Assembly: GCF_003664595.1 (NCBI RefSeq)
Contig: NZ_QXPZ01000036.1
Location: forward strand, 1 to 64,000
Direction: 5' to 3'
DNA length: 64,000 bases
DNA from: Atopobacter sp. AH10
Lineage (GTDB): Bacteria; Bacillota; Bacilli; Lactobacillales; Aerococcaceae
The notes below the pieces were generated by a model. That model did not search any database, was not told the origin of the DNA, and saw only the letters and a list, made by a program, of their open reading frames with translations. Made by a program: the position numbers and the translations under genes. Numbering within the stretch: position 1 is the first letter of the stretch; every line of letters begins with the position of its first letter. Below are positions 1 to 64,000 of the stretch, piece after piece.

Positions 1-39
1 CCAGCGTTCGTCCTGAGCCAGGATCAAACTCTCATGAAA
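1..39 (-). rRNA. 16S rRNA gene, 5' end (partial)
   Basis: Read on the minus strand, positions 32-1 give the universal 16S start, with AGAGTTTGATCCTGGCTCAG (E. coli positions 8-27) followed by GACGAACGCTGG. Counting back seven bases puts the mature 5' end near position 39. Only about 39 bases are inside the window; the gene continues to the left. It is the first gene of an rRNA operon transcribed away from the origin side of the window. Confidence 0.97.
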
Positions 40-217
40 GAAAGTTGAATTAGCTCAACGATTTTGCCTACTGGCACGATTGGTTATCCAAAACCAATCA
101 GAAATTTTAGGTTTGATGTGACTGCTTGAGTCAACATCCCCTACACATTTTGGTGCGTCTTTTTGTTCAATTGTCAAAGGTCAACCGTTGTCGTCTTATA
201 GAAGCGACAACTATTAC
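40..217 (-). other. rRNA operon leader
   Basis: This stretch lies between the rRNA promoter and the 16S 5' end. It holds no gene. Read on the minus strand, bases 179-164 give CTTTGACAATTGAACA, which resembles the boxA antitermination sequence of Firmicute rRNA leaders (CTTTGAAAACTGAA type). Further inverted repeats are probably part of the RNase III processing stalk, but the partner downstream of 16S is outside the window. Confidence 0.55.
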
Positions 218-246
218 ATAATAGCATTTCGAAATTCATTTGTCAA
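218..246 (-). promoter_or_regulatory. rRNA operon promoter
   Basis: On the minus strand there is a perfect -35 TTGACA (246-241), a 17-base spacer and a -10 TATTAT (223-218). Just upstream (247-275) are A- and T-tracts typical of an UP element. This is a strong sigma-A promoter placed about 180 bases before the 16S 5' end. Confidence 0.85.
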
Positions 247-577
247 CAACTTTTTTATTTTTTTGAAATCTTTTTGACAAATGTCGCCGTCCTTCTTCGA
301 AGAACGCATTAAATATACTAACACAGAAGCTTTACCTTGTAAAGATAAAAAATAATTTTTTTTGCTTTTTACCAATTCTATTTTAAAAAAGGAACTATCC
401 TTTCTTCATTTTTATGCGCCATATCTTTCAGGAGAAGAAGACTTATTTATTATTTTTGACAGAAAGTTTATTTTCAAAAAAACGCACATCATTTTCCCTT
501 TTTGTTGCGTAGTTTATTACCGAAGTAGAAAATCATCCTTCTTTTGGCTGCCTAATTTTTATCGGAGGTAAAAGTCT

Positions 578-1354
578 ATGGAAAAAAACTATTTTGCCCC
601 TGCCTTTTCTTGTGTTTTACTCTTTTTTTATGGCAGTTCTTTCTTTTCCTTTTTAACCGCCCAGTGCACTAGATGGATTTACCAAGTACCGCGTCGTTCT
701 AGATCTTATTGCTTCCATTGCCAGACTAGCCTACGTTGCTTTGACTTAATCCCTGTCTTTTCCTATATCATTCTTCGTGGTCGTTGTCGCTACTGCCACT
801 ATCCCATCCCCTCTTATCATCTATTCGGGGAAATTTGCGCTGGCATCTGGACTACTGGACTTTTTTATGGGACTTCCCCCTCTCTTTCTAACTGCCTTGC
901 TTTTCTTATCGGTATTTTACTTTTAAGTTCTAGCGTAGTCGATTGTATGATCCTTTCTATACCCGATCGCTTTTGGATTCTCATGTTCTTCTTGATCCAA
1001 CTTTCTCCATCTCCCCACCATTACTTTGCCCTCTTGTTAGTCTACTTTTCTCTTTGGTGTATGAGCCTATCTCTAAAGGGGGGCTTAGGTGGGGCAGATA
1101 TAAAAGCTTTATCCCTTTTAGCTTGTTACCTTCCTTTTTCCCCATTTATCTTACTCAATTTACTCGCTAGTGGACTAGCCCTAGTATGGCAAGCTTATTA
1201 TTTCTTTAGGCACCGCAAAACAAAAAAAGAGCTTCCTTTTCTACCTTTTATTGCACTTTCTTTCATCCTTGTTTATCTTTTTTCAAGTCATCTTTCCTTT
1301 CCTATTCTTCCTCTGTTAAAGTTTGACAGCTCTATAAATTTTTGCCCTTCTTAA
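578..1354 (+). CDS. comC: Prepilin peptidase (A24 family), ComC/PilD-like
   Basis: Membrane aspartyl protease that cleaves and N-methylates type IV pilin-like leader peptides, in Firmicutes usually the ComG competence pseudopilins. The 258-residue protein has the expected order: N-terminal membrane segment with a G-S-S-F-F motif (19-23), a cytoplasmic zinc-type pair of CxxC motifs (C45, C48, C70, C73), then several membrane helices. The two catalytic aspartates are present: D122 in the VDxxxxSIPD motif and D174 in GGADIK. The start is the ATG preceded by CGGAGGT. It is divergent from the rRNA operon and converges on the DUF3343 gene. No comG genes are in the window. The role in competence is inferred from family and from the presence of sigH nearby. 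Confidence 0.85.
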   Translation: MEKNYFAPAFSCVLLFFYGSSFFSFLTAQCTRWIYQVPRRSRSYCFHCQTSLRCFDLIPVFSYIILRGRCRYCHYPIPSYHLFGEICAGIWTTGLFYGTSPSLSNCLAFLIGILLLSSSVVDCMILSIPDRFWILMFFLIQLSPSPHHYFALLLVYFSLWCMSLSLKGGLGGADIKALSLLACYLPFSPFILLNLLASGLALVWQAYYFFRHRKTKKELPFLPFIALSFILVYLFSSHLSFPILPLLKFDSSINFCPS

Positions 1355-1366
1355 TTTAGCTCACCC

Positions 1367-1407
1367 AAAAAGGTCACCTACCTCCTTGGTGACCTTTTCC
1401 TTTTTTA
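1367..1407. terminator. Bidirectional terminator between comC and DUF3343 gene
   Basis: Stem AAAAGGTCACC (1367-1377) pairs with GGTGACCTTTT (1388-1398). It is followed by a T-run on the plus strand and by AAAAAGG on the left, which is T-rich on the minus strand. It sits between two convergent genes and overlaps the stop codon of the minus-strand one. Confidence 0.8.
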
Positions 1408-1629
1408 TATTTCTTGGATCTTTTCTATATTAATAGCTTGACTAGCTAAAATACCCTCAAGAGCTTCTCTTTCTTCTAGCCCACTTCGAAAAGCCAACCC
1501 ACAACCAGCCGACATTTGCCTAGGAGCAGCTACCAGGCGTCCTTTAATGCCATGAGCCTTACACGTTTTCTCACAGGCTATAGCATCGGCTGTTGTAGAA
1601 AATGTGAGATAAAGATATTTTTCCCCCAT
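1405..1629 (-). CDS. DUF3343 domain protein (putative Se/S carrier-like)
   Basis: A 74-residue protein that fits the DUF3343 family: a short ferredoxin-like fold opening with a YLYLTFSTTADA strand-helix and a conserved segment RxMSAGCGLAFR (near residues 37-48) with a single cysteine (C43) as candidate carrier residue. Members are often encoded beside YedE-type transporters in genomes with selenium metabolism, and they resemble TusA-like sulfur carriers in size and idea but not in sequence. Here it lies 9 bases downstream of the YedE gene in the same orientation, so the two are probably co-transcribed. Its biochemical role is not established. Confidence 0.75.
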   Translation of the reverse strand: MGEKYLYLTFSTTADAIACEKTCKAHGIKGRLVAAPRQMSAGCGLAFRSGLEEREALEGILASQAINIEKIQEI

Positions 1630-1638
1630 CTAATACCC

Positions 1639-2730
1639 TTATTTCTTGGAACTGTAGCGGAAAGCAATAATAAATAAGATAACAATAGACAGTATTACAG
1701 CTATTTGCCCTGCTATACCTGGTCCACCGGCAACTGCTGGAGCTTCTGCTGTTGCAGCCATAGCAGGCCCCGAAGCCAAAGCAAAATTATGTGCCATAGC
1801 AGCTCCAACCATCATCCCAATTGTTGTGACAATACCATCACCATGGCCAGTCCCCGCTAAAACCACTTGGCGTACTGGGCAACCTCCAAAGAGAATACCT
1901 GCTAATCCTACAGCAAACATAGACAAGAAATTCCAAAGATGTTGCGCATGAGCAATTGGGCCAAATGGGACAAGTGCAAAACGTGAAGTAGCTATATTAA
2001 AGATCGTTAAAACAATAAATAAGCTAACAATCGGCGTTATCATCTTAAAATCTCGAATCATGATAACATTACGAAATGCTCCAGCAAAGCATAGACGTAT
2101 TTTCTGAGCAATTGCACCAAAAATTAAACCTGCTACTAAGGATAAGGCTACATTGGCATGGAAGCTACCTGGCCCCATTTTCGAAAAATGGAACATACTT
2201 GGTACAAGCAGGAACAGAATGAATAGGCCAGCAAAAATAACTGGCAGAACGTAACCATTCCCCTTAGCCGTTTCTTCACCCTTAGGAAGAGAAAATCCAC
2301 GTTTAAGGAAGTAGACCCCAGCAGATACCCCCACAATAAAGCCAATCAATCCAACAACAGCACTAAGATCCCCAGCAGCTAAACGAATGACCATACGTAA
2401 AGTACATCCTAAGAAAACTAAGGCATTTATCATTAAAATAAGTCCGCCGACAAATCGTAAGCCCGGATTAGCCGAACTAGTCGGTTTGAATTCCCCAGAA
2501 ACTATAGCCGCAATGAATCCTCCACAAATAATGCCAACAATTTCCGGTCTAAAATATTGCACTGGTGGTGCAGAATGAAGACCGAGAGCCCCCATAATAT
2601 CTCGAATAAAGCAAGCCGTACATAAGGCCATATTCCCAGGATTTCCACCGACTGACAGTAGGGCAATAAGACCTGCCAATACCGCACCTAGGATCGCTAA
2701 AGTTCCGATTGAATCTAACTTTTTATGCAT
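1639..2730 (-). CDS. YedE-family selenium/sulfur membrane transporter
   Basis: Predicted integral membrane protein of the YeeE/YedE family (363 residues). Many hydrophobic helices are visible, together with the family cysteines: CTAC at 37-40, C109 in CTLR, C214 in CFAGAFR and C284 in GGCPVR. YeeE relatives move thiosulfate through cysteine relays. The YedE branch paired with DUF3343 is usually annotated as a selenium-metabolism transporter. The start chosen is the ATG at 2730, because AAAGGAG lies 8 bases upstream; an in-frame ATG 27 bases earlier has no good ribosome site. No selD, selA or selenoprotein gene is in the window, so the substrate remains open. Confidence 0.8.
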   Translation of the reverse strand: MHKKLDSIGTLAILGAVLAGLIALLSVGGNPGNMALCTACFIRDIMGALGLHSAPPVQYFRPEIVGIICGGFIAAIVSGEFKPTSSANPGLRFVGGLILMINALVFLGCTLRMVIRLAAGDLSAVVGLIGFIVGVSAGVYFLKRGFSLPKGEETAKGNGYVLPVIFAGLFILFLLVPSMFHFSKMGPGSFHANVALSLVAGLIFGAIAQKIRLCFAGAFRNVIMIRDFKMITPIVSLFIVLTIFNIATSRFALVPFGPIAHAQHLWNFLSMFAVGLAGILFGGCPVRQVVLAGTGHGDGIVTTIGMMVGAAMAHNFALASGPAMAATAEAPAVAGGPGIAGQIAVILSIVILFIIAFRYSSKK

Positions 2731-3039
2731 TGTACTTCTCCTTTCTTTTTTCACCATTACTGTGGGATCCTTCAGAAAGAGTCAATTACCTCTTCCCCTG
2801 TATAAGCATTCATTCATAAAAATACGTTCATGAAAACCTATACTAGCTCTAGACCCAACATTTTAAATATATCATAGATATTTGTTTTGTTCAAAATTAG
2901 AACCGCTATCATTTGCTTTTCCTTCAAGCTTTCATAATTTACTTTCATGTTTTTGTAGCTTTAAATTATTGTATTCTTTTATAATCCTCCTCTTTTTATT
3001 CAATCAGTAAATCTTTCTTAAAAAACAGTTCATCTGCTA
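2731..3039. other. Intergenic region between YedE gene and M-box
   Basis: AT-rich gap between divergent transcription units. It must hold the promoter of the YedE-DUF3343 pair, but I could not assign a convincing -35/-10 pair there. No gene or RNA was recognised. Confidence 0.5.
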
Positions 3040-3067
3040 TTGTTTAATATGGGCAATGGGCTATAAT
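3040..3067 (+). promoter_or_regulatory. Promoter of the M-box-mgtE transcript
   Basis: A perfect -10 TATAAT lies at 3062-3067, with a weak -35 TTGTTT at 3040-3045 and a 16-base spacer. The predicted start is about 20 bases before the conserved M-box sequence. Confidence 0.6.
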
Positions 3068-3084
3068 ATTAGTGGAAATTGAAT

Positions 3085-3298
3085 AACCTTGTTAGGTGAG
3101 GCTACTGAATTAGAGACAAGCCACTGCCCAGAAATGTCCAAAGACGCCAATGGGTCAGCAGAATTTCTCGAATTAAGGGATGTTCTAATGTGGCTGGTTC
3201 TGCCTATGCTAATCAGAGCTAAAATCGATACGATGAGGTGCAGATACCCCTAGAGATCTACTGGTAATCACACGCTCTCATTCAGCGTGTTTTTTTGC
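3085..3298 (+). ncRNA. M-box (ykoK) magnesium riboswitch
   Basis: The conserved M-box core is readable: GTTAGGTGAGGCTACTG (3091-3107), then GCCACTGCCCAGAAATGTC and the AAAGACGCCAATGGGTCA block. The 3' end is an intrinsic terminator, with stem ACACGC/GCGTGT at 3270-3291 and seven T residues. High Mg2+ is known to fold this RNA so that transcription stops. It lies directly upstream of mgtE, the classical target. Confidence 0.95.
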
Positions 3299-3374
3299 AT
3301 TTTTTACTCTGCAACACGGTCGTTCGACTTCCAAATATATCGGTTCAGCCGATCGAGGAAAGGTGAGGGATGTT

Positions 3375-4778
3375 ATGGTAACAAAAGATGAAGAACGCTT
3401 GCTACGAATGGAAGAGGAAAATAATCGAGCGAGTAAAGCTTATAGAGATGACATCTTAGCTGCAGGGGAACAAGGAGATCGTGAACGTTTTCGAGATCTT
3501 TTCCTTAAATTACATGAAAATGACCAAGTAGAACTATTTATTGAATTACCCAAAGAAAAAAAGGCTAGAATTATCAATTTTCTAACTCCGCTTGAATTCT
3601 CTGAAATTTTCGATTGGATGGAGCAAGAAGATCGTGAAGAATCTTTAAACTACTTGCCGAAAGATTACTTGAGAGAAGTATTTTCCTATGTAGCGGATGA
3701 TAATGTGGTCGATTTTATCAACGGCTTAGAAGAAGATAAACGTCAAAACCTTCTAGAAATGATGAAGCCAAAAGACCGTGCTATTATCGAACGCATGCTT
3801 CAACACGAAGCCAAAACAGCCGGCGCCATCATGACCACCGAAGTAATTACTGTAGATATTAACGATACCGTAGATAACATTATCCAAACTATGAGGAATA
3901 TTGGCCACCGCGCAGAAACTTTTTACTATATCTATGCTGTTGATGAACAGTTTCATCTCCAGGGGGTAGTCTCTATTCGAGAACTTCTACTTTCCCCAGG
4001 TAATACACCAATGAAGGATCTGATGAACACACAAATTGTCTCTGTTCATGTGATTGATGACCAAGAAGATGTCGCCCATGTCATTCAAGAGTATGACTTA
4101 GTTGCGGTTCCTGTTATTACTATTGATAATGTTCTCCTTGGAATTGTTACTGTCGATGACGTTATGGATATTTTAGAAGAAGAAGTTACTGAAGACTTCC
4201 ACCGCTTCGCTGGTATTTCAACTAGTGATGAAGAAGATGATGACGAAGAATCTGTCTTCCAAATCGCCAAACACCGTGTACTCTGGATTGTTATTCTTAT
4301 CTTCTTAGGATTAATTTCGGCGAACTTAATCGCTATGTTCGAAAGCACTATTTCCAAGGTTGTCGCATTAGCAGCTTTCATGCCCATTATCATGGACTCT
4401 GCTGGTAACGTTGGAACCCAGTCTCTAGCTGTTTCCGTTCGACGCTTAACCATGAGCGAGGAATCTGAAGAAACCTTCTTCTCCATCATGATAAAAGAAT
4501 TTTTAGCCGGTGCCCTTATTGGATTGGCTGCTGGAATTTCTATTTTCTTCCTCTCTTTCTTCTTATACAAGAATATTGTCCTTTCTGGAATTATCGCTGT
4601 CTCCATGTGGGCAACCTTGAGTGTATCTACTGTTATTGGTTACGTGGTCCCTGGGCTATTCGACCGCGTAGGAATTGACCCTGCCGTTGCTTCAGGACCA
4701 TTTATTACGACGATCAATGACGCTTGTGGCCTAATGATTTATTTCTCTTTGGCTACCTATCTTTTACACCACCTCTAA
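3375..4778 (+). CDS. mgtE: MgtE magnesium channel/transporter
   Basis: Mg2+ uptake protein of the inner membrane (467 residues). Three parts are visible: an N-terminal helical MgtE_N domain (about 25-135), two CBS domains that sense cytosolic Mg2+ (about 145-205 and 210-268), and a C-terminal membrane domain with about five helices (300-467) containing the family motif PIIMDSAGNVGTQS. A strongly acidic linker (TSDEEDDDEES, near 284) precedes the membrane part. The start is the ATG at 3375 with AGGTGAGG in front; the in-frame GTG at 3363 is too close to its ribosome site. Expression is controlled by the M-box upstream. Confidence 0.95.
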   Translation: MVTKDEERLLRMEEENNRASKAYRDDILAAGEQGDRERFRDLFLKLHENDQVELFIELPKEKKARIINFLTPLEFSEIFDWMEQEDREESLNYLPKDYLREVFSYVADDNVVDFINGLEEDKRQNLLEMMKPKDRAIIERMLQHEAKTAGAIMTTEVITVDINDTVDNIIQTMRNIGHRAETFYYIYAVDEQFHLQGVVSIRELLLSPGNTPMKDLMNTQIVSVHVIDDQEDVAHVIQEYDLVAVPVITIDNVLLGIVTVDDVMDILEEEVTEDFHRFAGISTSDEEDDDEESVFQIAKHRVLWIVILIFLGLISANLIAMFESTISKVVALAAFMPIIMDSAGNVGTQSLAVSVRRLTMSEESEETFFSIMIKEFLAGALIGLAAGISIFFLSFFLYKNIVLSGIIAVSMWATLSVSTVIGYVVPGLFDRVGIDPAVASGPFITTINDACGLMIYFSLATYLLHHL

Positions 4779-4982
4779 AGCTCATAAAAAGCAAATTCTC
4801 CTTATATAGAAGGGGCTAGGCAAAGCTAAGTTCTAGCGTTTTATCCAATTGCCTTTTTGAGGAATTCTGGCATTTTGTCAAGTTTTGTTGTTGCCATTTT
4901 TTAGAAAAGATGATCTTCTTCGCCAAAAAGTTTTATATTATATGTATAATTCATCAGCATTTTCCCTAACGACAAGCAAACA

Positions 4983-5030
4983 AAATAGCACGTCAATTGT
5001 ACATTTGTCTGTACTTTTGACGTGCTATTT
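4983..5030. terminator. Two-tier palindromic terminator, repeat copy 1
   Basis: A perfect 14-bp stem (AAATAGCACGTCAA with TTGACGTGCTATTT) encloses a second short stem (GTACA/TGTAC). It lies between convergent mgtE and rpoC and has T-rich flanks on both strands, better on the rpoC side. The rest of the gap 4779-5137 holds no gene. A related copy lies at 31227-31275. Confidence 0.75.
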
Positions 5031-5137
5031 GCTATCTTATTTAGAACTTTTTATAAAGAGGTTTTTGCCCTAGGGACTGTGTGTTTGCATCTATTTCTTA
5101 GATACCCTTTTACATAAGCTCTAGCTAGACATTTCAT

Positions 5138-8100
5138 TTATTCTTTTGAAGATCCCTCAGCTGAAACATTTTGCACTTGACCATCAGACAAGCGATATGC
5201 AGAGTTGGTTAATTCTTCTGTTTCTGTAGAAGGCTTCATCTTCCGGTAACGTTGCATCCCTGTCCCAGCAGGAATCATCTTACCGATAATGACATTTTCC
5301 TTCAAGCCGAGCAAGGTATCACGTTTACCTCGAATGGCTGCATCAGTTAAGACACGAGTCGTTTCTTGGAAGGAGGCAGCAGATAAGAAGCTGTTAGTTT
5401 CTAAAGATGCCTTAGTGATCCCCAGAAGAACTGGTCTTGCTGTCGCAGGCATTTCGCCTGACTTAATCACCTTATTATTAGCATCCAAGAAGTCTCCAAT
5501 ATCCATCATTGTTCCTGGCAACAAGTTAGTGGAGCCTGGATCCATGATCCGAACTTTTTGCAACATTTGGTTAACCATTACTTCAATGTGTTTGTCGCCA
5601 ATTTCTACCCCTTGCATACGGTAAACTTTTTGCACTTCACGTAAGAGATAGTTTTTAACTGTCAAGACATCACGAACACGGAGCAACTCTTTAGGATCAA
5701 TAGACCCTTGCGTCAAGGCTTGACCACGTTTGACATGGTCCCCTTCTGCTACCTTCACACGAGAGGTATATGGAATTTCGTAAGTACGAGTATCCGTTTC
5801 TCCCTTTATCGTCATGCTCTTTTCACGAGCAATTGGGTCTTCATCAATAGAAATAACTTCACCGGTTACCTCTGTGATCACCGCTTGCCCTTTAGGATGG
5901 CGAGCTTCAAAAATTTCTTGAACCCGAGGCAAACCTTGAGTGATATCGTCCCCAGCAACCCCACCAGTATGGAAGGTACGCATGGTCAACTGAGTCCCTG
6001 GTTCCCCGATAGATTGAGCGGCGATAGTTCCGATTGCTTCCCCAACTTCAACTTCTGAACCGGTTGCCAAGTTGCGGCCATAACACATCTTGCAGACCCC
6101 ATGACGAGTATCACAAGTAAAGGCTGAGCGTATGCTTACCTCTTTGATCCCAGCATCAACAATCTTACGAGCGATATCTTCTGTCATCATTTCATTCTTT
6201 CTGACAATAATTTCGCCTGTTTCCGGATGACGGACTGTCTTGTGAGCATGGCGGCCAATTAGACGTTCTTCTAATGGTTCAATAACCTCATTGCCTTCCA
6301 TAATAGCAGAGATCTTCAAGCCACGATCTGATCCACAATCCGTTTCACGAATAATAATATCTTGCGCCACATCAACCAAACGACGAGTTAAGTAACCAGA
6401 GTCGGCGGTCTTCAAGGCCGTATCAGTCATCCCTTTACGAGCCCCGTGAGTGGAAGCGAACATTTCTAAGACGGTCAACCCTTCACGGAAGTTAGACGTT
6501 ACCGGTAATTCCATGATTTTACCATTAGGAGCGGCCATCAACCCACGCATCCCGGCGAGCTGAGTAAAGTTGGAGATATTCCCCCGCGCCCCAGAATCCG
6601 ACATCATGAAGATAGGGTTTCGGTCATCCAAGGAATCCATCAATTCATTTTGCAGTTCTTCCTTCGCTACGTTCCAAGCTTCAATAACTCGTTCATAACG
6701 CTCTGCATCTGTGATTAACCCACGACGGTAGAGTTTGGTAATTTGATCCACTTTCTTATGGGCTGCTTCTAGAATTTCTGCCTTGGTATCCACAACAGTA
6801 ATATCTGCTATACCTACTGTTAAACCAGCACGAGTAGAAATATGATAACCCAAATCTTTCATGCGGTCCAACATCTTAGAGGTTTCAGCAATCTTGAAGC
6901 GTTTGAAGACTTCGGCAATGATATTCCCTAAGTTTTTCTTCTTAAACGGTGATACCAACTTAGACTCTTTAATGACTTGACGAATGTCTGTCCCTGGTTC
7001 TACAAAGTATTTATCAGGGGTTTGAACTTCTAAGTTTTCAGCCGTTGGTTCATTCAAATATGGGAATTCATCTGGCATGATTTGGTTAAAGATAATCTTC
7101 CCGACAGTCGTTAACATCAATCGTTCTTTTTGCCAATCAGAGAATGGTTTTTCCTTCAAGGCTTTAGGATCGAAGGCAATACGCGTATGTAGGTGAACAC
7201 AACCATTTTCATAAGCAAGGATTACTTCATCTACGCTAGAGAAGATCATCCCTTCACCATTCTTGCCTTCTTCTTCCATGGTGAGATAATAGTTCCCCAA
7301 GACCATATCTTGAGAAGGAGTAACAACTGGCTTACCATCTTTAGGGTTCAAGATGTTTTGAGCAGCCAACATTAAAATACGGGCTTCAGCTTGAGCTTCT
7401 TGGCTAAGTGGTAAGTGAACAGCCATTTGGTCCCCGTCGAAGTCGGCATTATACGCTTCACAGGCTAATGGGTGAAGACGGATAGCCCGCCCTTCTACCA
7501 AAGTAGGTTCAAAGGCTTGGATCCCTAAACGGTGCAAAGTAGGTGCCCGGTTTAATAGAACTGGGTGTTCTTTAATGACTTCTTCCAAGATTCCCCAAAC
7601 GTCATTATCAAATCTCTCGATCTTCCGTTTAGCATTCTTGATATTAGCGGCCATTTCCCGTTCAACTAATTCTTTAATCACGAATGGTTTAAAGAGTTCA
7701 AGAGCCATTTCTTTTGGCAAACCACATTGATACATCTTAAGGTTTGGTCCAACGACAATAACAGAACGGCCAGAATAGTCTACACGTTTACCCAATAAGT
7801 TTCCACGGAAGCGCCCTTGTTTCCCTTTCAGCATATGAGACAGAGATTTTAATGGGCGATTACCAGGGCCAGTTACTGGACGGCCACGTCGACCATTGTC
7901 AATCAAGGCATCCACGGCTTCTTGGAGCATACGTTTTTCGTTTTGAACAATGATATTCGGAGCGTTCAAATCCAACAAGCGTTTCAAACGATTATTCCGA
8001 TTGATTACCCGACGATAAAGGTCATTCAAATCAGAAGTTGCAAACCGACCCCCATCAAGTTGCACCATTGGGCGTAAATCTGGAGGAATAACTGGAATAA

Positions 8101-8788
8101 CATCCAAGACCATCCAAGTTGGATCATTGCCAGATTCTTGAAAGGCATCTAAGATATCCAAACGGCGGATAGCCCGAGTCCGTTTTTGACCCGTTGCAGT
8201 CTTTAACATTTCACGTAGTTCTTCAATTTCTTTATCAATGTTGACATTGGCCAGGAGAGTTTTCACTGCTTCTGCACCCATGGCTGCTTGGAATCTGTTC
8301 CCAAATTGACGTTTGCGTTCACGGTATTCCCGTTCTGTCAACAATTGTTTCACTTCCATACCAGTATCACCTGGATCAGTTACCACATAGGAAGCAAAAT
8401 AAATGATTTCTTCCAAAGCACGAGGGCTCATATCTAACAATAAGCCCATACGAGATGGAATGCCTTTAAAATACCAAACATGGGAGACTGGGGCAGCTAA
8501 TTCAATATGCCCCATGCGTTCCCGACGTACTTTAGATCGAGTTACCTCTACTCCACAACGTTCGCAAACTTTACCTTTTTCACTCATGCGTTTGTGTTTA
8601 CCACAAGCACATTCTAAATCTTTTACAGGACCAAAAATCCGTTGACAAAACAGCCCGTCATTTTCTGGTTTTAAAGTCCGATAGTTAATTGTTTCCGGCT
8701 TCTTAACTTCCCCATAAGACCAGCTACGAATCTTTTCTGGAGACGCTAAGCCAATGCGCATACTTTCAAATTTATTTACATCAATCAA
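5138..8788 (-). CDS. rpoC: RNA polymerase beta' subunit
   Basis: Largest catalytic subunit of RNA polymerase, 1216 residues, the usual Firmicute length. The N-terminal zinc site is C60, C62, C75 and C78. The catalytic Mg2+ loop NADFDGD is at 447-453 (D449, D451, D453). A second cysteine cluster ([11 protein letters not shown] region) lies in the C-terminal third, close to the conserved [20 protein letters not shown] stretch of the trigger-loop area. The start is TTG at 8788 with GGGAGG 8 bases upstream, as in other Firmicute rpoC genes. It follows rpoB by 30 bases in one operon. Confidence 0.98.
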
Positions 8789-8818
8789 AGGGCTAACCTC
8801 CCATTCCGATTAGCAATT

Positions 8819-11800
8819 CTAATCCATCGGGGTTTCATCAGAAGATGTTTCAACAGTTTCACTTTCATCTGCTAAATCTTCTTCTAAATCTTCCGTGTCA
8901 TCGTTTACCAGATTCTTTTCTTCTTCATATTCTCTAGTAGCAGGTTTAGAAGAGAATGCTTCTACCTTGCCATAAGAAATGCTGGCTTCTTCTTCCATAC
9001 CATTCAAATCAATTTCTTCGTCATTTTCATCAAGGATCTTCATATCCAAACCAAGCGATTGCAATTCTTTCACTAAAACGCGGAATGATTCTGGCACACC
9101 AGGTTTAGAAATTGGTTGACCTTTAACGATAGCTTCATAAGTTTTCACACGTCCAACAACATCATCTGATTTGTAGGTCAAGATTTCTTGTAGTGTATGA
9201 GCAGCACCGTAAGCTTCCAGAGCCCAAACTTCCATTTCCCCGAAACGTTGCCCCCCAAATTGCGCCTTACCCCCTAAAGGTTGTTGCGTAACTAAGGAGT
9301 ATGGGCCTGTCGAACGAGCATGCAATTTATCGTCAACCATGTGAGCTAACTTGATCATGTACATAACCCCAACAGAAATGCGGTTATCGAACGGTTCACC
9401 TGTACGTCCATCATAAAGAATAGTCTTGGCATCCTTAGCCAAACCTGCTTCTTTAACGGTACCCCATACATCAGTATCTTGCGCCCCGTCGAATACCGGA
9501 GTCGCTACATAAATACCTAGCTCACGAGCAGCCATCCCCAAGTGCAATTCTAGCACCTGACCGATGTTCATCCGTGAAGGCACCCCTAATGGGTTCAACA
9601 TGATATCAATTGGTGTCCCATCTGGTAAATATGGCATATCTTCTTGCGGAAGAATACGGGAAACGACCCCTTTATTCCCGTGACGCCCAGCCATCTTATC
9701 GCCTTCGTTAATTTTACGTTTTTGAACGATGTAAACTCGAACAAGCATGTTGACACCTGGAGCAAGTTCATCCCCATTAGCTCGAGTAAAGATCTTGATA
9801 TCTCTAACGATACCGCCACCACCATGAGGAACACGTAAGGACGTATCACGAACTTCACGCGCTTTCTCACCAAAGATGGCATGTAAAAGTTTTTCTTCTG
9901 GAGAAAGATCAGTTACCCCTTTAGGTGTGATCTTCCCAACCAAGATATCTCCATCACGAACTTCTGCCCCGATACGGATAACACCCATTTCATCTAAATC
10001 CTTCAAGGCATCTTCGCTAACATTTGGAATTTCACGAGTAATTTCTTCAGGTCCAAGTTTCGTATCTCTGGCATCTGATTCAAATTCTTCAATATGGATT
10101 GACGTGTAGACATCATCTTTCACTAAACGTTCGCTCATGATGACCGCATCTTCGTAGTTATAACCTTCCCAGGTCATGAAAGCAACTAACGGGTTTTGCC
10201 CCAAAGCTAATTCTCCATCTTCCATAGATGGACCGTTAGCAATGATATCCCCTACTTCAACTTGCTCGCCCAAATGAACGTTAGGTCGTTGGTTATAGCA
10301 AGTTCCTGAGTTAGAGCGTTGGTATTTGACAATTTCGTACTTATCCAACTGACCTTCAGGACGGCGAATCCGAATTTCATCCGCATCAACATATTCAACA
10401 ACTCCATCATGGCGGCAAATTAAAGCTGCCCCTGAGTCATGAGCCGACACATATTCCATCCCAGTTCCTACAAATGGAGCTTTAGGGTTAATCAACGGCA
10501 CAGCTTGCCGCTGCATGTTAGCCCCCATCAAAGCACGGTTAGAGTCATCGTTTTCCAAGAAAGGAATACATGCCGTAGCTACTGCAACTACTTGTTTTGG
10601 AGAAACGTCCATGTAGTCCACTTGTTCAACAGAAACTTCGATATTTTCACTTACTCGACGCGCCATAACAACGTCTTCTACAAAACTACCATCTTCATTT
10701 AACTTGGAGTTAGCTTGGGCTACAGTATATAAGTCTTCTTCGTCAGCTGTGAGGTAATCAATCTTATTGGTTACCTTGTGCGTTCTCCAGTCAACACGAC
10801 GATAAGGTGTTTCAACAAATCCAAATTTATTAATCTTCGCATAAGTGGACAAGGAGTTAATCAAACCAATATTTGGTCCTTCAGGCGTTTCAATTGGACA
10901 CATACGGCCATAGTGACTGTAGTGAACGTCCCGAACTTCATAACCCGCACGGTCACGCGTCAACCCACCAGGCCCTAAGGCAGATAGACGACGTTTGTGA
11001 GCCAACTCAGAAAGAGGGTTCGTTTGGTCCATGAATTGGGACAATTGGCTAGAACCAAAGAATTCTTTGATCGCCGCCACTACTGGACGAATATTGATTA
11101 ATTGTTGTGGGGTAACAGTAGAAATGTCTTGAATAGACATACGTTCACGAACCACACGTTCCATACGACTTAAACCGATACGGAATTGGTTTTGTAAGAG
11201 TTCCCCAACTGAACGAATACGACGGTTCCCTAAGTGGTCAATATCATCAGTTGTTCCCATTCCTTCATAAAGGTTAAGGAAGTAGCTCAAAGAAGCAATC
11301 ACATCACTAGCTAATAAATGTTTAAAATCTTCATGAACATTTCCATTACCGATAACATGTACTACACGGTCTGAATCTTCTTTTGAATATACCTTAAATA
11401 ATTGGATAACAATTGGCTCTTTGATCACCCCATCTTCAGATGGCGTTAAGGTTATTTCATTCAAACCCTTTTCCAAATAAGGTGCCAATTTTTCCATCAA
11501 AGCCTTGTCGACCACATCCCCGTCTTTAGCCAACAATTCACCAGTTTCTTCATCCACTAAGTTTTCTGCTAAGGTTTGATGCATCAAGCGTGTCTTCAAA
11601 CTTAATTTCTTATTGATCTTATAACGACCAACTGGTGCTAAATCATAGCGACGTGGATCGAAGAAACGAGCGTTTAGGAGGTTACGAGCACTTTCTGCCG
11701 TTTTAGGTTCGCCTGGACGTAATCTTTCATAGATTTCTTTCAAAGCTTCTTCTGTCCGGCTATCAGAGCTATCTCTGTGGATATCTTTTTCAATCGTTAA

Positions 11801-12454
11801 ACGTAATGTTGGAGAATCCCCAAAGAGTTGCAAAATTTGATCGTCCCCACCAAAGCCCAAAGCTCTAACAAGAACAGTCAATGGGATTTTCCGAGTTCGG
11901 TCAATACGCACATAAGAAATATGCTTAGCGTCTGTTTCATATTCTAGCCAAGCCCCACGGTTAGGAATCACCGTAGCTCCATAACTTTCACGTCCATTTT
12001 TATCCACTTTATCATGGAAATAAACGCCAGGAGAACGAACGAGCTGAGAAACGATAACCCGTTCAGCACCATTGATAATAAAAGTCCCCATGTCCGTCAT
12101 CAATGGGAAGTCGCCAAAGAAGACTTGTTGTTCTTTTACTTCACCTGTTTCTTTATTCACCAAGCGCAAATTAGCATACATTGGTGCAGAGTAGTTCGCA
12201 TCGTGTGCCCGAGCTTCTGCTACCGTGTATTTTGGCTCTTGCAATTCATAATCTAAAAATTCCAACGCCAAATTCCCTGAATGGTCTTCGATTGGAGAAA
12301 TGTCTTGGAACATTTCAATCAAACCCTTTTCCAAGAACCATTGGTAAGAATTGGTTTGAATTTCGATCAAATTCGGTAATTCCAACACTTCACCGATTCG
12401 GGCATAAGACCGCCGTACCCGGTGTTTCCCATAATTGACATTATGTCCTAGCAA
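8819..12454 (-). CDS. rpoB: RNA polymerase beta subunit
   Basis: Second catalytic subunit of RNA polymerase. The protein begins with [19 protein letters not shown], so the best start is the TTG at 12454, which has AGGGGTGG 5-6 bases upstream; an upstream in-frame TTG at 12475 would add seven residues without a better site. The rifampicin-binding cluster ([20 protein letters not shown] and following, near residues 470-500) has the susceptible residues at all main positions: Q and D of SQFMDQ, H of AHKRR, S of SALG. The C-terminus is an acidic tail (about 40 residues rich in Glu, Asp and Ser). It is the first gene of rpoBC and is transcribed from a leader with an attenuator-like hairpin. Confidence 0.98.
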
Positions 12455-12546
12455 GATTTCCACCCCTATATCCAAAAAGTAATGCTACAGTTTTATTACG
12501 AATATTAACTTTGTGTTACAAATAAGAAAAGAGCCCTTTTTTTGAC

Positions 12547-12596
12547 AAAAAAAAGACAAAAGTTCTGAATTCTCGGTAGAATTTTCCCTTTTGTTC
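12547..12596 (-). terminator. Attenuator-like terminator in rpoB leader
   Basis: On the minus strand an interrupted hairpin (outer ACAAAA/TTTTGT and inner AATTCT/AGAATT stems, arms 12556-12573 and 12578-12594) is followed directly by eight T residues (12554-12547). It lies inside the rpoB 5' leader, roughly 90 bases before the start codon, so it would stop transcription before rpoB unless an alternative fold or factor prevents it. Confidence 0.6.
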
Positions 12597-12603
12597 GCAA
12601 TTA

Positions 12604-12633
12604 TGTGCACAGTGGACAATATTTCACTGGGCA
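12604..12633 (-). other. Leader hairpin upstream of rpoB attenuator
   Basis: The minus strand contains GTGC-CAGTG pairing with CACTG-GCAC (about nine base pairs with bulges) just before the attenuator hairpin. A conserved RNA called Lacto-rpoB has been described in rpoB leaders of lactic acid bacteria. This leader may belong to that class, but I could not check the consensus. Confidence 0.4.
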
Positions 12634-12664
12634 CAGACTATTTTCCAACAATCGTACCAGATAA

Positions 12665-12693
12665 ATTATACAGATTTTTCCTCCTATATGCAA
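12665..12693 (-). promoter_or_regulatory. rpoBC promoter
   Basis: A perfect -10 TATAAT (minus strand, 12670-12665) has a partial -35 TTGCAT 17 bases upstream (12693-12688). It gives a leader of about 200 bases before rpoB. The remaining part of the gap up to 12857 is AT-rich with no gene seen. Confidence 0.6.
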
Positions 12694-12857
12694 GCATTTT
12701 TCTGAAAGTTTTCCTTAACTGCTTGCTTATTCAAATGTTACAGCCCCCACTCCTATTTTATCTTCTCAAGCACCCCAAAACGCATCCCCCCCATTGAAGC
12801 ATCGACTTAATTAAATTTATCCTTTTCCCCTTTCCTATCCTAGCTTTTAATACGACA

Positions 12858-12893
12858 AGGCTGACTCCTCCCCTAGAGAAAGAATCAGCCTTA
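12858..12893 (-). terminator. Weak hairpin after the M20 hydrolase gene
   Basis: AAGGCTGA pairs with TCAGCCTT across about 20 bases, a few bases after the stop codon of the hydrolase gene. The run of T residues is poor, so termination may be partial. Confidence 0.4.
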
Positions 12894-12898
12894 TATGT

Positions 12899-14173
12899 TT
12901 ATTTATTCCCTATAGGATTTGTCATCAAAAAACGAACGAGATCCTTAAACAAATCCAGTCCTGTTATCAAATCCTCTTCGTTGAAATCAAAAGCTTCTTG
13001 ATGATGAGCCGCCTTTAAATCAGAGCCCAACATAAAATGCATGGCCTTTCCACCATGTTCCTGTACCCTATTCAAGAACAAAGCGACATCTTCTGATCCC
13101 TTCATCGAAAAGTCCGATAAAGCATAGCCCTTGTTTTGAAGGAAGATAGTGAGTTGATCATGAAAAAGTTTATCCTTATCATACCAAGCTTCTGCGCGCC
13201 CCTTACAAGAGCTTTCTAAATGACAGCCATATTGAATAGCTGCTCCTTCTAAAATCCGTTTTACCCCTGCTTTTAAATCCTCCATGACTCTTTCATTACT
13301 TCCCCTTATTTCTAAGGCAAGCTGCGCATGGTTAGCTACGATATTCCTTCCACTCCCTCCTTCAATTTTACCTACGTTAATCCTTGCCAGTCCATTAGCA
13401 TCTTGAGGTAGGCTATGCAATCCCAAAACCGCACTAGCTGCTGCAAGTATAGCATTACGCCCTTCTTCTGGGTGGGCTCCGGCATGAGCTGACTTTCCGG
13501 TAAAGATGGCATCAATTTTTTCGGTTGCCAGTATATCTTCAGTCCCTACACAAATTTTTCCACTGGCTAAACCCATCCCTATATGCATCCCAAAGAAATA
13601 ATCTACTTGCTCTAACCACTTTCCATTCACTAAGGCATTGGCACCACGAACGCCTTCTTCAGCTGGTTGAAATACTACGATAAATTTCCCTTTAAGTTGC
13701 TTTGCATGTTGAGCTAACCATTTCGTGAACATAATACCAATAGCCATATGCCCATCATGACCACATGCATGCATTGCCCCTAGATGATCGGATTCAAAGT
13801 GTAATCGATGGGGAAGATGATCTTCATCCGTCGACTCTTTTAAAGGCAAGGCATCAATATCAAATCGAAAGCCAATAGTCGGCCCTTCCTTTCCGGTTTC
13901 GACTACAGCAATAGCTCCGGTATATCCCTCGAGAACCTCTTCTGCTTTTTCAATAGCTAGGTGTAGGCCAGACGAATAGCGTTCTTTTTCTTCTTTAGTC
14001 GGCAAGCCTAAACGCTCCCCAGCGTAAATCTCTTTTCCATAATGCAAGAGAATGCGATCATCTTGCAAGGCCTTAATTAAATGTTCCGTTGTACGATATT
14101 CCATCCAACCAGGTTCTGCCAAACGATGAAACTCCCGTCTTAACTCTATTAATGCTTTACTATCTTCTTCCAT
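12899..14173 (-). CDS. M20D amidohydrolase, AbgA-like
   Basis: Dinuclear metal peptidase of the M20D family (424 residues), which hydrolyses N-acyl or p-aminobenzoyl amino acids. The metal site motif MHACGHDGH is at 134-142, the general-base glutamates are in FQPAEEG (about 178-184), and the lid-domain motif KSAHAGAHPEEGRNA is near 240-254. A segment between residues 40 and 80 that plain hippurate hydrolases lack resembles E. coli AbgA, so a p-aminobenzoyl-glutamate hydrolase-type activity is the best guess. No abgB or abgT partner is present. It lies in the rplL-rpoB interval, 32 bases downstream of the methyltransferase gene, an unusual place. Confidence 0.75.
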   Translation of the reverse strand: MEEDSKALIELRREFHRLAEPGWMEYRTTEHLIKALQDDRILLHYGKEIYAGERLGLPTKEEKERYSSGLHLAIEKAEEVLEGYTGAIAVVETGKEGPTIGFRFDIDALPLKESTDEDHLPHRLHFESDHLGAMHACGHDGHMAIGIMFTKWLAQHAKQLKGKFIVVFQPAEEGVRGANALVNGKWLEQVDYFFGMHIGMGLASGKICVGTEDILATEKIDAIFTGKSAHAGAHPEEGRNAILAAASAVLGLHSLPQDANGLARINVGKIEGGSGRNIVANHAQLALEIRGSNERVMEDLKAGVKRILEGAAIQYGCHLESSCKGRAEAWYDKDKLFHDQLTIFLQNKGYALSDFSMKGSEDVALFLNRVQEHGGKAMHFMLGSDLKAAHHQEAFDFNEEDLITGLDLFKDLVRFLMTNPIGNK

Positions 14174-14205
14174 CTTCCTATCTTTCTCCTAACTCAGCGT
14201 CTCAT

Positions 14206-14808
14206 TCATTTTTGAACTGATAAAATCCAATAGCCCTTTTCTCTCGCAAGCCTATCGACTGACCCGAAAGTTTTTTCTAAAGCATCCATTGCACTTGGCG
14301 CCCCCTGTTTTTTTTGAATAACGCAAACAAATCGGCCCCCTTCTCTTAAATGATCGTAGGATTCTTTTAATATGCGATGGACTACTGCTTTACCCGCTCG
14401 GATAGGCGGATTAGAAATAATCAAGTCATAGTCATATTTTCCAACTTGACTATAACCATCAGACAAAAAAACTTCACCTAACTTAATGCCATAGCGTTGT
14501 CGATTTAATCGCGTTAATTCTAAAGCCCTTTCGTTCACATCAACTTGGTCAAGTTCGATGGAAAATCCTCGGCTTAAACTAATTCCCATTACCCCATAAC
14601 CACAACCTACATCTAAAAGAGAATGGGCCTCCTGCAACCATTCTTCTGGGATACTTTCAATCAATATACGGGAGCCAAAATCAATCCCTTGACGAGAGAA
14701 GACGCCATGATCAGTAGTAAATTCATAGTCTTTCCCACGTAATTTGGCTTGTACCAAGCTAGGTTTACTTTTTACATCAGGTTGCTGGCTATAATAATGA
14801 CTCGTCAT
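14206..14808 (-). CDS. RsmC-like class I methyltransferase (YbxB orthologue)
   Basis: SAM-dependent methyltransferase of 200 residues. The glycine-rich SAM loop LDVGCGYG is at 65-72 and the catalytic NPP motif of N2/N6 nucleic-acid methyltransferases is at 133-135 (ISNPPIRAG). It corresponds in size and position to B. subtilis YbxB, which lies between rplL and rpoB, and resembles the catalytic half of RsmC (16S rRNA G1207). The rRNA target is inferred. The start ATG has AGGAGG-type bases (AAGGAGGAAGC) upstream. Confidence 0.8.
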   Translation of the reverse strand: MTSHYYSQQPDVKSKPSLVQAKLRGKDYEFTTDHGVFSRQGIDFGSRILIESIPEEWLQEAHSLLDVGCGYGVMGISLSRGFSIELDQVDVNERALELTRLNRQRYGIKLGEVFLSDGYSQVGKYDYDLIISNPPIRAGKAVVHRILKESYDHLREGGRFVCVIQKKQGAPSAMDALEKTFGSVDRLAREKGYWILSVQK

Positions 14809-15279
14809 CAGCTTCCTCCTTTTTAGCTTCTAAAACACTTTTAATGGCTTTAGCAACAAAGTCTTCTCTAGCATTTTACCATCTTTCCCTAAAGAAAATG
14901 ATCTTTTGCCTAACTTTCTCTCAAAAAGAAACTTATAAAACTGAAGGCAATTCCTTTCTATAAAAACCAGAGAGAGCAGTTAAACTCTCTCCCTTCATAT
15001 GCTCCTATGATTGCTAAAAAAATAACTAGCATTCAATCAGCTGACCTTAAGTCTTTTTGACTTACAAATAGAAAAGAGGTTGAGAATGACATCTCAACCT
15101 CCTTAAAATGATAAATTGACGTGGATGGCAGGCTACTTGTCCTGCAAGAATAGAACTCGATTCATCTCTTAGACTAAAATCTATCAAGAGATATATCCTA
15201 TGAGTTTATCTCTCAACTGGTCAAAGTAATTCCAACTTCATGGTCAAGCCTTGAAAGGATTTACCTTCACCACTTAATC
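14809..15279. other. Gene-free gap between methyltransferase gene and hsp20
   Basis: No gene is seen in these 471 bases. Apart from the hsp20-side terminator there are two small hairpins: GCAGG/CCTGC near 15130-15143 and ATCTCTT/AAGAGAT near 15163-15191. I found no tRNA, T-box or known riboswitch signature. Confidence 0.5.
15076..15101 (-). terminator. Terminator downstream of hsp20
   Basis: A perfect 10-bp stem GAGGTTGAGA/TCTCAACCTC with a 6-base loop is followed on the minus strand by TTTTC. It lies about 180 bases after the hsp20 stop. Confidence 0.7.
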
Positions 15280-15720
15280 TTAGTCTTCGATAGGAATCGC
15301 TTTAACTGAATCTTCTTCTACAGCTAAAGGTTTCTCTACATCCAAATGTAAAATTCCCTTATCGAATTTTGCTTTAATTTGTTTTTCGTTGACTTTATCT
15401 CCAACATAGAAGCTACGTTCCAAATATCCACTATAACGTTCTCTGCGAATAAAGTTACCTTCATCATCTTTTTCTTCTTCTTTATCGCTATGATCTGCCT
15501 TAATAGTCAAATAACCATCTCTCAAGCCAATTTGTATATCTTCTTTTGAAAAACCTGGAAGATTGATAGTTAATTCATAAGAGTTTTCACTCTCCTTAAT
15601 ATCGGTAGGCATGCTAGGAAAAGCTGTTCGGTTATTTCCCCATACATCTTTAAAAGGATCAAAAGACGAAGACATGAACCGATCAAAATCAGCATCTCTA
15701 AACAAGCTAGGTAACAACAT
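15280..15720 (-). CDS. Hsp20/alpha-crystallin small heat shock protein
   Basis: ATP-independent holdase chaperone (146 residues) that binds unfolding proteins in the cytoplasm. The alpha-crystallin domain spans about residues 38-135, beginning with MPTDIKESENSYELTINLPG and ending with the signature KFDKGILHLDVEKP (A-x-x-x-n-G-x-L type). The N-terminal arm starts with LLPSLFRDADFDRFM as in lactic acid bacterial Hsp18/20. The promoter region has a CtsR-like operator, so heat induction is likely. Placement between rplL and rpoB is unusual. Confidence 0.93.
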   Translation of the reverse strand: MLLPSLFRDADFDRFMSSSFDPFKDVWGNNRTAFPSMPTDIKESENSYELTINLPGFSKEDIQIGLRDGYLTIKADHSDKEEEKDDEGNFIRRERYSGYLERSFYVGDKVNEKQIKAKFDKGILHLDVEKPLAVEEDSVKAIPIED

Positions 15721-15794
15721 ACAGCATTCCTCCTTAATTGATCACTCTTCTTAAGTGATAGAGGTCAAATCTCTTTCTCTCAACCTCTGACTAT

Positions 15795-15823
15795 AGCTTA
15801 GTCCTTTGGTCAGTATTTGTCAA
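15795..15823 (-). promoter_or_regulatory. hsp20 promoter with CtsR-like operator
   Basis: On the minus strand a -35 TTGACA (15823-15818) and a weak -10 TAAGCT (15800-15795) are 17 bases apart. The plus strand at 15808-15823 reads GGTCAGTATTTGTCAA, with GGTCA and GTCAA half-sites at the spacing of the CtsR consensus (GGTCAAANANNGTCAAA). Extra GGTCAAA half-sites lie at 15763 and near 15848 (as TTTGACC). Confidence 0.55.
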
Positions 15824-16077
15824 CATTTTTTACTGATTTTATTTGACCTTTATATTTGAGTTGTATTGTCAAGCTTTTAAAGAAGGGCTATTTTACAATT
15901 CATATCTTATAAAGGATTTAGCCTTATTCATTACCCTTTCTTCATTATAGCTAGTCGTCATTTATTTTACATTTTGCTCTCTACACCCACATGAAATTAA
16001 TCGACCCGCTAATGAAGCACTGGGTAAATTTCTTGAAGGCTATTGAAAAAAAAAGAGAGATTTTATAAAGTGCAAAA
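15824..16077. other. Gap between hsp20 promoter and rplL terminators
   Basis: AT-rich sequence with no gene and no RNA signature that I recognise. Confidence 0.4.
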
Positions 16078-16103
16078 AATCACTCCCCCGAAGAAGAGTG
16101 ATT
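16078..16103 (-). terminator. Second terminator after rplL
   Basis: Stem AATCACTC/GAGTGATT on the minus strand is followed by a T-run (ATTTTTTGC). It backs up the nearer terminator at 16157-16179. Confidence 0.75.
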
Positions 16104-16156
16104 TTCTCTAAAAAATTTACAACAACAAAATTTGACAAAGTGCCCATACAAAAAAA

Positions 16157-16179
16157 CGCCTTCCCATAACGGGAAGACG
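16157..16179 (-). terminator. First terminator after rplL
   Basis: Stem CGTCTTCCC/GGGAAGGCG with a short loop is followed on the minus strand by seven T residues, about 18 bases past the rplL stop codon. Confidence 0.85.
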
Positions 16180-16196
16180 GCAGATAAAAGAATAGA

Positions 16197-16565
16197 CTAC
16201 TTCAATTCTACAGAAGCGCCAACTTCTTCTAATTTAGCTTTCATTTCTTCAGCTTCAGCTTTAGCTACGCCTTCTTTAAGAGTTTCAGGAGCGCCATCAA
16301 CTAATGCTTTAGCTTCTTTCAAGCCTAAACCAGTGATTTCACGAACAACTTTGATAACTTTGATCTTAGAGTCACCAGCAGAAGCCAATACTACATCGAA
16401 GTCAGTTTTTTCTTCAGCAGCACCATCAGCAGCACCAGCAGCTACAGCTACAGGAGCAGCAGCAGTTACGCCAAATTCTTCTTCGATTGCTTTAACGAGT
16501 TCGTTTAATTCAGTTACTTTTGCTTCTTTAATGTCAGCAATGATTTGTTCAATATTTAAAGCCAT
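16197..16565 (-). CDS. rplL: 50S ribosomal protein L7/L12
   Basis: Stalk protein that recruits translation GTPases (122 residues). It has the N-terminal dimerisation segment (about 1-33), an Ala/Val-rich flexible hinge (about 34-52) and the globular C-terminal domain with EKTDFDVVL and the conserved [21 protein letters not shown] stretch (split here: 71-80 and 81-91). It is 60 bases downstream of rplJ, the normal L10-L12 pair. Confidence 0.98.
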
Positions 16566-16625
16566 TATTTTTCCTCCTTAGTTAGGTAAGTTCAGTTAAA
16601 TCTTTATATATACGCTAGGCGACCA

Positions 16626-17129
16626 TTAAGCAGCTTCTTCGCCCTTTTCTGCAACAGCTTTGACTGCCAAAGCAGTATTGCGGATAGGTGCTTGAAGAAC
16701 AGATAGCAACATGGATAGCAAGCCTTCGCGACTTGGTAGAGTTGCAATTGTGTTGATTTCTTCGAGTGTAGCAACCTTGCCTTCGATAACGCCACCTTTG
16801 ATTTCCAAAGCTTCTGCTTTTTTAGCAAAGCCAGCAACAATCTTAGCTGGAGCTACAACGTCTTCACCACCGAATACAACAGCAGTTGGACCTACGAAGC
16901 TATCATTCAAGCCTTCAATACCAGCTGCTTCAGCTGCACGACGTAAAATCGTGTTCTTGATAACTTGCATGCTAATGCCTTCTGCACGTAATTGGGAACG
17001 TAATTCCGTTACTTCCGCAACAGTAAGACCTAAATAATCAACGACTAATACAGAACCTGCTTGACGCATACGATCTGCTACTTCATCAACAATCGCTTGT
17101 TTTTGTTGAATTACTTGTTCTTTTGCCAT
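16626..17129 (-). CDS. rplJ: 50S ribosomal protein L10
   Basis: Stalk base protein (167 residues) that binds 23S rRNA and carries L7/L12 dimers on its C-terminal helix. The N-terminal domain contains [16 protein letters not shown] and the RNA-binding [10 protein letters not shown]. Start ATG with GGAGGTG upstream. It is regulated by an L10 leader RNA just upstream. Confidence 0.98.
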
Positions 17130-17149
17130 TCTTTCACCTCCAAGCTTTA

Positions 17150-17283
17150 GTTAAAATAGAGTTTTTTTTAATAAAAAAACTCCATGCCTGAAGACATAGA
17201 GATACACATACACTGTATATTTCTCCCTCGGTAGGATATTAAGGAAAAGCCACCTACTGTCTTCGGAACATATCACTTGTCCG
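17150..17283 (-). ncRNA. L10 ribosomal protein leader (rplJL autoregulation)
   Basis: The minus-strand leader contains the conserved blocks of Firmicute L10 leaders: TTCCGAAGACAGTAGGTGG (17269-17251) and, further on, CCTTAATATCCTACCGAGG (17245-17227). The paired AGGTGG/CCTACC elements form the L10(L12)4 binding site. A GAGTTTTTTT/AAAAAAACTC hairpin near the 3' end may take part in control. L10 binding to this leader is known to limit expression of rplJ-rplL. Confidence 0.9.
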
Positions 17284-17312
17284 ATTGTACCAACAAGGGC
17301 ACAATCGGTCAA
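17284..17312 (-). promoter_or_regulatory. rplJL promoter inside a dyad
   Basis: TTGACC (-35) and TACAAT (-10) are 17 bases apart on the minus strand. Both elements lie within a nearly perfect 12-bp inverted repeat: TTGACCGATTGT against ACAATCGGACAA. The gene upstream, rplA, ends 19 bases before it. Confidence 0.8.
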
Positions 17313-17330
17313 GTCTTTTTTACTAATTTA

Positions 17331-18023
17331 TTAGACTAATTCATTAAAGTTAACTTTGACCCCAGGACCAAAAGTAGATGAAATAGTCATAGAGCGAACG
17401 TAGCGACCTTTAACAGCTGCTGGACGTAAGCGAAGAATGTTTGCATGGAAAGCTTTTAAGTTTTCGATTAACTTAGCATCGTCGAAGGAAACTTTACCAA
17501 CTGGAACTTGTACATTACCAGCTTTGTCCGTACGGTAAGTGATCTTACCAGCTTTGATTTCTTCAACAGCTTTCTTCACATCCATTGTAACTGTACCAGT
17601 CTTAGGGTTTGGCATCAAGCCTTTAGGACCTAACACACGACCTAAGCGACCAACTTGGCCCATCATGTCTGGAGTAGCTACAACAACATCAAAATCAAAC
17701 CATCCGTTTTGGATCTTTTCTGCTAATTCTGCTTCCCCAACATAGTCAGCACCTGCAGCTTCAGCTTCTTTAGCTTTTTCACCACGAGCGAAAACTAATA
17801 CGCGTTGAGTCTTACCAGAACCATTAGGCAATACAAATGCTCCACGTAATTGTTGATCTGCTTGACGTGTATCCAAGTTCAATTTATAAGCTACATCGAT
17901 AGATGCATCAAATTTAGCGAAGTCTAATTCTTTCACTAAAGCTACAGCTTCATCGAGCGAGTAGGCTTTGCCTTTTTCGATTTTTTCTGCAGCATTTACA
18001 TATTGTTTACTCTTTTTAGCCAA
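17331..18023 (-). CDS. rplA: 50S ribosomal protein L1
   Basis: 23S rRNA-binding protein of the mobile L1 stalk (230 residues, usual length). Family motifs [20 protein letters not shown] (121-140) and TGTVTMDV (147-154) are present. The start codon is TTG at 18023, with GGAGG 7 bases upstream; the N-terminus [14 protein letters not shown] is typical. It follows rplK by about 107 bases. Confidence 0.98.
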
Positions 18024-18130
18024 TGTTATTCCTCCTATTTTGTGGTTTTAACGGGTAGACCTCCCACGAAAGCTCTTTGGTACATAGGACCCTTGGCTGG
18101 AGCTTTCAATTGTCTAGCACCTTGCGAAAA

Positions 18131-18556
18131 TTATTCTTTAACTTCGAACCCCATCGAACGAGCGGTTCCTTCGATAATACGCATTGCTGCTTCGACATCT
18201 GCTGCATTCAAGTCAGGCATTTTTGTTTCAGCAATTTCGCGAACTTGGTCACGAGTTACTGTTGCGACTTTCTTCTTGTTAGGTTCCCCAGAGCCTTTGT
18301 CGGTCTTAGCCGCTTTTTTCAATAAATCAGCTGCTGGAGGGGTCTTCGTTACGAAATCAAATGAGCGATCTTCATAAACACTGATCACAACAGGAATAAT
18401 GTAACCTGCTTGTTCTTGAGTCCGCGCATTGAATTCTTTACAGAAGCCCATGATATTAACTTGAGCTTGCCCCAATGCAGGACCAACTGGTGGAGCAGGA
18501 GATGCTTTCCCTGCAGGAATTTGCAATTTAACGACATTTACAACTTTTTTAGCCAC
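18131..18556 (-). CDS. rplK: 50S ribosomal protein L11
   Basis: Protein of the GTPase-associated centre (141 residues). The N-terminal domain has the thiostrepton-region prolines ([18 protein letters not shown]) and the C-terminal domain binds 23S rRNA helices 43/44. The start is GTG at 18556 with AAGGAGGTC upstream. First gene of the rplK-rplA unit. Confidence 0.98.
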
Positions 18557-18658
18557 GAAACTGACCTCCTTGTTTGTTCGTGATGTGGTTGAATGGGATT
18601 CCTATTTCCCTCCCACACTTGTTCATGACTTGGACTTCTCCAGGACATGTACTGCGGT

Positions 18659-18687
18659 ATTTTACCATAATGTAGCGAGTTTAACAA
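18659..18687 (-). promoter_or_regulatory. rplKA promoter
   Basis: TTGTTA (-35, 18687-18682) and TAAAAT (-10, 18664-18659) are separated by 17 bases on the minus strand, about 100 bases before the rplK start. Confidence 0.7.
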
Positions 18688-18746
18688 GATAGTATTCTAC
18701 TTTTTTTCGCTATTTTTTGACTTTTATTTCAATTTTCCCATCTCTA

Positions 18747-19301
18747 CTAGAGATCTTCCTTCTTCACTTGGAAGTATTCGATTTCTGCTGTCGTTTCTCG
18801 TCCAAACATTTCGACTGTTACGCGGAGCGATTGTTTTTCATCATTCTTCGCTTCTACACGACCAGACATCCCCGTAAAGGCCCCATCAGTAATCGTCACA
18901 TAATCCCCAACTTCGATATCCAATTCAATTTTCGGTGTTTCCTTGCCCATACGGCGAAGAATAACTTCAATCTCTTCATCTAGTAAAGGCGCTGGTTTAC
19001 TCCCTGCCCCATGTGAGCCTACAAATCCCGTGACACCTGGTGTATTTCGCACAACAAACCAAGCTTCATCAGACATAATCATTTGAACCAAAACATAACC
19101 TGGGAAGGTATTTTGAACTTTGGTCTTTGCTTTACCATCTTTGATTTCGACTTCCTCTTCTTCAGGAACAATAACGTCAAAAATATTATTCTCCATCCCC
19201 ATGCTATTTTTTCTCAATAAGAGATTCTCTTTCACTTTATTTTCATAACCAGAGTAAGTATGTAAAACATACCACTCTTTACCTGTTTCAATTGTTTCCA
19301 T
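18747..19301 (-). CDS. nusG: Transcription termination/antitermination factor NusG
   Basis: 184-residue transcription elongation factor that binds RNA polymerase and couples it to other factors. The NGN domain (about 10-115) opens with WYVLHTYSGYENKVKENL. The KOW domain (about 130-182) contains VGDYVTITDGAFTGMSGRV. Follows secE in the usual rpmG-secE-nusG block. Confidence 0.97.
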   Translation of the reverse strand: METIETGKEWYVLHTYSGYENKVKENLLLRKNSMGMENNIFDVIVPEEEEVEIKDGKAKTKVQNTFPGYVLVQMIMSDEAWFVVRNTPGVTGFVGSHGAGSKPAPLLDEEIEVILRRMGKETPKIELDIEVGDYVTITDGAFTGMSGRVEAKNDEKQSLRVTVEMFGRETTAEIEYFQVKKEDL

Positions 19302-19389
19302 CTTGGCACCTTTCCTTTTCCTTCAACATTCTTCCCTACATAATTCTCTCTTCAAACTTGCTTAATAGCCTATATTTTTTTCTAAACAA

Positions 19390-19415
19390 AAAACCTCTCC
19401 GAGGACGAAAAGGTT
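19390..19415 (-). terminator. Hairpin between secE and nusG
   Basis: AAACCT/AGGTTT with an inner CTC/GAG pair and a T-run on the minus strand. It may end part of the rpmG-secE transcript. A possible promoter for nusG (TTGTTT, 16 bases, TATTAA) follows directly, but it is weak. Confidence 0.4.
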
Positions 19416-19450
19416 TGTTGCATAGAACTTCTACAAAATAGTTTACCACA

Positions 19451-19621
19451 TTATCGGATGAATGTAGAGAAAAGTTTATCGATCCCGTAATCTGCCAGAG
19501 CAAAATAAACCACAAAAAGCATGACTGCACTGATAACTGTCACAGTATAACGATTCACTTCTTCGCTAGTTGGCCAAGTTGTTTGACGCATTTCATCCAT
19601 TACGTTCTTCAAAAAACCCAT
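19451..19621 (-). CDS. secE: Preprotein translocase subunit SecE
   Basis: Short gene of 56 codons. The translation begins MGFLKNVMDEMRQTTWPT and has a single hydrophobic helix (about 28-45) followed by the amphipathic end GIDKLFSTFIR. The TWPT motif after a basic helix is the SecE signature. SecE clamps the SecYEG channel in the membrane. Two ATGs stand in tandem; the one at 19621 has better spacing to GAGGTGA. It lies between rpmG and nusG, as expected. Confidence 0.95.
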   Translation of the reverse strand: MGFLKNVMDEMRQTTWPTSEEVNRYTVTVISAVMLFVVYFALADYGIDKLFSTFIR

Positions 19622-19675
19622 CATTTCACCTCATTATTGCCTACCCACTCATGGGCTGTCCTACTTTTTATAAGT

Positions 19676-19828
19676 CTACTTTGTTTCCTTATGTGGCGTA
19701 TGCTTGCCACAGTACCGGCAAAACTTGTTGATTTCAATCCGTTCCTGCCGATGATCACTCGGGTGAATAGTGTAATTACGCGAGCCACACACTGTACAAG
19801 CTAACCCTGTCTTTTTCTTCTTGACCAA
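19676..19828 (-). CDS. rpmG: 50S ribosomal protein L33, zinc-binding type
   Basis: A 50-codon gene. The translation begins with [19 protein letters not shown] and has a C11-x2-C14 and C37-x2-C40 zinc ribbon, the C+ form of L33. The start is TTG at 19828 with AGGAGGT 7 bases upstream. It is the first gene of rpmG-secE-nusG, downstream of sigH as in B. subtilis. Confidence 0.95.
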
Positions 19829-19895
19829 GAGACAGACCTCCTTTGCCGATATCGCTCAACTTGTCCTCGATAATAGAGCTAACAAGTCCTCCTTA

Positions 19896-19924
19896 ATCAT
19901 AAAGAGGCCCGTCCTCTTTGTCAA
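19896..19924 (-). promoter_or_regulatory. rpmG-secE-nusG promoter
   Basis: Perfect -35 TTGACA (19924-19919), 17-base spacer and -10 TATGAT (19901-19896) on the minus strand. The spacer is itself a dyad, AAAGAGG/CCTCTTT. An AAGGAGG stretch follows only a few bases later, so the 5' leader of about 65 bases may be structured (ACTTGT/ACAAGT). Confidence 0.85.
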
Positions 19925-20073
19925 ATGAAAAATGCGCTTTTATCACTATTGAAATACATCCTAATCCTTACAATTGACTTTTCCTGTAACTAGATGCTTT
20001 TTTTATTTCTGAAAATCATCAGCTTAATTCTCTAGAGGTCTATAGCTAGCTTCTCTCTATCCCATTAGAATAG

Positions 20074-20685
20074 CTAACTTGATCTCTTGTCATGTGAGCA
20101 AGTGTCATCAGTTTTTAAACTAAGGTGTAACTTCTTCTTACATCTTCGCCTAGCAGAGCCGATTTGATCTACAGTCAAATGTAGATCATTGGCAATATTT
20201 TCATCAGAATAACCCGAAAGCATCAGTGTAAACACACGATCTTCCAAAGGGGACAGACTAGCACGATAAGTTTCTAGACTTTCATTGATTATAGCGGATG
20301 TCTCTGGCTTTTCAATAAAGGCAATCCACCTTAATATATCCTGTCCACTATCCATAGTCGAGTGGAAATCTTCTATCGATACCTGTTGTCCTAAACCTCG
20401 CCATTCACTATATTGTTTACGCATCAAGCTACATAGGCGATTTTTCCAAGCTGTTTTAAAATAAAAGGCAAATCCATATGCCTCTTGCTTTTTAAACATC
20501 TTCGCAGATTTAAACAGAACTATACAAGCTTCTTGAAAATAATCTTCTGCCGTCATCCCTTTGATCGGATAAAGGGCCTGATACTTATAGATCAAATTTT
20601 TGAAGCGCTCCACCAACTGAATAAAATAGTCTTCGTTCTCATCTTGCTGAAAAAGAACGACCAATTCATCGACAGTTTCCTCCAT
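20074..20685 (-). CDS. sigH: Alternative sigma factor, SigH/ComX family
   Basis: 203-residue sigma-70 family protein with a region 2 (about 10-90, including AEDYFQEACIVLFKSAKMF) and a region 4 helix-turn-helix (about 140-190, LSPLEDRVFTLMLSGYSDENIA). Position between rae1 (yacP) and rpmG is that of B. subtilis sigH. In non-sporulating lactic acid bacteria the orthologue (often named comX/sigX) directs late competence genes, which fits the comC gene at 578-1354. No other competence gene is in the window, so the regulon is inferred. Confidence 0.85.
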   Translation of the reverse strand: MEETVDELVVLFQQDENEDYFIQLVERFKNLIYKYQALYPIKGMTAEDYFQEACIVLFKSAKMFKKQEAYGFAFYFKTAWKNRLCSLMRKQYSEWRGLGQQVSIEDFHSTMDSGQDILRWIAFIEKPETSAIINESLETYRASLSPLEDRVFTLMLSGYSDENIANDLHLTVDQIGSARRRCKKKLHLSLKTDDTCSHDKRSS

Positions 20686-20736
20686 GGCTCTTCCTTTCTC
20701 ACCATCAATTCCATCCTGTCAGATTAGTCGTTCTCT

Positions 20737-21279
20737 TTATTCTTTAGATGATCCATCTTCTTGACTCAAGTCATGCAACAAGTCTTTTAATTGTAGCAAC
20801 TGATCCGCTCTCCAAGGAGAATGACGTTTGACCCCGTGTTTACGATAATCACGGCTCTCCAAAACGGCTCGTTCATGAGCCTCAGCCACATCCTTGTATA
20901 GTTCTCGAGCTGACTTTCTAAGGGCGCCTTGCTGAAAAACTAGCCATTGTTCAGCTAAATCGCTCGTTGCCACCGTAATCAAAAGCAAGGGCGAAAGACA
21001 CTCCCTAACTGTCCGCTCAATATAACTATCGGCCGTTTCACCTTCCTTAGTGTAAACAACGGATAGTTGATACTGATCATAGACTTGTTCAATACCTGGG
21101 ACAAACTGGGCATCAAAAACAACAACAATCGCAGTTTCTGTCAATTTAGCATACTCCGATAAGCGAAAAAGGAGTTCATCTCGTGCTTCTTCTAACTGAT
21201 TCTTCTTCTGATAGTTTGCAAGGGTCGGCCAGGCGCCGATGATATTATAACCATCCACAATCAACAGGCGCCGCTTCAT
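20737..21279 (-). CDS. rae1: NYN domain ribonuclease Rae1 (YacP)
   Basis: PIN-like NYN nuclease of 180 residues. The protein opens with LLIVDGYNIIGAW (D9 and N12 belong to the acidic active site) and has a second acidic strand IVVVFDAQF. The B. subtilis orthologue YacP/Rae1 cuts certain mRNAs in the ribosomal A site. The gene overlaps the end of rlmB by 4 bases (ATGA) and precedes sigH, the conserved order. Confidence 0.88.
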   Translation of the reverse strand: MKRRLLIVDGYNIIGAWPTLANYQKKNQLEEARDELLFRLSEYAKLTETAIVVVFDAQFVPGIEQVYDQYQLSVVYTKEGETADSYIERTVRECLSPLLLITVATSDLAEQWLVFQQGALRKSARELYKDVAEAHERAVLESRDYRKHGVKRHSPWRADQLLQLKDLLHDLSQEDGSSKE

Positions 21280-22166
21280 GACAACTTCCGCTTTCTTAAA
21301 ACTTCATACGCTAGAACGCCGCAAGCCACTGAAGCATTCAAACTTTGAACATGTCCTATCATTGGAAGGGTAAGCAATTGATCGCAATTTTTCTTCACCA
21401 GTGGGGACATCCCTTTTCCTTCGTTACCAATAACTAGCACTAAAGGTCCTGTCGCATCCCATTCTGTGTAAGATTCACCCTGCATATCCGTTCCAAAGAT
21501 CCAACAACCTCTTGCCTTTAAAGTTTCCAAAGTTTGGCTAAGATTGGTCACTCGGACAACTGGCACATGCTCTATAGCTCCTGTAGAAACCTTTGCTACT
21601 GTACCTGTTAGAGAAACACTACGATGCTTCGGAATAATAATCCCATGACACCCAACTGCATCTGCTGTCCGTAAAATAGAGCCCAAATTATGTGGATCCT
21701 CTATACCATCCAACATGATGATAAATGGTGGTGCCTGTAATTCATCCGCTAAGTCAAAAATAGCTTCCAAAGGCTGATAGCTATAAGCCGCTCGACTCAA
21801 AACAAAACCTTGATGGGCAGCCTGATGACTTAATTCAGCTAACTTTGTTTTTGGAACAAATTGGATAGGAAGCCCTTTCTCTTTAGCTAGCTTCAGTATA
21901 GTCTGGCTATCCTTTTTAGACAATCCATCCTGAACAAATAATTTGTTAAAGTCCACTTCAGAGGTCAAAGCAGCGTGGACAGCATGTTTGCCGTAGATCA
22001 TCTCACTAGAGAAATCCCCGCTTTCTTTACCTTTTTTCAAGTTATCTTCTTTATTATCGTTAGCTTTTATCAGACGTTTTTTCGATTTAAATGTTGATTT
22101 AACGCCGTTCCTTCCTACTTTCGTCCCAGAGCGAGGGCGAGACGGACGCTCGTCTTTTCTAGCCAT
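21276..22166 (-). CDS. rlmB: 23S rRNA 2'-O-methyltransferase RlmB (TrmH family)
   Basis: SPOUT methyltransferase (296 residues from the chosen start) that methylates G2251 of 23S rRNA. It has a long basic N-terminal extension (1-55), the substrate-binding domain (about 57-130) and the three SPOUT motifs: NLGSILRTADA (160-170), GNEGKGM (247-253) and SLNASVA (275-281), which form the knotted SAM site. The start is the ATG at 22166 after GGAAGGAGG; it overlaps the mrnC end by 8 bases. Confidence 0.93.
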   Translation of the reverse strand: MARKDERPSRPRSGTKVGRNGVKSTFKSKKRLIKANDNKEDNLKKGKESGDFSSEMIYGKHAVHAALTSEVDFNKLFVQDGLSKKDSQTILKLAKEKGLPIQFVPKTKLAELSHQAAHQGFVLSRAAYSYQPLEAIFDLADELQAPPFIIMLDGIEDPHNLGSILRTADAVGCHGIIIPKHRSVSLTGTVAKVSTGAIEHVPVVRVTNLSQTLETLKARGCWIFGTDMQGESYTEWDATGPLVLVIGNEGKGMSPLVKKNCDQLLTLPMIGHVQSLNASVACGVLAYEVLRKRKLS

Positions 22167-22632
22167 TAGCTTCCTCCTTCCCCTTTTCAGCATTCATTTC
22201 AATTACTTCTATAGATTTTTGGATCAGTTCCCCTAAGCGCTCCTCCTGCCCATCTAAGGACAAATAGCCCATAACCGCTTCAAACCCAGAAGCAATTCGA
22301 TAGGTCACGATATCACTATTTTTGGCAGAAGTATGCGATTTAGCATTGCGCCCACGCTTAAATACAGCCAGTTCTTCTTCTGTCCATTCTCCTCTATCGA
22401 TCATCGCTTGAGCAATTTTAGCTTGCGCTTTGGCAGAAACATATTGGGTGGCTTTTCGGTGCAAGCGATTAGGTTTAGTCAAGCCCGCCTCTAAAAGGTA
22501 GCGTCTAATCCCCACGTCGTAGACAGCATCCCCTAAAAAAGCTAGAGCCAATCCATTAGCTTGGCTCCTAAGAGGGCTTGCTTTTTCTGCATTTTCTTCT
22601 AACGATTTGAGTAAGGCCTTGTCCTTAATCAT
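22159..22632 (-). CDS. mrnC: Mini-ribonuclease III
   Basis: RNase III catalytic domain without the RNA-binding domain (157 residues), used for 23S rRNA maturation. The signature [17 protein letters not shown] (about 31-47) carries the catalytic acidic residues, and the family segment [16 protein letters not shown] lies near 95-110. The start is the ATG at 22632, overlapping the cysS stop by 8 bases; GGAGACG is the ribosome site. Confidence 0.93.
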
Positions 22633-24052
22633 TATTTTCACGTCTCCAACGGGTTCCATGATTAGTATCTTCTAAGATAATCCCCTTAGCCTTCAATTCA
22701 TCCCGAATACGGTCAGCTTCTCTAAAATCACGACCTGCTCGAGCTTCATTCCGCCTATCAATGAGTTTTTGAACATCTTCATCCAAAAGCTCTTTCGCAT
22801 CTTCTTTTACTTCTATCCCAAAGACTTCCAACAAGCGAACCAAGAGTTCTCGTCCAGCTTTCAGCTTAGCCACTGAGGTCTCTTCTTTTGCCGTTTCCAA
22901 ATTGAGTGCTTTGCTCAGTTCAAAGATAATTCCCAAGCCATTTGGCGTATTAAAATCATCGTCCATAGCTTCGATAAATTTCGAATAATAAGAGTTAATC
23001 TCCTCTTCTTCCTCTACCGTTAAACTTTTACCTTCAGCTGTTTCTTGTCCCAAACGGTAATCGATATTCGCCATGCAGGTTTTGAAGCGTTCTAAATTAC
23101 TTGCAGCTTCTTTCAATTTCTCTTCACTAAACACGAGAGGGTGACGATAATGAGCAGAAGACAAATAAAGACGCACTACTTTAGGATCTACTACTTTGAT
23201 TAAATCATGTACAAGAGTAAAGTTCCCTAAAGACTTACTCATTTTTTCCCCATCAGCCGCGGTTACAAAACCGTTATGTAGCCAATAATGAGCAAATTCT
23301 TGACCATTATGCGCTTCACTTTGGGCTATTTCATTTTCATGATGAGGGAAAGTTAAATCATGCCCACCTGCATGTATATCGATTGTCTTCCCAAGATAGT
23401 GCCCAGCCATAACAGAACATTCAATATGCCAACCAGGGCGTCCTTCCCCCCAAGGAGAGGTCCATGATATCTCTCCTGCTTTAGCACTTTTCCATAAAGC
23501 AAAGTCTACCAATTGCTCTTTCTTCCGATCGTCTTCAGAAGCCGTTCGTTCACTTGCACCAGCTTTCAATTCACTTAAACTTTGATCGCTCAACTTTCCA
23601 TAATCTTTAAAGTGGCTTGTCCGATAATAAACATCCCCTTCTGATTCATACGCATAACCCTTGTCAATTAGATCACTGATAAAAGAGATGATTTCATCCA
23701 TATGATCCATAACACGTGGATGGACAGTAGCTGCTTGAACGTTTAAAGCCCCAGCATCTTCAAAAAAGGCGGCAATATATTTGTCCGCTACTTCTTTCAC
23801 ACTTAGCCCAGTTTCTTTGGCTACACGAATGACTTTATCGTCCACGTCAGTAAAATTGGAAACATAAGTTACCCTGTATCCTCTAAATGTCAAATACCGC
23901 CGAATGGTATCAAAAGCAACCGCTGAACGTGCATTCCCAATATGGATATAGTTGTAGACAGTTGGCCCACACACATACATCTTTATTTCACCTTCAACAA
24001 GAGGTTTTAACGTTTCTTTTTGCCTAGTTAATGTGTTATATAAACGGATCAT
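22625..24052 (-). CDS. cysS: Cysteinyl-tRNA synthetase
   Basis: Class I aminoacyl-tRNA synthetase of 475 residues. HIGN is at 37-40 and KMSKS at 270-274. The zinc ligands that discriminate cysteine are C28, C212, H237 and E241. It lies 120 bases downstream of gltX and overlaps mrnC, forming cysS-mrnC-rlmB-rae1. No T-box leader was seen upstream. Confidence 0.97.
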
Positions 24053-24117
24053 CCCTTCACTTCCTTTCTAAACTTCTCATCGGGCAGAGTCCTTTGATTT
24101 ATCCTGTAAAATTGGAC

Positions 24118-24142
24118 AAAAGCAGTCGGAATTCCGACTGCT
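24118..24142 (-). terminator. Terminator after gltX
   Basis: A perfect 22-bp palindrome, AGCAGTCGGAA and its complement TTCCGACTGCT (24121-24142), with TTTT following on the minus strand. It lies between gltX and cysS. Confidence 0.75.
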
Positions 24143-24172
24143 CTTTCATCCTGTCTTTCCTATCTTATCTGT

Positions 24173-25645
24173 TTAAGCTATAGCTTTTTCAGCAATATCT
24201 AAATGATGGAGGACACGTTCTTTTCCTAACATTTCAATCATCTCACCAATAGCTGGCCCATGGGCACTTCCACTGGTTGCTACACGAATAGGCATGTAAA
24301 GATTCTTACCCTTGATTTTAGTCGACTTTTGAACAGATTTTATAGCAGCCATCACATTATCTGCTGTCCATTCATCGGTATTTTCAATTGCTTCCCTAAA
24401 AGCTTTCAAAACAGTCGGAACTTGTTCCCCTGCAAGAATTTCTTTTTCATGTTCCCCAAAACTAATAGATTCTTCAAAGAACAAGTGAGCCAAGTCAACA
24501 ATTTGAGCTGCATAAGCCATTTGTTCTTGGTAGAGTCCAACAATACGTGTTAACCATTCTGCTCGTTCAATAGCTTCTTCCTTAGTGACTAAACCAGCCT
24601 TGATCAATTGTTCAATGGCTAGAGGAGCTACAGCATGTAAATCTGCTTTCTTGAAGTATTGGTTGGCAATCCATTCCAATTTCTTATTATCGAAAGCTGC
24701 TGGAGATTTCCCTAAACGATCTGCATCAAAGATGTCAATAAGCTCTAAACGAGTAAATAATTCATCTTCCCCAACTGGAGACCAACCTAAAAGGGCAATA
24801 AAGTTGAACAAAGCTTCTGGCAAATAACCTAGATCCTTATATTGTTCAATAAATTGCAAGATTGTTTCATCTCGTTTAGACAACTTCTTCCCAGTTTCAG
24901 AATTAATGATCAAGGTCATATGCCCAAATTTTGGAGCTTCCCACCCAAAGGCTTCATAGATCATCAATTGTTTAGGCGTGTTAGCAATATGGTCATCCCC
25001 ACGAAGAACATGAGTGATTTCCATCATGTGATCATCCACTACTACAGCAAAGTTATAAGTTGGCATGCCATCACGTTTTTGGATAACAAAGTCTCCACCT
25101 ACACTTCTTCCTTCGAAGCTAATTGAGCCCTTAACTATATCGTCAAAGTGGTAAACCCCATCAGTTGGCACACGGAAGCGCACCACAGATTGTCGCCCTT
25201 CCCTAATAAAAGCTTCTTCTTGCTCTTTTGTTAAATGGGCGTGTTGTCCTCCATAATGAGGCATTTCTCCATTTGCACGTTGAGCTTCACGTTCAGCCTC
25301 TAATTCTTCTTCCGTCATGTAGCAACGATAAGCCTTGCCTTCATCTAACAATTGTTGGATAAGGGGGTCATAGATCGCCCGACGTTCGGATTGACGGTAA
25401 GGACCATATTCCCCTTTGAAATCTGGACCTTCATCCCAGTCCATCCCTAACCAATGCAAATTAGACAATTGGCTACTTTCACCATCTGCTATATTCCTTT
25501 TCAAGTCGGTGTCCTCGATACGGATCACAAAGTCCCCACCATGGCGACGTGCGAATAAATAATTAAATAGTGCTGTTCGAGCGTTCCCAATGTGCAAATG
25601 CCCTGTTGGACTTGGTGCATACCGCACACGAATTCGATCTGACAT
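24173..25645 (-). CDS. gltX: Glutamyl-tRNA synthetase
   Basis: Class I aminoacyl-tRNA synthetase of 490 residues. [12 protein letters not shown] (11-22) holds the HIGH-type motif and KLSKR (254-258) the KMSKS-type motif. The start is the ATG at 25645 after GAGGGGAAG; an in-frame ATG 27 bases earlier is less likely. Lactobacillales usually charge both tRNA-Glu and tRNA-Gln with this enzyme and amidate the latter with GatCAB; that gene set is not in the window. Confidence 0.97.
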
Positions 25646-25878
25646 ATTTCTCTTCCCCTCTTTAGAAATCATTCAGCGCTATTATATCACAAATAACCCC
25701 CAAGGTAACCCGATCAGCCCATTTCTCTAGGACTTTGCAAGCATTTTTCACTACTCGCCTTCTTTTTTCAAAGATATACTTCAGCAATCGCCTATTTAAT
25801 CTTCCTTTCCTCATCTTATCATGACAGCACATTTTTCTTAGAATCAACTCGAGAAGTCCAGCCTACAACAATAAAAAC

Positions 25879-25959
25879 ACCCATGATAGATGTGCCAATC
25901 ATCCCCTAAAAGTATCTTTAACATGCAGACGCTTTTGGGTCAAGCCCCCTATCATGGGT
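25879..25959 (-). ncRNA. Structured RNA element or long-loop terminator
   Basis: A perfect 11-bp stem, ACCCATGATAG with CTATCATGGGT, encloses 59 bases that hold a second hairpin (AAAAG..TCT with AGA..CTTTT). On the minus strand it is followed by GTTTTT. It starts about 25 bases after the stop codon of the 68-codon gene and ends about 230 bases before gltX. It could be that gene's terminator or a separate small RNA. It does not match a riboswitch consensus I know. The rest of the gap 25646-25984 has no gene. Confidence 0.45.
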
Positions 25960-25984
25960 AAACAAGTCAATCACTAGTTCTAGT

Positions 25985-26191
25985 CTAGTTAAATGGTTCG
26001 CCATCACACAATCCCTTTAAAAGTTCTTGAAACTCTTCTTCAGTAGTGACGGCAATGCTATGCGTATCCATACAGCTAGAGCAATCCTCTGTGGATTCTT
26101 CTACTTTCTCCTTCAAGCTTTTGTCCTCTAGAAGTTCTTTGCGAGCTTCTTCTTCAATTGCTTTTTTTCTTTCTTCATCCTTTAATGACAT
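25985..26191 (-). CDS. Small acidic protein of unknown function with CSSC motif
   Basis: I do not recognise this 68-residue protein. The first half is a charged, probably helical segment rich in Glu and Lys (residues 1-33). It is followed by DCSSCMD (36-42), a CxxC pair that could bind metal or be redox-active, then an acidic helix EEEFQELLKG and a third cysteine near the end. A plausible ribosome site (AAAGGAAGTG) precedes the ATG. There is no signal peptide or membrane segment. It is a lone gene followed by a structured hairpin. Confidence 0.6.
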   Translation of the reverse strand: MSLKDEERKKAIEEEARKELLEDKSLKEKVEESTEDCSSCMDTHSIAVTTEEEFQELLKGLCDGEPFN

Positions 26192-26536
26192 TTTTCTTCA
26201 CTTCCTTTCCCTGCGCTAAGAAGTTCTCTAGTCACTTCATAAAACGTTTAATTACTACATATTGTTTTCTGTAAAATACCGCTCCCTAAAAGCCTTAAGT
26301 CGGTATTCCTAACAACTTCATTATACTCTTTTCTCACTAAGCAACCAAATAAAATCCCATCTCAAAAGCGACCCTTTAGAAGACTTTGTGAGCTTATTTT
26401 TACACTCTTTCCCATACACAGGGAACATCCTTACATTTCTCCCTCTACAGATCCAATTGCTTTAAAATAAAAGGATTAGCAACCCTCCCCCTCGTAATCT
26501 CTCTTTCTATCCCTTATAATAAAGGCAGGTGATTCC
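26192..26536. promoter_or_regulatory. Divergent intergenic region with MATE gene -10
   Basis: No gene is seen. A perfect -10 TATAAT lies at 26515-26520, only 16 bases before the MATE start codon; no good -35 could be assigned. AAAGGCAGGTGA is the ribosome site, so the leader would be very short. The promoter of the small CSSC protein gene should also be here. Confidence 0.45.
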
Positions 26537-27940
26537 ATGAAAAAAACAAACTATACCGATAACTTTTTAACAACAGGTCCAATGAATCGAGTGATTCTGA
26601 CCATTTCTGTTCCGCTCATGTTAAATAACTTGGTAAGAACCTTGTTTAATTTAACTGACGGGCTTTTTGTGGCTCAAATATCCGCTATAGACTTTTCTGC
26701 AACAGCTTTTGTTTGGCCACTTAACTTTCTATTTATTGCTATCGGCTTAGGGATTGGCATTGGTTCCACTGCTTTAATCGCCCAAATGATCGGCGCAAAG
26801 CAAGCTACACACGCCAGTAGATACGCCCATAATGCCGTACTCATGACTTTTGTTATTGGCTTCATCATGTCATCACTGGGCTACTTCTTATCTCCTTCTA
26901 TGTTGTCTTGGATGGGAGCAAGAGGTGAATTACTTGAAAAGTCCATCATCTACTTACAAATTAGTTACTTAGGTCTCTTTTTTGACTTTACTTACTTTGG
27001 CTTTCAGGCTATCCTCAATGCTCAGGGTCAAACTAAAGTCATCACACAGATCTCTATCCTTTCATCTGTGACCAATATCATTTTAGATCCCATTTTTATC
27101 TTTAAGCGTATAGACTTCCTTCATATCAACGGTCTTGGCTTAGGAATCAGCGGGGCAGCCTGGGCAACGGTCTTATCAAAACTTTTCCTACTCTTCCTCA
27201 TCATTTGGCAAACTCATCGTCGGTCAAGCATCCGCTTTTCCTTCCGACGACTCCAGCCTGATATTGAAACTATTAAGGTCATTGCAAAAATTGCCGCTCC
27301 AACTGCAGTGGGCTATTGTGGTTCTGCCATGGGATTCACTATCCTCAACGGCTTTATCCAATCTTACGGAACAACTACCTTAGCTGCCTATTCCATGGTT
27401 AATCGTGTCACAGACCTTCTAACTCAACCACAAATGGGCGTTGGAGGTGCTCTGACATCCATTATCGGTCAAAATATGGGCGCTCAGCTCTATGACCGCG
27501 CCCATAAAATTTTTAATCGTGCCATGACCATCATCTTAGTCACCTCTGTCATTTCCTGTATTCTTGTAATTATTTTCAAATATCAATTGCTAGGTATCTT
27601 TATCAAAAACAATTCTAACCCAGAACTTTGGCGTTTAGCCATTGAGTATCTTTATTATTCTGCTTTTATTATCTTTTTCATGGGTATGTTCTCAGCTTAC
27701 ATTGGTTTTTTCCAAGGATGCGGTCAAACTAAATATTCCATGTATATGACAATTGGACGCTTGTGGTGCTTGCGTTTACCAATTATTTGGCTCTTAAAAA
27801 CTTTTGCCAATCTAGGTCCTAGCACTGTATGGATTGCCATGTTGTTATCCAACTGTCTCATTGTGGTCTTTGGTTTCTTAGTCTATCGGCATAATGATTG
27901 GACAGCCTTAGCCATGGCAAATTCTACAGATAAAAGCTGA
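26537..27940 (+). CDS. MATE family efflux transporter
   Basis: Polytopic membrane protein of 467 residues with about twelve helices in two homologous halves, the MatE arrangement. The N-terminal half opens with MNRVILTISVPLMLNNLVRTLFN-like sequence (18-40), and the MATE-typical GIGIGSTALIAQMIGA lies near 74-89. Members export cationic drugs or metabolites in exchange for Na+ or H+. The substrate cannot be read from sequence. It is a single gene flanked by a promoter and a strong hairpin terminator. Confidence 0.9.
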   Translation: MKKTNYTDNFLTTGPMNRVILTISVPLMLNNLVRTLFNLTDGLFVAQISAIDFSATAFVWPLNFLFIAIGLGIGIGSTALIAQMIGAKQATHASRYAHNAVLMTFVIGFIMSSLGYFLSPSMLSWMGARGELLEKSIIYLQISYLGLFFDFTYFGFQAILNAQGQTKVITQISILSSVTNIILDPIFIFKRIDFLHINGLGLGISGAAWATVLSKLFLLFLIIWQTHRRSSIRFSFRRLQPDIETIKVIAKIAAPTAVGYCGSAMGFTILNGFIQSYGTTTLAAYSMVNRVTDLLTQPQMGVGGALTSIIGQNMGAQLYDRAHKIFNRAMTIILVTSVISCILVIIFKYQLLGIFIKNNSNPELWRLAIEYLYYSAFIIFFMGMFSAYIGFFQGCGQTKYSMYMTIGRLWCLRLPIIWLLKTFANLGPSTVWIAMLLSNCLIVVFGFLVYRHNDWTALAMANSTDKS

Positions 27941-28031
27941 TCTAACAATAGTCAATGAGATGTCAGTAATAGGACTGTATCGATCAGTCGACATCTAGTA
28001 TTTTTTTCTAATTCCCCTTATCCGAGTAGGC

Positions 28032-28078
28032 AAAAAGAGGTGTTGATGAGTAGCTATATACTCAGCAACACCTTTTTC
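28032..28078. terminator. Two-tier bidirectional terminator
   Basis: Outer stem AGGTGTTG/CAACACCT (28038-28045 and 28066-28073) and inner stem TGAGTA/TACTCA, with A-rich and T-rich flanks. It separates the convergent MATE and MalY-like genes. Confidence 0.8.
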
Positions 28079-28194
28079 CTAACTCCTGATTAAAGTCTAT
28101 TCCCAACTTTTTATTCCACTAATCGTCACTTTATGATGACCTTTGTCCATCTCCCTTTAAACGAAACGATTCTCTTCTATCTGTTGCTAACTAA

Positions 28195-29424
28195 CTATGC
28201 TTTAGCTTTATTCTTGTTTGCATGCTCTAGAATTGCTTCTTTCATGCGTTGCATTGCCCTTTCTAGAGTTTTCCGTGGCATAGCGAGATTCAAACGAACG
28301 TAGCCTTTCGCATTCCCTACAAAAAGATCATCCCCACCTTCTAAAAGAATACCTGCTTCATAAGCAAAGAAACGTGGTAGATCATCAATATCTCCCAAAT
28401 AGGCATTCAAGTTGACCCAAGCAAGATAGGTAGCTTGAGGAATTTCAAATTCTGCTAAAGGAAGTTCCTTAGCTAAGAAATCTTTGACATAGGAAAAATT
28501 TAAATCGAGATAGGTCTTTAATTGATCCAACCACTCTTCGCCCTCATCATAAGCCGCCTTGTGCGCCACGATAGACAAGGGGTTCACAAAACCTACATTT
28601 TTGTCCCTTAAAACAAATTGTTCTCTTAATTGAGGATCACGAATGATGATGTTAGAAAATTGTAGACCTGCCATATTAAAGACCTTACTAGCCGACATGC
28701 AGGTAATGAGTTTCTTATAATCTGTTAGTTTAGCCAGCGGAATATGTCGCACACCATGACGAAGAATATCGCAGTGAATTTCATCTGAAATCAACCACAA
28801 ATCATTCTCTTCAGCAATACGGATCACCCGTTCTAACTCTTCCTTAGTCCAAACTGTCCCAGATGGATTTTGAGGGTTGCACCAAATTAAAAGTTTCATC
28901 TCCTTTTGAGAAGCTTTTCTTTCCAAGTCTTCAAAATCAACCCTAAAGTGACCTGAATCAACAATTAACGGAGAACAATCGCAAGCAATTTGATTGTAGT
29001 CAACCGCATGTTTGAAGAAGCCATATGCCGGAGTCACCATCATCGCTTTTTCTTTTGGCTGGCAAATTAGTTCAACTAGTTGATACAAGGCTGGAATAAC
29101 CCCAGTAGAAAAACATAATTCTTCTCGTGGAAAAGACCAATCATATTTTTTTTGACACCATTTTGTTAGGGAGTTATGGTAGGCCGTGTCTAAGTTCATA
29201 ATGGTGTAGCCAAATATTTTCCGATCCAATCGTTTTTGAATAGCCTGACGAATGGGTTCTGCACAAGCAAATTCCATATCAGCAATCCACATCCGAATAA
29301 ATTCATCATCAGCATATGGAAACTTCATATCTGGACCGGCATGAAAAATAAAATCTCTAAAGCCATCCGTATTAATGGAATTGGTCTCTTGTCGATCAAT
29401 AATCTCATCAAAATCGTAACGCAT
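28195..29424 (-). CDS. MalY/PatB-like PLP C-S lyase (aminotransferase fold)
   Basis: Fold-type I PLP enzyme of 409 residues. NPQNPSGT is at 183-190, the YGFF aromatic segment at 134-137, SDEIHCD at 213-219, and the Schiff-base lysine in SASKVFNMAG is K247. This is the MalY/PatB group, whose members cleave cystathionine or cysteine conjugates (beta-lyase); some also act as aminotransferases or bind regulators. It is divergent from an XRE regulator gene, which may control it. Confidence 0.85.
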   Translation of the reverse strand: MRYDFDEIIDRQETNSINTDGFRDFIFHAGPDMKFPYADDEFIRMWIADMEFACAEPIRQAIQKRLDRKIFGYTIMNLDTAYHNSLTKWCQKKYDWSFPREELCFSTGVIPALYQLVELICQPKEKAMMVTPAYGFFKHAVDYNQIACDCSPLIVDSGHFRVDFEDLERKASQKEMKLLIWCNPQNPSGTVWTKEELERVIRIAEENDLWLISDEIHCDILRHGVRHIPLAKLTDYKKLITCMSASKVFNMAGLQFSNIIIRDPQLREQFVLRDKNVGFVNPLSIVAHKAAYDEGEEWLDQLKTYLDLNFSYVKDFLAKELPLAEFEIPQATYLAWVNLNAYLGDIDDLPRFFAYEAGILLEGGDDLFVGNAKGYVRLNLAMPRKTLERAMQRMKEAILEHANKNKAKA

Positions 29425-29551
29425 CTTCTCTTCTCCCTTTCAACACTTTCTTATTTGTAACCCCTTACATACAAGTATAGGCTATTTCAATAAAAAGTTA
29501 AAAAGGGGCTTTGTTTCCTTAAAGTAGAGTTCTATACCATAAAGTTTCTTT

Positions 29552-29634
29552 AAAATTGATTTATCCCCTTCTTTTCCCTATACTTAAACTTAAGGAGCAA
29601 GTTTCTAGCCCCCTCTATAGGGAAAATCAATTTT
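29552..29634 (+). repeat. Nested inverted repeat before XRE regulator gene
   Basis: Three stacked inverted repeats share one axis: AAAATTGATTT/AAATCAATTTT (29552-29562 and 29624-29634), CCCTATA/TATAGGG (29576-29582 and 29616-29622) and AAACTT/AAGTTT (29586-29591 and 29599-29604). The outer arm ends with a short T-run that abuts the ribosome site TTAGGAG of the regulator gene. It could be an mRNA structure that hides the ribosome site, a leaky terminator, or an operator array. Confidence 0.6.
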
Positions 29635-29648
29635 TAGGAGACTTCAAA

Positions 29649-30359
29649 ATGGAAAATATAAGCCCTATTGTCGGAGATAATATACGTTTCTATCGTAAGC
29701 GTGCCAATTTAACCCAAGAATCTCTTGGACTCAAAATTAATAAGGGTAAGGCGACTGTTGCCAAATATGAGAGTGGTCAAATTATTCTTGATATTCAGAC
29801 CCTATTTGATATTGCACAAGCTTTAGAGGTGACAGTGGATCAATTATTATATATACCAAAAGAAGAAGCTCCTCTCACGATTAGTCATTCCATTCCAAAT
29901 TTTTTCAGAACAGTTAATAAGTTCTATGTCTATTTTTACGATGGTAGGAATAAATCCTTGAACGAATCCGTCTTAATCACCAAGCCTTATCCACAAGAAA
30001 AAGGTGTATTCGAAGCTAAACTCTACTTTAATATTTCAGATGTCAGCCGTTACCAATTATGTGAGTATACCTATGTCGGTAGACTTGTACACTATGATGT
30101 GATCAGCATTTTTAGTCTTCAAAATAAAACAATGGCCATGGAAGAATTAAAAATATCCATCCCTGCCTCCTATAATGATGAAGAGGAAAAATTCGCCTTA
30201 TTTTCAGGGATTTCTTCCCGTCCTTTAATGCCAGTTACCTTCAAAATATTAGTCAGTAAGCGGCAAAAAACAAAAAATAAAGAACTCATTCGTCAACTAA
30301 AAATTTCTACATACGACCTGCAAATGATGAAATTTTATAATATGTTCACAGTCATATAA
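29649..30359 (+). CDS. XRE-family transcriptional regulator
   Basis: 236-residue DNA-binding protein. A Cro/C1-type helix-turn-helix covers about residues 5-65 (DNIRFYRKRANLTQESLGL, then KATVAKYESGQ, then LFDIAQALEVTVDQLL). The C-terminal 165 residues form an alpha/beta region that I do not recognise; it is rich in Tyr and Phe and could sense a ligand. The start is the ATG at 29649 with TTAGGAG 8 bases upstream, not the earlier in-frame start at 29556. It is divergent from the MalY-like gene. Confidence 0.8.
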   Translation: MENISPIVGDNIRFYRKRANLTQESLGLKINKGKATVAKYESGQIILDIQTLFDIAQALEVTVDQLLYIPKEEAPLTISHSIPNFFRTVNKFYVYFYDGRNKSLNESVLITKPYPQEKGVFEAKLYFNISDVSRYQLCEYTYVGRLVHYDVISIFSLQNKTMAMEELKISIPASYNDEEEKFALFSGISSRPLMPVTFKILVSKRQKTKNKELIRQLKISTYDLQMMKFYNMFTVI

Positions 30360-30410
30360 TCCTCCTTCCTTAAGCAGATCATTTTACAAAAGCTTCTTTA
30401 GCCTATACCC

Positions 30411-30416
30411 TATAAT
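30411..30416 (+). promoter_or_regulatory. -10 box of nitroreductase gene
   Basis: A perfect TATAAT 42 bases before the ATG; no clear -35 at standard spacing was found. AAGGAGG precedes the start codon. Confidence 0.5.
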
Positions 30417-30457
30417 TGTAAATCATTATTCTTGTTTTATAAGGAGGCTTTTCTATC

Positions 30458-31066
30458 ATGAATTCTCAACTCACACCACTACTAGAAAAACGTCGCTCTA
30501 TTTATGCCCTATCTAAAAATGTGACCACTAGCAAAAACGAATTGACTCAGCTAGTGAAAGATACAATCAAACATTCTCCTTCTGCCTTCAATAGTCAAAG
30601 TACTCGAGCAGCTATCCTTTTTGATCAGTCCCATGATAAATTATGGGATATCGTTTGGGATCACTTAAAAAGCGTTAATGCTGACGCTCCGCAAGAAGCC
30701 CTAGAAGCAACAAAAGCAAAAATAGATGGCTTCAAAGCAGCTTACGGCACTATTTTGTTTTTTGAAGACCAAGACACTGTTCACCAATTAGAAGAACAAT
30801 TCCCTCTCTATGCGGACAATTTTCAACCATGGTCAGAACAAGCTAATGGGGCTGCAAGTATGAATGTCTGGACCAGCCTAGCTGAACAAGGTATCGGAGC
30901 TTCCCTCCAACACTACAACCCTTTAATTGACGAAGATGTTAAAAAAGCTTTCCATCTTCCAAAATCTTGGCGCTTACGCAGTCAAATGCCATTTGGCGCC
31001 ATCGAAGCTGCTGCAGGCGATAAATCATTCCTGCCAATTGATAATCGTGTCCTAAGTTTTGACTAA
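30458..31066 (+). CDS. Nitroreductase family flavoprotein
   Basis: FMN-dependent oxidoreductase of 202 residues, of the fatty-acid/YtjD-like nitroreductase group (similar to Frm2/HBN1). The N-terminal EKRRSIYALSKNV, the HSPSAFNSQSTRA segment (45-57) that binds FMN phosphate, and the C-terminal LRSQMPFGAIEA are characteristic. These enzymes use NAD(P)H to reduce nitro compounds or quinones. The physiological substrate is unknown. Confidence 0.85.
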   Translation: MNSQLTPLLEKRRSIYALSKNVTTSKNELTQLVKDTIKHSPSAFNSQSTRAAILFDQSHDKLWDIVWDHLKSVNADAPQEALEATKAKIDGFKAAYGTILFFEDQDTVHQLEEQFPLYADNFQPWSEQANGAASMNVWTSLAEQGIGASLQHYNPLIDEDVKKAFHLPKSWRLRSQMPFGAIEAAAGDKSFLPIDNRVLSFD

Positions 31067-31226
31067 TTTTTTTATATCACCGCACACTGCCCAAATTATT
31101 CCAATGACGTCATTCTTCTGAACACATAGCTAAACATGCTAGTATTCTTGTTTTCTAGCTTTTACCCAACTAACACAAGTTGAGGGAAATAGGCTCTTGG
31201 ATCAGCCTACCCTCAATCAATAGATA

Positions 31227-31275
31227 AAAAAGCACGCCAAATCGTACGAATAAACGTACAATTGACGTGCTTTTC
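31227..31275. terminator. Two-tier palindromic terminator, repeat copy 2
   Basis: AAAAGCACGCCAA pairs with TTGACGTGCTTTT, with an inner CGTAC/GTACG pair, and T-runs occur on both strands. Read on the minus strand it matches the hairpin at 4983-5030 at most positions, including AGCACGTCAATTGTAC. It separates the convergent nitroreductase and pbuX genes. Confidence 0.8.
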
Positions 31276-31335
31276 TTTTTATAGAAAGGCCTTCTCCTAG
31301 CCCCTCTTCCTTATATTTTATCTCATCAAGTTTCC

Positions 31336-32634
31336 TTACTTTTCACTTCTACATCCGTGGAAGAAAAGATTCAATACAACTGCCGTAATTGTTCCTAAGA
31401 CAATTCCTGAGCCAGTAATCCAGCTTAAGCTGTCTGGTAATTGTGCAAATACTCCTGGAACAGCTGTCACACCTAAGCCTATTCCAACAGAGCAAGCAAT
31501 GATCATCATATTGCTCGAATCATCTTGATTGACTTGACCCAACATTTTAATTCCATATGCTAATACCGAACCAAACATACACAGCATAGCTCCACCGAGA
31601 ACTGGTTGAGGAATGATGGTCGCTAAAGCTCCTATTTTAGGAATAGACCCTGCTAATAGCATTAAAATAACCATGTTGAACATAACAGCACGTTTCTTGA
31701 CCCCTGACATTTGAATCAAACCAACATTTTGAGAATAGGTCGTGTAAGGGAATGTATTGACCAAAGCCCCCAACATGACGGCTAAACCTTCTGATAGGTA
31801 GCCTCTCCGTAAATCTTCCTCTTTGATGGCTTGCTTTGTGATATCTCCCAAAACGTAATAAACCCCTGTGGATTCAATGATCGACACAATCGCCACAATA
31901 GACATAGTCACAATACTCGGAAAATCGAATTTAAAAGTGCTTAAGTGAAATGGACTTGGTAATTGCACCCAGTGAGCCTCTGCGATAGGACTTAAATCGA
32001 CCATCCCCAATGCCGCGCTAGCCAAAGTCCCTAATAACAAGCCAATTAAAATAGCAATAGATTGCAAAAATCCTTTAGAGAAGCGATAGAGGCATAAAAT
32101 AACCAAGAAAGTTAAAAAAGCAACTGCCAAGTTCTTTAATGAACCAAAATCTTTAACCCCTTGGCCACCTGCTATATGGTTCATCGCTACTGGCATCAAT
32201 GTTACCCCGATAAGAGTGACCACTGATCCCATGACGACTGGCGGGAAGAAGCGGTTCAATTTAGCAAAAATTGGCGCTAAAAGCATGACGACTAATCCAG
32301 AAACGAAAACTGCTCCATACATCACACCGATCCCCTTTGTTTGACCGATATGGATCATGGGAGATACGGCAGTAAAGGTACAGGCTAAAACTACCGGTAA
32401 GCCAATGCCAATATAACGTCCCCTATATACTTGCAGGAAAGTTGCCAATCCAGACATCATAATATCTGCGGCTACTAGATAGGTAGTTTGCGCTATAGTC
32501 ATCTTTAAGGCCGAAGCCACTATCAAAGGAACAATGACTGCTCCGGCGTACATGGCTAGCAAGTGTTGAATCCCTAAAATAATATTACGAGGATCTTTCA
32601 TGTGTTCGAAATGATTACTTGTTTGTTCCTTCAT
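31336..32634 (-). CDS. pbuX: Xanthine permease (NCS2 family)
   Basis: Purine uptake transporter of 432 residues with about fourteen hydrophobic segments. The early GIQHLLAMYAGAVIVPLIVA (21-40) and the ESTGVYYVLGD segment (about 254-264) are NCS2 signatures of the xanthine/uracil permease group. It follows xpt by 12 bases in one operon, which supports xanthine as substrate. Confidence 0.93.
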   Translation of the reverse strand: MKEQTSNHFEHMKDPRNIILGIQHLLAMYAGAVIVPLIVASALKMTIAQTTYLVAADIMMSGLATFLQVYRGRYIGIGLPVVLACTFTAVSPMIHIGQTKGIGVMYGAVFVSGLVVMLLAPIFAKLNRFFPPVVMGSVVTLIGVTLMPVAMNHIAGGQGVKDFGSLKNLAVAFLTFLVILCLYRFSKGFLQSIAILIGLLLGTLASAALGMVDLSPIAEAHWVQLPSPFHLSTFKFDFPSIVTMSIVAIVSIIESTGVYYVLGDITKQAIKEEDLRRGYLSEGLAVMLGALVNTFPYTTYSQNVGLIQMSGVKKRAVMFNMVILMLLAGSIPKIGALATIIPQPVLGGAMLCMFGSVLAYGIKMLGQVNQDDSSNMMIIACSVGIGLGVTAVPGVFAQLPDSLSWITGSGIVLGTITAVVLNLFFHGCRSEK

Positions 32635-32646
32635 TATCTAGCTCTC

Positions 32647-33231
32647 CTATTCATCCCCATCAACAAAAGTCACTTGTCCATCTTCAAGTGATTGAATCCG
32701 ACAAATGGAATACACATCTAGACCCATTTCTTCTAATAACTGACGACCTGGTTGAAAAGACTTTTCAATGACAATTCCCACACCTGCAACTGTAGCGCCA
32801 GCCTGACGAGCAATACTAACAAGCCCCTTTGCAGCTTCTCCATTCGCTAAAAAATCGTCAATAATTAAGATATGATCATCTTTGTTAATGTACTGTTTGG
32901 AAACAATGACATCGCTATCAGTGTTTTTGGTATAAGAATGAACTAATGCATGATATCTTTCTTGATTTTTCAAGGTTGAAGGCACAGTTTTCTTTGCAAA
33001 CAACATAGGAACATTGAAACGATTGGCAACCATAATGGCAGGCGCTATCCCACTAGCTTCTATGGTCATGACCTTAGTAATTTTACGGTCTTTAAAGTGC
33101 TCATACATTAACTTTTCAACCGCATTAACTACAGCAGGATCAATCTGATGGTTTAAGAAGGAATCAACCTTTAAAACATTATTCGGGTAAACCTTTCCAT
33201 CCTTCAAAATGCGTTCCTTCAAGTAATTCAT
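32647..33231 (-). CDS. xpt: Xanthine phosphoribosyltransferase
   Basis: Salvage enzyme that makes XMP from xanthine and PRPP (194 residues). The PRPP-binding motif ILIIDDFLANGEA is at 121-133, and KVDSFLNHQIDP (21-32) is typical of Xpt. The start is the ATG at 33231 after AAAGGTG; the in-frame ATG at 33264 would add eleven non-conserved residues. It is co-transcribed with pbuX from a PurBox promoter. Confidence 0.95.
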   Translation of the reverse strand: MNYLKERILKDGKVYPNNVLKVDSFLNHQIDPAVVNAVEKLMYEHFKDRKITKVMTIEASGIAPAIMVANRFNVPMLFAKKTVPSTLKNQERYHALVHSYTKNTDSDVIVSKQYINKDDHILIIDDFLANGEAAKGLVSIARQAGATVAGVGIVIEKSFQPGRQLLEEMGLDVYSICRIQSLEDGQVTFVDGDE

Positions 33232-33302
33232 TTTCCCACACCTTTCTTTTATTCTTGGCTCCATTATACGCTGTTATACTCAAAAATTCATCGGTAAGAA
33301 GA

Positions 33303-33348
33303 ATTATAGCGAATAGTTATAGCTATATCTAGTTATTCGTTCGGTTTT
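33303..33348 (-). promoter_or_regulatory. xpt-pbuX promoter with PurBox
   Basis: On the minus strand AAAACCGAACGAAT (33348-33335) matches the PurR PurBox consensus AWWWCCGAACWWT at most positions. It is followed by a -35 TAGATA (33331-33326), a 17-base spacer and a perfect -10 TATAAT (33308-33303). A second, weaker inverted box (CTATTCGCTAT) overlaps the -10. PurR acts on such boxes in response to PRPP. No purine riboswitch sequence is present in the leader. Confidence 0.7.
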
Positions 33349-33376
33349 TACTGGCTTTTTTTCTGATAAAAAAAAA

Positions 33377-33406
33377 GAATGCCCTATCCCTTGATAGTAA
33401 GCATTC
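33377..33406 (-). terminator. Terminator after yacL
   Basis: Stem GAATGC-TTACTATC with GATAG-GGCATTC on the minus strand, followed by nine T residues. It separates yacL from the xpt promoter. Confidence 0.85.
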
Positions 33407-33422
33407 CTTCCATTCATTTTAG

Positions 33423-34529
33423 TTATTTTCCTTCTAATTTGGCAAAAATCATCCGCCCTGCAGCAGTCTGAAGAGAACTTGTCACTTCAACATCGACATT
33501 TTCTCCGATATGTCCTTGCCCGTCTTCGACAACAATCATGGTACCATCTGCTAAGTAAGCCACCCCTTGACGCCGTTCTGTCCCGCTCTTAACAACCGTG
33601 ACATTCATCTTTTCACCAGGGATAACAATCGGTTTGACAGCATTAGCTAGCGCATTAATATTCAATACTGATACACCTTGAAATTCGCTAACTTTATTTA
33701 AATTAAAATCATTCGTCACGACAGTTCCGTCGAGTTCTTTAGCCAAGTGAATTAATTTACTGTCCACTTCTGGCACATTTTCATAGTCGCCTTCCCACAT
33801 TTCTACATCGACATCTTCCAACTTTTGTAAGTCGTTCAAGATGTCTAGCCCTCTACGCCCCTTGGAACGTTTTAGGCTATCCGATGAATCAGCTATCAAT
33901 TGTAACTCCTTTAAGACAAAGTTTGGAATCAAAATAGTTCCTTCTAAGAAACCTGTTTTCAAAATATCCTGAACCCGTCCGTCAATAATAACAGAAGTAT
34001 CCAAAATTTTTGGCCCTATTAAAGCTTGTTTTTTCTCCTTAGAAAGTATGAGAGCATCATGTTTTTCAGCATCTTTTGCTTCTTTATGGGCTTTCTTTCT
34101 TGAATATTGCAACAAAGCAAGAATGTCATTCATTCGAGTAGTTGTAGACTTGTAGCCTAAATAACTAAATCCTACTGCTAAAATAGGTGGAACAACCTGA
34201 CTAACAATTGGCAATCGAAAGGCTGTAATCGCAAAAGAAATCAAGGTGGCTAATAAAAGCCCGATGACAATTCCTGTAATTCCCAATATAAGATTTGCTA
34301 TAGACACTTTTTCAATATAGGCATCTGCCCTATCCAAGAGTTCTAGAATAAAATTCATACACACAAAAGATAATAAATAAAAAATAAGTGCACCAATCAA
34401 GATGTTAATGACAATATGATTGAAAGGTAGTTGAGAAAATCCCACAGTTTGCCAAAAAGCTGGCAGGTAGGATCCCCCTAAACTTCCTCCAATCAGTAAG
34501 AAGATAATACGAATGAGTCTTTTCCTCAT
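33423..34529 (-). CDS. yacL: PIN/TRAM domain membrane protein YacL
   Basis: Predicted membrane-anchored ribonuclease-like protein (368 residues). Four hydrophobic segments occupy residues 5-125. A cytoplasmic PIN domain (about 172-290) carries the acidic residues D177 (ILDTSVIIDGR) and D183, and a later TNDFN motif. A C-terminal TRAM domain (about 300-365) suggests RNA binding. Its precise role is not established. Downstream of radA, as in other Firmicutes. Confidence 0.88.
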   Translation of the reverse strand: MRKRLIRIIFLLIGGSLGGSYLPAFWQTVGFSQLPFNHIVINILIGALIFYLLSFVCMNFILELLDRADAYIEKVSIANLILGITGIVIGLLLATLISFAITAFRLPIVSQVVPPILAVGFSYLGYKSTTTRMNDILALLQYSRKKAHKEAKDAEKHDALILSKEKKQALIGPKILDTSVIIDGRVQDILKTGFLEGTILIPNFVLKELQLIADSSDSLKRSKGRRGLDILNDLQKLEDVDVEMWEGDYENVPEVDSKLIHLAKELDGTVVTNDFNLNKVSEFQGVSVLNINALANAVKPIVIPGEKMNVTVVKSGTERRQGVAYLADGTMIVVEDGQGHIGENVDVEVTSSLQTAAGRMIFAKLEGK

Positions 34530-34556
34530 CCTCTCCTCTCCTTTCTTTTTTTATTT

Positions 34557-35927
34557 TTAACGTTTAAACACTTGTCGAATAACCTGATTCACCGTTCGTA
34601 CAGGCAATACTTCAATGGATGTCGATTTGTTTTGGAAACGGTTATTCTGAGGGACAAAAATACGCTTAAAACCTAATTTTTCCGCTTCGTAAATGCGCTC
34701 ATCTATGCGATTGACCTGACGAATTTCTCCAGCCAAACCAATTTCGCCAACAAAGCAATCAGTTTCTTTGGTTTCTTGATCATAGTAACTGGATACAATA
34801 CTCATCGCAATAGCTAAATCAATAGCTGGCTCATCTAAGCGTAATCCCCCAGTTGACTTAAAATAAGCATCTTGGTTTTGTAGGAAAAGACCTGCCCTTT
34901 TTTCCAATACAGCCATGAGTAAAGTAGCCTTGTTTAAATTAATACCGCTCGTTGTCCGTCTAGCATTGCCAAAAGCAGTTGGGGTCACCAAACATTGCAC
35001 TTCTGACAAAATTGGGCGACTTCCTTCTAAAGAAACAGCAACTGCTGAACCAGAAGCCTCTGCTAAACGCTCATCTAAGAATAAACCTGATGGATTAGTC
35101 ACTTCAGTCAAACCTTGACTGGTCATTTCAAATACACCTATTTCATTAGTTGCACCGAAACGATTTTTTACCGATCTTAAAATACGAAAAGATTGGAATT
35201 TTTCCCCTTCTAAATAAAGTACCGTATCGACCATATGTTCCAACATACGAGGACCAGCTATATTTCCTTCCTTTGTAACATGACCAACGATAAAAGTAGC
35301 CACATTCAGAGATTTTGCCAACTTCATAAAGCTAGCTGTAGCCTCCCTTACATTAGAAACAGAACCTTGCATCCCCGCCACATCTGGGTCTTGCATCGTT
35401 TGAATAGAATCCACTATCAAGAGTTTAGGCTGAACTGATTCGACCACTTGAACCACACGATCTAACTGACTATCCGAATAAACCAAGACCTCCTGGCTAC
35501 TCACCGCCATTCGTTCTGCTCGAAGTTTAATTTGGTGTTCGCTTTCTTCTCCAGATACATAAAGGACTTTTTCTCCTCTATTAGCCATTTGCGCAGCCAC
35601 TTGAAGGAGCAAGGTAGATTTTCCAATCCCAGGATCTCCACCAATCAACACCAGAGAGCCAGGGACTAAACCTCCACCTAGAACCCTATCCAATTCTTTA
35701 TTTTCAGTAGTTAAGCGTTCTACTTCCTGACCACTAATCTCTTTCATGGCTTGAGGTCTACTATTATAGCGAGAGATGCTTTTTGAAGAAGTTATCGTTG
35801 CTTCTTGTGGCGTAAATGCCTTTAGCGCATCCCATTCCCCACAATTCGGGCATTTCCCCATCCACTTAGGCGATTCATACCCACATTGATCGCATAAATA
35901 AATCGTTCTTGCCTTCTTCTTTGCCAT
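34557..35927 (-). CDS. radA: DNA repair protein RadA
   Basis: 456-residue helicase-like recombination protein that promotes branch migration. The zinc finger is C12, C15, C26, C29; the Walker A GGDPGIGKSTLL lies near residue 96; the RadA-specific KNRFG is near 254; the C-terminal third is a Lon-like domain. It also supports natural transformation in Firmicutes, consistent with comC and sigH here. Lies between dut and yacL. Confidence 0.97.
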   Translation of the reverse strand: MAKKKARTIYLCDQCGYESPKWMGKCPNCGEWDALKAFTPQEATITSSKSISRYNSRPQAMKEISGQEVERLTTENKELDRVLGGGLVPGSLVLIGGDPGIGKSTLLLQVAAQMANRGEKVLYVSGEESEHQIKLRAERMAVSSQEVLVYSDSQLDRVVQVVESVQPKLLIVDSIQTMQDPDVAGMQGSVSNVREATASFMKLAKSLNVATFIVGHVTKEGNIAGPRMLEHMVDTVLYLEGEKFQSFRILRSVKNRFGATNEIGVFEMTSQGLTEVTNPSGLFLDERLAEASGSAVAVSLEGSRPILSEVQCLVTPTAFGNARRTTSGINLNKATLLMAVLEKRAGLFLQNQDAYFKSTGGLRLDEPAIDLAIAMSIVSSYYDQETKETDCFVGEIGLAGEIRQVNRIDERIYEAEKLGFKRIFVPQNNRFQNKSTSIEVLPVRTVNQVIRQVFKR

Positions 35928-35968
35928 CTTTTTCTCTCAGCTCCCTGATTCTTCTTTATCCTTTCAAC

Positions 35969-36508
35969 TTAGCGTTTAGATGAACCAAATCCACCTGTAC
36001 GTTCACGGTCAACACTTTGATCTCCATCCGCTTTAAGAAATGGAAGAAAAATACCTTGTCCAATGCGTTCGCCTTTTTTTATGGTATAATCTCGTAACCC
36101 ATAGTTCATCAACTGAAATTGAATATGCCCTTCATTATTTGGGTTGTTATAATAATCACTATCTACAATTCCAACCCCATTCGGCAAAATTAAGCGATGT
36201 TTCAATGGATTGCTAGAACGATTGGCAAGTTGTAAATACTCATCGTCCCCCATATACGCCTTGATTCCTGTTGGCACTAGACGAGGTTTGAGCAATTGAT
36301 CGACTTCTTCCTCATGACATTTTGCTCCATCAAAAAAAGCTTTGATTTGCCCTAAAGAATACATAAACAATAATTTCCAAAATGACGGCAAAACTATCTC
36401 TTCAGCCGCTTCAAAATCATATCCAGCTGCCGTTTTGGTTTGACGTTGTGGTAAATGGATATTCTTTTCTGCATAAGCCTCCACAACTTCAAATCCTCTT
36501 TTTCTCAT
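35969..36508 (-). CDS. dut: dUTP diphosphatase
   Basis: Trimeric dUTPase fold (179 residues), which hydrolyses dUTP to dUMP and keeps uracil out of DNA. Motifs in order: AGYDFEAA (28-35), ANRSSNPLKH (94-103), NGVGIVDSDYY (109-119), ERIGQGIF and the C-terminal lid RTGGFGSS. An insert between motifs 1 and 2 (about 45-85) makes it longer than the 145-residue classical enzyme, as in other Firmicute chromosomal dUTPases. First gene of dut-radA-yacL. Confidence 0.93.
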   Translation of the reverse strand: MRKRGFEVVEAYAEKNIHLPQRQTKTAAGYDFEAAEEIVLPSFWKLLFMYSLGQIKAFFDGAKCHEEEVDQLLKPRLVPTGIKAYMGDDEYLQLANRSSNPLKHRLILPNGVGIVDSDYYNNPNNEGHIQFQLMNYGLRDYTIKKGERIGQGIFLPFLKADGDQSVDRERTGGFGSSKR

Positions 36509-36675
36509 ATTCTCACCTCCTTTAATGATAGCTAGTAAATAGTAAGCTTATACCCCTAAGCAGAAAAACTCTCCCTCTAAAAAGCTAGAAACAACCGCAA
36601 CAAATGCATTCACTCATTGCGCTTTTCTTTAAAGTTTGATTCAAGCTCTAAAAAACTACGACAAGCTTTTGTCCA

Positions 36676-37383
36676 TTAAGCTGGTTGACGACTTACCCTT
36701 TTAAAACTAGGTTGATCTTGTTGATTAAATTGGTCAAAATGATAGGAAAATTGCACAACTAGTTTCTTCTTTCCGTTATAACCTAAGACCCGAATTGACG
36801 ATATACGATGATCCTTTACACTAATATGGGTTCTTATAGATAAAGTACGCACACTAGCCCCTGCTTGATTCAATTCTCTCAAAAATTGTGATACTTCAGA
36901 ACGCTTAGTGAGTTGCAATTCACCAATCCATTCCTTTCCCTGAGTTTGGAAAGTCATATTCTTCAGTTGATGCAAGATCAACTTATTTCCATCACTATAA
37001 CTCAAACTGACAATATTTCTAAGCACCGTCTTAGGTTCCAAAGAATGCTGCCATTGACCAGATCTTTGATGATAGTAAGCTTCCTTTCCGTTAGAAACTA
37101 CCTCAATCTTATCAGCAAAGCGTCCATTCTTCTTATCAATTCTTGCACCTTCTCCAGAGCCATTTTCAAACAAACTCCCATTAGAAATGGTCTTGTCTGT
37201 CACATCCCCTGAATTGGCATCATAGTCTTCACGACGATATAAAAAGTGATAATTGTGAATATTGACGACCGATTGTTTTAACTGCTTAGGGAGCTTTTTT
37301 TCATCTAATGGTGCTTGACAAGCTGACAAAAAGATGATTAAAAGTCCCAAAAGACCTGCAATTCGCCATGCCCCTTGTTTCAT
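36676..37383 (-). CDS. Lipoprotein of unknown function
   Basis: 235-residue secreted lipoprotein. The signal peptide has a basic start (MKQGAWR), a hydrophobic core and the lipobox LSAC, with the cysteine near residue 22. The mature part has no motif I can name; the pattern (SVVNIHNYHFLYRRE, a SNGKEAYYHQRSGQW stretch and a beta-rich end) recalls DUF6612/LppX-like lipoproteins, but that is only an impression. The start chosen is the third in-frame ATG (37383), which has GAGGGG in good position. It stands alone between dut and the divergent ECF cluster. Confidence 0.7.
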   Translation of the reverse strand: MKQGAWRIAGLLGLLIIFLSACQAPLDEKKLPKQLKQSVVNIHNYHFLYRREDYDANSGDVTDKTISNGSLFENGSGEGARIDKKNGRFADKIEVVSNGKEAYYHQRSGQWQHSLEPKTVLRNIVSLSYSDGNKLILHQLKNMTFQTQGKEWIGELQLTKRSEVSQFLRELNQAGASVRTLSIRTHISVKDHRISSIRVLGYNGKKKLVVQFSYHFDQFNQQDQPSFKRVSRQPA

Positions 37384-37543
37384 TTTCATACCCCTCTTCA
37401 TATCCTTATGACTTAGTTTACCATATTCTTCTTAATGATTAGATCAATTTCATTCTTTTTTAGAAAAATCCAATCCCTCTAAACTTTTTCAAACTTATCT
37501 TATTCCATATTGACTTTTTCCTAGATAAGCTTCTCTAGTTAGA

Positions 37544-37572
37544 TTGTTGTTATTAGGGGAATTCAGTATAAT
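37544..37572 (+). promoter_or_regulatory. Promoter of SAM hydrolase-ECF operon
   Basis: TTGTTG (-35, 37544-37549), 17-base spacer, TATAAT (-10, 37567-37572). The leader is only about 35 bases and holds no riboswitch, unlike many ECF vitamin transporter operons. Confidence 0.75.
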
Positions 37573-37612
37573 GAAATTGCAATTATTCTGTTGCAGTTAA
37601 GGAGGAATTGCC

Positions 37613-38464
37613 ATGAAAGCTGCACTCGTCTTACAAACTGACTTTGGCTTATGTGACGGAGCTGTCAGTGCCATGTATGGGGTTGCTCTAAGCGTTGACC
37701 CAAACTTGCACATTTATGATTTAACGCATGAAATCCCTCAATACATGATCTGGGATGCGTCTTATCGCCTCTTACAGACCATCCGTTACTGGGCTAAAGG
37801 AACTGTTTTTGTCTCGGTAGTAGATCCTGGTGTAGGTACCAATCGTTTAAGTGTTGTCGCTAAAACCGCTTCAGGCCATTATATTGTAACACCTGATAAT
37901 GGTAGTCTAACCCATATACAAGAAGAAATTGGTGTCGTTGCCCTACGTCAGATCGATGAAACTGTCAATCGCCTCCCTAATTCAGGAGATTCCTACACCT
38001 TCCACGGTCGAGATGTCTATGCTTATGCCGGTGCTCGCTTAGCTAGTGGTCTCATCAGTTTCGAAGAAGTCGGCCCTGAACTAGATGTTAATCAATTAAT
38101 TCGCTTACCAATTCATCAAGCAGAAGTAGCCGATAATGGTGAAATAATAGGCTCTATTGATATTTTAGACGTCCGTTTTGGAAATTTATGGACTAATCTA
38201 GATCGCAGCATGCTTTTTGATCTAGGCTTTACTTACGGAGATAAAGTATTGGTCACTATCGCCTCAAACCGCTCTGTGGTCTATCAAAATATGCTTACCC
38301 TCAGACATTCTTTTGCTGAAACAGCTTGTGGTGACGCCCTCTTATTCATCAATTCACTAGATAAATTAGGGGTTGCCATGAATCAAGGATCCTTCGCTCA
38401 TGCCTACCATATCTCTGGTGGAGCGACTTGGCAAATTCGCTTAAAAAAAATAAAGGAGAATTAA
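37613..38464 (+). CDS. SAM hydroxide adenosyltransferase (DUF62 family)
   Basis: 283-residue enzyme of the DUF62/fluorinase-like family, which hydrolyses S-adenosylmethionine to adenosine and methionine. Typical elements are the N-terminal [17 protein letters not shown] (7-23), DLTHEIP (36-42), the VVDPGVGT motif (68-75), TPDNGSLT, and [12 protein letters not shown]. The gene starts a four-gene operon with an ECF transporter, separated by one base from the S component. This pairing suggests a link between the transported compound and SAM or nucleoside metabolism; that is inference. Confidence 0.85.
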
Positions 38465-38465
38465 G

Positions 38466-39020
38466 ATGAAAAAAAATCAATTATCTATTCGTACCATTGT
38501 TGCTATTGGGATAGGAGCTGCCGTTTTTGTCATTTTATCTCGTTTTGCTGATATTCCTACCCCTATTCCAAATACTTCCATTAAAACGTCCTACCCTTTC
38601 TTAGCAGTTATGGCTAGCTTATTTGGCCCAACTGCTGGTATGTTAATAGGCTTCATCGGACATGCCTTAACAGACTTTACTAGCTATGGTTCTGTTTGGT
38701 GGAGCTGGGTTGTCGTATCAGGTGTAGTTGGTTTAGGTATAGGCCTTCTGACTAAAAATATAGGCTCTCTTTCTGGATCTTTAAGTAAAAAACAAATCTT
38801 ACAATTTAACTTGGCTCAAATACTCACTCAAGCTATTGGGTTTGGCTTAGTTGCCCCTATCTTAGATATTCTCATCTATGCTGAACCAGCCAAAAAAGTT
38901 TTCACTCAAGGTTTTGTCGCTGGCCTAGCCAACATAATCACTGTCGCAGTCATTGGCACAGCTATTTTAGCAGCTTACGCTAAAACACAAACAAAGGCCA
39001 ATAGTCTAACAAAAGAATAA
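38466..39020 (+). CDS. ECF transporter substrate-binding S component (UPF0397)
   Basis: 184-residue membrane protein with about five to six helices, matching the UPF0397 family. It has the N-terminal [19 protein letters not shown], the [20 protein letters not shown] segment (31-50, split around TS), and the late [20 protein letters not shown] stretch. S components bind the vitamin or metabolite and dock on EcfAT. The substrate of UPF0397 is not known to me. It stands between the SAM hydrolase and the ATPase gene. Confidence 0.85.
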
Positions 39021-39074
39021 CCCCATACGTATCTATTGACATTTGGCCTTATTGGGCTAAGTAAGGAGGAAACT

Positions 39075-40787
39075 GTGGCGACCCCGATTATATCCTTTAA
39101 AGATTTTTCATTCAAATACACTAGCCAACAAGAGCCAACCCTCAAACATATCAATTTAGATATCTATGCTGGCGAGAAGATTTTGATCGCAGGACCATCC
39201 GGATCCGGAAAAAGCACCCTCGTCCATTGCTTAAATGGCCTTGTCCCTTTTTCTTACTCTGGTGAAATGACTGGATTTCTCACACTTCAGGGGATAGATG
39301 CCAAAAATATTAACCTTTTTGAGCGTTCCACACACATTGGAACTGTCCTACAAGATCCTGATAGTCAATTCGTAGGCTTAACCGTTGGAGAAGACATAGC
39401 TTTTGCCCTTGAAAATGATGCAGTAGAACAAAGTCGTATGCATCAAATGGTCGAAGAGGTTGCACATGCGGTAGATATGTCCCAAAAGCTATCCGCCTCT
39501 ATCCACGAATTATCTGGCGGTCAAAAACAACGTACCGCACTAGGAGGCATCTTGGTGGACCATGTCTCCACCCTTTTATTCGATGAACCTCTCGCTAATC
39601 TCGATCCCTATACAGGTAAGATGGCCATTGAATGGATTGATCGGATACATAGAGAAAGTAAGAAAACAGTCATCATTGTAGAACATCGAATAGAAGATGT
39701 CCTCCACCGACCAGTCGATCGCATTATTCTTATGAATGATGGAAAGATTGTCGCCGACCTTTCTTCTAACGAATTATTAGCTAGCGACTTACTCAAACAA
39801 TATCAACTACGAGAACCCCTCTATATCACGGCTTTAAAATCTGCTGGTATAAATATTAGGCCAGAATTACATCCTAGTTCCATTGATACCCTCTCTCTTC
39901 CGGAAGAGGATAAAAAGAAAGTTCGCCAATGGTTTAATGCTCATCATGACTTTCACTCCCATTTTAAGGGGCAGAAACTTCTCGAACTGAAAAATATTAA
40001 TTTTTCCTATCAAGATAATCAACCCTTCCTCAAATCGATTAACTTTACCCTATCTGAAGGAGAAATGGTTAGTATCGTAGGGAAAAATGGAGCTGGTAAA
40101 TCTACCCTATCAAAAGTCATCACCGGACTAGAAAGACAAGACAGTGGGCAAATTCTTTTGAGAGGGAGAGATATTTCTCAGGACTCTATTACACAACGTG
40201 CTCAAGCTATTGGTTTTGTGATGCAAAACCCTAATCAAATGATTTCCAAAGCTCTTATCTTCGACGAAGTAGCTTTAGGTTTAAGACTTCGAGGATTGAG
40301 TGAGGAAGAAGTCAAAGAAAGAGTAGAAGCTACTCTCAAAATTTGTGGGCTCTATTCTTTTCGTCATTGGCCTATATCCGCCTTAAGTTTTGGGCAAAAG
40401 AAAAGGGTCACTATAGCAGCCATATTAGTCCTAAAACCGGATATCTTGATATTGGATGAACCTACTGCTGGACAAGACCTACACCATTACACAGAATTCA
40501 TGTCCTTCCTAAAAGAACTCAATCAAAAAGGTATGACCATCTTGATGATCACTCACGATATGCACTTGATGATGGAATATACCAATCGAGCAATCGTCCT
40601 AACAGATGGTAAAGTCCTAGCAGATGATGCTGTTGTCACTATCTTAGGCAATCAAGCGCTGACAAAAAAGGCTCATCTCCTCCCAACTTCTCTTTACCAA
40701 TTAGCTGATCAAGTAGGGCTCTCTGATCGAGAAAAATTCGTAGCCTGCTTTATTCACAGTGAGGAGGTCAATCCTTATGGCGCGTGA
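39075..40787 (+). CDS. ECF transporter fused double ATPase (EcfA1-EcfA2 type)
   Basis: 570-residue protein with two ABC ATPase domains. Domain 1 has Walker A GPSGSGKST (40-48), signature LSGGQ (near 145) and Walker B LLFDEPLANLDP. Domain 2 has Walker A GKNGAGKST (near 336), a degenerate signature LSFGQ and Walker B ILILDEPTAGQD. This YkoD-type fusion energises the ECF complex. The start is GTG at 39075 after AAGGAGG; an in-frame start at 39036 has no ribosome site. The stop overlaps the next gene by 11 bases. Confidence 0.93.
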   Translation: MATPIISFKDFSFKYTSQQEPTLKHINLDIYAGEKILIAGPSGSGKSTLVHCLNGLVPFSYSGEMTGFLTLQGIDAKNINLFERSTHIGTVLQDPDSQFVGLTVGEDIAFALENDAVEQSRMHQMVEEVAHAVDMSQKLSASIHELSGGQKQRTALGGILVDHVSTLLFDEPLANLDPYTGKMAIEWIDRIHRESKKTVIIVEHRIEDVLHRPVDRIILMNDGKIVADLSSNELLASDLLKQYQLREPLYITALKSAGINIRPELHPSSIDTLSLPEEDKKKVRQWFNAHHDFHSHFKGQKLLELKNINFSYQDNQPFLKSINFTLSEGEMVSIVGKNGAGKSTLSKVITGLERQDSGQILLRGRDISQDSITQRAQAIGFVMQNPNQMISKALIFDEVALGLRLRGLSEEEVKERVEATLKICGLYSFRHWPISALSFGQKKRVTIAAILVLKPDILILDEPTAGQDLHHYTEFMSFLKELNQKGMTILMITHDMHLMMEYTNRAIVLTDGKVLADDAVVTILGNQALTKKAHLLPTSLYQLADQVGLSDREKFVACFIHSEEVNPYGA

Positions 40788-41607
40788 ACTTTTAGCTTAT
40801 ATTAACCGTCCTTCTTTTGTTCATCGCTTGAGTGGGCTCACTAAATTAGTCTTCTTTCTACTTTTTTCAACCGCTGCTATGGTGAGTTACGATACCAGGG
40901 TGCTTCTTTTTATGTTAATCATGAGTCTGATCATCTTTAAACTTTCTCATGTTAAATTCAAAGAAATACAATTCGTTTTTTGCCTCATCCTGCTCTTCTT
41001 GGCTTTAAATACCATCACTATCTATCTCTTCTCACCACAAGAAGGCGTAAAAATTTATGGGACTTCTCACGTTCTGCTAAAAGGAATCGGTCACTACAAC
41101 ATCACAGCTGAACAAGTTTTCTACCTTTTTAATGTCTTACTGAAATACCTCGTCGTCACCCCTACTGCCCTCCTCTTTATTACCACGACTCACCCTACAG
41201 AATTTGCTGCTTCCTTAAACAAAATAGGTGTCAGCTATCGGGTCTCTTATGCCGTTTCTCTTGCTCTTCGCTACATTCCAGATATCCAACGAGATTTCTT
41301 TGCTATTTCCAAATCTCAACAAATGCGAGGGGTAGATCTATCGAAAAATGCTAGGCTGTCTCAACGTCTTAAAAACTATGCCATGATTTTAATCCCTTTA
41401 ATCTTGACTAGTTTGGATAGGATTGAGATTATCGCTAATGCTATGGAATTACGTGCTTTTGGTAAGAAAAATAAACGCACATGGTATAGCCAAAGCCCTT
41501 TAAAGAAAGCCGACTATCTGACACTAGTCACCGCCTGTCTTCTATTCATCTTAGCTATTGCCATTACCTTAACCAATAAAACACGCTTCTATAATCCTTT
41601 CCTTTAG
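40777..41607 (+). CDS. ECF transporter transmembrane component EcfT
   Basis: 276-residue membrane coupling protein of the energy-coupling factor complex. Hydrophobic helices lie in the first 120 residues and at the end. The cytoplasmic coupling helices contain the two EcfT motifs: SQQMRGVDL (about 180-188) and AMELRAFG (about 220-227), each with the A/R-G-type signature that contacts the ATPases. The start is the ATG at 40777 with GAGGAGGT upstream. Last gene of the operon. Confidence 0.92.
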   Translation: MARELLAYINRPSFVHRLSGLTKLVFFLLFSTAAMVSYDTRVLLFMLIMSLIIFKLSHVKFKEIQFVFCLILLFLALNTITIYLFSPQEGVKIYGTSHVLLKGIGHYNITAEQVFYLFNVLLKYLVVTPTALLFITTTHPTEFAASLNKIGVSYRVSYAVSLALRYIPDIQRDFFAISKSQQMRGVDLSKNARLSQRLKNYAMILIPLILTSLDRIEIIANAMELRAFGKKNKRTWYSQSPLKKADYLTLVTACLLFILAIAITLTNKTRFYNPFL

Positions 41608-41908
41608 ACAGTAAAAAGATAGACTTTTTCTATAAAGGAAATTGGAAATAACTACTCAACTAAGCAATCGCAGTTTTGAATAGTAACTGCCCTTCTAAGT
41701 GAGTGCCTAGCATTTAACTTAAAGGGAGCAGTTCACATCAAGCTAAACCCCCCAAATTTATCCAACGCTCAGTGGACAAATTTGGGGGGATTTAGCTAAC
41801 AAAGTCTATCTAAAAAGCTATTATTTACTTTCCTACTAGACAAAAAATGAGCCCTACAAGAGAGCTCATTCCACCATTTTATTCTACTAGCGATCTTTTG
41901 TAAAAGAC
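41608..41908. other. Convergent gap with large inverted repeat
   Basis: No gene. At 41741-41797 AGCTAAACCCCCCAAATTTA and its near complement form a stem of about 20 bp with small bulges around a 14-base loop. It has no T-run, so it may work with the A-rich stretches near 41835 or as an mRNA end-stabiliser for ecfT and glnA transcripts. A second short hairpin, GAGCTC-type (AGCCCTACAAGAGAGCTC), precedes glnA's end. Confidence 0.6.
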
Positions 41909-43243
41909 TTAATAATTGAAATAAGTCTCTCGCTCCCACTCTGTTACTTGTTGACGGTAAGCTGACCATTCAACTGTTTTAGCTTCTACAAAGTTTTGGA
42001 AAATATGTGTTCCCAATGCATCTTGAATGACTTCATCTTCTTTAAGCTTTTGAATAGCTTCACGTAAGCTTTCTGGCAAATCATGGATACCAGCTTCCAG
42101 ACGTTCTTTAGCTGTCATCTTGTAGATATTGCGATCAATAGATTTTGGAACTTCTATTTCTTCCTTAACCCCTTCTAAACCAGCCTTAAGAATAGTTGCT
42201 AAGGCTAAATATGGGTTAGCCGTTGGATCAACACTCCGAACTTCGATACGGGTAGATTTGCCACGAGAAGCAGGAATACGAATCAATGGTGACCGGTTTT
42301 GGCTACTCCAGGCAATATAGACTGGCGCTTCAAAACCTGGTACCAAGCGCTTATAGGAATTAATCGTTGGATTGCAAATAGCTGTCATGGCTGGAGCGTG
42401 TTTTAAAACACCTGCTAAGAAATGCAAGCAAGTTTGGCTGAGACCATTTTCTGCACTTGGATCATAAAACATATTTTCCCCATCTTTGAATAAGGAAACA
42501 TTACAGTGCATACCAGATCCAGAAATACCTTGACGAGGTTTAGCCATAAAAGTGGCATGCAAGCCGTGTTTACGAGCAATAGTCCTTACAACTAACTTGA
42601 AAGTTTGAATATAGTCACAAGCTGTCACGACATCAGCGTATTCCCAGTCAATTTCGTGTTGTCCTGGAGCTACTTCATGGTGAGATGCTTCGACATTAAA
42701 GCCTAGACGTTCCAATTCAAGTGTAATATCTCGACGACAGTTTTCACCTAAGTCAGTAGGTGCCAAGTCGAAATAACCTCCATTATCATTCAAACCTTGT
42801 GTTGGTTGTCCTTTTTCATCCAATTTGAAGAGGAAGAATTCAGGTTCTGGTCCCAAGTTAAAGGAATCATAGCCTAATTCTTTCATTTCAGCTAATAAAC
42901 GTTTTAAATTAGAACGTGGGTCTCCTGGGAAAGGTTTACCATCAACTGTACGCACATCGCAGATTAATCGCGCGATTTTCCCATCTTCACGGCTTAACCA
43001 TGGGAAGATCAACCAAGTATCCAAATCTGGGTAGAGATACATATCACTTTCTTCAATCCGAACAAATCCTTCAATAGAAGATCCATCGAACATCATCTTG
43101 TTGTCTAAAACTTTATCTAATTGACGAATTGGCACTTCAACATTCTTGATTGTTCCCAAAATATCTGTGAACATTAGACGTAGATAGTGAACATTTTCTT
43201 CTTGGGCATTCTTCCGGATTTCATCTGCTGTGTAGCGTGGCAT
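41909..43243 (-). CDS. glnA: Glutamine synthetase, type I
   Basis: Ammonia-assimilating enzyme of 444 residues, forming dodecamers. Visible motifs: DGSSIEGF (53-60), the ATP/glutamate-site GPEPEFFLF (about 128-136), [11 protein letters not shown] (about 190-200), and NRSPLIRIP (about 317-325). There is no adenylylation-type extension, as expected for the Firmicute form controlled by GlnR. It follows glnR by 24 bases. Confidence 0.97.
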
Positions 43244-43267
43244 TTTTACACCTTCCTTTTAATTCAT

Positions 43268-43612
43268 TTACCTCTGCGTCGAATCTAGGCGACTCAGGGT
43301 TAAAAATTCTTGATGAAACAATTGACGAACGTCTTCATCCGTTAGGCTTCCGACGATATTATTTCCCTCTTGACCTTGGAATTGTTGATGGATAGCCTCA
43401 ATAGACAGACCATCTTCCAACATATCCTTAATGTCTAACAAAAGATCCACATCATCCAGTGAGTAAAGGCGACGATTCCCGTCAGTGCGCTTTGGTGAAA
43501 TAAGCCCTTTTTCTTCATAATAACGAATTTGACGAGCTGTCAAATCGGTTAAACGAATGACCGTCCCAATAGGGAAAACTGATCTTGACTTACGCAGTGC
43601 CTTGCTTGCCAT
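43268..43612 (-). CDS. glnR: MerR-family nitrogen regulator GlnR
   Basis: 114-residue repressor. The winged helix-turn-helix covers residues 15-80 (TVIRLTDLTARQIRYYEEKGLI, split here by its helices). The C-terminal tail, which in GlnR senses feedback-inhibited glutamine synthetase, ends TLSRLDSTQR. It lies just upstream of glnA, and two GlnR-type boxes are in its promoter, so the operon is autoregulated. Confidence 0.95.
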   Translation of the reverse strand: MASKALRKSRSVFPIGTVIRLTDLTARQIRYYEEKGLISPKRTDGNRRLYSLDDVDLLLDIKDMLEDGLSIEAIHQQFQGQEGNNIVGSLTDEDVRQLFHQEFLTLSRLDSTQR

Positions 43613-43657
43613 TCCTTTTCCTCTCCTTTATAATGAATCTATTTGCTAACGGAGTCT

Positions 43658-43722
43658 ATTTTACTCTTAACTTTTTTCATCTGTCAAGAGTATTTACTTA
43701 TTTCGTGTTACTTTTTATCACA
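43658..43722 (-). promoter_or_regulatory. glnRA promoter with GlnR boxes
   Basis: TTGACA (-35, minus strand 43687-43682), 18-base spacer, TAAAAT (-10, 43663-43658). A perfect GlnR box (TGTNA-N7-TNACA) lies at 43706-43722, TGTTACTTTTTATCACA on the plus strand. A second, one-mismatch box (43682-43698, TGTCA-N7-TTACT) overlaps the -35. The perfect box ends 23 bases before the divergent cation exporter start codon. Confidence 0.85.
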
Positions 43723-43745
43723 TCAGGCAAAGTAAAGGAGTTCAT

Positions 43746-44663
43746 ATGTCAGATTTTCTAACGTCAGATAGTGACTTAGCCATTAAAAATGCTGAAAAAG
43801 GGGCTAAACTTAGTCTACTGGTCTATATGATCATGGCGGTGGCCAAAATACTTGTCGGCTTTATTTTTCATTCACATGCTCTTCAGGCGGACGGTTTCAA
43901 TAATTGCTCGGATACACTCTCTTCAATAACTATTATGGCAGGTCTTAAACTCGCCAGGAAACCCGTTGATTCCGACCATGCTTATGGCCACTATAAATAT
44001 GAACCTATCGCTAGCCTTATTACCTCTATCTTCATGCTTTTTATCGGTTTTAGCGTCTTATCCAATGCCATGACCAGCTTTACGTATGGACCATCATCCA
44101 CTCTAGATTCACACCCTCTAACCATACTCGTCGCCTTTTTGTCTGCTATTGTCATTTTCTCTATTTATCTTTATAACATGAGACTGGCCAGACAAACGAA
44201 TTCCAAAGGGCTAAAAGCAGCAGCTAAAGATAACCTATCCGATGCTCTTATCAGTTTGGCTACAGCCCTATCCCTTATTGGAGCAAGGTATGGTTTCCTT
44301 TGGCTCGATCCAGTCATGGCTCTTCTTGTCTCTATTATCATCCTTAAAACAGCTATCGAAATTTTTAAAGAAGCTGTTTTTGATCTAACAGATGGTTTTA
44401 AAGTCGATAAACTTGAAAGTTATGAAGCAACTGTCTTTTCCCATCCAGCGGTTTCTCATGTCGATTCAATAAAAGCCAGAGTCTATGGGTCAAAAATTTA
44501 TATGGACGTTACCATTTCTGTTGATCCTGAATTAAACGTGAGAGATAGCCACCATATTACGGAAGAAATTGAAAAGATGTTAGCTGAAAAGCACCATATT
44601 TCCTTCGTTGATATTCATGTGGAACCAGACGACATACCAGATGCGCCTGAAAAATACCAATAA
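43746..44663 (+). CDS. Cation diffusion facilitator (CDF) metal exporter
   Basis: 305-residue transporter of the CDF family with six membrane helices (about 25-215) and a cytoplasmic metal-sensing domain (about 220-300). Metal-site residues in helix 2 are in HALQADGFNNCSD (D39 area), matched by a second site in KAAAKDNLSDALIS in helix 5. Members export Zn2+, Mn2+ or Fe2+ against protons. The DxxxD pattern resembles MntE/YdfM-like manganese exporters, but the metal is not certain. It shares a short intergenic region with glnR. Confidence 0.88.
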   Translation: MSDFLTSDSDLAIKNAEKGAKLSLLVYMIMAVAKILVGFIFHSHALQADGFNNCSDTLSSITIMAGLKLARKPVDSDHAYGHYKYEPIASLITSIFMLFIGFSVLSNAMTSFTYGPSSTLDSHPLTILVAFLSAIVIFSIYLYNMRLARQTNSKGLKAAAKDNLSDALISLATALSLIGARYGFLWLDPVMALLVSIIILKTAIEIFKEAVFDLTDGFKVDKLESYEATVFSHPAVSHVDSIKARVYGSKIYMDVTISVDPELNVRDSHHITEEIEKMLAEKHHISFVDIHVEPDDIPDAPEKYQ

Positions 44664-44782
44664 ATACAAACTCTGCCTCAAACTTTTTGAGCTATATTTT
44701 GCTTATATCGAATAAAGCCCTTAGCATTTGGTGGAAGAACTACACGAGTGAAACTCTAGTATATACAGATCAAAAAAAGCAA

Positions 44783-44822
44783 AGCGAGTATAAACGTTGT
44801 TAAATCAACATCTATACTCGCT
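44783..44822. terminator. Two-tier bidirectional terminator
   Basis: AGCGAGTATA/TATACTCGCT outer stem with a GTTG/CAAC inner stem; T-run on the plus strand and AAAAAAAGC on the left (T-rich on minus). It separates convergent CDF and purA genes. Nearby, TGTCAAAGTCA occurs twice (44838 and 44881). Confidence 0.8.
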
Positions 44823-44918
44823 TTTTTATTTTTTAACTGTCAAAGTCAAGACAGCTTTACCCGATTTTTTGTTTTTTTGGTGTCAAAGTCAGGAAGAAGT
44901 ATATAGCCAATATAAGGA

Positions 44919-44970
44919 AAAGCTAGCCTTAAAGACTCCCTAATGGCACCTAAAAGACTAGCTTTTTCTA
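44919..44970. terminator. Long-loop hairpin near purA end
   Basis: AAAGCTAG/CTAGCTTT with a further AAG/CTT pairing encloses about 25 bases. The T-tail is better on the plus strand (CTTTTTC) than on the minus strand (TTTCCTTA). It may act as a second terminator in the convergent gap. Confidence 0.45.
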
Positions 44971-44991
44971 TGGCATTATGCCTCTTTATCT

Positions 44992-46287
44992 TTAAAATTC
45001 TTCCCAAACGTTAATTAAGATATTAGTTTGATCACGATCTGGCCCCACAGATAGAGTAGCAATCTTTGCTCCAACTAATTCTTCTATGCGTTTCACATAA
45101 TGTTGGGCTGCTTGAGGTAATTCTTCTAGAGAACGACAAGACGTGATATCTTCTGTCCAACCGTCTAATTCCTCATAGATTGGTGTGCAACCAGCTAATT
45201 CTTTCAAGCTGGCTGGATAACTTTCAATCCGACTGCCGTCAGCTTTTTCATAAGCCACACAGATCTTCACTTTATCTAAACCTGTTAAAACATCAATACA
45301 GTTTAAAGATAGATGAGTGATACCTGACACGCGCTTAGTATGCCGCATAACCACAGAGTCAAACCAACCTACACGACGAGGACGTCCTGTAGTCGTCCCA
45401 TATTCATGACCTACTTCACGAATATGATGGCCTTTTTCATCAAACAATTCAGTTGGGAAAGGTCCATCCCCTACACGTGAGGTATAGGCCTTGCAAACAC
45501 CAATAGCAGCGGAAACACGGGTTGGGCCAATACCAGTCCCAATTGTTACCCCACCGGCTAATGGGTTCGATGAGGTGACAAATGGATATGTCCCTTGATC
45601 GATATCCAACATAACCCCTTGAGCACCTTCAAATAAGACTTTTTTACCTTCATCTAATGCATCATTCAATAGAACAGAAGCATCTACAACATATTTCTTC
45701 AACTCTTGACCGTATGCATAATAACTTTCAAAGATTTCATCAAAGTCGAGAGCTTCATGCCCATAAATTTTGGTAAAAATAGCATTCTTTTCATCTAGAT
45801 TGCGTTTCAATAAATCATGGAAAGTTTCCTTTTCCAATAAATCGACCATACGAATCCCAACACGAGCAGCTTTATCCGTATAGGCAGGCCCGATCCCCTT
45901 ACAGGTCGTTCCAATTTTTTGATCGCCCTTCGCTTCTTCTTGTAACTTGTCGAGAAGAATATGATAAGGCAAAATGACATGTGCTCGATCTGAAATACGA
46001 AGACCAGATACATCTACACCTTGTTCAATCAATCCATTTAATTCTTCAACCAAAGATTTAGGGTTTGCCACTACCCCATTTCCAATAACGCTAAGCTTGT
46101 CACTTGAAAAAATCCCAGAAGGAATCAAATGCAATTTGTAGGTAGTCCCACCGAAAACAATTGTGTGTCCTGCGTTATCGCCACCAGCATAACGAGCAAT
46201 CACATCAGCTTGTTGACTAAAGAAGTCGGTGATTTTCCCTTTCCCTTCATCGCCCCATTGCGTTCCAACCACGACAATTGAAGACAT
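44992..46287 (-). CDS. purA: Adenylosuccinate synthetase
   Basis: First step from IMP to AMP: joins aspartate to IMP using GTP (431 residues). [11 protein letters not shown] is at 8-18 with the catalytic D13, NAGHTI at 38-43 holds the catalytic histidine, and [10 protein letters not shown] (about 298-307) binds IMP/GTP. A single-gene transcript with its own promoter, which has a dyad in the spacer. It closes the gdpP-rplI-dnaB-purA row. Confidence 0.97.
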
Positions 46288-46336
46288 GTCGACACCTCTT
46301 AATTCTTAATTTATTCCGTTGAAAACCAACATTATC

Positions 46337-46365
46337 AGTGTATCAATAATTAATGATACCTGCAA
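46337..46365 (-). promoter_or_regulatory. purA promoter with dyad operator
   Basis: TTGCAG (-35, 46365-46360), 17-base spacer and TACACT (-10, 46342-46337) on the minus strand. The spacer plus the -10 edge forms an inverted repeat with GTATCA/TGATAC arms around 8 AT bases (46340-46359). No PurBox was found, so a different regulator may bind here. Confidence 0.6.
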
Positions 46366-46433
46366 GAAAAAACAGACTATCTTTCTTCTAGCTCAGATCT
46401 CAAATTTTCACTTTTTCTCTCCACAAAAATAAG

Positions 46434-46457
46434 GGGATCCCATTTCTCTGGAATCCC
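46434..46457 (-). terminator. Terminator after dnaB
   Basis: GGGATTCC/GGGATCCC stem (one G-T pair) followed on the minus strand by CTTATTTTTG, about 60 bases past the dnaB stop. Confidence 0.7.
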
Positions 46458-46518
46458 ACTTTCTTGTTATAATACACTACATATCATTTTTTTCTGATCC
46501 CTAAAAACTTTGACAGCT

Positions 46519-47892
46519 TTACATTGGTGGAGCCATTGCTTCCGTTAGTCCTGGATTAGCTAGAGACGTAAATTTATTGTATTCTTTCATAAAAATTAAC
46601 TGAACTGTCCCTCTCGCACCAGCCCGGTTTTTTTCAATAATTACTTCTATGATATTGTTATCTTCTTGTTCTTCCCCATCTTCAGACCGATAATAATCTT
46701 CACGGTATAGAAAGGCTACTATATCCGCATCTTGTTCAATAGACCCAGATTCTCGAATATCAGATAAAACAGGCCGTTTATCTTGACGCTGTTCTACCCC
46801 CCGAGAAAGTTGTGACAAAGCAATAACGGGAACAGATAATTCCTTAGCTAACTTCTTTAATTGTCGAGATATTTCAGAAACTTCTTGTTGCCGATTTTCT
46901 TTTCTTGAACCTTCGATTAGCTGTAAATAGTCGATCACCACTAAGCCTAAATCCCCTTGTTCTTGTTTCAAACGACGACACTTAGCTCTTATTTCTGCTA
47001 CCCGAATACCAGGCGTGTCATCGATGAATATTTTGGATTGCCCAAGGGTTCCCATAGCCATGATCAAACTATCCCATTCTTCCTCAGAGAGGTTTCCTGT
47101 TCGCAAATTGGAGGCATCGATATTGCCTTCTGAACACAACATCCGATTAACTAGAGACTCAGCTCCCATTTCTAAACTAAAAATAGCGACAACCTCATTA
47201 GCTCTTGTTCCTACATTTTGGGCTATATTCAAAGCAAAGGCTGTTTTCCCTACAGCTGGACGAGCGGCGATAATAATTAAGTTATCATCTTGCAAACCTG
47301 CAGTCATTCGGTCTAAATCCTCATAGCCAGTTGGGATGCCTGTTACTGAAGAGTCATTTTTAGCTAAATTTTCTATCGTTTCAATCGACTGATCAATAAC
47401 ATCTCGAATTCTTTTAAAACCTGATCGATTTGTTCTTTCAGAAACTTCTAAGATACCTTGTTCCGCCTGATCCAAAACAGCTGCTACATTACCTTGGTCT
47501 TCATAACCTGTCTTCGCAATAGTCGTAGCGGTTTGAATCAAGCGTCTAAGTAAGCTCTTATCATTAACAATTTGAGCATAATAGTCAATATTGGCCGCAG
47601 TAGGTACACTAGACGCTAATTCAGCTAAATAGGTCAGTCCCCCTACATTTTCCAATTGACCTTTTTCTTCTAAAAGATTACTGATCGTCACCAAGTCAAT
47701 AGCTTCATCACGATCGTTTAAATCTAGCATGGCTTGGAAAATTTGTTGGTGGGCTTTTCGGTAAAAATCATCTACCGTCAAATATTCCAACACACCAACC
47801 ACTCGATCTGGATCTAAAAATATAGACCCTAAAACTGACTGTTCAGCTTCAATATTTTGGGGTGGAACTTGCCCTTGAAAAATATCCTCCAA
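46519..47892 (-). CDS. dnaB: Replicative DNA helicase DnaB (DnaC of Bacillus)
   Basis: Hexameric helicase of the replication fork (457 residues). The N-terminal helical domain (about 10-115) opens with PPQNIEAEQSVLGSI. The RecA-like domain has Walker A ARPAVGKTAF (210-219), Walker B LGLVVIDYLQLI (about 314-325) and the late RESGSIEQDAD motif. It follows rplI by 15 bases. Confidence 0.97.
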   Translation of the reverse strand: MEDIFQGQVPPQNIEAEQSVLGSIFLDPDRVVGVLEYLTVDDFYRKAHQQIFQAMLDLNDRDEAIDLVTISNLLEEKGQLENVGGLTYLAELASSVPTAANIDYYAQIVNDKSLLRRLIQTATTIAKTGYEDQGNVAAVLDQAEQGILEVSERTNRSGFKRIRDVIDQSIETIENLAKNDSSVTGIPTGYEDLDRMTAGLQDDNLIIIAARPAVGKTAFALNIAQNVGTRANEVVAIFSLEMGAESLVNRMLCSEGNIDASNLRTGNLSEEEWDSLIMAMGTLGQSKIFIDDTPGIRVAEIRAKCRRLKQEQGDLGLVVIDYLQLIEGSRKENRQQEVSEISRQLKKLAKELSVPVIALSQLSRGVEQRQDKRPVLSDIRESGSIEQDADIVAFLYREDYYRSEDGEEQEDNNIIEVIIEKNRAGARGTVQLIFMKEYNKFTSLANPGLTEAMAPPM

Positions 47893-47907
47893 GCTTATCC
47901 TCCTTTG

Positions 47908-48360
47908 CTATTCTGCGACAATATGAACCGTTACTGTTGCCGTTACTTCTGGATGTAATTTAACTTCCACTTGACGGTAACCTAAGCTTTTGATCGGTTC
48001 ATCCAATTGTATCTTTCTTTTATCGATATCTAAACCGTATTGTTTTTTAAAGGCTTCTGCAATTTGTTTAGAAGGTACTGAGCCAAAAACTCTTCCTTCC
48101 TCACCAGCTTTTGTTTTTATTTCAGCTACTGTCCCTTCTTTTTCTAATTGTGCTTTCAATTGGCGACAATCTTCTAAATGTTCTGCTTCTTCTTTTTCTC
48201 TCGCTTTTTCTTGCCCTCTTAGTTTAGCTAAGGAAGCTTTAGTGGCTTCTTTAGCCTTACCTTGTTTGATTAAGAAGTTTTGGGCATAGCCATCTTTTAC
48301 TTCTTTTACCTGACCTTTTTTACCTTGACCTTTAACATCTTGTAAGAAAATAACTTTCAT
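47908..48360 (-). CDS. rplI: 50S ribosomal protein L9
   Basis: 23S rRNA-binding protein of 150 residues. The N-terminal domain ([20 protein letters not shown]) is connected by a long charged helix (about 40-75, rich in Lys, Glu and Arg) to the C-terminal domain. It lies 3 bases downstream of gdpP, a conserved arrangement. Confidence 0.97.
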
Positions 48361-48363
48361 CTC

Positions 48364-50385
48364 TTAGTCCTCCTCATCTTCTTCTACTTTTTTCTTCAAA
48401 ATATCCATCAATTCTTTCTTAACTTCTTCGACGGATTTATCTTTAATTTGAGTTGCGGCATTGGATAAATGTCCACCACCACCCATCAATTCCATTATCG
48501 TTTGAACATTGAGAGTACCTAAACTCCTAGCACTAATCCCAATTCGACCGTCTTCCCTCTTCGTAATCACAAAGGAAGCTTCAATATCTTCCATAGATAA
48601 TAAGGTGTCTGCTGTCTGAGCGGCGACAACTGGATTATAAAGACGTTCTTCTGACCCTGCTGCAATACCTATTCGCCCGTCTAGAACTTCTACCCGTTCA
48701 ATCAACTCGCTACGTAAAAGATATGTATTAATATCTTCCTTTAATAATCGCTGAATCATAACGGTATCTGCTCCACAACTCTTCAAATAACTTGCGGCAT
48801 CAAAAGTTCTAGATCCCGTTCTAAGCGAGAAATTGCGAGTATCGACGATAATTCCTCCAAGTATCGCTGTTGCTTCTATTTTCGAAATTGGATCCGCTTC
48901 GTTTGATTGATATTCAAACAATTCCGTCACTAATTCCCCTGCAGATGAGGCATATGGCTCCAGATATACCAAAACTGGATTTTCTGGAAATTCTTGCCCT
49001 CTTCTATGGTGATCAATCACAACAACTTGACGACATGCCTCTAATATCTCTTGGTTACATACAATAGACGGACGATGCACATCCACCAAAACAACTAAAG
49101 TTTTTGGCGTTATTTTATCCAATAACTCGCTCGATTCCACAATATATGGTGCAATATCACTATCTTTAACAATTTCACTCATTAACTTGCGGACATCATT
49201 ATTTAACTCATCATGATTAATAGCGATATAGGCTCTTGTATTATTCATCTGTGCGATCCGCCTAATCCCTAAAGCAGATCCCAAAGCATCCATGTCAGGA
49301 TATTGATGTCCCATGACAATAACTTGGTCCGAATCCTTCATGAGCTCACGCAAGGCTTGAGCTACCATTCTGGAACGTACACGAGTTCTTTTTTCCATTG
49401 GATTCGTTTTTCCACCATAGAAACGGGATTTCTCCTCCTTGGATCTGACTACTACTTGGTCTCCTCCACGCCCCAAAGCAAGATCTAGATTAGACTGAGC
49501 CACTTGTGCTATATCATGAAAGTTATCCATATCTTCATTTTCATCAGCATAAGAAAAACCCATGCTCAATGTTAGTGGATAATTTTGCCGAGCCGTTGTT
49601 TCACGAACTGTATCTATGACTTCAAATTTTTCATTTTCCAAAATAGATAAACGTTGCCTTGTAAGAACCGCTATAAAACGATCATCATCTACCCTTTTTA
49701 AATAGATGTTGTGGTGATTTGCCCAATTACTCAACTGATTGGTCACAAAATTATTCAAGTTCGACTTGCGCCTATCACTCAATGATTGGGATATTTCATC
49801 ATAGTTATCTAAGAAAATGTGACCAAATACAATCCGTGAATCTTTATATTTTACAGCTATTTTTGAATAACGTGTCGTATCCATTAAAAAAACTGCCCGA
49901 ATATCCTTTTGAACTGACACATCAATATAGCGATGATTAGTTTCTAGGGATACTAGTTCTTCATCTTCACTTTCTTCAATCACATCTGCTAACTTTTGAC
50001 TAATTTCTGATACTGGTCTGCCTAAAATATCTTTCTTATTAAAGATTTTTTTGAAATATGGATTAGCCCACTGAATTTCCCCATTTTTGTTGTAAAGGAT
50101 AATACCAATAGGCATACGTATTAATGCCTCTTGTTCACCTTGCTTAATACGATAAGATAGGTCTGTTATATAGTTATTGGTTTGGTCAATCAAATATTCC
50201 GAGAGAAATACGAGAACCCCCACGACAATAGAGAATAGGAATAGAATAGTTAAGCCAAACTTCCAATCATGAAAAAAAGAAATAACCAAAATGATGAATA
50301 GTAAGGTCAAAATGATTAGAATAGGAATTTTAACTCTATTTGCCCGTATAAACTCTGGGAGATGATCTATTTTCCAAGCCTTCAT
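48364..50385 (-). CDS. gdpP: Cyclic di-AMP phosphodiesterase GdpP
   Basis: Membrane-bound enzyme (673 residues) that hydrolyses c-di-AMP to pApA and so sets potassium and cell-wall homeostasis. Two membrane helices (about 20-65) are followed by a degenerate PAS domain (about 85-150), a degenerate GGDEF domain (about 175-310) and the DHH-DHHA1 phosphodiesterase. Catalytic metal ligands are seen in GHQYPDMDALGS (about 359-370) and VIDHHRRG (456-463), with the DHHA1 GGGGHLSNAAT near the end. All are intact. The start is the ATG at 50385 with GAGGAG upstream. Confidence 0.96.
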   Translation of the reverse strand: MKAWKIDHLPEFIRANRVKIPILIILTLLFIILVISFFHDWKFGLTILFLFSIVVGVLVFLSEYLIDQTNNYITDLSYRIKQGEQEALIRMPIGIILYNKNGEIQWANPYFKKIFNKKDILGRPVSEISQKLADVIEESEDEELVSLETNHRYIDVSVQKDIRAVFLMDTTRYSKIAVKYKDSRIVFGHIFLDNYDEISQSLSDRRKSNLNNFVTNQLSNWANHHNIYLKRVDDDRFIAVLTRQRLSILENEKFEVIDTVRETTARQNYPLTLSMGFSYADENEDMDNFHDIAQVAQSNLDLALGRGGDQVVVRSKEEKSRFYGGKTNPMEKRTRVRSRMVAQALRELMKDSDQVIVMGHQYPDMDALGSALGIRRIAQMNNTRAYIAINHDELNNDVRKLMSEIVKDSDIAPYIVESSELLDKITPKTLVVLVDVHRPSIVCNQEILEACRQVVVIDHHRRGQEFPENPVLVYLEPYASSAGELVTELFEYQSNEADPISKIEATAILGGIIVDTRNFSLRTGSRTFDAASYLKSCGADTVMIQRLLKEDINTYLLRSELIERVEVLDGRIGIAAGSEERLYNPVVAAQTADTLLSMEDIEASFVITKREDGRIGISARSLGTLNVQTIMELMGGGGHLSNAATQIKDKSVEEVKKELMDILKKKVEEDEED

Positions 50386-50756
50386 AAGATTCACTCCTCA
50401 TAGTATTGGAAAAGTAATTAAGCCTATAAGTATCTACTATTATACCATTATTGGCTTTTTTTGGATACATATAGAACACACGTTCGCTTTTTTTAAGTAT
50501 ATTTATATCTATACGAACTTTCCTCTATAAGAGTTACTTTTTAATTATTTTGTATATTTTTTTTTAACTACATTATCAATAAAGTTTTCTTAATACCTAG
50601 CGAAAAAATTAATGAGTTTTACTCTCCCTCCCAAAAAATTTATCTATTAACTTTGAAAAGTTTAGTAAATTCTCTAGGTAAATTTTTTCTTTATAATTGT
50701 ATTGAGACACTTTTTTCTTTTTATCTAAAATGAAACGGACGCCTACTTTTTTCAAA

Positions 50757-50772
50757 TGTTTCACGTGAAACA
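50757..50772. other. parS site 1
   Basis: TGTTTCACGTGAAACA, a perfect match to the ParB/Spo0J consensus TGTTNCACGTGAAACA. Confidence 0.95.
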
Positions 50773-50799
50773 ATTCTTACACCCCTCTTTAATTCCCGA

Positions 50800-50815
50800 T
50801 GTTCCACGTGAAACA
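50800..50815. other. parS site 2
   Basis: TGTTCCACGTGAAACA, matches the ParB/Spo0J consensus with C at the variable position. Confidence 0.95.
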
Positions 50816-50841
50816 ATTCCTACATTCCTCTTTAATTCCGA

Positions 50842-50857
50842 TGTTTCACGTGAAACA
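50842..50857. other. parS site 3
   Basis: TGTTTCACGTGAAACA, perfect match. Third site of the tandem array. Confidence 0.95.
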
Positions 50858-51448
50858 ATTTATTTTCCTTCCTTTTTTGTTAATCATAAATCTTCTACTC
50901 TAAGTTTCTATCATAGCTGGGAAAGGGAAGAAACTCATATTTAGAATTAACGATTTAATTATACTGCGCTTACTAATATTCAAGTCTTAAAAGAGACAGT
51001 TTACAAAATGTATTTTTAGCACTAACATTTTTACTGATATTGCTCATAAAATTCACCAGTTCTCTATTTATTTCTTTAACAGGTGGACATAATTATTTAC
51101 TATGTCCAGGAGAGGGGGGATTTATCTTTAGTTAAAGATAAAGAGTAAATTTTAAGAGAAATAAATTTACCTTTCCCTTTTTTCTTTTCTACGTATTCAA
51201 AAGGGGTAAAGTTTTAATCAGTCACTATCTTACTACTTTTAAAGGTCCTGTCCTTTGCCTATATGTATTAAAGAGCGGTAAAGTTCAGATAGGCGAGATT
51301 AGTCATAAAAATATTATTATTCTTTAAATTCTTTTCTCTATATTATCCCCCCTTAACTTTAAATTTACATCAATAGTTAAAAGTTTGAAAAACTATAGCG
51401 AAAAGACTGGAAGAAACTCTAAGAAAGATAAAATTTTAACCAGTAGAG

Positions 51449-51464
51449 TGTTTCACGTGAAACA
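51449..51464. other. parS site 4
   Basis: TGTTTCACGTGAAACA, perfect match, about 600 bases from the array and flanked by AGTAGAG and GTCTGCTGG. Confidence 0.95.
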
Positions 51465-52026
51465 GTCTGCTGGTCATTTTTTCTTATTTAGATTTTGCTA
51501 CATAATAAATAATCCAATTTTTTAGACCCTCATCCTTATACTTAAATATCTGTTTTTGTCATACTTTTCTCTTTAAAATTTGTTTTGTAGGAATTTTTAA
51601 GTATACTCTGGATCAGCAAGTCTACCCTCTTATTTTTTTGAGTAGATTAACCTTTTATCCTTAGAGAGAAAATTCTGATAGTCTTTTCTTTGATTTAACC
51701 CAAGGGTCAATATAATATGACCTCTCTAAAAAAAGAATCAGCTCAACCCTATTTCTCTAGCTACTTGACCCATCCCCTTGGGAAAACAGTTTTAAGTGAA
51801 GAATTTTGCCAATATTTCTTCCCTCTTTTAGATCACATGACAATTTACGAATTATCTATAATCTCTAACAACTACAGTCCATCAGATAAGCCCGTCCAAT
51901 CAGAATACTTAATATCCACCATAGCAAGAGTGCAATTTTTTTATTAATGGAGCTTTTTTGGGGACGCAGGAGTTAGAATTTTGAGACTTTCCTCTTTAAC
52001 CACTAACCTGTAAATAATAAAACAAC

Positions 52027-52042
52027 TGTTTCACGTGAAACA
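52027..52042. other. parS site 5
   Basis: TGTTTCACGTGAAACA, perfect match, about 580 bases from site 4. Confidence 0.95.
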
Positions 52043-52869
52043 TTTAATATTGATTTTATAAAAATCATTCTCCTCAATGCCTATTACTTATCCCTAGCTA
52101 CACTCACGTCGAATAAATAATTACTAATTTTCTATCCCACCCCTATTCGTTTTAGTATGACTAAGCTTATAAACTTAAATTTCAAGAAGAATTGCTTGAA
52201 TTATTGCTAGTTCAACTTCACATCAGTAAATTTATTTCTAAATCATCTCTCATATCAAATGAAACTCCCACGCACAGCCCTCGCCCCACGAATAGACATT
52301 GTTTTATCCCACGTTTTTTTCATATAGTTACTTCTTGACAGGCACTAACTCCTACATTTTGTGATTAATATCCGTACATATTTTTTTACATCCTCAAAAA
52401 TTTTGTTAAGGTCACATCAATTCTTACTTCTACTTATACATAAGGTTGACTAAAGTTCTTTGGACTTTTAACAAAGTTCCATTAATAGAAAATTTTCCTA
52501 CTCTTTCTAATTCTAACTTTTTTACCTTTATATCAAAAAAAGCTTCCTCTCAATTCCAGCTCCAGCCAAGACTCTTATGCTACAAATGAAGACTATTCCA
52601 TTCAAAGTAAGTTTTTGCCTAGTTAAACTCTCTTAGATAAAAAGCTATCTCATCTTTTTTTACTTATCGGAAGTGTGTATATACACTTGTTAAATCTAGC
52701 AAAAAAAATACAAGTCGTTTCAACTTATTCCTTCGTAAGCAAAAACATGAACAGTATAAAGTTTAAACATAACTAAAAGACCTCCTCCTCAACACAAAAA
52801 TACAAGTAGATGAAAAGTTTTAAAATGGAATAATTCCTTACTCACCACAAAGAATTCCTCTTTTAAATC

Positions 52870-53160
52870 TGTGGATAAGTTTTCAAACATTACTTATCCA
52901 CAATTTTACTTTTACTTTGTATAAGGAATGATACTCTGGGATTTTTGTCAATCTACTCCTCCTTTTCACACAATTATCCACAGAATTTTCAAGAACATTA
53001 ACTTGTTAAATTGCTTGATACTATCGTCTTTTTTTCTATTTTTTTCTTTCTACAGTATTTCTTATCCCAAATTTTATCCACAACTTTTTACCAAGCGTGT
53101 TTCTTGTGAATAAGTTGCATTAACCAATAAGGTACTCATTATACACACAGTTTATCCACA
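52870..53160. other. Cluster of seven DnaA boxes
   Basis: Matches to TTATNCACA: minus orientation at 52870-52878 and 53105-53113 (TTATTCACA); plus orientation at 52894-52902, 52974-52982, 53074-53082, 53139-53147 (TTATACACA) and 53152-53160. Five are the perfect TTATCCACA. Near-matches such as TTATCCCAA (53062) add to the cluster. The sequence between them is AT-rich. Such density in 290 bases is far above chance and indicates DnaA binding. Confidence 0.88.
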
Positions 53161-53177
53161 ATAAAAAAGTTAAAAAA

Positions 53178-53205
53178 AAGTCTTTCCAAAAATATGGAAA
53201 GACTT
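53178..53205 (-). terminator. Terminator after rpsR
   Basis: AAGTCTTTCC/GGAAAGACTT stem followed by eight T residues on the minus strand, about 20 bases past the rpsR stop. It shields the DnaA-box cluster from rpsF-ssb-rpsR transcription. Confidence 0.9.
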
Positions 53206-53226
53206 TACTTTATACTATAAAGTATA

Positions 53227-53463
53227 TTAGTCGTTATTTGTGAATGGTAGTAAGCCCATTACACGAGCGCGTTTAATAGCGATTGTAAGTGGACGTTGGT
53301 ATTTTGCTGAAGTCCCTGTTACACGACGTGGCAAAATTTTACCTTTTTCGGAAATAAAACGTTTCAATAATTCTACATCTTTATAATCAATGTAGTCAAT
53401 ATGGTTAGCGGTGAAGTAGCAAACCTTACGGCGTCTACGTCCGCCTCGACGTTGTCCAGCCAT
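53227..53463 (-). CDS. rpsR: 30S ribosomal protein S18
   Basis: 78-residue small-subunit protein that pairs with S6 on 16S rRNA. The Arg-rich start ([16 protein letters not shown]), [15 protein letters not shown] and the end [16 protein letters not shown] are the family pattern. Last gene of rpsF-ssb-rpsR, with a strong terminator behind. Confidence 0.98.
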
Positions 53464-53504
53464 TGAAATCCCTCCTTAGCTGAAATGATTAGCTCTCAAG
53501 TTAT

Positions 53505-54032
53505 TTAGAATGGGAGATCATCATTAGAAATATCAATCATACCATCATCTGCAAATGGATCGCTAAAGCTTGGTTCGCTCGGTTGTCGATCGATTGGCGC
53601 ATGATTAGTGCCCTGATATCCGTTATTATTCCCACCCATTGATGATTGGTAATTGTTTTTATATTGACCGGAAGATTGACGTGAATCACCTACAGGACGT
53701 TGTTCAGTGACTGACCTAGGTTCTAATAAGGAGAATCGATCCACTATAACTTCCGTTACATATACTCTCTGGCCTTGTTGATTTTCGTAATTACGCGTTT
53801 GAAGACGTCCTTCGATCCCTACAAGTGATCCTTTGCGCGTAAAGTTTGCAAAATTTTCTGCAGATTTTCGCCAAATGACACAGTTGATAAAGTCTGTCTC
53901 TCTTTCACCATTTCGATTTTGAAACGAGCGATCAACAGCTAGAGAAAATGTCCCAACAGCTGTAGAATTTCCGGTAAAGCGTAAATCAACTTCTCGCGTT
54001 AACCGTCCGACAAGCACAACATTATTTATCAT
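53505..54032 (-). CDS. ssb: Single-stranded DNA-binding protein
   Basis: 175-residue SSB. The OB fold spans about residues 1-105 ([20 protein letters not shown] start). A Gln/Asn/Gly-rich linker follows, and the C-terminal acidic tip DISNDDLPF recruits partner proteins. Between rpsF and rpsR, as in most Firmicutes. Confidence 0.98.
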
Positions 54033-54070
54033 TTAACTCACCTCTTTAAAAGCCAGCGCAATTCCATTCA

Positions 54071-54361
54071 TTATTCTGGCAATTTAACGATCATATGACG
54101 TAAAATATCGCTAGAAATTTTAGCCAAACGATCAAATTCATCAATAGCAACAGAATCGTTAGCGTTTAAAGTAATCAAATGGTAGATCCCTTCGCGGAAA
54201 TCCTTGATTTCGTAAGCTAAGCGACGTTTTGCCCAATCCTTGGATTCGACAATTTCAGCGCCATCTTTCACCAAAATATTATCGAAGCGTTCGATCAATT
54301 CTTTCTTAGCAGCTTCATCGATATTTGGGCGAATGATGTACAAGATTTCGTATTTGCTCAT
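54071..54361 (-). CDS. rpsF: 30S ribosomal protein S6
   Basis: 96-residue protein that binds 16S rRNA with S18. The sequence opens [18 protein letters not shown] and contains [20 protein letters not shown]. The start is the ATG at 54361, preceded by GGAGGTGC; the frame is open further upstream but those codons belong to the leader. First gene of rpsF-ssb-rpsR. Confidence 0.98.
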
Positions 54362-54378
54362 TCTCTGCACCTCCTTGT

Positions 54379-54418
54379 GGACTATTGGCTTTCTTTCTAA
54401 AGAAAGCAAGGAGAGTCC
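54379..54418 (-). promoter_or_regulatory. rpsF leader hairpin
   Basis: On the minus strand GGACT/AGTCC (outer) and GCTTTCTTT/AAAGAAAGC (inner) form a hairpin with an internal loop, just before the ribosome site. S6:S18 binds such leaders in many bacteria, but the CCG bulge typical of that motif was not clearly found. Confidence 0.45.
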
Positions 54419-54443
54419 TCTTTTAGAGTACTCACGCCTATTA

Positions 54444-54472
54444 ATTCTATCAAAAGACCTCTCAACTTTCAA
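54444..54472 (-). promoter_or_regulatory. rpsF-ssb-rpsR promoter
   Basis: TTGAAA (-35, 54472-54467), 17-base spacer, TAGAAT (-10, 54449-54444) on the minus strand. Confidence 0.75.
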
Positions 54473-54601
54473 TAAAGACTTCTCTTTTTGTCTACTTTTT
54501 TCTTTTACCGACAAACATTATCCAGCTACTTTTATTTTTAGTCTATTTTCTCCTTAAATATTCGCTTGAACTTTTAACTCAGAGCTAATTTGAGCTAATT
54601 T

Positions 54602-55546
54602 TTAATGTAATACAGCAAATATATAACCCTCTTGTTTATAATAGCTAATTATGGCATCTAAAGCCTCTAAAGTGAGTTTTTTTCCAACAGCATCATGCAT
54701 TAAAATGACGCGAATGCCTCTATCTGGAAAATAGTTGAGCGTTTTTTTATGAAAAGTGATCATGTCATCTTTAGTCTTTGGAGCTTGACTGTCATCTAAT
54801 GCATCTCCGTTAGCTGCATTCCAATCAATCCATTGAATCCCTTCTTCACTTAATAATTGATCACTTTCCTCTAAATCTTTCCATGACATATGACCACCAG
54901 GATAACGAAAAACACTACTATGAAAATGATCCCCAAGTTGTTTCTTTAAAGCATCTTGATTAGCTTTAACTTCCTTAATGATGACATCTTTATTGCCTTT
55001 TCTTTCTGGATAAAGTTGATGGTAATCATGGGTAAATGAATGTAGAGCTATTGCATGCCCTTCCTTAATTTCCCTTTTTAAAATGCTTCTCTTTTCCTTC
55101 CCTATCTCTTTACCTACAGTAAAAAAGGTGGCAGGAACTTTTTCTTTTTTTAATTTATCTAATATTTTAGGGGTTATCACATTATTGGGTCCATCATCAA
55201 ATGTTAAAAAAACTAATTTCTTACCCGTTATATGTTTCTTCCCCTGCAAAACTTCATTGACCCATTTTGCACTATATGCATAAGAAAGTGCTTGATAATT
55301 ATGATTGCGATTAGGCATCAAAGCTTCTGGGGTAATTTTTTTTGCTTTCTCGCCTTCTTTTGACTGAATCATATCCTTATAAATAAGCTTTTTAATTGGT
55401 CTATTATCCCTTTTTTTAGAGGATACTTGGTTAACAAAACCATTCTCAAATGTCTTGTAAAAGTAAGGTAGGCTTGCTACTAAACTAACAAAAAGAAGCA
55501 CAAAACAACATAATATTAGTGTTTTCTTTTTTTCCGGTCTTAGCAT
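54602..55546 (-). CDS. Polysaccharide (peptidoglycan) deacetylase, CE4 family
   Basis: Membrane-anchored NodB-domain enzyme of 314 residues. An N-terminal helix (about 9-28) anchors it; the catalytic domain follows a linker. All five CE4 motifs are intact: TFDDGP (115-120), HSFTH (169-173), RYPGG (214-218), DWN (241-243) and LMHD (about 283-286). Such enzymes remove N-acetyl groups from peptidoglycan sugars and raise lysozyme resistance (PgdA type). That role is the best guess. It sits as a single gene between gyrA and rpsF, which is not a usual place. Confidence 0.85.
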   Translation of the reverse strand: MLRPEKKKTLILCCFVLLFVSLVASLPYFYKTFENGFVNQVSSKKRDNRPIKKLIYKDMIQSKEGEKAKKITPEALMPNRNHNYQALSYAYSAKWVNEVLQGKKHITGKKLVFLTFDDGPNNVITPKILDKLKKEKVPATFFTVGKEIGKEKRSILKREIKEGHAIALHSFTHDYHQLYPERKGNKDVIIKEVKANQDALKKQLGDHFHSSVFRYPGGHMSWKDLEESDQLLSEEGIQWIDWNAANGDALDDSQAPKTKDDMITFHKKTLNYFPDRGIRVILMHDAVGKKLTLEALDAIISYYKQEGYIFAVLH

Positions 55547-55676
55547 CAGAGAAACACTCCTTGTATAACTTTTTCCATATACTCTACTTGACTTATCTCT
55601 ATCTCAATCGTATCCTCTTTACTTTTATCTCTTATTTATTAGTGTAGCAAGTAAAACGCTTTATACCTAGGCTAAA

Positions 55677-55703
55677 AGCCCAAAGACATTCATTCTTTGG
55701 GCT
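55677..55703 (-). terminator. Terminator after gyrA
   Basis: Perfect 10-bp stem AGCCCAAAGA/TCTTTGGGCT with a 7-base loop; the minus strand continues TTTAG. It lies 39 bases past the gyrA stop. Confidence 0.75.
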
Positions 55704-55741
55704 GTTTATTTATTCCTATTGACCTATCTGAAAAAGAAGAT

Positions 55742-58363
55742 CTAATCATCACTAGAGTCTAACTTGTCTTCTTTCACTAATTCTGACGCAAAATCTTGTA
55801 AATGTTCTTTTACCGCTTCAGAAGTTGGCATAGATAAAGTTTCTTCCCCCTCTTCTTGCTGGTCTAATTTATCATCTACTATATTGCCATCATCTTTTTG
55901 ATCTTCATTTTCTTCAGGATCAACTAAGGTCACAGCAGATAATTTGGAATTTTCATCAACTCGCATGATCTTCACACCTTGAGTGGATCGACCTGTTTGA
56001 CTAATACCAGAGATACTGCAACGTATCACCACACCATTATCTGTAATCATCATGGCATCTTCATTACCATACACACAACGTAGAGCTACCAACTGTCCGT
56101 TTCTTTCAGTGAGATGAATGGCTTTAATCCCTTTACCACCACGTTTATGCACGGAATACTCAGAAGAAGGCGTCCGTTTACCATAACCCTTATCGGTAAC
56201 CGCTAAAATTTCGCATTCTTGGCTAAAGGTATCCATGGCAATAACTTGATCCCCATCTTGTAAACTGATCCCTTTAACCCCGCTAGCTGTCCGTCCCATC
56301 GCTCGAACATCCTTTTCTTCAAAGGTAACCGATTGTCCTTTTTGAGTTCCCAAAATAACATATTGTTTCCCGTCAGTTAAGCGAACTTTGATCACTTCAT
56401 CCCCTTCACGTAAACCAATAGCAATCAAACCATTTGTTCGAATATTTTGGAATTCTGATAATTTCGTTCGCTTGACAATTCCTAACTCGGTCACAAAGAA
56501 GAGATAAGCTTCTTCATCATTCATTTGGTTATCAATGTTCAAGACAGCTTCAACTGTTTCGTTTTCCTCGATTGGTAATAAATTAACCAGTGGCAAGCCC
56601 TTTGCTGTCCGACTATATTCTGGGATTTCATAACCTCTAATTTTATAAACTTTCCCTTTATTCGTAAAGAAGAGGATATCATCATGACTCGAGCAGACGA
56701 ACATGTTTTCTATAAAATCATTGTCATGCATCGACATCCCTTGAACACCACGTCCACCTCTATTTTGTGTCTTAAATTCTTGATCTGGAAGACGCTTAAT
56801 ATAGCCATTATGCGTCAAGGTCACCACAACTGATTCTTCTTCGATAAGATCTTCATCTTCAAATGTTAAGGCTTCCCCAACTAAAAGTTCTGTCCGACGA
56901 GAATCACCAAATTTTCGACGAATTTCAGCTAGTTCTTCTTGAATAATACGGAAACGTTCTTGCTCACTTGCTAAAATCTTGTTATATTCCTTAATTTTAT
57001 CCATCAATTGCGCATGCTCATCATCGATTTTTTCTCTTTCCAAACCAGTTAAGCGAATCATACGCATGTCTAGAATAGCTTGAGCTTGTATATCGCTCAA
57101 ACCGTAATCTTGCATAAAGATTTGTTTGGCTTCTTCCCCAGTCTTAGATTGTCGCAAAATCGCCACAATCGCATCAATGTGATCTAAAGCTACTTGCAAA
57201 CCTTCTAAGATATGAACACGAGCTTCCGCTTTCTTTTTATCAAAAATAGCCCGCCGTCTAACCACTTCTTCTTGATGGTTGAGATAATGAACTAATATTT
57301 CTTTTAGACTGAGTGTCCTTGGAACGCCATTAACAATAGCTAACATATTAAAGCCAAAATTCGTTTGAAGAGGGGTCAACTTGTAAAGGTTATTGACCAA
57401 AACGTGAGCAGAGACATCTTTTCTCACTTCAATAACAATCCTCATCCCATTTCGGTCAGATTCATCATTCAAATAGGTTAAGCCTTCAATTCTTTTTTCC
57501 CTATGTAATTCTGCAATACGAGACACTAATTTTGCCTTATTTACCATATAAGGGATTTCTGTAATGACAATTCTTTCTTTCCCATTGGCTAAAGTTTCAA
57601 TATCTAATTTTGCCCGACAAACGATCTTTCCACGACCTGTCTCATAAGCACGACGTATCCCTGATTTTCCTAAAACTATACCACCTGTTGGAAAATCTGG
57701 TCCTGGCAATACAGTCATCAATTCAGCAGTTGTTGCATTAGGATTTTCCATTAATAAATCTAAAGCATCAATGACTTCTCCCAGATTATGAGGAGGAATA
57801 TTGGTTGCCATACCAACAGCAATCCCTGTTGCCCCATTGACTAATAAATTAGGAAAACGTGCAGGCAGGACTGATGGTTCTTTTTCAGTTCCATCATAAT
57901 TATCCATATAATCGATCGTTTCTTTGTTAATATCCCTAAGCATTTCCAAAGAAATCTTAGACAAGCGAGATTCGGTGTAACGCATAGCCGCTGCACCATC
58001 TCCGTCAATCGAGCCAAAATTCCCATGTCCATCTACCAAAGGGTAACGATAAGAAAAATCTTGAGCCATACGAACCATCGATTCATAAATAGCATAATCG
58101 CCATGTGGGTGATATTTCCCCATAACATCCCCAACAATACGGGCAGATTTCTTATGCGGTTTGTCTGGGGTAACCCCTAATTCGTTCATTCCATAAAGAA
58201 TACGCCGATGAACAGGCTTTAAACCATCTCGAACATCAGGCAAGGCACGAGAAACGATAACACTCATGGAATATTGCAAGAAGGAAGTCCGCATCTCTTT
58301 AGAGAGTTCTACGGTGGATTTTAAACTATTATCCTTACTTTCAAAGTCATTAAAATCGCTCAC
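55742..58363 (-). CDS. gyrA: DNA gyrase subunit A
   Basis: DNA breakage-reunion subunit of gyrase (873 residues). The winged-helix domain has the catalytic Y129 in [10 protein letters not shown], and the C-terminal domain has six beta-pinwheel blades with the GyrA-box-type motif RGGRGVQGM (near 545). In the quinolone-resistance region the sequence is [12 protein letters not shown] (86-97): Tyr90 stands where susceptible enzymes have Ser (E. coli Ser83); the second key acidic residue is present as Glu94. The C-terminal 60 residues are an acidic tail. Follows gyrB by 14 bases. Confidence 0.98.
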
Positions 58364-58377
58364 CTTAATCCTCCTTC

Positions 58378-61431
<3,054 letters not shown>

Positions 61432-61441
<10 letters not shown>

Positions 61442-61668
61442 GTTTCCTCCTCAGCTCTAATGAAATATAGCCCAACACCAGGAACTTCCACTTGATCTTT
61501 TGGATAAATCTTACGTCCTCGTCTATTTTCTTCTTCACCATTAACAAATACGCTATATTCTGCTAAATAGGCCCTAGCCATGCCACCAGAAGAAATAATT
61601 TCTGCCAACTTTAAAAATTGTCCTAAAGTAATATATTCGCCTGTTATTGTAAGTTGACTTTTTTGCAT
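61432..61668 (-). CDS. yaaA: S4 domain protein YaaA
   Basis: 78-residue RNA-binding S4-domain protein found between dnaN and recF in Firmicutes. The S4 pattern ITLGQFLKLAEIISSGGMAR and the later VFVNGEEENRRGRKIYPKD are clear. B. subtilis relatives act in 50S ribosome assembly (RlbA); function here is inferred from that. Confidence 0.93.
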
Positions 61669-61909
61669 ATGTCACCGACTTTCTGGACCCATTGCTTCCA
61701 ATCGTATCTCCTCTAATTATAGCAAATTTTTGAATAAACCGCAAAAAAGTCCCCTCTTGATTTCTTTTCAGAATGCCTTCTAAGAGGAGATAGCCCATTT
61801 TGGATAAAAATGCTTTTTCAAGTCGAAAATGGCTTATATGGCTCAAAAATAAAAAATCTTTTTTTCAACTGCTCCTTTGACAGTAATTTAACCCTGTTAG
61901 TCAAAAAAA

Positions 61910-61935
61910 GGACCTTGATTTAGCTATCAAAGTCC
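61910..61935 (-). terminator. Terminator after dnaN
   Basis: GGACTTTGAT/ATCAAGGTCC stem (one G-T pair) with a 5-base loop and a run of seven T residues on the minus strand, 16 bases past the dnaN stop. The promoter for yaaA-recF-gyrBA should lie between it and 61669; I could not assign one firmly. Confidence 0.85.
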
Positions 61936-61950
61936 TATCCTAACTATATA

Positions 61951-63114
61951 TTAAGAATGTGTACGTATTGGCGTAATCAATTGAATAAAGTTATGAGGAA
62001 TTGGGTTTGAAGGATTAGCTTCTTCCATAAAGAATGGTTTATCTGATCCATTGAAATAGAGGCTTATATCTACCCCTTTAAAAGTACGAACAGCATCCAT
62101 TAAGAAGATTGGATTGAAGTGAATAGCCACATCTTCTCCGCTAAATTCTTTAATTTGAAGGATTTCTTCCATTTTACCCACTTGCTGTTGCGAACTGTGG
62201 AAGAGAACTTTTTCTGAGGAAATGCTTAGGCAAACAGATTCTTGTTCCTCGTTATTGGCCAAAAGAGCCACCCTATCTGCTCCGTCTTCCAAATCTTTAG
62301 CAGCGACTGTTATTTTGGTTTGATAATTTTTCGGAATCAATCGACTAGTTTCTGGATAAATACCTTCTAGTATACGTGAGTATATGGCGTAATCTTGAAT
62401 TTGAAAAAGAATTTTTGTTTCATCCACTACCAAATGAACATCTTCTTCATCTTCAATAATACGAGTCACTTCTTGTAAAGATTTAGCAGGAACAACTACA
62501 GAGATACTTTCTCCTTGAGCGACCCCCTCAACTTTCACTTGATCAAGAGGAATAATACGTTGACTTAAACGATGTGAATCAGTTGCAACTGTTTTTAACT
62601 GATGATCATCTAAAAAGAATTGCACACCAGTCAAAATTGGCCGAGATTCTTTTTTGAAAACAGAAACAATGGTTTGTTCAATCATATTTTTTAACAAGCA
62701 ACCCTTAATTTGTAAACTGAATTTTTCATTCAATTCGACCATACTAGGGTAATTATTAGGATCATAGGCATTTATCGTAAAATCTGCTTGTTCAGAGACA
62801 ATTTGAACGAGTACTTTGTCTTTGGTTCGAATAGTGACTTCTTCACCAGGTAATTTACGGATAATTTCAATAAAGAATCGACCCTTAACCACCATTGAAC
62901 CTGTTTCTATAACAGTAATGCCATGCTCTAGATTCGTTGTCTCTAATTTTGCTTGAATGGTTAAATTTGAATCACTTCCAATAAAGATAAGACGATCTTT
63001 ATAGACATCTATCTTGATTCCTTCAAGAATATCGGTAGTAGTTTTACTGGCTGTTCCCCGTTGGACATTATTCAACACTTTAGTGAGGACAGATTTTTTA
63101 ATCTTAAATTCCAT
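61951..63114 (-). CDS. dnaN: DNA polymerase III beta sliding clamp
   Basis: Ring-shaped processivity factor of the replicase (387 residues, the usual Firmicute size) with three repeated clamp domains (about 1-125, 130-255, 260-385). Family stretches: LEGIKIDV (28-35), TVATDSHRLSQR (about 175-186) and the C-terminal LITPIRTHS. It follows dnaA across the origin spacer and is followed by a terminator. Confidence 0.97.
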   Translation of the reverse strand: MEFKIKKSVLTKVLNNVQRGTASKTTTDILEGIKIDVYKDRLIFIGSDSNLTIQAKLETTNLEHGITVIETGSMVVKGRFFIEIIRKLPGEEVTIRTKDKVLVQIVSEQADFTINAYDPNNYPSMVELNEKFSLQIKGCLLKNMIEQTIVSVFKKESRPILTGVQFFLDDHQLKTVATDSHRLSQRIIPLDQVKVEGVAQGESISVVVPAKSLQEVTRIIEDEEDVHLVVDETKILFQIQDYAIYSRILEGIYPETSRLIPKNYQTKITVAAKDLEDGADRVALLANNEEQESVCLSISSEKVLFHSSQQQVGKMEEILQIKEFSGEDVAIHFNPIFLMDAVRTFKGVDISLYFNGSDKPFFMEEANPSNPIPHNFIQLITPIRTHS

Positions 63115-63280
63115 GGTCGGCTCCTTTGTAAAGAAATAGATATAAATAAATAGTACTAGTAGTAGGACCTGTTAATAATGTGAAGATTTACTCCAATAAG
63201 CTGATTTTGCAAGTTTTCACATGTGGATAACTTTTGGATAAAGCTTGGCATAAGTCGTCAACTTATCCACATGTTAATAA
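63115..63280. other. oriC: oriC region: dnaA-dnaN spacer with DnaA boxes and DnaA-trio tract
   Basis: Perfect DnaA boxes lie at 63222-63230 (minus) and 63263-63271 (plus), with near-boxes TTATCCAAA at 63234-63242 and TTATTAACA at 63170-63178 and 63272-63280 (all minus). The plus strand at 63151-63166 reads TAGTACTAGTAGTAGG, a repeating TAG tract like the DnaA-trio element of the basal unwinding system in B. subtilis, followed by AT-rich sequence (ATAGATATAAATAAA). This layout is that of a Firmicute origin unwinding site. Confidence 0.75.
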
Positions 63281-64000
63281 CTATTTTTCTTTTAGCTGTT
63301 TGATGAGTCGTTCAACGTCATCCACTAGCTCTCGATTACCTTCTTCCAACTCTTGTTTAATTTTGTCATAAGCATACAAAACAGTTGAGTGATCTTTTCC
63401 ACCAAATTCGTTTCCAATCTTTGGTAGAGATTGGTTGGTCATTTCTCTTGCTAAATACATAGAGATTTGTCGAGGGGTAACGATTGTTTTGTGTCTTTTT
63501 TTGCCTTTCAGATCTTGAACACTAACGTGATAGAACTTTGCAACTGTTTCTTGTATATCTAAAATACTCAATTCACGTTGCTTTTGATTTGGTAAAAGGG
63601 TTTTTAAAGCTTCAGCAGCTAAATCAACGGTAATATCTTGGCCAATAGTTGTGGCATAAGCTTGAATTCGAGTCAATGACCCTTCAAGTTCACGAACGTT
63701 GGAATCAATTTGTCCACTGATATAGTAGAGGACATCATCTGATATATCTAGCCCCATATTATCAGCTTTTTTCGAAAGAATGGCGATACGTGTTTCAAAA
63801 TCAGGAGGGGTAATATCTACTGCTAGGCCTGATTTAAATCGAGAAACAAGACGTTCTTCTAGATTATTGATTTCTTCAGGAATTCGATCACTGGTGAGGA
63901 CGATTTGATGCTCATTATTAAATAGAAAATTAAAGGTGTGGAAGAATTCTTCTTGCGTGGATTCTTTGTCAGCGAAAAATTGGACATCGTCTACCATTAA
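63281..64000 (-). CDS. dnaA: Chromosomal replication initiator DnaA (C-terminal part)
   Basis: Only the last 239 codons are in the window; the gene continues past the right edge. The visible part starts in the Walker B region ([13 protein letters not shown]), continues through the AAA+ lid with sensor 2 ([18 protein letters not shown]), and ends with the DNA-binding domain IV containing [20 protein letters not shown] and [15 protein letters not shown], the DnaA-box recognition helix-turn-helix. The stop codon is at 63281-63283. Confidence 0.98.

Follow-up and report, generated by a model that had tools for sequence, protein, structure and literature searches.

The window, i.e., the whole 64,000-nucleotide stretch of Atopobacter sp. 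AH10 DNA analysed here, contains a cluster of DnaA boxes in an intergenic region bounded by gdpP and by an open reading frame taken, by similarity, to be rpsR (Table 1). The 5' end of gdpP and the 3' end of rpsR both point into this gap, and the cluster sits at its rpsR end. The gap has a GC content of 0.293 and is, according to the list of open reading frames, the longest gene-free stretch between positions 38000 and 64000 of the window. An overlooked gene was considered and rejected, because no listed reading frame wholly inside the gap exceeds 76 amino acids and no Rfam match was obtained in it. Elsewhere, the window also holds an M-box magnesium riboswitch (3081-3244, plus strand) and a ribosomal protein L10 leader (17164-17284, minus strand), both of which are ordinary.

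Table 1. Positions of features in and around the gdpP-rpsR gap and in the dnaA-dnaN spacer
Feature	Position	Strand	Basis or remark
gdpP (c-di-AMP phosphodiesterase), left neighbour	48364..50394	-	Pfam GGDEF_GdpP, PAS_GdpP, DHH, DHHA1
gdpP-rpsR intergenic region, predicted centromere and DnaA-box region	50395..53226		2832 bp, without recognisable gene
parS 1, TGTTTCACGTGAAACA	50757..50772		motif search
parS 2, TGTTCCACGTGAAACA	50800..50815		motif search
parS 3, TGTTTCACGTGAAACA	50842..50857		motif search
parS 4, TGTTTCACGTGAAACA	51449..51464		motif search
parS 5, TGTTTCACGTGAAACA	52027..52042		motif search
DnaA box TTATCCACA	52870..52878	-	motif search
DnaA box TTATCCACA	52894..52902	+	motif search
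DnaA box TTATCCACA	52974..52982	+	motif search
DnaA box TTATCCACA	53074..53082	+	motif search
DnaA box TTATTCACA	53105..53113	-	motif search
DnaA box TTATACACA	53139..53147	+	motif search
DnaA box TTATCCACA	53152..53160	+	motif search
Intrinsic-terminator-like hairpin closing the rpsF-ssb-rpsR operon	53177..53206	-	T tail on rpsR strand
rpsR (presumed), right neighbour	53227..53463	-	open reading frame; matches at same place in relatives
dnaA-dnaN spacer, canonical unwinding half of oriC	63115..63280		boxes 63222(-), 63263(+); TAGTAGTAG 63157

In a motif search of the 64-kb window, seven exact TTATNCACA boxes were found within 291 bp (52870-53160), five of which are the perfect consensus TTATCCACA. 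These are the counts given in the initial annotation, and its other statements on the layout were likewise confirmed: the cluster is 10.1 kb from the 3' end of dnaA (10 kb claimed), it exceeds the dnaA-dnaN spacer in exact boxes (seven vs two), and a terminator-like hairpin is present where a terminator (53178-53205) had been placed between it and the rpsF operon. The region has two such hairpins, which is not above the number in shuffled sequences (1.3). The whole window contains 11 TTATNCACA boxes against 2.7 expected (11 reached in 0 of 100 shuffles), and the gap contains 7 against 0.17 expected (7 reached in none of 300 dinucleotide shuffles). No excess is seen in the window when one mismatch is permitted (66 vs 73.4 expected); the signal therefore resides in the exact sites. 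Of the 56 TTATCCACA sites in the 2.2-Mb genome, five are within the cluster. With several TTATNCACA boxes in a few hundred bp, it corresponds in sequence to the DnaA-box clusters outside oriC of Bacillus subtilis.

The five parS sites that the draft genome has at no more than one mismatch are all in the same gap; none of them appeared in the initial annotation. The first three form a direct repeat with a spacing of 42-43 bp, and the fifth is 827 bp from the first DnaA box, the nearest parS-box pair in AH10. When two mismatches were allowed over the whole genome, four parS-like places with two mismatches were obtained elsewhere and none with one or fewer, in a draft of 77 contigs in which a site may have been missed. 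Contig C38 carries a ParA-type ATPase gene followed by a ParB gene, the product of which has three Pfam ParB domains, and ParB is present in all eight genomes searched. Since all the TGTTNCACGTGAAACA sites near the origin fall in the gap, the gap is, as judged from its sequence, the centromere region. Its location in the centromere region changes what the cluster may do. The boxes and parS, however, may share the gap merely because it is free of genes.

Four further TTATCCACA sites, absent from the initial annotation, are present just upstream of dnaA, beyond the window. The cumulative GC skew (window plus 5.9 kb, 500-bp steps) has its minimum at 63000, at dnaA-dnaN; the skew is -0.152 from rpsR to dnaN and +0.183 to the right of dnaA, and the same signs are seen in all eight genomes checked. 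A search for DnaA-trio tracts of at least three units, including two TAG units, gave a match in 25 of 26 dnaA-dnaN spacers and at some point in 19 of 41 gdpP-side stretches. The AH10 gap has a single such tract, located at about 50434 and separated from the boxes by 2.4 kb, so that the absence of a trio tract at the cluster, as described in the initial annotation, holds for three-unit tracts near the cluster; a looser two-unit search gave ATCATC at 52242, 0.6 kb from the first box. The initial annotation had left two roles to the cluster, as part of a bipartite origin or as a distant cluster holding back initiation. The former is not supported: the cluster is 10 kb away, dnaA already has boxes on both sides, and no trio tract is near, and hence the cluster is not the second half of a bipartite oriC. 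A second origin was also rejected for AH10, on the grounds of the complete oriC, the skew, and the lack of a near trio tract. The regulatory role (titration or looping rather than unwinding) fits the data, namely the recurrence of the boxes in five related genera, the constancy of their fixed letters in Trichococcus (see below), the missing near trio tract, and the skew minimum at dnaA-dnaN.

Recurrence was assessed in 41 loci from six genera (g1, g5, g9, g10, g11, and g13, of which g5 includes Trichococcus ilyis and g9 an Aerococcus MAG by exact 200-base matches) and in 28 comparison loci. Of the latter, 16 represent 14 additional genera of the same family, and 12 represent six other families within the order. 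Among the 76 family genomes searched, 41 passed the gdpP threshold and 16 more came from the first search for relatives; three genomes of the six genera (G050, G067, and G083) are outside the sample. Counts were made in 38 of the 41 loci, leaving out L058 (cut off by a contig end 0.8 kb upstream of gdpP), L113 (304 bp), and L107 (contig ends before rpsR; it carries six boxes and parS), and in 26 of the 28 comparison loci (no rpsR found in L073 and L074). For five Aerococcus genomes, 3.1 kb on the gdpP side were used as the gap, G048 among them being read unflipped.

The 38 gaps, including that of AH10, contain 149 boxes against 5.6 expected (300 dinucleotide shuffles each), although the counts are not independent, 25 of the gaps being from Trichococcus (11) and Aerococcus (14). 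Boxes occur in 34 gaps, two or more in 32, and every one of the 34 box-bearing gaps also has parS. The four box-free gaps all belong to g10, in which four of the five genomes have parS without boxes, and two of the six g13 genomes have a single box. In contrast, the 26 comparison gaps have one box in total (G037) against 1.1 expected, none having two or more, and 18 of them have parS. Most comparison gaps are short, and the absence of boxes should therefore be taken as the lack of a cluster and not as avoidance. In a named scan of gdpP loci (the best 80 of 460, three of which belong to the six-genera group), none of the other 77 loci reaches two boxes in the 5 kb upstream of gdpP (a shorter stretch at contig ends), and a single box is in the gap in three of the 60 with rpsR in view. 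With parS in many of the comparison gaps, and no box cluster in these or in the named loci, parS at the gdpP-rpsR place looks older and the boxes look added. The GyrB tree has a weak backbone, with three changes of box state on the best tree; a single clade of the six genera is not rejected (p-AU 0.51), and the boxes may have been gained once or several times.

In the second Atopobacter species, A. phocae (G001, the one other genome of the genus given by the first search for relatives, a contig of which equals that of ATCC BAA-285 over the 9 kb compared), three boxes are beside rpsR, on a contig other than that of gdpP. The gap seems to be broken there by an insertion sequence, at the right end of the rpsR contig (L155), where a reading frame is presumably transposase-like. 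Adjoining gdpP is a regular array of five parS-like sites, 97-100 bp apart (G001:C49:75-483). In many relatives, a second parS is located between ssb and rpsF (L057 1211, L069 1201), which is absent in AH10.

The boxes appear to be conserved as such in Trichococcus, where six box positions recur in 8 to 11 of 11 gaps. For these 11 gaps, every box of each genome was taken in turn and the aligned letters were read in the others, which avoids picking positions for their conservation; the pairs are reused, and the counts are not independent. The eight fixed letters per box differ in 209 of 4736 cases (4.4%), the free N in 179 of 592 (30%), and the flanking letters in about 37% (36.5%), and the whole box is retained in 494 of 610 cells. 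The N thus changes about as fast as the flanks, and the fixed letters about eight times more slowly, as expected of real DnaA sites under selection. When G005 serves as the reference, the eight fixed letters of its six boxes are all retained in 9, 10, 8, 9, 1, and 7 of 10 genomes, respectively. The mean is 7.3, against 2.05 for other local 9-mers, and none of 20,000 draws of six attained 7.3. An earlier count on the six recurring positions (N differences 14/27) was replaced, because it required recurrence in at least 8 of 11 genomes, leaving out positions seen in one and two genomes, and such a choice favours N differences by construction. At about 140-175 bp to the left of the first box, seven of 12 Trichococcus gaps have a trio-like AAATAGTAATAGAAG (L042 864 and L043 924, among others); it is on the minus strand, opposite to the oriC arrangement.

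Strict conservation of the boxes is not general, since in g13 and the two Atopobacter species boxes are present but most positions are not shared. The AH10 cluster aligns with that of A. phocae at 53% identity over 470 columns, with one aligned box position in common, which turnover and separate gain would fit equally. In an alignment of an Aerococcus subgroup, two of four box positions are found in all four genomes, but the flanks are also 0.86-0.92 conserved, which makes the comparison weakly informative.

Clusters of DnaA boxes outside oriC in B. subtilis were reportedly described by Okumura et al. in 2012, and binding of DnaA to the parS region of Caulobacter crescentus is said to have been found by Mera et al. 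in 2014. The present cluster resembles those of B. subtilis in its dense TTATNCACA boxes in intergenic DNA outside oriC and in its expected action as a DnaA sink, but differs from them in sharing a gap with all the parS found. Nearness to parS alone is not new, because a few kb presumably separate the B. subtilis DnaA region trmE/jag from the soj-spo0J parS. In a table of PMC4447404, neither gdpP nor rpsR is the site of any of the 20 strongest in-vitro DnaA regions of B. subtilis.

Caulobacter and AH10 share ParABS and a centromere that carries DnaA sites and is separated from the origin by about 8-10 kb (PMC6399470, PMC6667618). As described in these sources, DnaA binds the parS region, and at low DnaA the unreplicated centromere is moved. 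AH10 has the corresponding sequence elements, i.e., boxes in an origin-near parS region and the ParA and ParB genes, but it belongs to an unrelated lineage, its five parS keep their distance from the boxes, and any effect on segregation would be hypothetical. The cisII/cisMP loci of Deinococcus radiodurans also combine boxes and parS-like repeats and are bound by DnaA and ParB, but they are on secondary replicons, act as origins, and have non-canonical boxes overlapping iterons (PMC7671480). At rctA/parS2 of Vibrio cholerae chromosome II, initiator sites and parS occur together near the origin and titration has been proposed, but the initiator is RctB, not DnaA, and the chromosome is secondary (PMC6399470). 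The datA locus of Escherichia coli is likewise a strong DnaA-box cluster, which lowers initiation, but it is IHF-dependent and promotes hydrolysis of DnaA-ATP (PMC5295017); B. subtilis is without IHF, according to PMC13220808. No report of DnaA boxes in a Bacillota centromere was found among the open papers searched, and the Deinococcus secondary replicons form a partial precedent (PMC7671480).

DnaA very probably binds the cluster, judging from its TTATCCACA boxes, a type also present at oriC of the same genome, and from the AH10 DnaA, which retains its DNA-binding domain (Pfam). Further sequence evidence comes from the parS sites, the genes for ParA and ParB, the recurrence of the boxes in related genera, and the apparent selection on those of Trichococcus. 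All this favours, at a probability of about 0.55, the explanation that this origin-proximal cluster of DnaA boxes in the centromere region is of the B. subtilis kind and would sequester DnaA after initiation. A distance of 10 kb is copied in seconds at usual fork speeds, and the fork leaving dnaA would thus copy the cluster soon after initiation. Once doubled, the sites would keep DnaA from oriC, the action assumed for the B. subtilis clusters. DnaA retained at these sites would be close to ParB and its partners, because ParB loads in the same region, and could, speculatively, couple the DnaA pool to segregation.

Sequestration is preferred because clusters of this type are reported to act so in B. 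subtilis: removal of six clusters together leads to early initiation (PMC5295017, PMC13220808), which is partly relieved when one is put back (PMC5295017), although, according to the same review, clusters with significant roles had not been identified in that species. The control of DnaA by ParA in B. subtilis is described as independent of the location of parS (PMC7614844), which argues against coupling through ParA.

It is rather unlikely that the bound DnaA acts on the centromere itself, licensing or timing ParB-parS separation as in Caulobacter (PMC6399470, PMC6667618). Such an action would be consistent with the parS in all box-bearing gaps of the six genera, with ParA and ParB in AH10, and with ParB in all genomes searched, but not readily with the 827 bp between the nearest parS and box in AH10, the 18 comparison gaps with parS and without boxes, or the large distance between Caulobacter and the Lactobacillales. 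In Aerococcus, parS is 1-9 bp from a box in four of 14 gaps (G054, G056, G046, and G052); however, random placement gives 2.0 (P 0.12), and a composite parS-box element was rejected as evidence. A bolder proposal, which should be regarded as tentative, is that the centromere of the Lactobacillales group is also DnaA-controlled, DnaA in the parS region licensing or timing ParB-parS separation after initiation, and that this Bacillota counterpart of the Caulobacter mechanism would have arisen by the addition of boxes to an older parS. DnaA on the boxes might instead form a roadblock stopping the sliding of the ParB clamp before the rpsF operon and setting the edge of the centromere domain. The boxes do lie between all parS and rpsR in AH10, G011, G010, six g13 gaps, and six of 14 Aerococcus gaps, but in 10 of 12 Trichococcus gaps parS occurs to the left as well as to the right of the boxes, and in eight of 14 Aerococcus gaps a parS is inside the box span (two spans being wide through outlying boxes), and a roadblock is quite improbable.

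The cluster is very unlikely to belong to the origin or to be a second one. The number of boxes, the AT-rich DNA, and the trio-like tracts in some of the gaps, one of which (G054) is 25 bp from a box in a mirrored oriC geometry, would agree with such a role, but the boxes on both flanks of dnaA, the remote tract in the AH10 gap, and the skew would not. The main hint of origin activity is a positive skew beside Aerococcus clusters. In four Aerococcus genomes, inserts of about 4 to 19 kb part rpsR from the boxes, which remain with parS and gdpP (G009, loci L050/L156; G049, L118; G057, L119; G055, L120). Since the four belong to one subgroup, they count as one event, or as a hotspot of that subgroup for insertions between rpsR and the boxes. 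The skew turns positive just right of the cluster and, over the inserts, is against that of the surrounding strand, in G009 even where the genes are on the minus strand; G009 also has a local skew minimum at the cluster (797,199). The positive stretch in G009 and G057, however, matches the insert and ends at rpsR, not midway to dnaA, which suits inserted DNA, whereas in G055 rpsR itself is midway and the end fits either reading. Control by DnaA of the transcription of a neighbour, or of a small RNA in the gap, is unlikely. B. subtilis DnaA acts as a transcription factor (PMC4447404), and in four Aerococcus genomes a plus-strand reading frame begins about 195-245 bp beyond the last box, but in AH10 the boxes are beyond the rpsF terminator-like hairpin and 2.5 kb from the start of gdpP, which makes control of a neighbouring promoter unlikely, and the promoter-like sites (12 vs 13.4 in shuffles) and the lack of an Rfam match give no indication of a small RNA. 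Chance or drift in AT-rich DNA, where low GC favours T/A-rich words, is practically negligible in view of the dinucleotide shuffles, the recurrence in related genera, and the slow change of the fixed letters.

One more dense TTATCCACA cluster away from dnaA is present in AH10, with four sites in 296 bp (G000:C46:58771-59066, L130) between rlmH, encoding a SPOUT methyltransferase, and an htrA-like protease gene. A box cluster is also beside an htrA-like gene in G005 and G009, whereas the examined cluster of G013 has none within its 4 kb. The B. subtilis gene yydA is presumably rlmH. Since a strong DnaA region is reported upstream of yydA (PMC4447404), the rlmH-htrA cluster may be an old one.

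The locus bears on how replication initiation is linked to chromosome segregation in bacteria. Initiator sites occur here in a centromere gap in several genera, and the relatives with parS and without boxes provide natural controls. The link between initiation and segregation is testable at this locus, as the few boxes can be changed with parS and oriC untouched. The start of replication and the separation of the copies may thus be tied to each other in AH10 and the related genera.
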